Shown here: one piece after another, positions 1 through 47,395 of the stretch
Position numbering within the stretch: the first letter of the stretch is position 1
Layout: every line of letters begins with the position of its first letter
Assembly (NCBI GenBank): GCA_003599425.1
Contig: QZKC01000058.1
Span: 1-47,395 of the forward strand
Source: Nitrospiraceae bacterium
GTDB taxonomy: Bacteria > Nitrospirota > Thermodesulfovibrionia > UBA6902
Reading direction: 5' to 3'
Length of the DNA: 47,395 bases
Made by a program: the position numbers and the translations under genes
Notes under the pieces: generated by a model
Seen by the model: only the letters and a program-made list of their open reading frames with translations
Database searches by the model: none
Told to the model about the DNA's origin: nothing

Positions 1-1
1 G

Positions 2-3000
2 GGAGTACTTGCAGACATCAAGTGTGTGGAGTGTCATAACCCGATGAGGGCGCAGAGCAACCTGAAGGGGATCAGGAGCACGATAAGGACAAAGGCGGTA
101 GTGTTTACGGCCTTAACGGGAACGAACAGCTTTGCAGACGGCGATGCGACCTATAATGGTATCTGCGAAGTATGCCATACACAGACAACACATCATCGCA
201 GGGACGGTTCAGACAATACAACGCACAATGACGGACTGGATTGCAGAAGTTGTCATGAACACATTAACGGATACATCCCTCAAACAACACCGCCGCCGGC
301 ACCGCATGATGCATTTGGGTGCACAACCTGTCATGTAACACCGGACACGTATGTTATAAATGCCAACATACCGAACAGCGCATGTCTGGCCTGTCATGAT
401 GTGGCGGCACCGGGATCAGGAACCATCAGGAACTTTGGAGCATGCAGAACAGAGGCAGGAAGTACAAATATACCAGGTGGAACCTCCTTGATAAATGTAA
501 CACTGACGACGCCTATTACTGATATCAATCAGGCATTCCTGCTTATAGATTCAGCAGGTACACAGACCGTGGAACAGGGTCAGAATCATATGGTCTCTGG
601 AGATATCGTTAATGCCAATACAATTGCGTTACAGCGTGTCGGGAACACAGGCCAGGCAGAGGTCTCCTATGCAGTGGTAGAATGCTTTAACAATGAGTTC
701 ACTGTACAGAGCGGTGAAATACAGCTTGCAAGCGGAACAACGACCAATACGGCAACAATACCTGCTGTAGATGCGACGAGGTCAATAGTAATTGTAAGCT
801 CACGCACAAATAGAACAGCAGCAGAACAGTATCAGGCGCATGTAACTGGTGAGCTTACCAACAGTACTACGGTACAGGTGAGAAGAGCATCTGCGGCAAC
901 AAACGCTACTACTACGGTTACATACCAGGTAGTGGAGTTCTCTGCGAACTCAGGTGTATCGGTACAGACCGGAGAGGTAGCATTCAACGGAGGACAGACA
1001 ACGACGGCGACGCTTGGGACAGCAGTTAACCTGACGAGCTCATGGCTGTACTTCAGTTATGATGCGTCCAATGACGGGCCACAGCAGACAGCGATCAACG
1101 GGCAGATATCGAATGTGAACACGCTGACGTTCAAGCGTCATGCGACGAACACTTACAACAACAGAATCAGGTATTATGTGGTATCCTTCCCTGCCGGAGA
1201 AGTATCGGTACAGAGAGGAGCTGCGACATATACAGGAGGAGGGACTGCAACCGTAACACAGAACATCCCGGTTACCGGAGTGAGCAGCCTGACGAAGGCA
1301 TTCAGCTATACGACCAATACTACAGCAGATAGCGGTGGAACTGGCGGAGGCGGAACCCCGACAGCGGTGACTTACTATGGAGATGTTGACAATCCAGGTA
1401 TCAATATGGGTATCGACGGAACGACCAATGTAACTGCCACTGGAGGTAGTTTGTCCAGCGGGGTGAATGCCACCAGAATATACGGTGGGCATACTTCTGT
1501 GCCTACGAGCACAACAAGGACAAGAATAGGGCCAAGTTCAACAGGCACTCAGACTAAGGAAGAAGCATACAGATTTTATACACCTGCATACGCGACCAAT
1601 ACTACTATAGCGGCAAGTGCTACGGTTTACGCAGATATGTATATGAGGACAACTGGTACATCAACATCAGCCGTCATAGACCTCTATGAATACAGCGATA
1701 CAACAGGGTTAGTCGGAGCAGCAAAGGGCACAACATCGCAGTCATTGAATGCCACAATTTCAACAAGGCAGACAGTGAATGCAACATTTAATAATGCACA
1801 GTTTACAGTTGCAGCAGGTAACAGGCTGGTTGCGATATTCTACTTTACGTATAACAACGCACGGCCTGCATATCTGGTTGCCGGAGCACCGAGCACAACA
1901 CCATCAGGTTACAGCCGCATAACGGTAACCGAGACTTCCTCTGGCACCACGAATCCTTACCCGAGGAACAGGTGGACAGAGAGGCTGAACAGCACAACGA
2001 ACATCCTGATGTCCAACTGGAGAGGCGACACAACGGGAGCGAACGCGAACTTTGAGTATCAGGTGGTGAACTTCACCGGCGGGCCTGTAGCGGGCAGCGG
2101 ATCAAGCCTGAAAGTGGACAGACACTTCAGCACAAAGTACAACGACCCGACAACCGGATTGCCGGCTGACATCAAGTGTGTGGAATGTCATAACCCGATG
2201 AGAGCACAGACGAACCTGACGTTCATCAGAAGTACGATCAGGACGAAGTCAGTAGTGTTTACGGCATATACAGGAGCAAACAGTTTTGCTGACGGTGGAG
2301 CGCCGTACAACGGTATCTGCGAAGTTTGTCATACGCAGACAAACCATCATCAGGCAGACGGGACAGCGCCGGGCGGGCAGAGCCATAACGACGGAGCTGA
2401 CTGCAGAACATGCCATGCACATCTTGATGGATTCAGGCCGTATGTGGTACCGGATACGCCGCATAATACAACCGGCTTCATCAATAATTGCGACTACTGT
2501 CATGTAACGCCGACAGATTTCACAACGGTGATACCGGACAGCAAGTGCAACCAGTGTCATACACCAGGTGGAGCGCTTAAGGCGAGCTATCCGACAGCGC
2601 CGGATGTGGTGACACACAGCAACACAGGAACGTATACGTATAACAAGGCGTGTGTGGAGTGTCATGATGTAATGAATGTGCAGACAAACGTACAGCATAT
2701 CAGGTCGACGATAGCAGGCAGCATCGTACCTGGCAGTAACATCGTGTTCACGGCATTCAGCGGAGCCGGAAGCTTTGCGGACGGACCGCCGTATCCTGAG
2801 AACGTGTGCGATACGTGCCACAGCCTTACACAGCATCATCAGAGTGATGGAACGGCTCCTGGCGGACAGGACCATAACAACAGCACAGACTGTGCGGGAT
2901 GTCATCCGCATGCAGATGGATTTAAACCGGCTGGAGGATGTTCTAACTGCCATGACAAGCCACAGCCCAACGGCGCAGGTAACTACAGACGTCAGGTAGC

Positions 3001-4369
3001 AGGAGCAGGCGGTGAAATAGGCAGTGCGTCAACAAAGGTATCGCACCATGTAAATGGAACGCTGAATGATGCAACATGTGAGGTCTGCCATGACCAGAGC
3101 AACCATCAGGCGAATGTTGATCCGGGAGTATTACTGCATAACCCTGACGGCGGAACAGCGATAACGTATACAGGGACAGCGAGCCAGTTGACGACTTTCT
3201 GCGTGAACTGTCATGACTCAGCAGGTGCAGCATCACATGGTGGGACAACACCGTTCAGTGCATCAAGCGACAACACGACACCGCCTGATGTGAAGACACC
3301 GTGGGCATTGTCCTACAACCACAGTACAGCAGCCGGATGTATGAACTGTCATGGTAATTCTGGCGGTACAGCGGGACTGACAACAAATCCAAAGCTGAAC
3401 GGTCATGCATCAGACAGCGCAAAACTGCTGATCGCAACACCGCAATACAATGTTTGCTATCAGACCGGTTGTCATGGAACAACGACATACAACAAGACAA
3501 ATAACGCAAGTGAACTGGCAATGGATTCATCACCTTTCAGCCCCGCTGGAACAACGGTTTATCGTACCTATTGGGACATCATACCGAACGTCCAGGGTCA
3601 GTTTGCTACAACGAACCTTGCGTACCACCCTGTGCTTGGAGCAGGGAAGAACCAGCCGGCTGACAATCTGAATGCTAACTGGGGTTCAAGTGCCGGCAGG
3701 AAGGCTGATAATGCCACGGCATGTCCTGACGGTACCTGCAACGGCCTTGACAATAACTTTGTGGATGGATGGGAATCAACAAGTATCACGACCTGTACGG
3801 ACTGTCATGGCAATGCCAGCACAGGAGCAAGAGGGCCTCACGGTTCGAACCAGCCCTGGGTACTGAAAGGCATGGACAAGACAACGGCAGTAAAAGTAAC
3901 TACTGCAGGTGCAGGGACGATATATCCGAACCAGGCAGCACCGAACCAGACATACCTCAACGGGGTATTCTGTGTGAACTGCCACAGGGCCGATATATAT
4001 GGCTGGAGTTCCGGTAGTAAACCGAGTACCATGTATGCGAATTTCGCAAGGTGGACTCACTATAACAACAGTGGAGATGGAGCGACCTATCTTGAGGACA
4101 GTGGCGGTTACAGCAATATCGGCTGCAAGAACTGCCATGGCGGTGGCGAGGTAGCAGGCATACACGGTTCAAACCGCGGGGTCGGGACCAATGGTACATG
4201 GCAATTGGGACAGCGGTTTATGAACGGTAATAGCTGGTCAGGCCATACAAAGAGTGGAACCAGTATGACCTGTTATACAGGAAACCCGCCTGCAATCGGT
4301 GTTACCATGTCTGCATGTAATGGTCAGCACAGCGGCGGCAGAAGCGGAACTTTGAACTACAGCTATTAA
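2..4369 (+). CDS. Giant multiheme c-type cytochrome with internal beta-repeat domains, 5'-truncated by the window edge
   Basis: Frame is open from base 2 (GVLADIKCVECH...), before the listed start. About 20 CxxCH plus one CX4CH (CYQTGCH) visible; three copies of a CVECH...SFADG...CxxCHTxTxHH...CxxCHxHxDGF module; four ~90-aa 'Y.VV.F...VQ.G' repeats between modules. Confidence 0.9.
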   Translation, partial: GVLADIKCVECHNPMRAQSNLKGIRSTIRTKAVVFTALTGTNSFADGDATYNGICEVCHTQTTHHRRDGSDNTTHNDGLDCRSCHEHINGYIPQTTPPPAPHDAFGCTTCHVTPDTYVINANIPNSACLACHDVAAPGSGTIRNFGACRTEAGSTNIPGGTSLINVTLTTPITDINQAFLLIDSAGTQTVEQGQNHMVSGDIVNANTIALQRVGNTGQAEVSYAVVECFNNEFTVQSGEIQLASGTTTNTATIPAVDATRSIVIVSSRTNRTAAEQYQAHVTGELTNSTTVQVRRASAATNATTTVTYQVVEFSANSGVSVQTGEVAFNGGQTTTATLGTAVNLTSSWLYFSYDASNDGPQQTAINGQISNVNTLTFKRHATNTYNNRIRYYVVSFPAGEVSVQRGAATYTGGGTATVTQNIPVTGVSSLTKAFSYTTNTTADSGGTGGGGTPTAVTYYGDVDNPGINMGIDGTTNVTATGGSLSSGVNATRIYGGHTSVPTSTTRTRIGPSSTGTQTKEEAYRFYTPAYATNTTIAASATVYADMYMRTTGTSTSAVIDLYEYSDTTGLVGAAKGTTSQSLNATISTRQTVNATFNNAQFTVAAGNRLVAIFYFTYNNARPAYLVAGAPSTTPSGYSRITVTETSSGTTNPYPRNRWTERLNSTTNILMSNWRGDTTGANANFEYQVVNFTGGPVAGSGSSLKVDRHFSTKYNDPTTGLPADIKCVECHNPMRAQTNLTFIRSTIRTKSVVFTAYTGANSFADGGAPYNGICEVCHTQTNHHQADGTAPGGQSHNDGADCRTCHAHLDGFRPYVVPDTPHNTTGFINNCDYCHVTPTDFTTVIPDSKCNQCHTPGGALKASYPTAPDVVTHSNTGTYTYNKACVECHDVMNVQTNVQHIRSTIAGSIVPGSNIVFTAFSGAGSFADGPPYPENVCDTCHSLTQHHQSDGTAPGGQDHNNSTDCAGCHPHADGFKPAGGCSNCHDKPQPNGAGNYRRQVAGAGGEIGSASTKVSHHVNGTLNDATCEVCHDQSNHQANVDPGVLLHNPDGGTAITYTGTASQLTTFCVNCHDSAGAASHGGTTPFSASSDNTTPPDVKTPWALSYNHSTAAGCMNCHGNSGGTAGLTTNPKLNGHASDSAKLLIATPQYNVCYQTGCHGTTTYNKTNNASELAMDSSPFSPAGTTVYRTYWDIIPNVQGQFATTNLAYHPVLGAGKNQPADNLNANWGSSAGRKADNATACPDGTCNGLDNNFVDGWESTSITTCTDCHGNASTGARGPHGSNQPWVLKGMDKTTAVKVTTAGAGTIYPNQAAPNQTYLNGVFCVNCHRADIYGWSSGSKPSTMYANFARWTHYNNSGDGATYLEDSGGYSNIGCKNCHGGGEVAGIHGSNRGVGTNGTWQLGQRFMNGNSWSGHTKSGTSMTCYTGNPPAIGVTMSACNGQHSGGRSGTLNYSY

Positions 4370-4393
4370 TTGGCTAATATAACGTGACTGCGG

Positions 4394-4428
4394 AAAAGGC
4401 GGGATCTTGATAAGATTCCGCCTTTTTT
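4394..4428 (+). terminator. Intrinsic terminator after the giant cytochrome gene
   Basis: AAAAGGCGGGATCTT-loop-AAGATTCCGCCTTTTTT hairpin plus T tract, 25 nt after the stop codon. Confidence 0.85.
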
Positions 4429-4607
4429 CTTGAACAAAGAATAAAATGCAAATCATAACATCTCAACGGGAAGGCTCGGTATTCAGGTCCCGCCCAAGAC
4501 TATGTTTGAGGAAACCTTTCGTGAACAATTCTCATGCCTTGGTTGAATTATTCCTGAAATTCAGGCTAAAATAATTCGCAGTTTTTCTGAGTTATGGCAC
4601 CTTCTCA

Positions 4608-4642
4608 GCCGGAGTGGCGGAATTGGCAGACGCAAGGGACTT
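4608..4642 (+). pseudogene. Partial tRNA-Leu copy (5' half only)
   Basis: 35 nt identical to the first 35 nt of the intact tRNA-Leu at 4753; identity ends in the anticodon loop after ...GGGACTT; no T arm or 3' acceptor strand follows. Confidence 0.85.
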
Positions 4643-4752
4643 TCCAATGTGCAGCGACCAATGGGAGCGAATGACAACTAAAATCAGTCAATCCTTACAT
4701 TGAAGTCCCGTGATATGGATTGACTTTAAAATATGAGTTGCAAAATGATTTT

Positions 4753-4837
4753 GCCGGAGTGGCGGAATTGGCAGACGCAAGGGACTTAAAATCCCTCGTT
4801 CCAAAAGAACGTACCGGTTCAAGTCCGGTCTCCGGCA
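4753..4837 (+). tRNA. tRNA-Leu (anticodon UAA)
   Basis: GCCGGAG/CTCCGGC acceptor stem, AGGGA-CTTAAAA-TCCCT anticodon arm, variable arm, GGTTCAAGTCC T arm; CCA not encoded. Confidence 0.95.
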
Positions 4838-4871
4838 TTAGTTCTCTGCTGGATATCTTATCTGTACGGAT

Positions 4872-5396
4872 TTAAATTCTTTCCTTGAAAATGGAAATAT
4901 AAGGAAGGTTCCTGAATCTCCCTTCAAAATCAAGTCCGTATCCGACGACATAGTGATCAGGTATATCAAAACCAATATAATCTATGTTCAGATCAACTTT
5001 TCTTCTGGCCTTTTTGTCGAGAAATGTGCAAATCTTCAGGGAAGCAGGTTCTCGTGAAAGAAGCATATCATAAATATATTTCAGAGTGAGCCCCGTGTCG
5101 ACGATATCTTCAAAAAGGATTACATTTTTCCCCTTTATATCCTCCCTTATGTCAGCGAAGATAGCGATTTTACCTGTAGTTTGTGATTTGACATAGCTTG
5201 ACGCTATCAGGAAATCGATCTTCATCGGCACATTGATATGCCTTACAATGTCCGGGAAAAACATGAATGCTCCTCTGAGAATTCCGACAGCTACGATCTC
5301 CTTTCCGCTGAAATCATCGGATATTTTTGACGCAAGTTCTCTTACCCTGTTCTGGATCTGTTCGACTGTGAGGAATGGCTTCCCGATCACCATCAT
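4872..5396 (-). CDS. hpt: Hypoxanthine phosphoribosyltransferase
   Basis: PRTase motif VILFEDIVDTGLTL; VVGYGLDFEGRFRNLPYI C-terminus typical of Hpt. Confidence 0.93.
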   Translation of the reverse strand: MMVIGKPFLTVEQIQNRVRELASKISDDFSGKEIVAVGILRGAFMFFPDIVRHINVPMKIDFLIASSYVKSQTTGKIAIFADIREDIKGKNVILFEDIVDTGLTLKYIYDMLLSREPASLKICTFLDKKARRKVDLNIDYIGFDIPDHYVVGYGLDFEGRFRNLPYISIFKERI

Positions 5397-5543
5397 GAAT
5401 TTGTTCCTATAGTTAGGTTGAATTTTCGAATATTATATAACGTCTCAATATAATATTTCATCAAGATTTTCAAAAAGTTATGAGAAGCAGCCGTTCTTAC
5501 GATGTTTGGCTTTTTAGGAGTAAAAATCTTATAATAACCAAAC

Positions 5544-7106
5544 ATGCTCAGAAAACTTGGTAAAAGCATCACCATTGTCAACGCAATTGCTTTTATAGTG
5601 GTTATATTAGTCGGGGGAATAAGCATTTTCCTCTCACAAAAAATATTGCACAACACACATAAGATTGAAAAAATAAGCATGGATATTGTCACTGTCGACA
5701 GCATTCATTCCGAGGCTTACAGGCTGGTGCTCTCCATGCACCATTTTCTTTTAGAAGAGGATAAAGTTTTTTCAAAGGAATCCATGGATTTGATTTCCGG
5801 AGTGACTGAAAAGGTCGAAAGATATCTGAGTTATGAGAAGGAAGAATTATCCTCAGCGCACAACCCTGAGGTAGGACTGCTGTATGACTTGTTGAGGGAT
5901 GTCAGAGGGCTGAAAGCAGTGAATGAAATTATGTCTGAATTCACAAGGACAGGCAAATATAACAGGAACGCCCTTGTCGAACTGGAACAATATGCTTACG
6001 GGATCGAAGCAAACACAGCGAGGATCAACAAGATACATCTTGAAAAGATCAATAACGCGACAAATGAATCTTTAGTTATCATGAGGAGCATCCTCTTTAT
6101 TTACCTGATATTCATTGTGATTGGAGGCTTAGCTATCTATGCAGGCCATCGAGTGCTTTTGCGAAAAGTGGTAAATCCTATCAAGGATCTTGCCGCCGCT
6201 ACCATGGAATTTGCCCGGGGCACTTTGAACAAAAGGGTGTGCACGGATTCACAGACTGAAATAGGATTGCTCTATCAATCATTTAACAAGATGGCTGAGA
6301 AACTTCAGGAAAATGACGAGTTCCTCAGGAAGTTTAACGAAGAGCTTGAGAAAAAGGTCAATGAAAGGACCATGGAACTGCAGAATGCAAATGAGCAGTT
6401 GCAAAAGACGCAAAATGCGCTTATCAGAACTGAGAAAATAGCTGCCATAGGACAGATTGCAGCGGGTGTTACACATGAGATAAAGAATCCGCTGAATTCA
6501 TTGTCAATCAATGCGCAATTGCTCTTGCGTGATCTGTCCTCACAATTCAATAGAGAGTCTTCTGCATATGAATCTGCTTCTCTCATAAGGCAGGAGATAA
6601 CCAGAATAAACAACATTCTTGAAGAATTCGTAAAGTATGCAAAATTTCCCGAGCCTCAATTTGTCGAAAACAACATGAATCAGGTTGTCAAGGAGACAGT
6701 TGATCTGATCTCCCATAGTGCCCAGGAAGCGCATATAGCGATTCAGTTGTTCCTGGGGAAGAATGTACCGATCTTTAAATTTGATGAACGGCAATTCAAG
6801 GAAGTCCTGTTGAATTTATTTCAGAATGCCATCAAAGCAATGACGGACGGAGGGAACCTTGAGATAGTTACCGATTTGCAAGATGAGAGTGTTATTCTTA
6901 AAATAAAAGACACAGGACAAGGCATTCCGGAAAAGCATCTTGACAAGATTTTTTCGCCTTTTTTCAGTACGAGGGAAGGGGGACTTGGATTGGGTCTCCC
7001 GATTGTGCAGCGAATAGTGGAAAGCCATGGGGGCAGGATAAGCTGTGAGAGCAAGGTTGGTGAAGGGACAATTTTTGAGATCAGCATTCCCCTTGAGAAA
7101 GGTTAG
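5544..7106 (+). CDS. Sensor histidine kinase (two TM segments, HAMP, HisKA, HATPase)
   Basis: AAGVTHEIKNPLNSL H-box, N box NLFQNAIKAM, DTGQGIPEKHLDKIFSPFFSTREGGLGLGLPIVQ. Confidence 0.95.
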   Translation: MLRKLGKSITIVNAIAFIVVILVGGISIFLSQKILHNTHKIEKISMDIVTVDSIHSEAYRLVLSMHHFLLEEDKVFSKESMDLISGVTEKVERYLSYEKEELSSAHNPEVGLLYDLLRDVRGLKAVNEIMSEFTRTGKYNRNALVELEQYAYGIEANTARINKIHLEKINNATNESLVIMRSILFIYLIFIVIGGLAIYAGHRVLLRKVVNPIKDLAAATMEFARGTLNKRVCTDSQTEIGLLYQSFNKMAEKLQENDEFLRKFNEELEKKVNERTMELQNANEQLQKTQNALIRTEKIAAIGQIAAGVTHEIKNPLNSLSINAQLLLRDLSSQFNRESSAYESASLIRQEITRINNILEEFVKYAKFPEPQFVENNMNQVVKETVDLISHSAQEAHIAIQLFLGKNVPIFKFDERQFKEVLLNLFQNAIKAMTDGGNLEIVTDLQDESVILKIKDTGQGIPEKHLDKIFSPFFSTREGGLGLGLPIVQRIVESHGGRISCESKVGEGTIFEISIPLEKG

Positions 7107-7114
7107 ATAAGAAC

Positions 7115-8458
7115 GTGAAACCATCGATATTGATAGTAGATGATGACCGGGCAGTTCGAGAGAATCTGGCGAAATATTTATCTCCTGATTATGTAACTTA
7201 TATTGCCTCAAATGGCCACGACGCTATCAGGAAGATCCAGGAAAATAGTGATATAGAGGTTATTCTTAGCGACCTGAAGATGCCGGAAATGGACGGCATA
7301 GAGCTTCTGGAAAAGGTCAAGTTAAGCAATAAGGATATTGTTACTATTTTTATAACCGGATTTTCAACAATAGAGTCGGCGGTTGATGCCATGAGAAAAG
7401 GGGCATACGATTATCTTACGAAGCCGATTGATCTGAACAAGCTGGAAATAACCATTAAAAATGCTATCGAAAACAAGAAACTGCGCTCGGAAAACATCAT
7501 GCTCAAACAACAGATAAGGGAGAAATTCGATGCCACTACCCTTGTCGGCAGTTCCGGGAAAATTACAAAGATCATGGAGCTTATAAAACGCGTGGCGTCA
7601 ACCAAGGCGACCGTATTGATCCTTGGTGAAAGCGGCACCGGCAAAGAACTTGTTGCAAATATCATTCACTATAACAGTATGGCCGCCAACGGCCCTTTTA
7701 TAAAAGTTAACTGTTCCGCCCTTGCGGAAGGAGTTCTGGAAAGCGAGCTTTTCGGGCATGAAAAGGGCGCTTTTACAGGCGCTCTTTATATGAAAAAAGG
7801 CAGGTTCGAGCTTGCTGACGGAGGCACTCTGTTCCTCGATGAAATTGGAGACCTCCCCCCAAGTATTCAGGTGAAACTGCTCCGGTTCCTGCAGGAAGCC
7901 GAATTTGAAAGGGTGGGCGGGACCAAGACAATGAAAGTAGATGTGAGGATCATATCAGCAACCAATAAAGACCTTGAGCAACTGGTCAGAGAAGAAAAAT
8001 TCAGGGAAGACCTTTTCTACCGGTTAAAGGTTGTAACTATTGAGGTGCCTCCTCTCAGGGAAAGGAAAGATGATATCCCTCTGCTTGTTGAGCATTCCCT
8101 GAAAAAGTTTTCCGAAATACATAATAAAAATTTGAGAGGAACCACCCCGGAAGCCATGAATGTCATTCGGTCATACAATTGGCCCGGTAATATCAGAGAG
8201 CTGATGAACTGTATTGAAAGCTCTGTCGTAATGAGCATAGGGGACAAGCTTGATGTCGACTCCCTTCCCCCTTTTCTTACCATAAGGCAGGATGAGTATG
8301 ACAGGGGCAAACCAGCAGCCAACCTTTTTGAAATAGAAAAGAAGGCTATTCTTGAGGCGCTCAAGGAAACCGACGGGAACAAATCTGAAGCCGCACGGCT
8401 TTTAGGGATAGGGCTGCGGACGCTTTACAGGAAGCTGGAGCAGTACGGAGTAAAATAG
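7115..8458 (+). CDS. NtrC-family sigma-54-dependent response regulator
   Basis: Receiver ILIVDDD/LSDLKMP; AAA+ GESGTGKE, GAFTGA, FLDEIGDLP; C-terminal Fis-type HTH. Confidence 0.96.
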   Translation: MKPSILIVDDDRAVRENLAKYLSPDYVTYIASNGHDAIRKIQENSDIEVILSDLKMPEMDGIELLEKVKLSNKDIVTIFITGFSTIESAVDAMRKGAYDYLTKPIDLNKLEITIKNAIENKKLRSENIMLKQQIREKFDATTLVGSSGKITKIMELIKRVASTKATVLILGESGTGKELVANIIHYNSMAANGPFIKVNCSALAEGVLESELFGHEKGAFTGALYMKKGRFELADGGTLFLDEIGDLPPSIQVKLLRFLQEAEFERVGGTKTMKVDVRIISATNKDLEQLVREEKFREDLFYRLKVVTIEVPPLRERKDDIPLLVEHSLKKFSEIHNKNLRGTTPEAMNVIRSYNWPGNIRELMNCIESSVVMSIGDKLDVDSLPPFLTIRQDEYDRGKPAANLFEIEKKAILEALKETDGNKSEAARLLGIGLRTLYRKLEQYGVK

Positions 8459-8467
8459 ACATATTCA

Positions 8468-9043
8468 TTATTCACTGCTGCCGGTTGTCCCCGTGTTAAA
8501 TTTCTTCAGTTCCTTTTCTATATTTTCTATGTGAGGCAGCACTGATGCGTTGTTTTCTGCCTGCCCGATTGAAGGAAGCAGTTCAGATATTCTCATATAG
8601 TGATCATTTATATTTTTGAACTTCCCTCGCAATTCCTTCATCATGCTGTCGAGATCCTGCGCAGTTTCTTTGAATTGATCACCATGTCTCAAGGATATGT
8701 TGACCGTTAAATCGCCCTTTGCCGCTTTCCTGACGTCCTGTGACATACGATAGACAGGGCCTGATGCTTTCCTTATCATCCATAGGGCCATAACTGTCAG
8801 TAATACTGAAACAAGAACGAAACTGACTATGTTGATCTTTATAAAAAGAGGTTTGAATATTTCACCTGTTGATTGGGCGCGTATGTGTATGCTCCACATA
8901 AGCCCGTCGAGTTCTTTCATGGCATAATAATTAAACACAATTATTGCCGCAAGACTGCCCAATAGGGAGATAATCACAAAAACCAGGATAAACCTCATTT
9001 GAAAACTTGCATCAATGAGGTATTTTCGTCTTCTGATTATCAT
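8468..9043 (-). CDS. HAMP-domain-only membrane protein
   Basis: Two TM helices plus GPVYRMSQDVRKAAKGDLTVNISLRHGDQF HAMP; no kinase or MCP domain. Start at MIIRRRKYL chosen over the ORF-track start, which overlaps the neighbouring cytochrome gene. Confidence 0.75.
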   Translation of the reverse strand: MIIRRRKYLIDASFQMRFILVFVIISLLGSLAAIIVFNYYAMKELDGLMWSIHIRAQSTGEIFKPLFIKINIVSFVLVSVLLTVMALWMIRKASGPVYRMSQDVRKAAKGDLTVNISLRHGDQFKETAQDLDSMMKELRGKFKNINDHYMRISELLPSIGQAENNASVLPHIENIEKELKKFNTGTTGSSE

Positions 9044-9101
9044 GTCTTTGATTCTCCTTTTCCTGTGCACGGTATCAGATATATGTCTTATGATGCAACC
9101 A

Positions 9102-9872
9102 TTATTTACTATGACATTCAAGGCACAACCTGCTGCCTCTGTTGTCCATGATAAGCATGGCTCTTTCTTTTGAATATATATTATGACAGGTGCCGCAACC
9201 CATCTTGCCGTCATAAAGCTTTATTTTCTCATTCAGCATATGTTCAGGGCGGAATTTGTTCATTTTCCTTGAGCTGATATCTCTATAAGACGCGCCGATA
9301 GGATGGTTGAACTCCTTTTTGAAATGTTTCCATCTTCCTGCGCCGAGTGAATCAAGTGGTTCAGCAATATACTTGTCATGACACTGGATGCACTCCAGCG
9401 ACATTCGGTCGATCCGGGTGTTACGGTCTGTCACTTCATACTGTCCTTTGTGGATATTCTGGAAAACGATATGTCTTTTCTCATTGATCTGATGGCAGGC
9501 GCTGCAGAAGATGACCCCCTGTACAGGCCTCCTCAGGAAGTAATGTTCCTTGTTTTGCTGTTTCACATGTTCAATATGGGCATAATGACAGGTCAGGCAG
9601 GTAAGCCTCCCCTCATTCAGCGGCATGTCACCAGGCACAGAAATGTCAGGATAAATGTCAGTCGGGTGCGATTGTGTCTTGGGATAATCGGGATGACAGG
9701 TCTCACAGGCGACCGTGACCTCCATAGTTATGTCGCTGTTCCCCGGTTTCTCTGTAGTATGGCATAGGGTGCACTCACTCTGCGAAAAGCGGTGAGGTTC
9801 ACCTGAAAGCGCATAGACAAGGGCTGCTATTCCCGTTATCACAAGAAACAAAATAAGATATCTGTGTTTCAT
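9102..9872 (-). CDS. Heptaheme c-type cytochrome
   Basis: CTLCH, CETCH, CLTCH, CSACH, CIQCH, CGTCH, CLECH; N-terminal signal/anchor. Confidence 0.9.
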   Translation of the reverse strand: MKHRYLILFLVITGIAALVYALSGEPHRFSQSECTLCHTTEKPGNSDITMEVTVACETCHPDYPKTQSHPTDIYPDISVPGDMPLNEGRLTCLTCHYAHIEHVKQQNKEHYFLRRPVQGVIFCSACHQINEKRHIVFQNIHKGQYEVTDRNTRIDRMSLECIQCHDKYIAEPLDSLGAGRWKHFKKEFNHPIGASYRDISSRKMNKFRPEHMLNEKIKLYDGKMGCGTCHNIYSKERAMLIMDNRGSRLCLECHSK

Positions 9873-9886
9873 GAGGTCATGTCAAA

Positions 9887-10456
9887 TTAAATTTTAAGTG
9901 TCTCTAATATCTCGCGTATTTTCTTGTCAGTCATTGAGATGATATCTTTTGCTTCGTTAGTATCACGATTCTCTCCGACGAGCTTATGAAATTCTTTAAC
10001 AGCGGTATGCAAATGCTGTATTTCAGAGGAAAGAGCTGTTACTTTATTGCTGTAGCATTCTGTCATCTCGTTAATTGAATCAGCAAATGCAGTTGCCGCA
10101 TCTTTATGCCTGAGCTTGACCTTTATATCGAGGTTTCCTCCGGCGATGGCTTTTGTACACTGTTTTATCCTGTACAAGGGTCCGGCAATCCTGTGCGTAT
10201 ATACAAGCGTCAATAGACCTGCACCTGCAGCAATAAGGAAGAAAAATATAATCCCGATTGTTGCTGTTTTGATCAGGAGAGTTTCCCTTATTTCTGTGAT
10301 TACAGAGATAATAGCGCTGTAATGGATGCCAAGGGGCCTGTGAATACTGAAATATATGGCCAGGGCAGTCAAGACAGTTCCTGCAAGAAATACTGTCAGG
10401 AGGGTCATGAGAAAATTTCGCAAGAAGTTTTTTCTTATAATGATCTCAGGTTTCAA
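9887..10456 (-). CDS. HAMP-domain-only membrane protein
   Basis: Two TM helices plus HRIAGPLYRIKQCTKAIAGGNLDIKVKLRHKD HAMP; short coiled-coil tail. Confidence 0.8.
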   Translation of the reverse strand: MKPEIIIRKNFLRNFLMTLLTVFLAGTVLTALAIYFSIHRPLGIHYSAIISVITEIRETLLIKTATIGIIFFFLIAAGAGLLTLVYTHRIAGPLYRIKQCTKAIAGGNLDIKVKLRHKDAATAFADSINEMTECYSNKVTALSSEIQHLHTAVKEFHKLVGENRDTNEAKDIISMTDKKIREILETLKI

Positions 10457-10473
10457 GATATTTCCTTGTCAGG

Positions 10474-11190
10474 TTATTTAACGGTTTTAAAATCTTCAAG
10501 AAGGATCTTATAGTTATATCCAGCTCCAATATTAACATTTGTTCGGATGGTACCTTTCACCACGATGATATCTCCCGGGGTAATATTCTCAGTTGTTGTA
10601 GCGGTCAGTTTATCATCTGGAGAAGCTCCCGTCCCGTCCTGAAAGGTTATCCAGTTCTTCTTAATGACATTCTTGCTTACCTTCATCACTTTTGCACGGA
10701 GAGTAATTTCTTGGTCTTTCAATTTTTCACTGTTCACAAAAAGTTCACTGATCGTTTTACCCCCTGCAGCTTTCTCTATATCGCCTGCTTTTGGGGCAGT
10801 GACCGGGTCTGTTTTTACGGGGGCTTTTTTATGAAAATCGTCAGACGGCATTTCCTTGTTTAAAGCATGTATCCGCGTAATAAAGAGGATGGTATCAAAG
10901 GTTTTCCCCATTGCTTTGCTTTCAAAGTTAATCATGGTGGTGCCCCCCATATATTCCACTTTGTCTCCAGGTGATACATTGACCTTTAAATATTCCGGCA
11001 TAGTTGCGACCCATACTTCTTTTCCTTCTACATCAAGCTGAAGGTATGTATATTTCCCGGAAGTCTGTGCAGATTTAACGGTTCCGATATAGGTCTTCTC
11101 TGCAGCGGCAGTGGTGTCATCCGCAGACATTCCATTGATTGGAAGATGCAAGATGACAGAGATGATCAATATTATCTTTAGAATCTTCAT
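10474..11190 (-). CDS. Secreted protein with two OB-fold-like domains (NrfJ-like N-terminal half)
   Basis: Signal peptide; YIGTVKSAQTSGKYTYLQLDVEGKEVWVA resembles NrfJ; second OB-like segment WITFQDGTG...GDIIVVKGTI. Confidence 0.7.
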   Translation of the reverse strand: MKILKIILIISVILHLPINGMSADDTTAAAEKTYIGTVKSAQTSGKYTYLQLDVEGKEVWVATMPEYLKVNVSPGDKVEYMGGTTMINFESKAMGKTFDTILFITRIHALNKEMPSDDFHKKAPVKTDPVTAPKAGDIEKAAGGKTISELFVNSEKLKDQEITLRAKVMKVSKNVIKKNWITFQDGTGASPDDKLTATTTENITPGDIIVVKGTIRTNVNIGAGYNYKILLEDFKTVK

Positions 11191-11238
11191 TTGAAAAGCC
11201 TCCTGTTTCTTATTGTTCGGTGTAACTGGTTTAATTCA

Positions 11239-12984
11239 TCAGTATGTTCTTGGCTCATGACTAGACCCATGGCAATTCAGAAAGCATTGTCCTCTGAACA
11301 ACCCCAGGTCTTCAAAGCGCCTCCGCCCCTGGGTGTCAGGCTGCACGATCGTTATGTCGAAATTGATCAGATGTGTGTTATTAACGGAATTCCCCTGAGT
11401 TGAACTGATCCCGTGTGCGTCATGACATGCTGAACAGGGCGCATTATAAGTCACGATGTGGCTGAAATGCGATGGAAAACTCGCATTGCTCATAATGCTG
11501 TTCCTGTCATGGCACTTATAACAGAGAGCATAGTTAAAAGAATTTTCCTGTGTAAAATCCTGGGTCGTGTAATTCATTTCAAGCATATATTTATAATTGG
11601 ATCCGTGAGGCCCTTTGGCTCCAAGCGTATTGTCGTTATTGTGACAATCTGTACAGAAGATAATGCTGGCGGTCGTGTATGGCGGAAGGAGACTGGGAAC
11701 ATTAGCATTGATACCAGAGCTCTCTACAGGATGGTATGACGGGTTGGATGAAGCAAATTCGAGCCTTGTGTTAAGCTGCTGGATATCCCTGTCGATCTGA
11801 ACAACGCTCATGATGTTATTGTCAGCATGACATTTAAAACATATTTCATACTGATACAAAGCCGGAGAGGTATGCGGTCCTGAGAGGGTTATTCCTGTAA
11901 CACCGTAGCTGAGCCCCGAGATCTGCGGGGCTCCCGGGGAAATATCGCTGTTTGCCTGATGGGGATTATGGCAGTCTTCACATTCAACGTGTTTTTGAAC
12001 AATGGAAGTAAAATCCTCCACCGGATCGTGTATGTTGACATAGTTTTGTACAGCATGTTTGTAGATCTTCGATAGTTCTGTCTGGATATTTATGGCAGCA
12101 ACATTGCCATTATGGCAGGCCAGGCAGTTGTCCTCTTCAAATGAATAATTCAAAAGTCTTTCATGCTTGGCTGCTGTATGAGGTTTATGGCAGCTTTCGC
12201 ACCCATTTTCAGCAACAGTTGTATAAGATGTATGCGGCCAGGGGTTTGCACCTGCACCGTTCCATGCAGCATTTGATAATGCGTGGGAACTGTAAGACCA
12301 TCCATTCAGCAGGTGGCAAAGGGTGCAAAGATTGGAATGTGTGTTCTGTACAACAAGGAACTTCCCATTGGTATTGTTGTGAGGGTCGTGACATGAAGTA
12401 CACTGCAGTTTTTGTGTGCTGTCAAGTTTTATTTCAGGTGGAAGAGCAGCAGGATTTGCAAGCTCGCCGTTCGTGCTGGCAAGCTGGCTGTCGTAGGTAA
12501 AGGATACAGGATGGTCATCAGAAAGGTCAGTTCCGATTTTAGACGGCCCTTCGGGAATGAACCTTATGCCTCCTGTAAATGGCACTTCGAAGGATTCCGA
12601 CAGCAATGCGCCGAGAGCAATGGTGCCGTCATGACAGCTCAGACATAATTTTGATGCCCCAGTCGGCTGCCCGACTGATGCATAAAGAGTGGAACTCTGG
12701 TACGGGGTATAATTGTCTGCAGGCTGGCTGCGGTTCCACAAATAAGGAACATCGGTCCTGGCATTATGCGGGGTGTGGCAAAATACACATATTCTCTCTT
12801 CAGTAGTTGATTTTACCGGGCCTGGGCCTGTTACTGACAGGTTGTGTTTTGTGTCGACAATACTGGGAGAGCCTAATAATGGTGGCGGCTGTGCCCCTAA
12901 ACGATCTACACTGAAATAAAGCACCAGAAAAAACAAGAATACCAGGATTGTTTTAAAAAGAATTTTTTTCATTTCTGACCTCAT
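11239..12984 (-). CDS. Dodecaheme c-type cytochrome (11 CxxCH plus one CX3CH)
   Basis: Signal peptide; CVFCHTPH, CLSCHDGT, CTSCHDPH, CTLCH, CESCHKPH, CLACH, CEDCHNPH, CFKCH, CTDCH, CYKCH, CSACHDAH and terminal CFLNCH. Confidence 0.92.
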   Translation of the reverse strand: MRSEMKKILFKTILVFLFFLVLYFSVDRLGAQPPPLLGSPSIVDTKHNLSVTGPGPVKSTTEERICVFCHTPHNARTDVPYLWNRSQPADNYTPYQSSTLYASVGQPTGASKLCLSCHDGTIALGALLSESFEVPFTGGIRFIPEGPSKIGTDLSDDHPVSFTYDSQLASTNGELANPAALPPEIKLDSTQKLQCTSCHDPHNNTNGKFLVVQNTHSNLCTLCHLLNGWSYSSHALSNAAWNGAGANPWPHTSYTTVAENGCESCHKPHTAAKHERLLNYSFEEDNCLACHNGNVAAINIQTELSKIYKHAVQNYVNIHDPVEDFTSIVQKHVECEDCHNPHQANSDISPGAPQISGLSYGVTGITLSGPHTSPALYQYEICFKCHADNNIMSVVQIDRDIQQLNTRLEFASSNPSYHPVESSGINANVPSLLPPYTTASIIFCTDCHNNDNTLGAKGPHGSNYKYMLEMNYTTQDFTQENSFNYALCYKCHDRNSIMSNASFPSHFSHIVTYNAPCSACHDAHGISSTQGNSVNNTHLINFDITIVQPDTQGRRRFEDLGLFRGQCFLNCHGSSHEPRTY

Positions 12985-13022
12985 TTATATTCTGCAAGTA
13001 ATATGCCTGCAATTAACTGTAA

Positions 13023-14069
13023 TTATGGCGATAGTGTTTCTCCTTTCAGATATTGAAATACCTGTATCCTCTTATTAAAAGAATCAGAAATATAGATCCT
13101 GTCGTTCCTGTCAATGAATATCCCTGATGGAAGCCAGAACTCCCCATACCCCGAACCTGACCTGCCAAAGTCCATGAGGAGATCACCCTCACTATTAAAT
13201 ATCTGAATGTTATCAAACATTGCGTCAACAATATAAATATTGCCGTCGCTGTCAGCAGCGACACCTCTGGGCCTCGCGAAATAACCGGGACTGTCACCTG
13301 GTTTGCCGAAAGCCTTCAGGAATATCCCGTCAGGAGAAAAAATCTGAATACGGAAGTTGAGGGAATCTGTTACAAGGATATTTCCATTTTTTGCTACAAA
13401 CATGTTTGTTGGATAATGAAATGTTCCGGGAGCATTCCCTTCCCTGCCTATTTTTCCCATGAATTTGTATGTATTAAGGTCATATCGCAAGATCTCTGAA
13501 TTGGTGGTATCGATAACGAGGAGTTCACCAGTACTGTCATTTACTGCCAGACCTGTGGGCCTGCTGAGTATTTCTGAACCGAACTCAGTTACAAACGTTC
13601 TCCCCTGATCAGCAAATACTTTCACAGAGGCGACTTTTGAATCAGAAACATAGATATTTCCTCTTCTGTCAATCGCAATATCAATAGGTGATACAAATTT
13701 TGTCTCTTTACGTGGGAACACATAGTAATCATTATTAACCGTGTCAAAGACATGCACAAGTTTCAGGAAATTATCAACAACGTAAATTCTTCCTGCAGGA
13801 TCGGTAACTATCCCGTATGGCTTTACGATGGATGCTTTCATCGTGCCCCTAAAAAAATTCAGAAGCTTTGCAGAAAGAGTGTCCCTGATGTTGAGGTCCT
13901 CAGGCTGAGATATAGAATTTACAAAACGTATTCTCGGTATTTCCGGAGGATTGGGCCATATAATATCAGGGAGCGGCTCTCTCGTTTCGACTATGGCCTT
14001 GAAACAACCGTATCCGCTAAACGCAAATACCGCGATCAGAATAAGGGCTGCAAGTTTTATCAGTTTCAT
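13023..14069 (-). CDS. NHL-repeat (6-bladed beta-propeller) lipoprotein
   Basis: Lipobox FSGYGC; repeated PTGLAV/PRGVAAD-DGNIYIVD-NIQIF NHL blades. Confidence 0.9.
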   Translation of the reverse strand: MKLIKLAALILIAVFAFSGYGCFKAIVETREPLPDIIWPNPPEIPRIRFVNSISQPEDLNIRDTLSAKLLNFFRGTMKASIVKPYGIVTDPAGRIYVVDNFLKLVHVFDTVNNDYYVFPRKETKFVSPIDIAIDRRGNIYVSDSKVASVKVFADQGRTFVTEFGSEILSRPTGLAVNDSTGELLVIDTTNSEILRYDLNTYKFMGKIGREGNAPGTFHYPTNMFVAKNGNILVTDSLNFRIQIFSPDGIFLKAFGKPGDSPGYFARPRGVAADSDGNIYIVDAMFDNIQIFNSEGDLLMDFGRSGSGYGEFWLPSGIFIDRNDRIYISDSFNKRIQVFQYLKGETLSP

Positions 14070-14071
14070 AA

Positions 14072-16090
14072 TTAAAAGAGTGTCCTCTTTATATTAAACA
14101 AGAAATAGTTATTATTGAAAGTTTCATCCGCTACTTCGTCATCTTCATGCCGGAAGTCGTATGTTATATTGAAAGTATATATCATATAACTCCATTCAAA
14201 AACGGAGGTGAGACCTTTAGTTGTAATGCGGTCGGTTGTACCGGAAATCTTATCAAAGAAAAGTTGAACATCCCAGTAGCCTCTTTCTCCTGCAAGCATT
14301 TGAAAGCCGGATTTAAAACCCATGGATTTATCGAGATCAAGCGTGTCTTTGAACCGCGTTTCACCATATTTCGCTGAAAAAGTCCAAAAAGACCGGTCAT
14401 TCGGTCTAAGTGTGATGATATCAGTGAAGGTCCATTTTTTGGTTGGCACGGTGTCAGTATACTGATCGTTCCATTCCAGCATGGCCTTGTTCCACTTCCA
14501 CTCAACTTCAGCGCCTGCGGTATGAAAACTGTCGTCGTTCAGACTTTCAGGGGGATCACCGGATATGAATTTCTGTTTTGAAAGGCTCAGGAGGTAGTAA
14601 AACCTCCATATCTTCCAGAGAGAGAGGTTTATACCGTAGGACTGGCCGAAAGAGGAGTAGTCAAAAGCAGGAGCACGGTATTCGTAGTCAACAGTCAAAA
14701 TTTTACCAGTATCGGTAATCGAACTTGAATCTTCAGGTTTAATGCCTGTTTGAGAGCCTCTTGTAACAATTGTGTAATCAATGCCTTCAATAAATCTGTG
14801 CCCGATCTCATCCTCTATGACAATGGAAGCAGGATTTATATTTTCATGCACGAGAAAGGTGGTGACACCATCCTGCAGGACTAACGGTTCATCGATCACC
14901 AGGATTGTATCGCCGCGTGGCCTGGTGTCAAATATCCTGTAGTCGAATCCGGATGCAAGATTAAGCACTCCTGAGGGGATTCTCCTTGTATAATTGAAGT
15001 CAACACGTGAGCCGTAAATATCGTTTCTTGCTGAAGAGGAGTTGTTCTCTCTCGCGTCCAGATCAATAGTTGTCTTCAGGTTTTCGTAAAGGAGATGAGT
15101 AAGGTTGAAACCGACTGACTTGGATTCGGTACGCAGAGGGAGTGATTTCAGCTTGTCAAAAATATTGTTTTTATCGTATCGGAGAGTATAGTTTGTTGTC
15201 AGATTGTATGTATTTATCCAGCGCAGATTTTCAAGGATATGGTATCTTCTGTTCACAGTATTGGTGCTGTCCCGTTCTTCATAGCCGAGGATTGAATTCA
15301 GCACAACGTCTTTTTCTTCAGTGAAATAATAATTGTTATTGAGCGCCGCCCTGAATTGATTGGTCTCGATAGTGTCCTGCTGTGTCGTATCCGTACTGTC
15401 AAAATAAGAGGTATCAAGTACGGTCGTGCCGAGATATTTATCATGTCTCATGTTCATGAGTATCTGGTCTTTTCTGTTTTCCGCTTCGTAAAATCCTGTC
15501 TTGACGCCTTCGGTGTGGAAGAAACTCAGATTCGTCGGCAAAATGGGATATTTCAACAGCAGTCGTGCCCCGTAAGTATCTGTTTCAGATTTCGATCTTT
15601 CCGCAAAATTGCTTCTTGTGGTCGTTGAGTCCTTGTTTGCGCTCAATATCAGTGTATATGGCTTATATTTCAAAAAGGTGAATTCAGTGAAATAGCCATT
15701 CAGAAAAGGCTTTGATATCCTGCGGTCGGCCCCCTGTTCAATTTGCACGCTCTGCTCCCACTCAGGTAAATACCCCAGTCTGAAAATGAGCAGGGCAGGG
15801 TGGTAAACCCATCCGAAGGTCTCTATATCAAGCTTTTCGATATATTTTCTTGTGATCGTTTCCCTGTCTGTAAACGGGCCTGACCTGATGTCTTTTTCAT
15901 ATTCAAATGAGAGGTCCATGGCGAGCTTGGGCCTCTCCATAAAGAAACTTCGTTGTGCAAACGCTTTTTTTTGAGACAGGGGAATGATGAAAACGACCAG
16001 GGATATGATGATAACCGCATTTTTCAGAAAGGTTTTATTTTCAAGAACGCCCACCCAGGCATGATTCGTGTAATTAATAGACCTCATCAA
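14072..16090 (-). CDS. Predicted outer-membrane beta-barrel protein
   Basis: N-terminal hydrophobic signal (AFAQ); alternating amphipathic strands throughout; C-terminal aromatic strand NNNYFLFNIKRTLF ending in Phe; no CxxCH. Confidence 0.8.
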   Translation of the reverse strand: MMRSINYTNHAWVGVLENKTFLKNAVIIISLVVFIIPLSQKKAFAQRSFFMERPKLAMDLSFEYEKDIRSGPFTDRETITRKYIEKLDIETFGWVYHPALLIFRLGYLPEWEQSVQIEQGADRRISKPFLNGYFTEFTFLKYKPYTLILSANKDSTTTRSNFAERSKSETDTYGARLLLKYPILPTNLSFFHTEGVKTGFYEAENRKDQILMNMRHDKYLGTTVLDTSYFDSTDTTQQDTIETNQFRAALNNNYYFTEEKDVVLNSILGYEERDSTNTVNRRYHILENLRWINTYNLTTNYTLRYDKNNIFDKLKSLPLRTESKSVGFNLTHLLYENLKTTIDLDARENNSSSARNDIYGSRVDFNYTRRIPSGVLNLASGFDYRIFDTRPRGDTILVIDEPLVLQDGVTTFLVHENINPASIVIEDEIGHRFIEGIDYTIVTRGSQTGIKPEDSSSITDTGKILTVDYEYRAPAFDYSSFGQSYGINLSLWKIWRFYYLLSLSKQKFISGDPPESLNDDSFHTAGAEVEWKWNKAMLEWNDQYTDTVPTKKWTFTDIITLRPNDRSFWTFSAKYGETRFKDTLDLDKSMGFKSGFQMLAGERGYWDVQLFFDKISGTTDRITTKGLTSVFEWSYMIYTFNITYDFRHEDDEVADETFNNNYFLFNIKRTLF

Positions 16091-16775
16091 GATCTTCTTT
16101 CAGCAGGAATCTGTTTTTCCCTAAATGGGGATTGTGGCATGAAATGCACTCCTTATCCTGTTTATGCTCCTCTATTGCAAGGATAAAACCCTTCGCATGG
16201 CACTTGCCGCATAAATCCCTGGATTTTTCCATCAGTAGCATATAAGGGAATGGGGACTGATGCGGACTGTGGCATGCCGTACACAGTCCATCCGATACCG
16301 GACCATGTATCCAGAGATCCTTGCTGAATGCGGACCGGGCTGATTTGGTGGCATGACATTCAATGCACAGTTCCTTTAACGGCGATGTCAACCTGCCGGG
16401 CAGGCCTCCTTCCCAGGTCGGGATCGCCCTTGCAACGGCTTTCTTATCATCCTTCTTGTCTGATGTTCTGATGCTTTCCTTTGGAGCAGTCAGATGACAG
16501 AGATTGCATTGTCCGGCCCCAAAGGGGCCATGTGTATAAGCAAGTGAAGAAATTTCGCGTGCTCCTGTCTTCCTTTCCTTCTTGGCGCCCGCTGCAAAGG
16601 CGCCTTTTTTCTTTCTTGCTGCCTCATCCTGTGGCTCGTCAGGATGAGGGACTCCAGTAAAGAAGAAAGTTAATACATTGTACCGGGTATATTTATCACA
16701 GCCGGTTGTGATACAGGCAAATACACAAGACAATGCGATCACAACTGTCTTCATTCTTAGGTGTATATTCGTCAT
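16074..16775 (-). CDS. Pentaheme c-type cytochrome lipoprotein
   Basis: Lipobox CITTGC; CNLCH, CIECH, CTACHSPH, CGKCH, CISCHNPH; stop overlaps the start of the barrel gene. Confidence 0.9.
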   Translation of the reverse strand: MTNIHLRMKTVVIALSCVFACITTGCDKYTRYNVLTFFFTGVPHPDEPQDEAARKKKGAFAAGAKKERKTGAREISSLAYTHGPFGAGQCNLCHLTAPKESIRTSDKKDDKKAVARAIPTWEGGLPGRLTSPLKELCIECHATKSARSAFSKDLWIHGPVSDGLCTACHSPHQSPFPYMLLMEKSRDLCGKCHAKGFILAIEEHKQDKECISCHNPHLGKNRFLLKEDLDEVY

Positions 16776-16790
16776 TATCAGAGTATTTAT

Positions 16791-17876
16791 TTACATCTCA
16801 GGCAGGGGGGCTCCGATCCAGTCTCCGAATCCATAAACGTTGAGCCTGCTTTTTCCAAGCTGATTGGATACATAAACAATATATTTCAGGCTGAAATCCT
16901 TGTCTGCATATTTCTTGAAATAATCAACATTTTCATAGTCCACATGAACTCCTCTGGGAAGATACATGCTCCCAGGCGCAATCCCCTGACCAAATCCTCC
17001 AAAAAAAAGTAAAGCCTGAGCGGTATTTATATCAAAAATCTGTACATTTTCAAAAGCAGCATCAACAGCATACAGATGTTCCTCTTTGTCAATGCTTATC
17101 CCTTTGGGCCTGGCAAATCCCCCCACGGTGTCGCCGTGATACCCTATGGACTTAACAAAAGCTCCGGACGGGTTAAACATCTGGATCCTGAAATTAAATG
17201 AATCATTGACATAGATATTTCCTTCTTTATCTACCGCAACATCGGTCGGTTTATAGAATTTTCCCTCACCTGCGCCAACATCTCCAATGCGCTGGGTGAT
17301 CTTCCCTGATTCTTTATCATAGACAATGACCTGATGCTTGTTGAAGTCGCATACATAGATCTTATTCTCATAGACAGCCACATCTAACGGCTTATCCAGT
17401 TCATCTTTGCTGCCATAGCTCCGGATAAAATTGTCACTGCTGTCATAAACCAGTATCTGCTTTCTTCTGAAATCAGCGACATATTTATACTCATCGTCCG
17501 TTATCCAGATGCCTGAAGGTTCCAGAAGAGATCCTGATTTCACATCATGAAGTGTGTCAAACTGGTTTTTTTTAAGGTCAATGATAATGATCTTCTTGTG
17601 CTCGAGATCGGACACATATATTTTGTCCTTAACAGAGGCTATATCATACGGCCTTTCAAGTTTTTTAAATGATTTTACGTCTCCGAGCAGAAATTCCTGA
17701 AATGCACTTTTTTGTTTCCCGATGTCTTCTTCATTGGTGATCGATACCAGGAATTGAAGGCGTGGTCTTTGCGGCGGCATAGGATAAAACACGGTCTGGT
17801 CTTCAGGTTTTTTTTCAGTGGCAGCACACCCTATCATTGTAATAGTGATTAAAAAGAACAGAAAATATTTCTTCAT
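16791..17876 (-). CDS. NHL-repeat lipoprotein (paralogue of 13023-14069)
   Basis: Lipobox TMIGC; PTDVAVDKEGNIYVNDSFNFRIQMF / PKGISIDKEEHLYAVDAAFENVQIF blades. Confidence 0.9.
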   Translation of the reverse strand: MKKYFLFFLITITMIGCAATEKKPEDQTVFYPMPPQRPRLQFLVSITNEEDIGKQKSAFQEFLLGDVKSFKKLERPYDIASVKDKIYVSDLEHKKIIIIDLKKNQFDTLHDVKSGSLLEPSGIWITDDEYKYVADFRRKQILVYDSSDNFIRSYGSKDELDKPLDVAVYENKIYVCDFNKHQVIVYDKESGKITQRIGDVGAGEGKFYKPTDVAVDKEGNIYVNDSFNFRIQMFNPSGAFVKSIGYHGDTVGGFARPKGISIDKEEHLYAVDAAFENVQIFDINTAQALLFFGGFGQGIAPGSMYLPRGVHVDYENVDYFKKYADKDFSLKYIVYVSNQLGKSRLNVYGFGDWIGAPLPEM

Positions 17877-17900
17877 TTTTCCTCCGTAAATCAGATCAGA

Positions 17901-18851
17901 TTATTCCTTTTTCTTTGTTTGAGAATCTGGCTGGGCCTGTATTGGCTGTGACTTATGTTCAGGAGTTTCCTTCTTTTGTTCTTCCAGTAAATCCCTTTCC
18001 CTGCTAACCTTGAGTTCTTCCGGGGTTGCTTCGCTGCCCGGGGTTGGCGAACTTTTAATGATATTTACAACCGGCTCGTATCTGTCATACTGGGCTGTTC
18101 TGTGGCAGGCTGTTTTGCAGGTTCCGCCAGTGTCTGTTATTTCAAATTCGGTTGAGAGAGTTCGGGTCCCGAATTTAAATGTCTCCGCGACAAGTTTTTT
18201 GCTTTTTGAACCGTGATGCTCGTGGCAGGTCCTGCACGTTCTCCCTTTTTTCTTGTTTACGTGCTTAAAGTGAAGGTTGAGATTTCCATTCCTGTACTTT
18301 GTCTCGGTAAGAGTCCTTGGCGATGTCAGGCTGTTTTCAAAGTTTTGATGACACTGTGTATTTATGCAAAGTCCATATGTTCCTGATGCATAAGATACAT
18401 AGGGAGCATCCGGGTAAGGAGCCTTCAAATGCCGGTAATAATCGCTTTCGTGCGCATCATGGCATGTGGTGCATTTGCCTTCCGCAAAAGGGGCGTGCTG
18501 TATCAAATCCCTGTTCTCAAGAATGATCTTTGGCGGATTCCCTTTTATGTCAGGTGGAAGGGTAGATTTCTCCCCGTGGCATTCGATGCAGAGCGGGAGG
18601 GTTATCTGGGATATTTCTTTAAACCTGTGCTCACCTTCTCTGGCGATCTTATGGCAGCGGGTGCAGCGTACCGGATCGAGCCCTATAGAATGAATATATT
18701 TTTTCTTCCCCATCTTTGCGTGGCAGTCAGCAGTTATGCATGAGGCATTTGTGTCTATGAGCAAAATTTTTGTTTCTTCTGATGCATGGGAAAGAAGAAA
18801 ACATGCTGCAGAAAACAGTGTGATTGATACAATTATGGTTATTCTTTTCAT
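17901..18851 (-). CDS. Multiheme c-type cytochrome (4 CxxCH, 1 CX3CH, 2 CX4CH)
   Basis: CITADCH, CTRCH, CIECH, CTTCH, CINTQCH, CRTCH, CKTACH; signal peptide. Confidence 0.88.
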   Translation of the reverse strand: MKRITIIVSITLFSAACFLLSHASEETKILLIDTNASCITADCHAKMGKKKYIHSIGLDPVRCTRCHKIAREGEHRFKEISQITLPLCIECHGEKSTLPPDIKGNPPKIILENRDLIQHAPFAEGKCTTCHDAHESDYYRHLKAPYPDAPYVSYASGTYGLCINTQCHQNFENSLTSPRTLTETKYRNGNLNLHFKHVNKKKGRTCRTCHEHHGSKSKKLVAETFKFGTRTLSTEFEITDTGGTCKTACHRTAQYDRYEPVVNIIKSSPTPGSEATPEELKVSRERDLLEEQKKETPEHKSQPIQAQPDSQTKKKE

Positions 18852-18937
18852 AACGGTCTCAATTTGAATAAAGAAACATTGGATTATAATATAATTTTAA
18901 AGTGATTACCATCCTTCAGATTGTGGATGGCAGACAG

Positions 18938-18973
18938 AAAAAAAACAGGCAGGTTAAAACCTGCCTGTTTTTT
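18938..18973 (-). terminator. Terminator downstream of the tetraheme gene
   Basis: AAAAACAGGCAGGTTttaaAACCTGCCTGTTTTTT-type hairpin with flanking A/T runs. Confidence 0.85.
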
Positions 18974-18990
18974 AAAGCTCGTTCATTATC

Positions 18991-19659
18991 TTACTTCAAG
19001 TGACATGTAAGACAAAGAGCAGAAGCTGCATTGCTGACTCTTAAGAGAGCTGTGCCTGCAACTGCTTCCTGATCATGAACATCATGGCATGAATGGCACT
19101 GAAGTTTGCCGCCTACATCGAGAACGTCAGCGATAACGCCGCTTGTTCCGATTGGTGTTGATGCAGCAATATTCAGGTTCACATCTGCAACATCATCATA
19201 CACGATTGAGATCGGATGTGTGCCTCTCAGGTCCTCATTGCCGTTGTCGTCCAGTCTCGGAATTTCAGCGTATGTCGGTACGGAAGTTGTGGTAACTGCT
19301 GTGTTTTTCCCGAAAGCTTCGAGAGCAACTGTACCATCATGGCAAGCCAGACAAAGCTTTGCAACCCCTGTCGGCTGAGCATCTACTGCTCCGTCGAGAG
19401 ATGAGCTCAGTGCTGAATCATACATAGTGTATGTAGCTGCACTTAAGTCGTGGTTCCAAAGCATACCTGCTGCGTTGCTTGCTCTACCGCCATCATGTGG
19501 AGTATGGCAGGTGACGCAAATTTCACCAGTGCTGTTCCATGCTGCTGCTGAGAAATCATGGGGGCTGTTGAGAATACCTGCGCCGTTACCTGCTGCCATC
19601 GCCAAACTGCTTAAGCCAACGATTAAAATTGTTAATACAGGAACTAAATATTTTTTCAT
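18991..19659 (-). CDS. Small secreted tetraheme c-type cytochrome
   Basis: MKKYLVPVLTILIVGLSSLAMAAGNG signal peptide; CVTCHTPH, CLACHDG, CHSCHDVH, CLTCHLK; start at 19659 has a strong AAAGGAGGTGG SD. Confidence 0.92.
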   Translation of the reverse strand: MKKYLVPVLTILIVGLSSLAMAAGNGAGILNSPHDFSAAAWNSTGEICVTCHTPHDGGRASNAAGMLWNHDLSAATYTMYDSALSSSLDGAVDAQPTGVAKLCLACHDGTVALEAFGKNTAVTTTSVPTYAEIPRLDDNGNEDLRGTHPISIVYDDVADVNLNIAASTPIGTSGVIADVLDVGGKLQCHSCHDVHDQEAVAGTALLRVSNAASALCLTCHLK

Positions 19660-19785
19660 TCTGTTCCACCTCCTTTCGTTGTTAGAGTTTTTACGATGGC
19701 AGCAAAACCGTCTGTCCCAGACCTTTTGCTTTCCGTGCCTGCCTTGCAGCAGGGTTGGCTTTTTCATCGTATCCGGCTTTATGAA

Positions 19786-19803
19786 ATGCAAACGCTGTGC
19801 CAA
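19786..19803 (-). promoter_or_regulatory. Sigma-54 (-24/-12) promoter upstream of the tetraheme cytochrome gene
   Basis: Minus strand reads TTGGCACAGCGTTTGCAT, matching TTGGCAC-N5-TTGCW with correct GG-to-GC spacing; ~127 nt upstream of the start codon. Confidence 0.85.
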
Positions 19804-19855
19804 AAAAAAAATATAATAAAATCAAAAGGTAATATGCCAATAGGCGATTACCTCC

Positions 19856-19904
19856 TGTCAGAATGACAAAGTTTTATTGCCAAAATGACGTTATTATGTG
19901 GCAA
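19856..19904. promoter_or_regulatory. Candidate enhancer sites for an NtrC-type activator
   Basis: TGTCAGAATGACAA (19856-19869) and TTGCCAAAATGACG (19877-19890), the latter within TTGCCA-N16-TGGCAA; upstream of the sigma-54 promoter. Confidence 0.5.
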
Positions 19905-20031
19905 CATTCATAAGATAGAATTATGGAAAAGCATTAACAGTGTATTGATCATGAGCAGTAAAAGATCCTATATATTTATATCACATGTAACTGCATAATT
20001 GAAGGGGTATAAATAACAATATAAAAAAAAC

Positions 20032-20064
20032 AAAACCCCTTAAGAATCAATCTTAAGGGGTTTT
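20032..20064 (-). terminator. Terminator downstream of the DsbA-like gene
   Basis: AAAACCCCTTAAGA-atcaa-TCTTAAGGGGTTTT hairpin. Confidence 0.8.
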
Positions 20065-20076
20065 GAGAGGGAAAAA

Positions 20077-20889
20077 CTATTTCTTCAGGATAGTATCGAT
20101 AACCTGTTTGAAATCATTAAAGGATCTGTATTGCATCCTTTTCCCGTTCACAAATATAGTTGGAGTGCCTGAGACATCTGAACTTCGTGCAAGCGCTATA
20201 TCCTGCTGGATTATCTGATCGTATTTATTGCTTGCGAGATCTGCTGAAAATTTCTCTGCATTCAAACCGAGCTGCTGAGCAAAGTTTTTAAGAGATTCCT
20301 CGGTAATCTGTCCCAGATTCTGGAAAATGAGATCATGCATTTCCCAGAACTTCCCCTGTTCTTTTGCCGCTTCAGATGCCTTGGCTGCAAGCATGGCATA
20401 GTTGTGAAAGGGCAAAGGATAATGCTTGAAGGCAAGCTTGACGTCTTTAGGATAAGCTTTCAGAACATCCATGAGCGTTGGTGACACCTGTGCGCAATAG
20501 GGGCACTGAAAATCAGAGAACTCAACAATGGTGACCGGGGCATTCTTATTTCCTTTTACTGCTGAATGGGCAACAGGCAGATTGTAGACCTTGTTAAAAT
20601 CAATTGAGGGTCTTCCCTGCTGCGCTGCCGGCGCCGGAGCCGCAGACTTCTTTTCAATATCCGCCAGTTTTGCAAGGATCACTTTTTGGTTGTTCTGAAT
20701 ATCGTTGAGGGTATTTCTCATGTCACCCTGTATGTTTTTTATTTCTGTCTGGATATTTTTGATTTCCTGCAGGTCTTCCTTTGATAGCCCCGCACCCTTC
20801 ATTTCTGTTGCAGGTTCTTTCTGCACACAGCCGGATAAGCTCAAAGTTATGCAAAGCATCAGTGACATGGCCGTAAAAATTTTTCTCAT
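20077..20889 (-). CDS. DsbA-family thioredoxin-fold lipoprotein
   Basis: Lipobox SLSGC; FSDFQCPYCAQVSP active site; cis-Pro GTPTIFVNG. Confidence 0.9.
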   Translation of the reverse strand: MRKIFTAMSLMLCITLSLSGCVQKEPATEMKGAGLSKEDLQEIKNIQTEIKNIQGDMRNTLNDIQNNQKVILAKLADIEKKSAAPAPAAQQGRPSIDFNKVYNLPVAHSAVKGNKNAPVTIVEFSDFQCPYCAQVSPTLMDVLKAYPKDVKLAFKHYPLPFHNYAMLAAKASEAAKEQGKFWEMHDLIFQNLGQITEESLKNFAQQLGLNAEKFSADLASNKYDQIIQQDIALARSSDVSGTPTIFVNGKRMQYRSFNDFKQVIDTILKK

Positions 20890-20991
20890 TGTTCGTTCCT
20901 CCTTATGATCTGGATGAATGCCTGGAAATTGTGATTATGATACTACAGCATGGAAAAAATGTATAGGGTTTGAGCCGTTGAATGCCTTAAT

Positions 20992-21027
20992 AAAAAGCAC
21001 GGGCTTTGTTATAGCCCGTGCTTTTTT
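20992..21027 (-). terminator. Terminator downstream of the MopE/decaheme gene
   Basis: AAAAAGCACGGGCTttgttatAGCCCGTGCTTTTTT. Confidence 0.85.
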
Positions 21028-21058
21028 CTGGCAAAGGGTATCGGTATTGCCAGTGCCT

Positions 21059-23746
21059 TTATGGCTCTGCGCTCGGGCCTGGAACCATGAAAGACCTGTT
21101 GTGGTCGTGACAGAGCATGCAGTAAGAACCGTCCTGGTTTGCACCGTCTGCATGAATACCGTCACTCGGCCCCCCTGCGGCGAGGTTATGCGATGTAAAT
21201 GAATGACATGTTTCGCATATGTTCTCGTTGCGCGGTGGCCCGTCGCCGAGAGAACCTGCACCGATCCTGGTTATATTGGATATAATACTGTTGGGTATAA
21301 TGCTGAATGCATTAAGAGGCCGCAGAAGTTTTCTGTTCCCGCCTACAGAAAACATCGGGTCATGACAGTCAACGCACATGATCTCATAACTGTATTTATT
21401 AGTAGCAAATTCATTTTTTGCCGGATCACTGGTGTGCCCGTCCCGTTCACCATGACAGCGCTGGCAGTGTGTATCAGGGATTTTCTCGCGATAATCGATA
21501 TCGCCAGGGGCAAGTTCAACATGACACAACTGACAGTTGGCATTGAAGAATGCGGTATTGTGAGGAGGCGGCGCAGTTGATCCGGTCGGAAGAAAACCAT
21601 CCTTGTGCAGGTGGCATTCACTGCATTTCTGTCCGTCAAAATGGCCCACATAATTTCCGAGAGAATCATAATCCCTCGGCGCAGTTCCGTCTCTGCGATG
21701 GTGCCTTGTCCTTGTGTGGCACATCTCGCAGACATTTTTATTATGAGGCGGCCCGTCAGCAAATGAGCCGGGACCTGACGGTGCAGTAAACTGAACAAGT
21801 TCTTCAACATGCTGGCCTGTCGCCGCATTGTCAAAACAAATGTATTCTTTTATATATTTTCCGTACGCAGTCGTGTATGCCAGGTTCTGCTCCTGCAGAT
21901 GGGGATTATGGCAGGTTACGCAGGTCTGCCCCCAGTTTCCGTATTTGGCTCCGGTAACTGATGATGAATGCATTCTCACATTGGGCGCAGTTCCGTATCC
22001 ATACGGAGGATTCATTGGGTATTGTGCCTTGAGTGTACCGTTGAGAGGGTCGGATGTGTCGGCGGGATCCGCATGGCAGCGCTGGCACTGATAACGTGTA
22101 TTGTCCTGGAAGTTGTTCGGATTATGGCACTTGCCGCAATCAAGGGCTCCGCTGTTCGGATGGGCTGTTCCGTCAGGATTCAGCAGAGCGAAGAAGTGCG
22201 GGCCGTCCTTTGGAGATGTCCTGGTCGCGCATGTTGGAGGTATGCATTTCGGGTCTGCTGCGTCTGTCTTTGAATTGCAATTGTTGTCTATTCCGTCGCT
22301 GCATGTCGGACTGCCAAACGGTCCTTCTGTCTTGCCAGGGTTAACATTGACATTATTGTCATTGCAGTCTCCTGCGCATATAGCATATCCGTCTTTATCA
22401 TTATCAATGTCCGTGGAGATATCTCTCCTTCCATCACAGTTGTTGTCTTTTCCATCACACAGGATGGGGGTGCCAGGATAAACTTTGTTGTCTGTATCGT
22501 CACAGTCGCCTGGCGAACTGCTGTCTATGCAGGGTCCTGTCTCGCAGAAACCATCAAGGTCATTATCGACATTTAGCTGATTGCAGGCCGCATTATCTGC
22601 CATATCCGTAAGTCCGTTACAATTGTTGTCAAGGCCGTCGCTGCAGGTAGGGGTGCCCGGAGGGCCTTCGGTCTGTGGTGTTGCAGGCGTACAGGTATTG
22701 ACTATCACACCATTTTGGCAGATATTCTGTCCCGTTGATACACAGACCCCGGTTCCGCAGTTGGTTGAGGTAGGCACATATCCTTCATCAGGAGTTCCAG
22801 AGCAGTTCTCATCCACGTTATTGCAGTTCGTGTCTGTCTTGCCAGGGTTTATGTTTGGATTATTGTCGTTACAGTCAACGGCGGTGCCATTGGGACAGGC
22901 AGCTTCTCCATTTGCGCCATACCCGTCGCCGTCGTTGTCAATACATGCAGTCAGACAATTGCTGTCATTATTATCTGATGCTCCATCACAATCATTATCG
23001 ATGCCGTCAGTACATGTTGCATTGCCCAGAGGGCCTTCTGCCTGAGGAGTTCCGGGAATGCATGTATTGACCACAATACCGTTCTGACAGATGTTCTGTC
23101 CTGCCGCCGTACAGGCGCCAACTCCGCAGCTTGTTGGTGATGGTACATAACCTTCATCGGCTGCGCCGGAGCAGTTTTCGTCAATATTATTACAGTTCGT
23201 ATCCGGAGCGCCAGGGTTAATGCTTACATTGTTATCGTTACAGTCGGTCTCAGGGTGCGTGCAGAAAGCGCTTCCAGGGTTTCCGTAACCGTCCTTGTCC
23301 TTGTCGAGGCAGGGATTCTGGCAATCAGAGTCCGCAGAGTCAGTTCTGTTATCGCAGTCGTTGTCGATATTGTCACTGCAAACCGGGGCGCCGAAAGGGC
23401 CTTCTGAAATATAGGGAGACCTGTTAGGATTATTGTCATCACAGTCGCCTTTGCACCAGGGTACTCCGTCGTTATCTTTGTCTTCATCAGTTGCGAAGTC
23501 TTTTCTTCCGTCGCAGTCGTTGTCTTTGGCGTCACAGATGCGTTGTGCTCCGGGAAAGACTTTGGGGTCAGTATCGTCACAGTCGGCCTTGTTTCCATTT
23601 GGACAGGATATATCTCCGGGGCTGCCGTAACCGTCACTATCGTTATCAACGCAGACTGCCTGTGCGGATAACGGCATCAGGGTTACAACACCAAGCATGA
23701 GTATGAAGCATAAAAGCATGGATAGATTTTTTTTGCGTACAGACAT
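21059..23746 (-). CDS. Chimeric secreted protein: MopE-type putative metal-binding repeats plus C-terminal decaheme cytochrome
   Basis: Signal peptide; many D-x-D-x-DGY...DCDD(N/T)xxxxxPG...CD(G/A)xDNxCDG repeats, then ten CxxCH. Start MSVRKKNLS (23746) preceded by AAGGAGGGA. Confidence 0.9.
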   Translation of the reverse strand: MSVRKKNLSMLLCFILMLGVVTLMPLSAQAVCVDNDSDGYGSPGDISCPNGNKADCDDTDPKVFPGAQRICDAKDNDCDGRKDFATDEDKDNDGVPWCKGDCDDNNPNRSPYISEGPFGAPVCSDNIDNDCDNRTDSADSDCQNPCLDKDKDGYGNPGSAFCTHPETDCNDNNVSINPGAPDTNCNNIDENCSGAADEGYVPSPTSCGVGACTAAGQNICQNGIVVNTCIPGTPQAEGPLGNATCTDGIDNDCDGASDNNDSNCLTACIDNDGDGYGANGEAACPNGTAVDCNDNNPNINPGKTDTNCNNVDENCSGTPDEGYVPTSTNCGTGVCVSTGQNICQNGVIVNTCTPATPQTEGPPGTPTCSDGLDNNCNGLTDMADNAACNQLNVDNDLDGFCETGPCIDSSSPGDCDDTDNKVYPGTPILCDGKDNNCDGRRDISTDIDNDKDGYAICAGDCNDNNVNVNPGKTEGPFGSPTCSDGIDNNCNSKTDAADPKCIPPTCATRTSPKDGPHFFALLNPDGTAHPNSGALDCGKCHNPNNFQDNTRYQCQRCHADPADTSDPLNGTLKAQYPMNPPYGYGTAPNVRMHSSSVTGAKYGNWGQTCVTCHNPHLQEQNLAYTTAYGKYIKEYICFDNAATGQHVEELVQFTAPSGPGSFADGPPHNKNVCEMCHTRTRHHRRDGTAPRDYDSLGNYVGHFDGQKCSECHLHKDGFLPTGSTAPPPHNTAFFNANCQLCHVELAPGDIDYREKIPDTHCQRCHGERDGHTSDPAKNEFATNKYSYEIMCVDCHDPMFSVGGNRKLLRPLNAFSIIPNSIISNITRIGAGSLGDGPPRNENICETCHSFTSHNLAAGGPSDGIHADGANQDGSYCMLCHDHNRSFMVPGPSAEP

Positions 23747-23941
23747 ATGTCCCTCCTTATTAACTTGCAGAGCAAAAAAGCACAAATGTTTTTTGATAAA
23801 CGACTTAACAGTAATGAAAACCTATGCTTAAGCTAAGAAAATCTATCATTCTTTTTGTTAACTGTCAAGAAGGGAATTGTTAATGCCGGAATTGCTAATG
23901 CTTATAACTTATAGATCAGCATCTGCAATCGGGAAAAAAGA

Positions 23942-23971
23942 AGAACCCCGCGCTAAAACCGCGGGGTTCTT
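23942..23971 (-). terminator. Terminator downstream of the YadA-head-like gene
   Basis: AGAACCCCGCGctaaaacCGCGGGGTTCT hairpin. Confidence 0.8.
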
Positions 23972-24002
23972 TGTCTGGCAATAACCTGATAGTTTTTAAA
24001 CG

Positions 24003-25295
24003 CTAATTTGCTGATGAATAACTGCCACCGCGCCAATTGTATGTTGGTGGAATAGTGTAATTTGTAGTTCTGTTTCTTCCGCCGCTTACAGATGAATAGT
24101 CGCCGGTTGCCGTGTTATTTTCACCTCCGCTGACTGAAGCATTGGTGCCGCTTGCCGTATTATCATACCCGCCTGTTATTGAAGAGGACGGTCCACTGGC
24201 TGTGTTGAAGTCCCCCCCGGTTACTGTGGATGTATAACTGCTTGCGATATTGTTCGAACCACCGGTGACAGATGCCGTATCACCACTTGCAAGATTTAAA
24301 AATCCTCCGCTTACTACAGCATATTGTCCATATAATGGATTGATTGGGTCGCCTGCTATGTTCTGTAATCCACCAAAGGTTGCAGTGAAGTTTCTGACTG
24401 CAGAATTAACAGCGCCACCGCTAACCAATGAAAAATCACCACTTGCAGTGTTATTCTCACCTGCGATTGCTACGGCATAATTCCCGCTTGCTATGTTTGA
24501 AGCGCCGCCTATTGTGGAAGAATATTGACCGGAAATTGAGCTCCAGTAACCTGATACGATGCCTCCGAAACTGCTGTAATCGTTATATGCCCCCAGGACA
24601 AGATTGTGCGAACCGGTCCTTGTATCTGTTCCACGCAGTTCATTGTAACCGATAATGATGTTGCCCAGTCCGTTAACAGTTCCGAACGTAGAATTACTTC
24701 CGCTTCTTACATGGAGGTTGGCTCCATCAATGTAAATATCATTGCCTGAACGGGTGACATTAGCAAGCAATGCCTCGAGTGCCGCTACCCTGTCCGCTAA
24801 AGTTTTCAGTTCATCTGAGCAGACCCAACTGCTGCCGTTCCACTTCACGATCTGATCGGTAGTGCAGGAAATAGCTGCTCTGGCAAGCGAATTCACTGTG
24901 GGATCAGATTCCGTTACAGTATTGGTTGAACACGTCCATGCTGTACCATTCCATTTGGCCACCTGGTTGCTGGTACAGCCTTGCGGCATTTGATAAGACG
25001 TTGAGAGAGAGAGTGAAACATCTCCTGATTCACCTCCGCCGCTGAGTCCTGTCCCTGCAGTAACTGACGTTATAGTACCGCTGCCGCCACCGCTGCCTGC
25101 GGTGGTCTGGAAAGTTCCGTCAGGGAACTTGATCCCGCCGCTCGTGGTCTCAATTACTCCGTTGACTGTAAGTCTGGATGATGGTGTTGATGTGTTGATG
25201 CCGACATAGCCATTAGTGTCGATTGTCACCTGGGCAAAGACAGATGGGCTTACCATAAGTAGCCATAGTAAGAGAACTACGATTTTCTTTTTCAT
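24003..25295 (-). CDS. Secreted repeat protein with YadA/Hep_Hag-head-like repeats and tail-fibre-like N-terminus
   Basis: Signal peptide MKKKIVVLLLWLLMVSPSVFAQ; GYVGINTSTPSSRLTVNGVIE...GGIKFPDGTFQTTA; repeated SVSGGxNNTASGxxSSVTGG. Start 25295 has a GGAGGTAAC SD. Confidence 0.85.
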   Translation of the reverse strand: MKKKIVVLLLWLLMVSPSVFAQVTIDTNGYVGINTSTPSSRLTVNGVIETTSGGIKFPDGTFQTTAGSGGGSGTITSVTAGTGLSGGGESGDVSLSLSTSYQMPQGCTSNQVAKWNGTAWTCSTNTVTESDPTVNSLARAAISCTTDQIVKWNGSSWVCSDELKTLADRVAALEALLANVTRSGNDIYIDGANLHVRSGSNSTFGTVNGLGNIIIGYNELRGTDTRTGSHNLVLGAYNDYSSFGGIVSGYWSSISGQYSSTIGGASNIASGNYAVAIAGENNTASGDFSLVSGGAVNSAVRNFTATFGGLQNIAGDPINPLYGQYAVVSGGFLNLASGDTASVTGGSNNIASSYTSTVTGGDFNTASGPSSSITGGYDNTASGTNASVSGGENNTATGDYSSVSGGRNRTTNYTIPPTYNWRGGSYSSAN

Positions 25296-25717
25296 GTTAC
25301 CTCCTGAATTATCTTTGTGTAGCATCACTGGGAAACATAATTCCTTGTAATGATGCTGCCATTGCTTGTTGTCCTGTTCAATGTTTAAATGATGCAATCG
25401 TATTGTGGCAGGGGATTCATTGAAAACACCGCAATAGTTTCCAATAGCCTGTATGAATTGGTTGGCTGAACCCGGGGTAGGGTCAGTACAAGCGGTTTGG
25501 GTAACTATACCACCATGGACTGTGCTGCAGGTTTTCAGTGCTGCAACCGCGGCTTCAACTACCCCTGCCACAAAATGTTTGAGTGTAAAAATATAGACAA
25601 AAAGATGCGATAATTTTTGCGCGAATGAACGCAAATAGTAATGTAGCTTTGTGTTAATGCAATACTGTTTCACACCTACCCCGGTTGCAATTAATTAATG
25701 TGAAATCATCATATTTG

Positions 25718-25735
25718 TTGCAAAAAATTTGCCAA
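25718..25735 (-). promoter_or_regulatory. Sigma-54 promoter candidate upstream of the YadA-head-like gene
   Basis: Minus strand reads TTGGCAAATTTTTTGCAA; GG-to-GC spacing matches the -24/-12 consensus. Confidence 0.7.
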
Positions 25736-25785
25736 AAACAATATGCTTTTTAAACAGGGAGATAGATTTGTGAAGAAATTCGGAG

Positions 25786-25821
25786 TTGGTCATTATGGCA
25801 ATCGAGGTGTCATAATGACAA
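25786..25821. promoter_or_regulatory. Candidate enhancer sites for an NtrC-type activator
   Basis: TTGGTCATTATGGCAA (25786-25801) and TGTCATAATGACAA (25808-25821), resembling the pair at 19856-19890. Confidence 0.5.
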
Positions 25822-25856
25822 TAATATTTACGAATAGCGTAAATATTATTTACGCT
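25820..25856. repeat. Nested, mutually exclusive hairpins
   Basis: AATAATATTTACG-aatag-CGTAAATATTATT (25820-25850) and AGCGTAAAT-att-ATTTACGCT (25836-25856), both perfect. Confidence 0.8.
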
Positions 25857-25857
25857 A

Positions 25858-26427
25858 TTATGACCTCGGCTTTGCAAGTATCTCAAGAACTTTTAAATCC
25901 AGAAATCTCTTTGATGCTGCGGCCCGTATAATTGCAACTGTGTCAGCACCATAGCCAGTGCCAGCGACAGCTATGATCTCTTCCCCCTCAGGGATGAGCC
26001 CTGCGTCAGCAGCCATCATAATAATTTCACAACATACTTTTACCCCCTCTCCAAATCTCCGGAGAGTTTGCGCTACAAGGAGAGTAGGGTAGACACCGCT
26101 GAATTTCTTTGCCAAAGCTGTTTCAAGTCCATGGGTGATTATGGTTCCTGTATAAATTTTTGCTCCGGCATCCTGCATTCTTCTTCTCGCTTCCTCGGTA
26201 AGCTCAATACTGTTAGGCTCCTTGAATCCGAATGAGTGAGTGACCGCAACCAGATTCACATTTTTATCCTTCAAACCTTCTGCAAAGAGCTGACCTACAG
26301 CGCCGCGTGTGGTCGCGACTACTACATGTTTGTAACCGGACTCGCGCAGCGCCGTATTTACGATCTCAAAACACTGTTCAGTATTTACTTCTCCTGGCTT
26401 CTCAAAATAGGTAACGATCCTCTGCAT
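25858..26427 (-). CDS. Stand-alone pyruvate-kinase-alpha/beta-domain-like protein
   Basis: ALRESGYKHVVVATTRGAVGQLFAEGL and EEIIAVAGTGYGADTVAIIRAA resemble the PK C-terminal domain family. Confidence 0.75.
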   Translation of the reverse strand: MQRIVTYFEKPGEVNTEQCFEIVNTALRESGYKHVVVATTRGAVGQLFAEGLKDKNVNLVAVTHSFGFKEPNSIELTEEARRRMQDAGAKIYTGTIITHGLETALAKKFSGVYPTLLVAQTLRRFGEGVKVCCEIIMMAADAGLIPEGEEIIAVAGTGYGADTVAIIRAAASKRFLDLKVLEILAKPRS

Positions 26428-26513
26428 ATTTTCTCCTGCTTGTTAAATTTGATATCCGGCATTTTACTGGAAATCATCAACCGCTATCAAGGGAAATCTG
26501 ATATACTCTCAGG

Positions 26514-27281
26514 ATGAATTTTCAGGAACTTGTCGATATCGTTGCGAAACTTCGCGGGCCCGACGGTTGCCCCTGGGACAGGGAGCAGACCAGAGAGAGT
26601 CTTAAGCCCTATCTCATAGAAGAGTTCTATGAACTCATTGACGCCTTTGATGAAAATGATACCGAAGGCATGAAAGAAGAATTCGGGGACCTCCTCTTTC
26701 AGATCGTTCTTCAGAGCCAGCTTGCAAAAGAGCAGGGGCGGTTCGATATTTATGATGTCATAGACGGCATTTCCCAGAAGATGGTCAGGCGGCATCCTCA
26801 TGTGTTTGGCGACAGGGATCTGAGAACATCGGAAGATGTAAAGGTATGGTGGGAGGACCACAAAAAGAAGGAAGGGAAAAACCATGAATCAGCCCTTGGA
26901 GGGGTTCCTGCATCATTGCCTACGCTGTTGAGAGCCCAAAAGCTTCAGTTGAAGGCAACAAAGGTCGGTTTTGACTGGGAAAAGATCGGGGACGTATTTG
27001 AAAAGCTCGATGAGGAAGTGGCCGAGCTGAAAGAGGCGGCCGGCAAAAGGAGCCGTGATGAAATGGAAGGAGAGCTTGGAGATATCTTTTTCGTGCTTGT
27101 AAGAATAGCTAATTTCATTGGTGTCAACCCTGAAGACGCTCTGAGAAAGACTATTCATAAATTCATTCAGAGGTTCACGCAAATTGAGAAAGAGGCATCG
27201 CTTCAAGGCAAGAAGCTTTCAGATATGACCCTTGCAGAAATGGACGTGCTGTGGAACAGGGCCAAGGAAGACCTGGGGTGA
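26514..27281 (+). CDS. mazG: Nucleoside triphosphate pyrophosphohydrolase MazG
   Basis: LRGPDGCPWDREQTRESLKPYLIEEFYELIDAF, EEFGDLLFQIVLQSQ, tandem MazG domains. Confidence 0.95.
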   Translation: MNFQELVDIVAKLRGPDGCPWDREQTRESLKPYLIEEFYELIDAFDENDTEGMKEEFGDLLFQIVLQSQLAKEQGRFDIYDVIDGISQKMVRRHPHVFGDRDLRTSEDVKVWWEDHKKKEGKNHESALGGVPASLPTLLRAQKLQLKATKVGFDWEKIGDVFEKLDEEVAELKEAAGKRSRDEMEGELGDIFFVLVRIANFIGVNPEDALRKTIHKFIQRFTQIEKEASLQGKKLSDMTLAEMDVLWNRAKEDLG

Positions 27282-27446
27282 TCACATCTTTTTATACACA
27301 AAAGGCATTTTACATTTTGCTTCAAAGCCCTCATGTATCTTTTACAGAATAATTTCTTTTGCCGATAAAGCTTATTTTAAAAATGTGTCGCATAGAAATT
27401 CTCCGCAGACCACCCTCTGTGCCTTTGTCTCTCTGTGCCTTCCATT

Positions 27447-29921
27447 TCACACTGCTTCAATCCTCACTGCATCAGGGGATGTCCCCCATCTGCCGGATGA
27501 ACTCCTGAGGGCACTTATCCGGCTGTGAGGAAAATGCGCAGGGACATAGACAGTGCCCTCGGGAACACTGTCAGAGACAGCCGTTTTGATATACACTGTA
27601 CCCAGTTTTGAAGTAACCTTGACATGGCCATTATCCGCAATGCCAAACTTCTCAGCATCGTTCTCACTCATCTCCAGCCTTGCCTCTGATGTTACAAGGT
27701 TCAGTGAATGAGACCACGTCGACATGCTGCCTGAATGCTGCAGGATGTCCCTTGTCACGAGTCTGAACGGATAATGTGGATCACTGCCTCCGTTGTGTCT
27801 GTACTCTACGGGATTGAAGGCCTTTCTTTCTTCTTTTTCCTGTGTCTGTTTTTCGAGCAACAGTGACTTTATGCTTTCCTGAACTGATTGCAGATTTCTA
27901 AACTTCATGTCTTTTCCCATAGTGCGTGCAAGATTGTTCAGGATCATCCAGTCCGGAAGCGACTCTCCTGCCGGGTCGACGAGTTTATACACCCGTTGCA
28001 GGGTACCCCCGGCATTCATGAATGTGCCGTCTTTTTCTCCCCAGCCTGATGCAGGCAGCACCACGTGTGCAAGCCTGGCTGTTTCCGTCATGAAGATATC
28101 CTGTACTACCAGAAAATCAAGCGATTTCAGTGTCCTGTGGACAGTCGCACTGTCAGGGAATGCAGCGGCAGGGTCCTCTCCCATTACATACAAGGCCCGT
28201 ATGGGAATATCATCAGCATACAGCATTTCTGTAATTCCGAGGTCCCGGGAAGGTGTCAGAGGCCTGACTCCCATTCTGTAAAGACCGTATGTATTTGCGT
28301 GCTCAGCGGGGATCTGCAGGCAGTGGGAATCATCACCGAGGAGGTGAACGAGGTTTGCTGCGGCAAGCACTGTATCCAGGCCCTTGGTGTTTTCTGAAGC
28401 GCTTACAGATAGAGAAATCATCCTGCTCTTTGATCTGGCGATCGTTTTCGCTGCGGATATAATATCTTTTTCCGTAATGCCCGTGATCTGTGAAACCTTT
28501 TCAGGGGTGTAAGCAGCGAGCGAGTCTCTGAGGGGTTTAAAATAAAGCGCCTGCACTTCAGTTTCACGGTCAAAATGTTTTCTGTCGATGATCACCTTCA
28601 TAAGGCCGTTGAGCAGGGCCATGCCAGTTCCGTCCTTTATCCGGAGCCATTGGCTGCTATGCCGGGTCAGTTTTGTTTCCCGTGAGTCCGCCACGATAAG
28701 ATGTGCACCTTCTCTTTTTGCCTGGAGTATATTAAGCCCGAACAGGGGATGTGTTACGGAAATATCTGATTCGATGACAAAAAGGACCTCTTTGCCGAGA
28801 GGTGATTTCAGGTCAATGGGATGGATCTTCTCACCGAACGCCATTTCCCAGGCCCTTTGCACGCTGCCGTAACCGAATGCAGCGGATGAGTCTATGTTGT
28901 TAGTGCCGATCACATTCTTTATAAACTTCTGAAAAACGTAATTGTCTTCATTGGTGCATCGTGGAGAACCGATCGCACCGATAGCATTGGCACCGTGAGA
29001 CTTCACTATGTCTCTGAGATTCTCAGAGACATAGTGAAGGGCCTCTTTCCATGAAGAAGGGACAAGCTGGCCGTCTTTTCTGATGAGCGGTTTTTTTAGA
29101 CGGTGCTCGCTATAGATATAATCAAAGCCGAACCTTCCCCTGCCGCACAGGTTGCCTTCGTTTATCCCCCTGTCTTCCTTTCCTCTGGACCTAACTATCT
29201 TTCCGTCAGCTATTCCAAGTGTAAGGGTGCACCCGCAGCCACAGAAGGGGCATACGGAATCTTTCTCCTCAAGTGACCATGGCCGGGCCTTGTACTTAAA
29301 AGGTTTGCTCAGAATGGCTCCAGTAGGGCAGACATCAATGCACTGGCCGCAGTGATCACATTCAAGTACCTCTCCGAACGCAGGCTGAACAACGGTAGAG
29401 AAGCCTCTGCCGATGAAACCGAGGGCCGATCTGCCCTGATGCTCTGCACAGACCCTTACACATTTGCCGCAGAGTATGCATCTGCTGGAGTTTAATTCTA
29501 CAAAGGGCCCCCTGGTATAAGGCAGAGCGTGTTTTTTCTCGCGCATGAAGCGTCCCTCGGGGCTGCCGTATTGATAGACCATATCTTGTACGGAACACTC
29601 TCCGGCCCTGTCACAAACCGGGCAGTCAAGAGGGTGATGAACCAGCATGAGCTCAAGCACGGTCTGGCGTATTTTCCTCACTTTCGGAGTATCTGTCCAG
29701 ACAATGATTCCCTCGGTCGCCAGTGTAGCGCACGAGGCCTCAAGTTTCTTCTGCCCCTCTATTTCCACAACACACATCCTGCAGCCGCCATGCGGAACTA
29801 CCCGTTTGTCATAGCAGAGATTGGGTATTTTAATGCCGTTGCTCAACGCGGCCTGAAGGATAGTGCTGCCTTTTTCTGTCTGTACCTTTTTACCATTTAT
29901 TGTGAGTTCTATCATACTCAT
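27447..29921 (-). CDS. NuoG/FdhA-like molybdopterin-family oxidoreductase subunit with N-terminal [2Fe-2S] and [4Fe-4S] domains
   Basis: CYDKRVVPHGGCRMCVVE, HHPLDCPVCDRAGEC, CILCGKCVRVC, CDHCGQCIDVCPTGAI, CPFCGCGC and a MopB body. Confidence 0.9.
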   Translation of the reverse strand: MSMIELTINGKKVQTEKGSTILQAALSNGIKIPNLCYDKRVVPHGGCRMCVVEIEGQKKLEASCATLATEGIIVWTDTPKVRKIRQTVLELMLVHHPLDCPVCDRAGECSVQDMVYQYGSPEGRFMREKKHALPYTRGPFVELNSSRCILCGKCVRVCAEHQGRSALGFIGRGFSTVVQPAFGEVLECDHCGQCIDVCPTGAILSKPFKYKARPWSLEEKDSVCPFCGCGCTLTLGIADGKIVRSRGKEDRGINEGNLCGRGRFGFDYIYSEHRLKKPLIRKDGQLVPSSWKEALHYVSENLRDIVKSHGANAIGAIGSPRCTNEDNYVFQKFIKNVIGTNNIDSSAAFGYGSVQRAWEMAFGEKIHPIDLKSPLGKEVLFVIESDISVTHPLFGLNILQAKREGAHLIVADSRETKLTRHSSQWLRIKDGTGMALLNGLMKVIIDRKHFDRETEVQALYFKPLRDSLAAYTPEKVSQITGITEKDIISAAKTIARSKSRMISLSVSASENTKGLDTVLAAANLVHLLGDDSHCLQIPAEHANTYGLYRMGVRPLTPSRDLGITEMLYADDIPIRALYVMGEDPAAAFPDSATVHRTLKSLDFLVVQDIFMTETARLAHVVLPASGWGEKDGTFMNAGGTLQRVYKLVDPAGESLPDWMILNNLARTMGKDMKFRNLQSVQESIKSLLLEKQTQEKEERKAFNPVEYRHNGGSDPHYPFRLVTRDILQHSGSMSTWSHSLNLVTSEARLEMSENDAEKFGIADNGHVKVTSKLGTVYIKTAVSDSVPEGTVYVPAHFPHSRISALRSSSGRWGTSPDAVRIEAV

Positions 29922-29987
29922 GGTGTCACCTCCATTTTATTAACTTTTAAAATGCCCTACCGCCTTTGCTGTGGAGCCTCTTTGTTT

Positions 29988-30065
29988 CCCTCCCCCTTGA
30001 CGAGGGAGGGAAGGGTGGGGGTGTAATCACCCTCTCCTTAATCCCCTCCCGTCAAGGGAGGGGAG
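29988..30065. repeat. Intercistronic G/C-rich palindromic repeat, copy 1
   Basis: CCCTCCCCCTTGACGAGGGAGGG ... CCCCTCCCGTCAAGGGAGGGGAG. Confidence 0.7.
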
Positions 30066-31975
30066 ACTTTAAGATGCTCAGCTATCTCTGCGGCAGGGAA
30101 ATTCAATCCAAACTGGTTTCCTGCAAGCGCTCCGGCGAGTTTTTCTATTTCTGCATCTCCGACATTGCGCGCGTAAACAGGAAGGATCTTTATAGAATTG
30201 AAATTGCATGTGTCCCAGCAGGTCCTGCAATGTACACAGAGGCACTGAACAATGGCATGCGGTTTCTTTTTCTCTCCTGCAATGGCCTTTGAAGGACACG
30301 CCCTCATGCAGGCACCGCATCCCTTGCAGAGAGTTGCGTCAATATAAAAGGTGCAGAGATCACGGCAGACGCCTGTTTGGCACCACTTTTCGTGAATGTG
30401 CATTTCATATTCGTGTCTGAAATACCGCAGCGTTGAAAGCACGGGAGTAGGCGCGGACTGTCCAAGGCCGCACAATGACGACTCGATAATGTCGTGGGAA
30501 AGATCTTCAAGGGTCTCTATGTCGCAGTCTTTACCCCGTCCTTCAGAGATATCTGTGAGCATGTCATACATCACTTTGGTGCCGACCCTGCAGGGCACAC
30601 ATTTTCCACAGGACTCATCAGCAGTAAACTCAAGAAAGAACTTTGCAATGTTCACCATGCAGTTGCTGTCATCCATCACGACCATGCCGCCTGAGCCTAC
30701 GATAGCTCCGCTCTTTTTGATATCCTCATAGGAAACGCGCGTATCAAGATACTCTTCAGGGATACACCCTCCTGAAGGTCCTCCAAGCTGCACTGCCTTG
30801 AATTTCCTCCCCTTCTTCTTTATACCGCCGCCGATATCATAGATGATCCTCCTGAGCGTAGTGTCCATAGGGACTTCAACTAATCCGACATTGTGTATTG
30901 CACCGGTAAGTGCAAAGACTTTTGTTCCCGCGCTCTCCTCAGTGCCAAAGCTTTTGTACCAGTCCGCGCCGTTCAGGATGATCTGAGGAATATTTGCAAA
31001 GGTCTCCACATTGTTCAGGACTGTCGGCTTGTCCCACAGTCCTTTGACCGCAGAACGCCATAGCTTCGGCCTCGGCATACCTCGTTTCCCCTCGATGGAA
31101 CGCATCAGGGCTGTGGCCTCACCGCAGACAAACGCACCCGCGCCCTGGTATATCTCAAGGTCAAAGTCAAACCCTGTATCGAGGATATTCTTTCCCAGCA
31201 ATCCCGCATCGTAACACAGGTCAATGGCGATCTGCAGCCGTTTTACTGCAAGGGGATATTCTGCCCGTACATAGATGTAGCCTTTGTGCGACTGGGTTGC
31301 AGCGCCGCAGATAATCATGCCTTCTATTACTGCATGCGGATCAGCCTCCATGACCGACCTGTCCATGAAGGCGCCGGGATCACCCTCATCGCCGTTGCAT
31401 ACAACAAATTTAAGGTCGGACTTTATCTTGAGTCCGAGCTCCCATTTTTTTCCTGTGGGAAAGCCTGCGCCGCCTCTTCCCCTTAATCCTGAATCGCTCA
31501 CAACCTTTACTATATCTTCGGGACTCATCTCAGTGAGCGCCTTTGCAAGCGCCTGATAACCGTCCCTCGTTATATAGTCTTCGAGCTTTTCAGGATTTAT
31601 CATCCCCTTGTTCCTCAGCACGAGTGACACCTGATATTTAAAAAAGGGAATGTCTTTGAGGAGCGGGATTGTGGATTTTTTCTGCGGCTCAGTGAACATC
31701 AGTTTCTCGTAGGGCCTGCCCTTCAGAAAATGCTCCTCCACAAGTTTGGGAATCTCCTCAACGTTAAGCTTCTGATAAAAGACTTCGTCAGGATACACTG
31801 CCATCACAGGCCCTTCTGCGCAGTAGCCGTTGCATCCTGTCAGGACTATCTCAATCTCCTTATCAAGTCCTCTCTTTTTAAGCTCTTCATGGAGGGCTGC
31901 TGTCACCTTGCGGCTTCCGCTTGATACGCAGCCGGTACCTGTACATAACATTAAATTTGTTCGGATCGCTCCCAT
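30038..31975 (-). CDS. NuoF/HndC-like NADH-binding flavoprotein with N-terminal Trx-like and C-terminal 2x[4Fe-4S] domains
   Basis: GRGGAGFPTGKKWE, GAGAFVCGEATALMRSIEG, ESCGKCVPCRVG, CKGCGACMRACPSKAI. Confidence 0.95.
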   Translation of the reverse strand: MGAIRTNLMLCTGTGCVSSGSRKVTAALHEELKKRGLDKEIEIVLTGCNGYCAEGPVMAVYPDEVFYQKLNVEEIPKLVEEHFLKGRPYEKLMFTEPQKKSTIPLLKDIPFFKYQVSLVLRNKGMINPEKLEDYITRDGYQALAKALTEMSPEDIVKVVSDSGLRGRGGAGFPTGKKWELGLKIKSDLKFVVCNGDEGDPGAFMDRSVMEADPHAVIEGMIICGAATQSHKGYIYVRAEYPLAVKRLQIAIDLCYDAGLLGKNILDTGFDFDLEIYQGAGAFVCGEATALMRSIEGKRGMPRPKLWRSAVKGLWDKPTVLNNVETFANIPQIILNGADWYKSFGTEESAGTKVFALTGAIHNVGLVEVPMDTTLRRIIYDIGGGIKKKGRKFKAVQLGGPSGGCIPEEYLDTRVSYEDIKKSGAIVGSGGMVVMDDSNCMVNIAKFFLEFTADESCGKCVPCRVGTKVMYDMLTDISEGRGKDCDIETLEDLSHDIIESSLCGLGQSAPTPVLSTLRYFRHEYEMHIHEKWCQTGVCRDLCTFYIDATLCKGCGACMRACPSKAIAGEKKKPHAIVQCLCVHCRTCWDTCNFNSIKILPVYARNVGDAEIEKLAGALAGNQFGLNFPAAEIAEHLKVSPPLTGGD

Positions 31976-31995
31976 GGTTCCTCCTTCTTATTTTT

Positions 31996-32379
31996 TCAGC
32001 ATGTTGTTTCACACCCCACGACAAGCGCGTATTTCTCGACCGGATTGCCTCTTAGGACATGCTCCCTGAAAATCTCCCTCGCCTTTCGGTCGTTGAGTTT
32101 GCAGTATCTGACAGGCGGCTGATTTATGAGCTCGACCGTTGCGAGCGGTTCACGCGCGCAGAGGCCTCCGCAGCTTGATCTCTTGACGATAACGTCAGTT
32201 ATATTGGCCTTTAGAATTTCATCCACCATGGCTTTCAGTACCTTGTTCGCCCCTGCGGCTACCCCGCATGGCCCCATATGGACGATGACCTTGGCCCTGT
32301 ATCCGCCTTCTTTCAGGTTAAATACGGCTGAATAGTTTTCCTTGATCTTTTTGAGATCTTCTATGCTGAACTTGTTCAT
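31996..32379 (-). CDS. HndB-like thioredoxin-fold [2Fe-2S] ferredoxin
   Basis: VIVHMGPCGVAAGANKVLKAMVDEI...VKRSSCGGLCAREPLATVEL. Confidence 0.85.
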   Translation of the reverse strand: MNKFSIEDLKKIKENYSAVFNLKEGGYRAKVIVHMGPCGVAAGANKVLKAMVDEILKANITDVIVKRSSCGGLCAREPLATVELINQPPVRYCKLNDRKAREIFREHVLRGNPVEKYALVVGCETTC

Positions 32380-32413
32380 CTTGCTTCTCCTTTCCCGCTG
32401 AAGCGCCTCATCT

Positions 32414-33157
32414 TTAGTGCTGCGCTGTCGCGTTCGCAGGTAAATACTTGTTGAAGGAATTTATTGCCTTCCATCTGGGCAGTGCGCATGTATATCCCGA
32501 CCTGTAGTCATAACTGTCGGGTAACTGCTGATCCTGCTTTGTCCTGAAGCAGGAGTGCAGTGAAACAATGCTATGTATTTCAGAGGGGTATATGTTCATG
32601 GCCTGCGCAATGTGCTTCTGCACTGTATAGGGGAGATATCCGAATATATCCTGGGCGCGCACTAATACCGCAAGTACCGGGACTGTGCTGCCTGACTCAT
32701 TTCTGAACTGGTGAATGATCTGGTCCAGTTCCGAAAACATCGACTGCGGAAAATCTTCTCCGGACGCATTTGCTGAAGAATTCGCTCTCATGCAGGTTAT
32801 CGTGTTGTGTATTACGTTCTTCAGGGCTGCAGGCGTAAAAGGTTTCATCATATGGTCGTTCACCCCGAGCTTGAGCGCCTCTTTTATTGTTTCCTGCAGC
32901 AAATACCCGGTGATGACCACAATCCCTGTTGAAGGCCGGTTATTCTTTATCCATTTCACGAGTGCTATACCGTCGATCTCGAGCATGTTAAGGTCTGTAA
33001 GGACAAGGTCGTAATTATTTTTCTCCATACACTGCATTGCCTCTTTTGCGCTGAGCACACCTTCTACGCTGTACCCCTCGGCTTTCAGTACCCTCTCGGC
33101 GCTCATGATAGCTATTGGTTCATCATCCACGATCAAAATGCTTATGCTGTCTTTCAT
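32414..33157 (-). CDS. CheY-type receiver fused to a truncated NuoE-like domain
   Basis: ILIVDDEP...LVLTDLNM...VNDHMMKPF receiver; then VRAQDIFGYLPYTVQKHIAQAMNIYPSEIHSIVSLHSCFRTKQ = NuoE helical region. Confidence 0.85.
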   Translation of the reverse strand: MKDSISILIVDDEPIAIMSAERVLKAEGYSVEGVLSAKEAMQCMEKNNYDLVLTDLNMLEIDGIALVKWIKNNRPSTGIVVITGYLLQETIKEALKLGVNDHMMKPFTPAALKNVIHNTITCMRANSSANASGEDFPQSMFSELDQIIHQFRNESGSTVPVLAVLVRAQDIFGYLPYTVQKHIAQAMNIYPSEIHSIVSLHSCFRTKQDQQLPDSYDYRSGYTCALPRWKAINSFNKYLPANATAQH

Positions 33158-33182
33158 CGTTGCACCTCCTTTTTTAATAGTT

Positions 33183-33272
33183 CCCTCTCCCCTTGCGGGA
33201 GAGGGTTAGGGTGAGGGGAATATAAGTTTATTTCACCCTCCCCTTGTTCCCCTCCCGTCAAGGGAGGGGAGA
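33183..33272. repeat. Intercistronic G/C-rich palindromic repeat, copy 2
   Basis: CCCTCTCCCCTTGCGGGAGAGGG ... CCCCTCCCGTCAAGGGAGGGGAG; 3' arm nearly identical to copy 1. Confidence 0.75.
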
Positions 33273-33282
33273 TATTTCTTAC

Positions 33283-34737
33283 TTATATGCACTGTCCGTT
33301 AAACTCCCAATGCTTCCATTTAAGATATTCATTGATGCCCTTTGCTGTTTTTCTGCCGGCCCCCATAGCGAGGATGACAGTTGCTGAACCTGTAACTATA
33401 TCTCCGCCGGCAAAAACGCCCCGCTTTGAAGTCATGCCGGTCTCTCCGTCAACAACAATGTATCCGCTTTTGTTCACTGCGAGATCAGGAACGGTCTGCG
33501 TTAAGATCGGATTCGCCCGCGTCCCCAGGGCAGGGATAGCAACGTCTATCTCCACCTGAAATTCACTTCCTTTCATGGGGATCGGCTTTCGTCTGCCAGA
33601 CGCATCAGTCTCTCCGAGTTCCATCTTGATGCACTCAACTCCGCACACATTCCCTTTTCCGTCATCGATGAACCTTGTTGGATTTGTCAGGAATAAAAAC
33701 TCTATGCCTTCCTCATGCGCGTGGTGGACCTCCGCTTTTCTTGCGGGCATTTCATTTTCTGAACGTCTGTAGATAAGGTAGACCTTTTCAGCGCCGAGCC
33801 TTAATGCTACCCGTGCCGCATCCATAGCCACATTCCCGCCGCCCAATACCGCGACCCGTTTTCCCGCCTTTATGGGCGTATCGTACCCCGGGAAAAGGTA
33901 GGCCTTCATGAGATTGGCCCGGGTCAGGAACTCATTTGCCGAGCAGACACCATTGAGATTTTCACCCGGTATCCCGAGGAACATGGGCAGCCCTGCTCCA
34001 ATACAGACAAAGCATGCTTCGTATCCATGTTCATCCAGCAGTTCATCGATCGTGTAGAGCCTTCCGATCACTGCGTTGGGGATGAACTCGACCCCCAGTT
34101 TGCTGATATATTCGACTTCCCGCTCTACAACGGATTTGGGAAGCCTGAATTCAGGGATTCCGTAGATCAATACCCCACCAGGTTTGTGTAGCGCTTCAAA
34201 CAGAGTGACCTGATGGCCGTACTTTGCCAGGTCTGCTGCGCAGGTCAAACCGCCGGGGCCTGAACCTATGACAGCGACCTTTCTTCCGGTCGGTTTCGGC
34301 TTTTCAGGTACCCTGACCTCACCGCTTTCTGCCTCAAGGTCTGCAACGAATCTTTCAAGGTTCCCGATGGACACCGCCATCCCTTTTTTCCCAAGGAGGC
34401 AATGGCCTTCACATTGGGCCTCCTGAGGGCAGACCCTTCCGCTCACTGCAGGCAGCGCATTCTTCTCCTTGACCCTGTAAGATGCTTCCGCAAATTTTTT
34501 GTCCTTTACAAGACTGATGAACCCGGGTATATCAACTTCGACCGGGCAGCCTCCCCGGCAGGGAGGATTTTTGCAGGACAAGCATCTGGAGGCCTCTTCA
34601 ACCGCCTCATCAGGCGTATATCCATAAGGCACCTCCAAAAAATTTCTGGCCCTCTCCTGAGGTGGCTGTTCCCTCATGGGTACTCTGACTTTTGTTTTAT
34701 TCGTCTCCGTCCTAAGTTCCATGCTAATGACCTCCAT
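33283..34737 (-). CDS. NADPH-dependent glutamate synthase small-subunit-like protein / NfnB
   Basis: CLSCKNPPCRGGCPVEVDIPGFISLV, VAVIGSGPGGLTCAADLAKYGHQVTLFEA, VAVLGGGNVAMDAARVALRLGA. Confidence 0.93.
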   Translation of the reverse strand: MEVISMELRTETNKTKVRVPMREQPPQERARNFLEVPYGYTPDEAVEEASRCLSCKNPPCRGGCPVEVDIPGFISLVKDKKFAEASYRVKEKNALPAVSGRVCPQEAQCEGHCLLGKKGMAVSIGNLERFVADLEAESGEVRVPEKPKPTGRKVAVIGSGPGGLTCAADLAKYGHQVTLFEALHKPGGVLIYGIPEFRLPKSVVEREVEYISKLGVEFIPNAVIGRLYTIDELLDEHGYEACFVCIGAGLPMFLGIPGENLNGVCSANEFLTRANLMKAYLFPGYDTPIKAGKRVAVLGGGNVAMDAARVALRLGAEKVYLIYRRSENEMPARKAEVHHAHEEGIEFLFLTNPTRFIDDGKGNVCGVECIKMELGETDASGRRKPIPMKGSEFQVEIDVAIPALGTRANPILTQTVPDLAVNKSGYIVVDGETGMTSKRGVFAGGDIVTGSATVILAMGAGRKTAKGINEYLKWKHWEFNGQCI

Positions 34738-35554
34738 TTTTTTCCCCGCAGCCCATGGCAGACCGTTCTTCCGGGATGTACGTTTGAAGCCTTTTCATGA
34801 GCAGATCAAAATCCACTTCGTGTCCATCAAATTCAGGGCCGTCAACACAGGTAAATTTTGTCTCGCCGCCGACCGTCACCCTGCAGCCTCCGCACATGCC
34901 TGTTGCGTCGATCATTATCGAATTCAGGCTGACTACCGTTTTCACATTGTATTTTTCAGTGGTACTGCATACGAACTTCATCATGACCGCGGGACCTATG
35001 GCGACTACACGGTCCACCTTGCCCCTGCTCAATATCTCGTCGAGCGGCACGGTTACCGTCGCCTTTGTGCCGTACGATCCGTCATCAGTTGCAACAAGCA
35101 GGTCATCAGAAACGCTGCGCATCTTCTCTTCCCAGAAGAGAATGGACTTGGACCGTGCCCCGATGATTGAGGTGACTTTATTGCCTACGCTTTTAAGCGC
35201 CCTTGTTATCGGATAGACCGGTGCAATCCCCACGCCGCCGCCCACGCAGACAACATTCCCGAAGTTCTCTATGTGAGAATCATTGCCGAGAGGGCCGACT
35301 ACATCTGCGATGTGATCCCCTTCATTAAATGTCCCCAGGTGATGGGTTGTCTTGCCGACTTTCTGAAAGACAGTAGTGATCGTCCCTCTGTCCCTGTCAA
35401 AATCAGCAATGGTCAAAGGGACTCTTTCTCCCTGCTCATGGGTCCTGAGCATAAAGAAATTCCCCGGCTTCGCTTTCCGTGCAATATCTTTTGCTCCTAT
35501 CTCAAACAGGGTTATGTGTTCTGAAAGCTCTTCTTTCTTTAAGATCTTGAACAT
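34724..35554 (-). CDS. Ferredoxin-NADP reductase-like subunit / NfnA (sulfide/dihydroorotate dehydrogenase-type)
   Basis: VCVGGGVGIAPVYPITRALKSVGN; C-terminal [2Fe-2S] MIDATGMCGGCRVTVGGETKFTCVDGPEFDGHEVDF. Confidence 0.92.
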   Translation of the reverse strand: MFKILKKEELSEHITLFEIGAKDIARKAKPGNFFMLRTHEQGERVPLTIADFDRDRGTITTVFQKVGKTTHHLGTFNEGDHIADVVGPLGNDSHIENFGNVVCVGGGVGIAPVYPITRALKSVGNKVTSIIGARSKSILFWEEKMRSVSDDLLVATDDGSYGTKATVTVPLDEILSRGKVDRVVAIGPAVMMKFVCSTTEKYNVKTVVSLNSIMIDATGMCGGCRVTVGGETKFTCVDGPEFDGHEVDFDLLMKRLQTYIPEERSAMGCGEKNGGH

Positions 35555-35644
35555 TACCTTATGCCTCCTCTCTCATATTAAAGATGCGGTTATCCGCTGC
35601 CTGCTTTTTTGTCTCTTATCCAGAATTTAATGGAACGGACAATG

Positions 35645-35688
35645 CATTTCCTTGAATCCTGTCCAATAAATCTTTGTTTTTGTCCAAA
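35645..35688. promoter_or_regulatory. Candidate AraC-type operator upstream of the Nfn operon
   Basis: CATTTCCTTGAATCCTGTCCAATAAATCTTTGTTTTTGTCCAAA; TGTCCAA direct repeat at 21-bp spacing, matched at 36702-36744. Confidence 0.55.
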
Positions 35689-35833
35689 AAGAATGAGAAA
35701 GGGACAAAGGCACAGAGACACAAAGGCACAAAGGTAAGGTTGGAGAAGGATTAAGAAAGTGATCAGCGGTCAGCAGTCAGCTATCTGTTTTCTGAGCTGA
35801 CCGCTGATAGCTGATCACTAATATTTCTGATCC

Positions 35834-36475
35834 TCAGAACCATTGATGGTCGAGTGTTTGATCAGATGACTGGCGTTGTCTCGGGGATGTGCCGTTGATT
35901 TTTTTAAATAGTGTAGAAAAATAGTTTGCATCTTGGTACCCAAGTTTCCTGGCAACGACCTTGACGGGCAATCTCTTGTCCCTGAAGAGTTCGTTCGCGA
36001 TCCGCATTTTTACCACATGCTGATAATTTCTCAGTGAGTGGCCGGTGACATTTTTAAAGAAGCGGCAGAAATAGGTCCTGGACATCGAGGCCATTTTGCA
36101 TGCGGCTGCAAGTGTCAAATCCTTGGAAAGGTTCTGATCAATGAAATCTTTCACCCTGAGAACACCGCTCAGCAGGTGTGACGGGATGCCAGAGGCGGAT
36201 GTCTCTTTTCCTGATAAATTCAGGTATGCTTCCTCTGTCTGACTTGAGGCGATCACGCTGACCGTTATCGAAGGGAATTTCCTGTTGATCAAACCCATAA
36301 CCTCCATGCTGTTCATGTCTGGCAATTCCATACTGAGAAATACAAGGTCCACGTTTTCAGAGAGCATACTCAACCCTCTCCGGGCAGTTGCGGCGAAACG
36401 TATGTGATACTCGCTTCTGAGCATCATCCAGAAAGATTTACGTTCCTTGCGGTCGATCGCTATGATTTCCCTCAT
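35834..36475 (-). CDS. AraC-family regulator with degenerate truncated receiver-like N-terminus
   Basis: Two HTH: LTLAAACKMASMSRTYFCRFFKNVTG and VKVVARKLGYQDANYFSTLFKKINGTSPRQ; Ser at the phospho-Asp position. Confidence 0.9.
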   Translation of the reverse strand: MREIIAIDRKERKSFWMMLRSEYHIRFAATARRGLSMLSENVDLVFLSMELPDMNSMEVMGLINRKFPSITVSVIASSQTEEAYLNLSGKETSASGIPSHLLSGVLRVKDFIDQNLSKDLTLAAACKMASMSRTYFCRFFKNVTGHSLRNYQHVVKMRIANELFRDKRLPVKVVARKLGYQDANYFSTLFKKINGTSPRQRQSSDQTLDHQWF

Positions 36476-36701
36476 TTTTCCCTCCTCCTAACCGTGATTA
36501 TTCATTTGCACTTCATCCCTTTGGGCAGGCATACAGGTACAAAGGTAAGGCTGGCGATTATAGAAATCCTGAGACAGGCTTAACTTTGTGACATTTAAAC
36601 ATTTGCCCAAATGAAATCTATGAATAGTTTGGGATGATTCATAATCTAATCTTGAACAAGCTATGATTATCATAGTGTAAACTTTATAAAATGCAGAGGG
36701 A

Positions 36702-36744
36702 GATTTCCTTGAAACCTGTTCAATTGTTCTTCATGTTTGTCCAA
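36702..36744. promoter_or_regulatory. Candidate AraC-type operator, second copy
   Basis: ATTTCCTTGAAACCTGTTCAATTGTTCTTCATGTTTGTCCAAA; TGTTCAA/TGTCCAA at 21-bp spacing. Confidence 0.55.
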
Positions 36745-36787
36745 ATTTGGATGAATGTCATGCTGTGGGATGTAATAAGTCGGGATG

Positions 36788-37552
36788 TCAGTGAGAGGTC
36801 GGGGATGTGTTCAATACATGTCTTTGTCCCGGTGAAGTGCCTGTTACTTTTTTGTAGATCGTCGAAAAATAGTTGGAATCACAATAGCCAAGCTTTAGCG
36901 CGACATCCATGATGGAAAGCTTTTTATCACTCAGGAGTTCATTCGCCCTTCTGATCTTCACGGCATGCTGGTAGCTGTTCAGTGAGTGACCGGTAACGCT
37001 TTTGAAAAAGTGGCAGAAATAGGTCCTGGACATTGAGGCCATTTTGCAGGCTGCTTCAAGCGTCAGGGATTCGGCATAGTTCTGTGCAATAAAATCCCTC
37101 ACCTTCAGTACACCATTTAATAAGTGTGCCGGGATATCCGGGAAATGCTCCTCCCGAACGGTTTCCATTGAGAGAGATACATGCTGGCGTTTCTGAGATA
37201 CATCCCGCGCCTTCAGCAATGTCCTGATCCTCAGCAATATCTCGTCTGTGTTCAAGGGCTTCTTCATGTAATCGCGCGCCCCTTTTCTGAATGCCTCTAT
37301 GCATGTTTCCTCTGTCCCGACTGAGGTGGTCACAATGATCGCAGTTGAGGGGTATTCTTTTTTCATCAATGACAGTGCCTCCATGCCGTTCATGTCGGGA
37401 AGTTGCAGACAAAGAAAGACAAGGCCGATGCTCTCAGACATCATGCTCAGCCCTGTTTCGACCGTCGAAGCATAGTATGTTTTGCACTCACTTTCAAGTG
37501 CGTTCCAGAAAAGTTTAGATCCTTCACAATCGATCGCCAGCACTTCCTTCAT
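36788..37552 (-). CDS. AraC-family regulator with degenerate receiver domain (paralogue of 35834-36475)
   Basis: Start MKEVLAIDCEGSK; receiver VFLCLQLPDMNGMEA (Cys at the phospho-Asp position), YMKKPLN; C-terminal AraC HTHs. Confidence 0.9.
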   Translation of the reverse strand: MKEVLAIDCEGSKLFWNALESECKTYYASTVETGLSMMSESIGLVFLCLQLPDMNGMEALSLMKKEYPSTAIIVTTSVGTEETCIEAFRKGARDYMKKPLNTDEILLRIRTLLKARDVSQKRQHVSLSMETVREEHFPDIPAHLLNGVLKVRDFIAQNYAESLTLEAACKMASMSRTYFCHFFKSVTGHSLNSYQHAVKIRRANELLSDKKLSIMDVALKLGYCDSNYFSTIYKKVTGTSPGQRHVLNTSPTSH

Positions 37553-37873
37553 TACCGTTTCCTGTTTTACTGAAAAGATCATTAAATTTGTACAACAATT
37601 TTCGGACAAATACAGTGTTTTGTAAATCGATGGAAAAGTGAAGGTTTTGCTGAAGAGATTTCCTATGCCGTATTAGGTGATCGACCTATACAGGACAGGC
37701 AGGATTGTCTTATGGTTGGGTCTGAGAAGCGGAGGTACAATTATCCTGATTTATTTTCACAACAAGAGAGGAGGCAAACCCTACTATGATGTTTCATGGA
37801 TATGGTAAAGACCGGGGCTTGAGCGGGAGAGCTGATTTATTTCAATTCTAACCGTATTATCTTATTGACTTGC

Positions 37874-38145
37874 TTAATCACTGCAGGAAGTTCGTCTTTT
37901 TAAAATGCTCCAGACAATATCGTAATTAACTCCAAAATAGAAATGTATTACTTTATCTCTTGTGCTAGCCGTTTCTTTCCATGGAACCTCTGGATATTTT
38001 CTTTTTAAGTCCGATGAAACATTTTTTGTGGCTTCACAAATAATTTCAAGATTGCGAACGACTGCATCCTGAGTTTTAAGAATTCATTATACTCTAATTC
38101 TTTCGTGTACGATTTAATTCTGTTTATGGCTTCTTTAATATGCAG
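37874..38145 (-). pseudogene. HepT-like (DUF86) toxin pseudogene
   Basis: Minus strand: LHIKEAINRIKSYTKELEYNEFL / frameshift / TQDAVVRNLEIICEATKNVSSDLKRKYPEVPWKETASTRDKVIHFYFGVNYDIVWSIL; in-frame stop upstream of LHIKEA. Confidence 0.8.
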
Positions 38146-38242
38146 TTATGCCGGCAAGAGGAATATGCAATCAATACTATTTGAAACTCATCTCTCTCTC
38201 TCAGAGTAACAGTCTTTCGGAATTGAAGGAAATCAGCGAACA

Positions 38243-38911
38243 TTATGATGAAAACTTTACCGCGTGCACGAGGACATCATGGGTGTCCTTTAACTGCAGT
38301 TTTATCTTGATGTGCTCAACATAGGTCTCAACGGTCTTAACGCTCAGGTTCAGCCGCTCTGCTATCTCGTGTTTTTTCACACCCTGCCCGATGAGCTGAT
38401 ACACCTCCAGCTCGCGGTTGCTGAGGAGTTTTGTAGAGGAATCTATGTCTTCAAATCTGTTTCTGGCAAATTTGTGCAGAAGGCTGGTGGTCAATTTATC
38501 ACTCACGTATATTTCACCGTTCAGGATCTTTCTTATTGCTGAGAGAAGTTTTTTTGATGATTCCTGTTTCATGATATAGCCGTGTGCCCCGGCCTTAAGG
38601 CAGCGTTCAGCATAAGCGGATTCATCATGCATGGAAAGGACCAAAACCGGCAAAGCAGGATGTGTGTGCAGGAGATTTTCTATAAGCCTGATCCCGCTGC
38701 CGTCTCCGAGGGTGATATCAGCAATTACAATATCAGGTTTAAGACCAGGAATTGTCCGCAGCGCATCTGATACATTATCAGCCTCTCCGCAGACCATAAG
38801 GTCTTCTTCGCTGTTGATGAGGTGTGATAGCCCCTCGCGCAGGACACAATGGTCATCAACGATAAAGACGCTATGCTTTTGTATTTTGTTTTCGGTTTTC
38901 TGGTTTTTCAT
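38243..38911 (-). CDS. NarL/LuxR-family response regulator
   Basis: VFIVDDHCVLREGL, VIADITLGDGSG, LSNRELEVYQLIGQGVKKHEIAERLNLSVKTVETYVEHIKIKL. Confidence 0.96.
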   Translation of the reverse strand: MKNQKTENKIQKHSVFIVDDHCVLREGLSHLINSEEDLMVCGEADNVSDALRTIPGLKPDIVIADITLGDGSGIRLIENLLHTHPALPVLVLSMHDESAYAERCLKAGAHGYIMKQESSKKLLSAIRKILNGEIYVSDKLTTSLLHKFARNRFEDIDSSTKLLSNRELEVYQLIGQGVKKHEIAERLNLSVKTVETYVEHIKIKLQLKDTHDVLVHAVKFSS

Positions 38912-40775
38912 GGTCGTATGCTCCCTTGAACGGTATATCTTCAGAGAAAATGACCGGACGTCCGGTTGTGGAGACGGGGTCTGTATCAGGGAAAATGCAG
39001 GTTATGACGGTCCCCTTGTCGATATCAGTCGTTATATCAAGCCATGCATTGATTATGTCTGCCCTGTATTTCATGATCTGAAGGCCCATACCTTTTTGGG
39101 GGGGCTGCAAGGCAAATCCTTTCCCGTCATCTTTTATTGTCATTATAAGATCATTATCTGACCTGTCAAGGTAAATTTCGATCTGCCGGGGCATTGCGTG
39201 CCGTGCAGCATTGGTAATAGCCTCCTGGGCAATACGATAGAGATGTATCAGCGCAGCTTCATTATAGATCGGGACGATTTTATTGCTCCGTACAGTGCAG
39301 GGTATTCTGAACAGCTTTTCGGAGTTTAATGCAAGCTCAACCATGGCTGTTATCAGGCTGTACTCACCTGCTTCGAGGATGGGCGAAAGCCCGGTTGAGA
39401 GAGACCGTACCTGGCCTTTTGACATCTCAACAAGATATGTGAGCCTTGCCGCGTCTTCTGCCTCCGGGACCGCAGTTTTCTTCAATTTGTTCTCGAGCCC
39501 CTGTGCCATGAAGGAAATAGCCGTAAGCTGCTGTCCCAGATTGTCATGGAGATCGTGTCCGATACGGCGGCGTTCATGCTCCTTGATCTCGAGGAGCATT
39601 TTTTCCAGATATCTGCGTTCGGCTATCTCTCTGTTCAGGTCATCCCTTGAGGCGGTGATGGTCTTCAGATTTTCTATCATGAGATCAAAGTTTCTGGAAA
39701 GCTGACCGATCTCATCTTTTGTATCAGTACCGACCCTGTGGCCCAAATTCCCTCTCCCTATAATTTCACTTCCTTTGTGCAGTGCCCTGATCGGATTGGA
39801 GATGGACCTCGAAACACCAAAAGCCAGCAGTATCACTATAAAGAAAGAAATGATCCCGATGATGATGGTCCGGTTTCTTAACTGATAAACGGGGCCGTAG
39901 ACTTCCCTGATATCCTGTTTGGCAACAAACCCCCATCCGGTCTGTGGAATATAGGTATAGGCAGCCAGCACCTTTTCCCCTCTGTAGTCAAAGGCTTCGA
40001 CAATGCCGGTATTCCCAAGGACAGCTTCGGTATCAGGCTGTGACCGCAGCTTCAGCGAGAATGCTGAATTCCCGTGCCAGCGCAGGTTGTTCATTACGAT
40101 ACCGTCTTTGTTCAAAATATATGTTTCACCTGTTTCTTCCACGCCGGTCTGGTTCAGCATTTTGAGAAGAGAAGTTTCAGTATCTACCCTGGCAACAATG
40201 AAACCGATCGGGTGACTGCTGCCAGTCTGCCTGAAAACGGGCATGGAAAAGGCCACTCTGGGAATGTTCTTTTGAGCTGAAAAAAGGACGTCACGGTTCA
40301 GTATGTCCGGTTCTTTTAATACTGCTTCAAAGCGGATTTCTTTTGAAATGACCTTCCCCTCATCAGATTCATTTGTTGAAAGCAGGATCTTTCTGCTACG
40401 TGGACTGACGACAAAAATATCGTAAAATGAATTGTGATCCTGCAAATATTTCCTGAGGCGCGCGCGTGCCTCAGGTGCAGTCACATTGTTGTACCGGTAA
40501 TCTTCTGCTCCTCCCTGAATCAGTTCCAGTGCCTGGATACCGTCATCTGCAGCGATAGTGCGGATATCCGTGATCCTTTCATCAAGCCAGTGCCCCAGTT
40601 CATTGACCCTGAGGTCGCGGATAGCTTCAAGCCTGTTATCTATAGATACCTTCAGGGAATTCACCCAGTAGTTATAGATGGTTATGTTGACCACGATCTG
40701 TGGGATCATGGCAATGATGAGGAACCAGAAAGTAAGGCGGGCTTTGATACTTTTGAATCGGAATTTATTGCTCAT
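38871..40775 (-). CDS. Cache/HAMP sensor histidine kinase (HisKA_3 type)
   Basis: ERRRIGHDLHDNLGQQLTAISFMAQGLE, HAMP FGVSRSISNPIRALHKGSEIIGRGNLGHRV; 41-bp overlap with the downstream response regulator. Confidence 0.95.
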   Translation of the reverse strand: MSNKFRFKSIKARLTFWFLIIAMIPQIVVNITIYNYWVNSLKVSIDNRLEAIRDLRVNELGHWLDERITDIRTIAADDGIQALELIQGGAEDYRYNNVTAPEARARLRKYLQDHNSFYDIFVVSPRSRKILLSTNESDEGKVISKEIRFEAVLKEPDILNRDVLFSAQKNIPRVAFSMPVFRQTGSSHPIGFIVARVDTETSLLKMLNQTGVEETGETYILNKDGIVMNNLRWHGNSAFSLKLRSQPDTEAVLGNTGIVEAFDYRGEKVLAAYTYIPQTGWGFVAKQDIREVYGPVYQLRNRTIIIGIISFFIVILLAFGVSRSISNPIRALHKGSEIIGRGNLGHRVGTDTKDEIGQLSRNFDLMIENLKTITASRDDLNREIAERRYLEKMLLEIKEHERRRIGHDLHDNLGQQLTAISFMAQGLENKLKKTAVPEAEDAARLTYLVEMSKGQVRSLSTGLSPILEAGEYSLITAMVELALNSEKLFRIPCTVRSNKIVPIYNEAALIHLYRIAQEAITNAARHAMPRQIEIYLDRSDNDLIMTIKDDGKGFALQPPQKGMGLQIMKYRADIINAWLDITTDIDKGTVITCIFPDTDPVSTTGRPVIFSEDIPFKGAYDHEKPENRKQNTKA

Positions 40776-40884
40776 GATTTTTTATATCATGTAGCATAAA
40801 ATTCAGGCATTTTCATTAAAGAAAAGTTTATTGCCTTATAAGTGATCAGTGTCAGTGAAGAAACGACTGACACTGTCACAAAAC

Positions 40885-42906
40885 TTATAAAGAGCCTATA
40901 TGAAGGGCCCCCAGCCCTTTCAGCTCAATGGCAAAGACAATTTGATACTCATCGGGTCTTTTAGTGTAAGAAACTGACATTGCCCAGCATTGATGCGTAT
41001 ACGTCGATCTGATATTGAATTCCTGAACCCCGTTACCTTTCATGTCGTACCATAACTTTCCGTGCAGGTCAACAGGGATATTTTTACCTCTTATGTTAAT
41101 AGGGTTGTTCAGGCCTGCCTCAAATGTGACCTGGTCCAGGGATGAGGCCCGTCTGTAATTTTCGCCGACGCCGACATACCCTCTTGCATTTTTCAGGGTA
41201 ACTGAGGCGATCGTCTCAGCTATCTGCCGGTCATGGACGTCATATGAGGCGTTCAGGCTGAAGTCGACGTTTTCACTCGACAGGACAGACTCTGCCAGGA
41301 CCGGAGAGAAATGTTTTTCAACGTTGAGAAGGCTGTAGCTCTGGGAGAGCCTGAACCTCGATTCCAGGTTCAATGGACTTAATCCCGACAACCTGTTTGT
41401 AATGGCGTAATTAATATTGCTTGTGTGCTGTATTGTGTCGACAGTATCAAAGAAAGGAATGTTGTCGTTATCCACAGAGGGAATATATTCATATTCCACT
41501 GAAGGCTCAAGGATATGGATCAGCGAAGAGTATTTTTTCGCAAACTTCGTCGTCAGTGTGGTACTGAGGTCAAATAATGCCCGGCTTTTATGGACGGATG
41601 GCGAGTCGAGGAAATAGGCGGTTTCCCTCAGGCCTATTCTCTGTGTGAGATTGATAAGCCGGCCATAGCTCAGAAAGAAGTTCGGATATATGTCGAACCT
41701 GGTTCCCTTCTGTCCGTCCCTCCTCCAGAAATTGACCCCTTTTACTGCTGCGTTAAGGGAAAACGGGCCCTTGGAAAGGGTGTTGATGATAAATCCCACT
41801 TCAGGAAGGGCTTGCGGGATTTCATTTGATTTGCCCTCAAGGCTTTGTCTGGTCTGCGCCAAAAGATATGTCCTTCCGTAGGTCAATGGTTTTGATATCT
41901 GCATATTTGATTCAAGGTACTTCTGAAGTCTTTCCTCCGAGGCAAATTCAAAGGGGTCCATTTCCCATGTGGACAGGCCAAATCTTCTGAAGGAGGTGGA
42001 ATCAAGGGTTTCATAGTAATCAAATTCATTTACTGCGTGAATTTTCAGATATGCGGATATCTCATGCGGCAGTTTCAGGTTGTGATAGGTTTTTACCTCG
42101 TAAAGGTCTCTGGACGGTTCATTGTCCCGTGCGTGGTACAGCCAGAATTCACCGTTTATATCAGGCGTCAGAATATAACGGTAGTCCAGACCTTGCGCAA
42201 GATCCTTTTCTGAATAATAATCAAGATAGATCGTGGCATCCTGATTCTCCTTTATCGCGAGAAAGAATCCCTGTTTGTAATAATATCCCCGTGAACTGCT
42301 GTAACCGAAAGAAGGGAACAGGAATCCTGTTTGCCGTTCCTTCGAAATAGGCGCCCAGAAATATGGTGTATAGAGCACAGGTGTGTTTTTTACATAGAGT
42401 CTTGCATGCCGTGCGCTTATGCTTTCATGTTGCGTTGCTGAGATATCCTCTGCAGCAATATGCCATGGAGGTTTACTGCTATCGCACGAGGTCAAGGTTG
42501 CCGTATTAAGATAGAAGCTTTTGTCCCCGATCTTCTTAACGTTCTCCCCCCGGAGGTGAAAATTTTCCTTTTTATAGAAGATATAACTGTTATAAACGGT
42601 GCCGAGTTTTGTCTTCAGATTTATTTCCAGTTTATCAGCCCTGATACGCGCATCAGCGTCTTCATACAGGACATTTCCGGTAACAACAGCATCGGAGGTA
42701 TTCCCGTCAAGGTTCATCTCATCAGCGCTGAGGATAGCATCTTCAAATTCTATCCTGACGTTTCCTTTGGCCTCATATGTATTTGTCTGGGAGAAGTATT
42801 GAAGCTGCTGGGCGGTTATATTCGCCTGTTCCTCAGCGAACGCCGTAATAGTAAAAAATATCAGGGTAATGGCAAGGAACAGTATCGCAAAGTGTATTTT
42901 TTTCAT
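40885..42906 (-). CDS. lptD: LPS-assembly outer-membrane protein LptD
   Basis: OstA-like N-domain; VLYTPYFWAPISKERQTGFLFPSFGYSSSRGYYYKQGFF. Confidence 0.9.
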   Translation of the reverse strand: MKKIHFAILFLAITLIFFTITAFAEEQANITAQQLQYFSQTNTYEAKGNVRIEFEDAILSADEMNLDGNTSDAVVTGNVLYEDADARIRADKLEINLKTKLGTVYNSYIFYKKENFHLRGENVKKIGDKSFYLNTATLTSCDSSKPPWHIAAEDISATQHESISARHARLYVKNTPVLYTPYFWAPISKERQTGFLFPSFGYSSSRGYYYKQGFFLAIKENQDATIYLDYYSEKDLAQGLDYRYILTPDINGEFWLYHARDNEPSRDLYEVKTYHNLKLPHEISAYLKIHAVNEFDYYETLDSTSFRRFGLSTWEMDPFEFASEERLQKYLESNMQISKPLTYGRTYLLAQTRQSLEGKSNEIPQALPEVGFIINTLSKGPFSLNAAVKGVNFWRRDGQKGTRFDIYPNFFLSYGRLINLTQRIGLRETAYFLDSPSVHKSRALFDLSTTLTTKFAKKYSSLIHILEPSVEYEYIPSVDNDNIPFFDTVDTIQHTSNINYAITNRLSGLSPLNLESRFRLSQSYSLLNVEKHFSPVLAESVLSSENVDFSLNASYDVHDRQIAETIASVTLKNARGYVGVGENYRRASSLDQVTFEAGLNNPINIRGKNIPVDLHGKLWYDMKGNGVQEFNIRSTYTHQCWAMSVSYTKRPDEYQIVFAIELKGLGALHIGSL

Positions 42907-44255
42907 TTCATGGTCTCACGTAACTGCGTCAGAACACCGGGTGCGCCTGATAATATCTCTTTCACCTCTCCAGTGGTATAAAAGGAGCCTGTCACGAGGA
43001 TAATATTATCTTCCCGGCAGTTTTTTTTTGCAAGTTCCAGTGCTTCTGAAACAGTTTGAGAGATGGTTACAGAAGCAGCGGCAGGTTGACTGCCGGTTTT
43101 TTGCATGCACAGCGCTAATTCCCTTAGCTTTTCAGGAGATGCAGCCCGTTCGTATCCGGGTCTTGTCAGGATTACTGATTCAGCGATTCCAAAAAGAGGG
43201 GACAGAATACCCTGTATATCTTTGTCGTCCATTATTCCCGCAATCAGAATGATCTTGTTATCAGGGAAAAGTTCACTGATCGAATCAGCTAATGATCGTG
43301 CTGCATCGGGGTTGTGTGCGCCGTCGATCAGTATCGGCGGAGACTTTGAAACCCATTCCAGTCTCCCTTCGAGCTTAATACCAGCCAGTCCTTTTTCAAT
43401 TGATGTGTCGGAAATTGAAATGCCTTTTTCCCGCAATACCTCGCACGCGCGTATTGCCGTGCATGCATTAAATAGTTGATATTTGCCCGTAAGGGACATC
43501 GAGAGATTGTTATAGTTCTTATGACCTGCATAGTCAAATATTATCTGCCCGGTATCCATGCCGAGAAGCGAACCGCTGAAATCCCTTCCATATACATGGA
43601 TAGCGGAACCGAGACTCTTTGCTGTATCAGACAATTGGTCTACTACATCAGGCAATCCGGACGAGGTTATCACAGGGATTCCGGGTTTGATGATACCTGC
43701 TTTTTCAGAGGTGATGGCTGAAAGAGTATTTCCAAGGAACTCAGCGTGGTCAAGGCCTATATTCGTAATAATGCTTACGTGAGGCTGAATTACGTTTGTT
43801 GCGTCAAGCCTTCCTCCCATGCCTGTTTCGACAACAGCCCAGTCAACCTTTTTTCTGGTGAAGTAATAAAATGCCATAGCAGTGACGAACTCAAAGAACG
43901 TCGGAGTGAGATCTTTGCCTTTAATAGCATCATGGATGTATGACGCGGTCTCAATGACTTCCGATTCTTCTATCCTGATATTGTTTATTCGTATCCTTTC
44001 GGTGAAGCTCACAAGGTGAGGGGATGTAAAGAGACCGACCCTGAAACCGTTTTCTTTTAAAATGGACGCGATTGCGGCTGAAGTGGAACCCTTGCCATTG
44101 GTCCCTGCGACATGAACCGAATGAAAGGACTGGTGAGGATTGCCAAGGATGCTCATAATTTTTAGCGTGTTTGCCAGGCCGAGTTTTATGCCGTGCTTTT
44201 GAAGGCGGTAGAGATAGCGCACTGTTTTATTATATTTTTCAGAAGAACAGGTCAT
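42903..44255 (-). CDS. folC: Bifunctional folylpolyglutamate/dihydrofolate synthase
   Basis: VHVAGTNGKGSTSAAIASIL, FTSPHLVSFTERI, ILIDGAHNPDAARSL. Confidence 0.95.
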   Translation of the reverse strand: MTCSSEKYNKTVRYLYRLQKHGIKLGLANTLKIMSILGNPHQSFHSVHVAGTNGKGSTSAAIASILKENGFRVGLFTSPHLVSFTERIRINNIRIEESEVIETASYIHDAIKGKDLTPTFFEFVTAMAFYYFTRKKVDWAVVETGMGGRLDATNVIQPHVSIITNIGLDHAEFLGNTLSAITSEKAGIIKPGIPVITSSGLPDVVDQLSDTAKSLGSAIHVYGRDFSGSLLGMDTGQIIFDYAGHKNYNNLSMSLTGKYQLFNACTAIRACEVLREKGISISDTSIEKGLAGIKLEGRLEWVSKSPPILIDGAHNPDAARSLADSISELFPDNKIILIAGIMDDKDIQGILSPLFGIAESVILTRPGYERAASPEKLRELALCMQKTGSQPAAASVTISQTVSEALELAKKNCREDNIILVTGSFYTTGEVKEILSGAPGVLTQLRETMK

Positions 44256-44303
44256 GATGAGTTAAATAAAAAGGAGTGAAGGGTTGTCGTTTTTCTAATC
44301 AAC

Positions 44304-45155
44304 TTAGCTGGACAATCTGTCTCCAGTCGTCAAGGATAAAAGCTTTATGATGGTCTGTTTCAGTTCTTTTCTGTTTACGATAATGTCGATCATTCCGTGT
44401 TGCAACAGGAATTCAGCGGTCTGGAAATTCTCAGGCAGTTGCTGTTTGATCGTCTGTTCAATGACCCTCGGGCCGGCAAAGCCTATGAGGCTTCTGGGTT
44501 CAGCGATGATGACATCTCCCAGCATGGCAAAACTTGCGGATACCCCTCCGAAGGTAGGGTCTGCAAGTATGGAGATATACGGCATGCTTTTTTGCTGCAA
44601 TCTGGCTATGGAGGCAGAGGTCTTTGCCATCTGCATAAGCGACACGATGCCCTCATGCATCCTTGCCCCGCCGGATGATGAGACAGAAATGAAAGGCAAT
44701 TCCTCTTCAGCCGCTTTTTCCGCTGCCATGACAAATTTTTCACCTACTACGGATCCCATGCTCCCACCCATGAAATCGAAGTCCAGAACAACGAGGACAA
44801 CTTTGTGGCCGCCTATGAGTGCATGTCCGGAAATTACAGCATCACGGTTGTTAGTCTTTTTTCGTGATTCAGTGAGACGATCTTTATAAGGGATTTGATC
44901 CCTGAAATTCAAGGGGTCTTTTGATACCAGATTCTGCCCCATTGGTTCAAAACTGTTTTCATCCACAAGAAGCACTATGCGCTCCTTTGCAGAGATCCTG
45001 AAGTGATAGTTGCATTTGGGACAGATCCTGAGGTTCTTGTCAACTTCCTTGCGGTATATGATCTCCTTGCAGGAATTGCATTTGACCCAGAGACCTTCCG
45101 GAACTTTGACCTTCTTGGAGATCGCGGGTTGTTCTTTTTTCTTGAACCAGGCCAT
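44304..45155 (-). CDS. accD: Acetyl-CoA carboxylase carboxyltransferase beta subunit
   Basis: Zn ribbon CNSCKEIIYRKEVDKNLRICPKCNYH; SSSGGARMHEGIVSLMQMAKTSA. Confidence 0.96.
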   Translation of the reverse strand: MAWFKKKEQPAISKKVKVPEGLWVKCNSCKEIIYRKEVDKNLRICPKCNYHFRISAKERIVLLVDENSFEPMGQNLVSKDPLNFRDQIPYKDRLTESRKKTNNRDAVISGHALIGGHKVVLVVLDFDFMGGSMGSVVGEKFVMAAEKAAEEELPFISVSSSGGARMHEGIVSLMQMAKTSASIARLQQKSMPYISILADPTFGGVSASFAMLGDVIIAEPRSLIGFAGPRVIEQTIKQQLPENFQTAEFLLQHGMIDIIVNRKELKQTIIKLLSLTTGDRLSS

Positions 45156-45209
45156 ATAAAGACAGTTGTTAGTATGAGTTATTAGTAATCAGTTTTTTGA
45201 TTTTGATAG

Positions 45210-45980
45210 TTAAATTGCATCCCGTAATGATTTTACAAATTCTTTTATATCTTTTCCTTCCGCGATAAGCTTAACGATTGCGCTTCCCACAATTACGCCG
45301 TCTGCAGTTGATGCTACTGCCTTAGCGTCTTCAGGCCCTGAGACACCGAAGCCGACCGCAACGGGCTTTGAAGTTTTTGCTCTTATTTTATTCAATGTTG
45401 TTTTCATAGTCTCGTCCATCAGAAGCTTAGCTCCTGTTGTGCCTGTTATCGAAACATAATAAATAAATCCGGTTGCCGCTTTTACTGCTTTGTTGATCCT
45501 GCCTTCTGTGCTTGTCGGTGCAAGGAGAAAGACGGTAGCAACTCCCTGCTGCCTTGCAGCACGGATATATGCATCGGCTTCATCAGGGGTCAGGTCAGGA
45601 ATGATAACACCATTAGCCCCGGCTTTTGCAGCATCTTCAGCAAACACCTCGATCCCATATTTGAATACAGGATTATAATACGTCATTAAGATAATGGGAA
45701 CTTTTGATGACTGACGTATGGCGCTAACAAGGGTGAGAACTTTTTTAAGGGTAACGCCCTGTGACAGCGCCCGTTCTGCAGCCCGTTGTATTACTGGCCC
45801 GTCAGCAAGAGGGTCGCTGAAAGGCACCCCGAGTTCAATGATATCAGCGCCTGCTTCTTCAAGTTCAGCAACGAATTTCATTGTTGCTTCAAGTGAAGGG
45901 TCTCCAGCCATGATATAAGGAATGAAAGCTTTTTTGCCGGATTGGTTTAATTTTTTAAAGACCTTTTCTATATCGTTCAT
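45210..45980 (-). CDS. trpA: Tryptophan synthase alpha chain
   Basis: ELGVPFSDPLADGPVIQRAAERAL, VGFGVSGPEDAKAV. Confidence 0.97.
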   Translation of the reverse strand: MNDIEKVFKKLNQSGKKAFIPYIMAGDPSLEATMKFVAELEEAGADIIELGVPFSDPLADGPVIQRAAERALSQGVTLKKVLTLVSAIRQSSKVPIILMTYYNPVFKYGIEVFAEDAAKAGANGVIIPDLTPDEADAYIRAARQQGVATVFLLAPTSTEGRINKAVKAATGFIYYVSITGTTGAKLLMDETMKTTLNKIRAKTSKPVAVGFGVSGPEDAKAVASTADGVIVGSAIVKLIAEGKDIKEFVKSLRDAI

Positions 45981-46013
45981 TTTTTCTGATTTGCAATTTG
46001 AAATTTACAATTA

Positions 46014-47210
46014 TTATTTAATAGTGATACCCTTTATTCTTGCCACTTCCTGGACATCTTTATCTCCCCTGCCTGAGAGGTTCACAATGATGATAGAATC
46101 TTTTTGCATTGCCGGGGCTGTTTTCACTGCCTCCGCGATTGCGTGAGCTGATTCAAGTGCTGGAATGATCCCCTCGGTTTTGCTCAGCAGTTCAAAAGCC
46201 TGCAAAGCTTCTTCATCAGTAGCATACGTATATTCGATCCTCTTTTTATCTCTGAAATAACAATGCTCGGGACCTACTGACGCATAATCAAGCCCCGCTG
46301 AGACAGAATGAGTGCCGAGCACATTACCATCCTCGTTCTGAAGGAGATAACTTTTACACCCCTGAAAAACACCGAGAGAACCGCCCGCAAAACGCGCTGC
46401 ATGTTCTCCTGAATTGATCCCGTGCCCGCCCGCTTCAACTCCGATCATTCTAACCAGGTCATCGATGAAGGCATGAAAAAGGCCTATGGAATTACTCCCG
46501 CCGCCAACGCAGGCGATCAGACAGTCAGGCAGCCTTTTTTCAGCTTTTAATATCTGCTGCCTGGCCTCCTTTCCTATCACAGACTGAAAATCTCTCACCA
46601 TGACAGGAAAAGGGTGGGGGCCAAAAACCGTACCGAGCACATAATGTGTGGTACGAACATTTGTTGTCCAGTCCCTTAAGGCCTCATTGATAGCATCTTT
46701 CAGGGTCTTAGACCCGACATTGACCTCTGTGACCTTTGCTCCGAGGAGGCGCATCCTGAAGACATTCAGGGCCTGACGCCTTATATCTTCACTGCCCATA
46801 TATATCTCGCATTCAAGGCCGACAAGTGCAGCACCCGTTGCGGTAGCGACCCCGTGCTGACCTGCTCCTGTCTCTGCGATTAGCCTGCTCTTTCCCATCC
46901 TTTTGGCGAGAAGAGCCTGGGCGATCGCATTATTTATTTTGTGCGCGCCTGTGTGGCAGAGATCTTCCCTTTTTAAGTAGATTTTTGCCCCCCCTAGTTT
47001 TTCAAAAAGGTTCCTTGCGAAATACAGTGGTGTAGGCCTGCCTATATATTCTTTCTGGAGATAACTCAATTCCTTGAGGAACGGTTTATCTTTTATGCAT
47101 TTCCTGTAGGCTGTTTCAAGTTCAAGAAGTGCCGGCATCAGAGTTTCAGGCACGAACCTGCCACCATAAGAGCCGAAATGTCCGGTTTTGTCAGGGAGTT
47201 TTGTTTTCAT
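46014..47210 (-). CDS. trpB: Tryptophan synthase beta chain
   Basis: [55 protein letters not shown]. Confidence 0.98.
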
Positions 47211-47395
47211 AAAAAATTAATAAAGATTTTGTTATAGCAAAATTTGTAACTTGTTATTATATCACAGCAGGGAAACTAACAATATAGATGATTTCTTAAT
47301 GGGTGTGCGACAAATTTATTGGTAAAGGGAATTAAGCGCATATCCGATTCTCCCAGAAATCTTCCCAACGATTGCTGAACAGGCAACAACGTAAT

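Follow-up and report, generated by a model that had tools for sequence, protein, structure and literature searches.

A UetA-like tetraheme cytochrome with a predicted OmcE fold is a probable filament subunit beside a Uet-type conduit in a Nitrospiraceae bacterium

The small tetraheme cytochrome UetA of this Nitrospiraceae bacterium is probably an OmcE-fold subunit of a conductive extracellular filament that serves the neighboring Uet (undecaheme electron transfer) conduit and is controlled by a sigma-54 promoter and a c-di-GMP riboswitch. We assign this reading a probability of roughly 0.6. After export via the Sec pathway and loading with four bis-His hemes, UetA would polymerize extracellularly into a linear filament of stacked hemes, each subunit lending a distal histidine to a heme of its neighbor, as in OmcE. 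The filament would serve the adjacent outer-membrane conduit, with the OmcE-like domain at the N-terminus of the undecaheme cytochrome UetJ as its probable docking site. Expression would depend on sigma-54 and on the state of a c-di-GMP-I riboswitch in the leader, which would couple filament formation to a surface-attached mode of life. The analyzed stretch of 47,395 nucleotides is referred to as the window, and window coordinates refer to its minus strand unless marked (+).

The gene (18991-19659) starts at an ATG at 19659, as read from the sequence, and encodes a UetA-like, secreted tetraheme cytochrome c of 222 AA. The listed frame of 18991-19803 is the longest TTG-started frame, inside which the leader falls by chance. 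A Sec-type signal peptide covering residues 1-22 (19594-19659), which reads MKKYLVPVLTILIVGLSSLAMA and is followed by AGNG, is predicted from the sequence and from orthologs with similar N-termini. The four heme motifs CVTCH (C48-H52; 19504-19518), CLACH (C103-H107; 19339-19353), CHSCH (C188-H192; 19084-19098) and CLTCH (C216-H220; 19000-19014) are invariant in 105 of 105 homologs in an alignment drawn from many phyla. The last motif is followed only by L-K and the stop codon, so that the initial annotation of a secreted protein of about 222 AA with four CxxCH motifs, one of them at the extreme C-terminus, was correct. Exactly four histidines outside these motifs, H34, H55, H148 and H195, are likewise invariant in all 105 homologs, OmcE included, and from this set of four CxxCH motifs and four distal histidines four bis-His hemes are predicted. 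The final lysine K222 is kept in 98% of the homologs, which marks the C-terminal CxxCH-x-K as a signature of the whole family at the level of the alignment. The histidine of a WNH motif, H70, is present in 81% of the homologs and has no counterpart in OmcE. Another contig of the same genome (C58, 4427-5757) carries two tandem OmcE-like tetraheme paralogs followed by an NHL propeller and more cytochromes, and this pair is a possible second filament locus.

A phmmer search of UetA against all PDB sequences gave only two significant matches, both end to end: 9YUQ (E 5e-19) and the OmcE filament of Geobacter sulfurreducens (7TFS, E 6e-14). The better match, 9YUQ, is a putative multiheme cytochrome c of 218 AA with 16 identical chains in one entry, for which no publication was found; it has the same eight histidines and the same C-terminus as UetA. 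A profile of 84 relatives, from which OmcE itself was excluded, matched 7TFS with an E-value of 9e-45. An AlphaFold model based on the 84-sequence alignment reached a pLDDT of 82.1 and a pTM of 0.79 and was used instead of a model based on 20 close relatives only, for which the pLDDT was 43. A structural search against OmcE had been proposed in the initial annotation, and Foldseek returned 7TFS as the only significant match in the PDB (E 3.5e-6, probability 1.00, TM 0.52). According to this model, UetA shares the OmcE protein fold. The resemblance thus comprises full-length sequence homology and predicted fold as well as size, secretion, the four CxxCH motifs, the four additional invariant histidines and the final CxxCH-x-K. 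A compact soluble cytochrome of the c7/c3 type was rejected because the full-length matches point to OmcE, and the Pfam hits to Cytochrome_C7 and paired CXXCH reflect the heme motifs only.

In OmcE, one heme is ligated by a histidine of the adjacent subunit (PMC9473688; review PMC12954529). If UetA polymerizes in the same way, the lent histidine is expected to be the N-terminal one, H34; all four distal histidines could also lie within one subunit. An unlikely but serious alternative is that UetA keeps the OmcE fold without polymerizing and, in monomeric or short oligomeric form, shuttles electrons outside the cell or in the periplasm to link the Uet conduit with other redox partners. Among small multiheme cytochromes, soluble shuttles are common. 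The published Uet accounts call UetA just an extracellular tetraheme cytochrome (PMC10734462). However, both PDB relatives match over the full length, 7TFS being a filament and 9YUQ an entry with 16 identical chains, and OmcE has exactly the same ligand set and C-terminal CxxCH-x-K. In addition, the UetA model is poor in regular secondary structure, like OmcE, for which little regular secondary structure has been reported (PMC9473688). As for what such filaments do, the physiological role of cytochrome filaments is described as disputed (PMC11077965).

The initial annotation rightly placed the tetraheme gene beside a conduit operon, and this conduit can now be named. Downstream of the tetraheme gene, the operon encodes three multiheme cytochromes, two NHL propellers and a 672-AA putative outer-membrane beta-barrel. 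Its first gene, recognized by synteny, encodes a multiheme cytochrome (17901-18851) and is followed by genes for an NHL beta-propeller lipoprotein (16791-17876; PF01436, UetH/I-like) and for a second multiheme cytochrome (16074-16775) with paired CXXCH motifs and a weak match to a multiheme chain of 6R2Q (Mtr complex). Next come the UetC-like putative barrel (14072-16090), proposed from its position and size and without a match in Pfam or PDB sequences, and a second NHL beta-propeller lipoprotein (13023-14069; PF01436, UetH/I-like). The last cytochrome of the operon is a UetJ-like undecaheme cytochrome (11239-12984) with 11 CxxCH motifs and one CX3CH motif; exactly 11 CxxCH motifs are present in 46 of 50 UetJ orthologs.

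As defined in the literature, Uet consists of the extracellular tetraheme UetA, the undecaheme UetJ, the porin UetC, the NHL repeat proteins UetHI and the PPIase UetB (PMC10734462). By this published description of gene content, the neighboring conduit matches a Uet cluster. Since the operon content fits the published complex, the small tetraheme is most simply UetA and presumably extracellular. The window shares with the systems of Ca. Tenderia electrophaga and Gallionella the co-occurrence of tetraheme, undecaheme and NHL proteins with a large putative porin (PMC10734462), a likeness drawn by description. It differs from them in that its other cytochromes are not simple trihemes, no PPIase (UetB) gene lies next to the tetraheme gene, and UetA is encoded in its own sigma-54 and riboswitch unit. 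In another locus (L125, 10505-11461), a PpiC-type peptidyl-prolyl isomerase, UetB-like, is encoded directly upstream of UetA. Electron flow through Uet may be directed inwards, since the system has been described in cathode-oxidizing and iron-oxidizing bacteria (PMC10734462).

The association of UetA with these genes recurs in other genomes. Among 29 uncut loci of at least 18 kb, UetJ was encoded within about 9 kb of the tetraheme in 27, NHL proteins in all 29 and a homolog of the putative barrel in 20. These loci were retrieved by tetraheme similarity alone, from the 80 top-ranking of more than 580 relatives, and the linkage thus applies to the nearest branch. The tetraheme loci include members of Nitrospirota, Bacteroidota, Calditrichota, Desulfobacterota and Proteobacteria.

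Of the two proteins, UetJ shows the closer match to OmcE. Residues 37-224 of UetJ form an OmcE-like N-terminal domain that matches 7TFS with an E-value of 1.7e-28, a stronger match than UetA itself gives in a comparable search. The eight histidine ligands of this domain are all retained in 49-50 of 50 orthologs. In a FastTree phylogeny, the N-domains of UetJ form a single clade, and a deep split with a support of 0.99 sets them, together with OmcE and 9YUQ, apart from UetA. A grouping of the window's tetraheme with OmcE was not seen in this tree, in which it was placed in the UetA branch. Because of this split, UetA is best described phylogenetically as a member of the OmcE superfamily and not as an ortholog of OmcE, and every solved structure falls outside the UetA branch, as both OmcE and 9YUQ lie on the UetJ side. 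This separation from the solved filament protein is a point in favor of a non-polymerizing shuttle. The filament reading, already put forward as a nanowire protomer in the initial annotation, keeps its basis in OmcE homology, the predicted fold and the eight-histidine set. Polymerization itself is something we infer, given the depth of the split, a Foldseek TM of only 0.52 and an AlphaFold model that is a monomer without hemes. Besides its position in the tree, UetA differs from OmcE in the extra H70 and in being encoded beside a Uet conduit.

The UetJ domain also offers a possible point of attachment. Its C-terminal end continues into the seven-heme part of the same protein, which would leave only one free face, and the domain could therefore act as a socket on which UetA subunits stack.

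The transcription unit of the tetraheme gene has a predicted sigma-54 (-24/-12) promoter at 19787-19802, which reads TGGCACAGCGTTTGCA; no other site in the window matches TGGCAY-N5-TTGCW exactly. As 0.22 matches per window are expected from shuffled sequences, this single match is weak by itself, and the case for the promoter rests on its recurrence in close orthologs. Most of these have a sigma-54 element at -136 to -149 upstream of the gene, where the background rate is 0.004 per 400 nt, and in one ortholog locus (L008) the site reads TTGGCACGGCTTTTGCG. A Shine-Dalgarno sequence, AGGAGG, can be read directly at 19669-19674, and an intrinsic terminator with a 15-bp stem and a T run follows the gene at 18940-18973. 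Because of this terminator and the separate one that ends the upstream gene (20065-20031), the tetraheme gene is probably monocistronic. The promoter, strong Shine-Dalgarno sequence and terminator reported in the initial annotation were thus all found. Its description of a sigma-54 unit holds for promoter and terminator and was incomplete, as a c-di-GMP-I riboswitch aptamer in the leader had been overlooked.

An NtrC-type sigma-54 response regulator encoded at 7115-8458 (+) is a candidate activator of this promoter. Directly upstream of UetA, a DsbA-like thioredoxin lipoprotein is encoded at 20077-20889; it is conserved at this place in two loci (L123 and L124) but absent there from the wider set of 80 loci, and is possibly a helper in cytochrome maturation. 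The window also encodes a 908-AA protein (21059-23785) in which repeated copper-binding motifs of the MopE type are joined to heme motifs resembling those of cytochrome c7.

An Rfam scan over the window identified the c-di-GMP-I (GEMM-I) aptamer (RF01051) at 19695-19769 with a score of 49.5 bits, above the gathering score of 35, and an E-value of 8.5e-7. The aptamer follows the sigma-54 site, with the predicted sigma-54 start a few bases 5' of it and its 3' end about 35 nt before the start codon. It is one of three c-di-GMP-I aptamers in the 2.9 Mb genome, and nine orthologs in other genera have an aptamer at the same leader position. One of the other aptamers of the genome (contig C8, 43895-43977 (+)) lies about 58 nt before the gene of a secreted protein of 511 AA.

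The aptamer retains the alignment positions that are equivalent to what we take to be the ligand-contacting G20, A47 and C92 of the Vc2 aptamer. G20 favors c-di-GMP, while A20 marks the cGAMP class; since the aptamer keeps a G at this position, c-di-GMP appears to be the likelier ligand. The variant class c-di-GMP-I-GGC was not adopted, as it scored 51.4 bits against a cut-off of 59 and the aligned position 47 is an A, although its model scored slightly above c-di-GMP-I in a permissive scan.

Folding models of the leader, based on the window sequence, gave no consistent alternative fold sequestering the Shine-Dalgarno sequence, and no terminator was found within the uetA leader of the window. 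A covariance model built from these aptamers detected another one in a Desulfobacteraceae locus (L081; 39 bits, E 1.3e-7). There, a sigma-54 site, a GEMM aptamer and a strong terminator (8732-8860) precede the UetA gene. Since the terminator shares sequence with the aptamer's 3' strand, ligand-dependent read-through, i.e. an ON switch, is predicted for this locus. In another ortholog (L011), the sigma-54 site and the P1 arms are kept and the aptamer core is replaced by a short hairpin, and this leader reads as a riboswitch remnant.

Because its leader carries a cyclic-dinucleotide riboswitch, UetA expression is predicted to be conditional rather than simply strong, and the riboswitch before uetA points to a coupling of filament production to surface attachment. 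In Geobacter, GEMM-I riboswitches control the extracellular electron transfer cytochromes omcST, pgcA and omcAHG (PMC6456294). The omcST case is similar to the window in that a GEMM-I aptamer is located in the leader of a surface cytochrome gene, including that of the filament former OmcS. The window differs in phylum, in the cytochrome concerned and in c-di-GMP as the likelier ligand. GEMM control of a filament cytochrome is thus known in kind and, as far as the literature found shows, new for uetA and this lineage.

The separate regulation of UetA also bears on how UetA and UetJ would interact. UetA might bind UetJ only, one-to-one or as a short cap that adds one OmcE-like unit, without forming long filaments. 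UetJ has its own OmcE-like domain with all ligands, and the genes of the two proteins are almost always linked, both in line with this reading. We nevertheless consider it quite improbable, since UetA is transcribed separately and regulated on its own, which suggests an independent and possibly excess dosage, and the genome contains two more stand-alone tetraheme copies on contig C58. Within the favored filament reading, a tentative extension, to which we would give somewhat less than even odds, is that the OmcE-fold domain of UetJ is the first filament subunit or socket. The histidine-swapped interface of neighboring filament subunits would then be used again to wire the UetA nanowire directly to the conduit, and the c-di-GMP riboswitch would time its building. 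This anchoring idea is the novel part of our proposal, while UetA as a nanowire subunit is otherwise of a known kind.

With the riboswitch before uetA, regulation by cyclic dinucleotides as known for OmcS and PgcA would extend beyond Geobacter. The locus also bears on the question of how cytochrome nanowires join outer-membrane electron conduits. Here, an OmcE-like domain occurs both in the likely filament subunit and in a conduit cytochrome, and the two are co-encoded in many phyla, which points to a concrete docking interface. If UetJ does serve as the anchor, this would provide a general answer, across many phyla, to the question of how cells anchor nanowires and make electrical contact with them.
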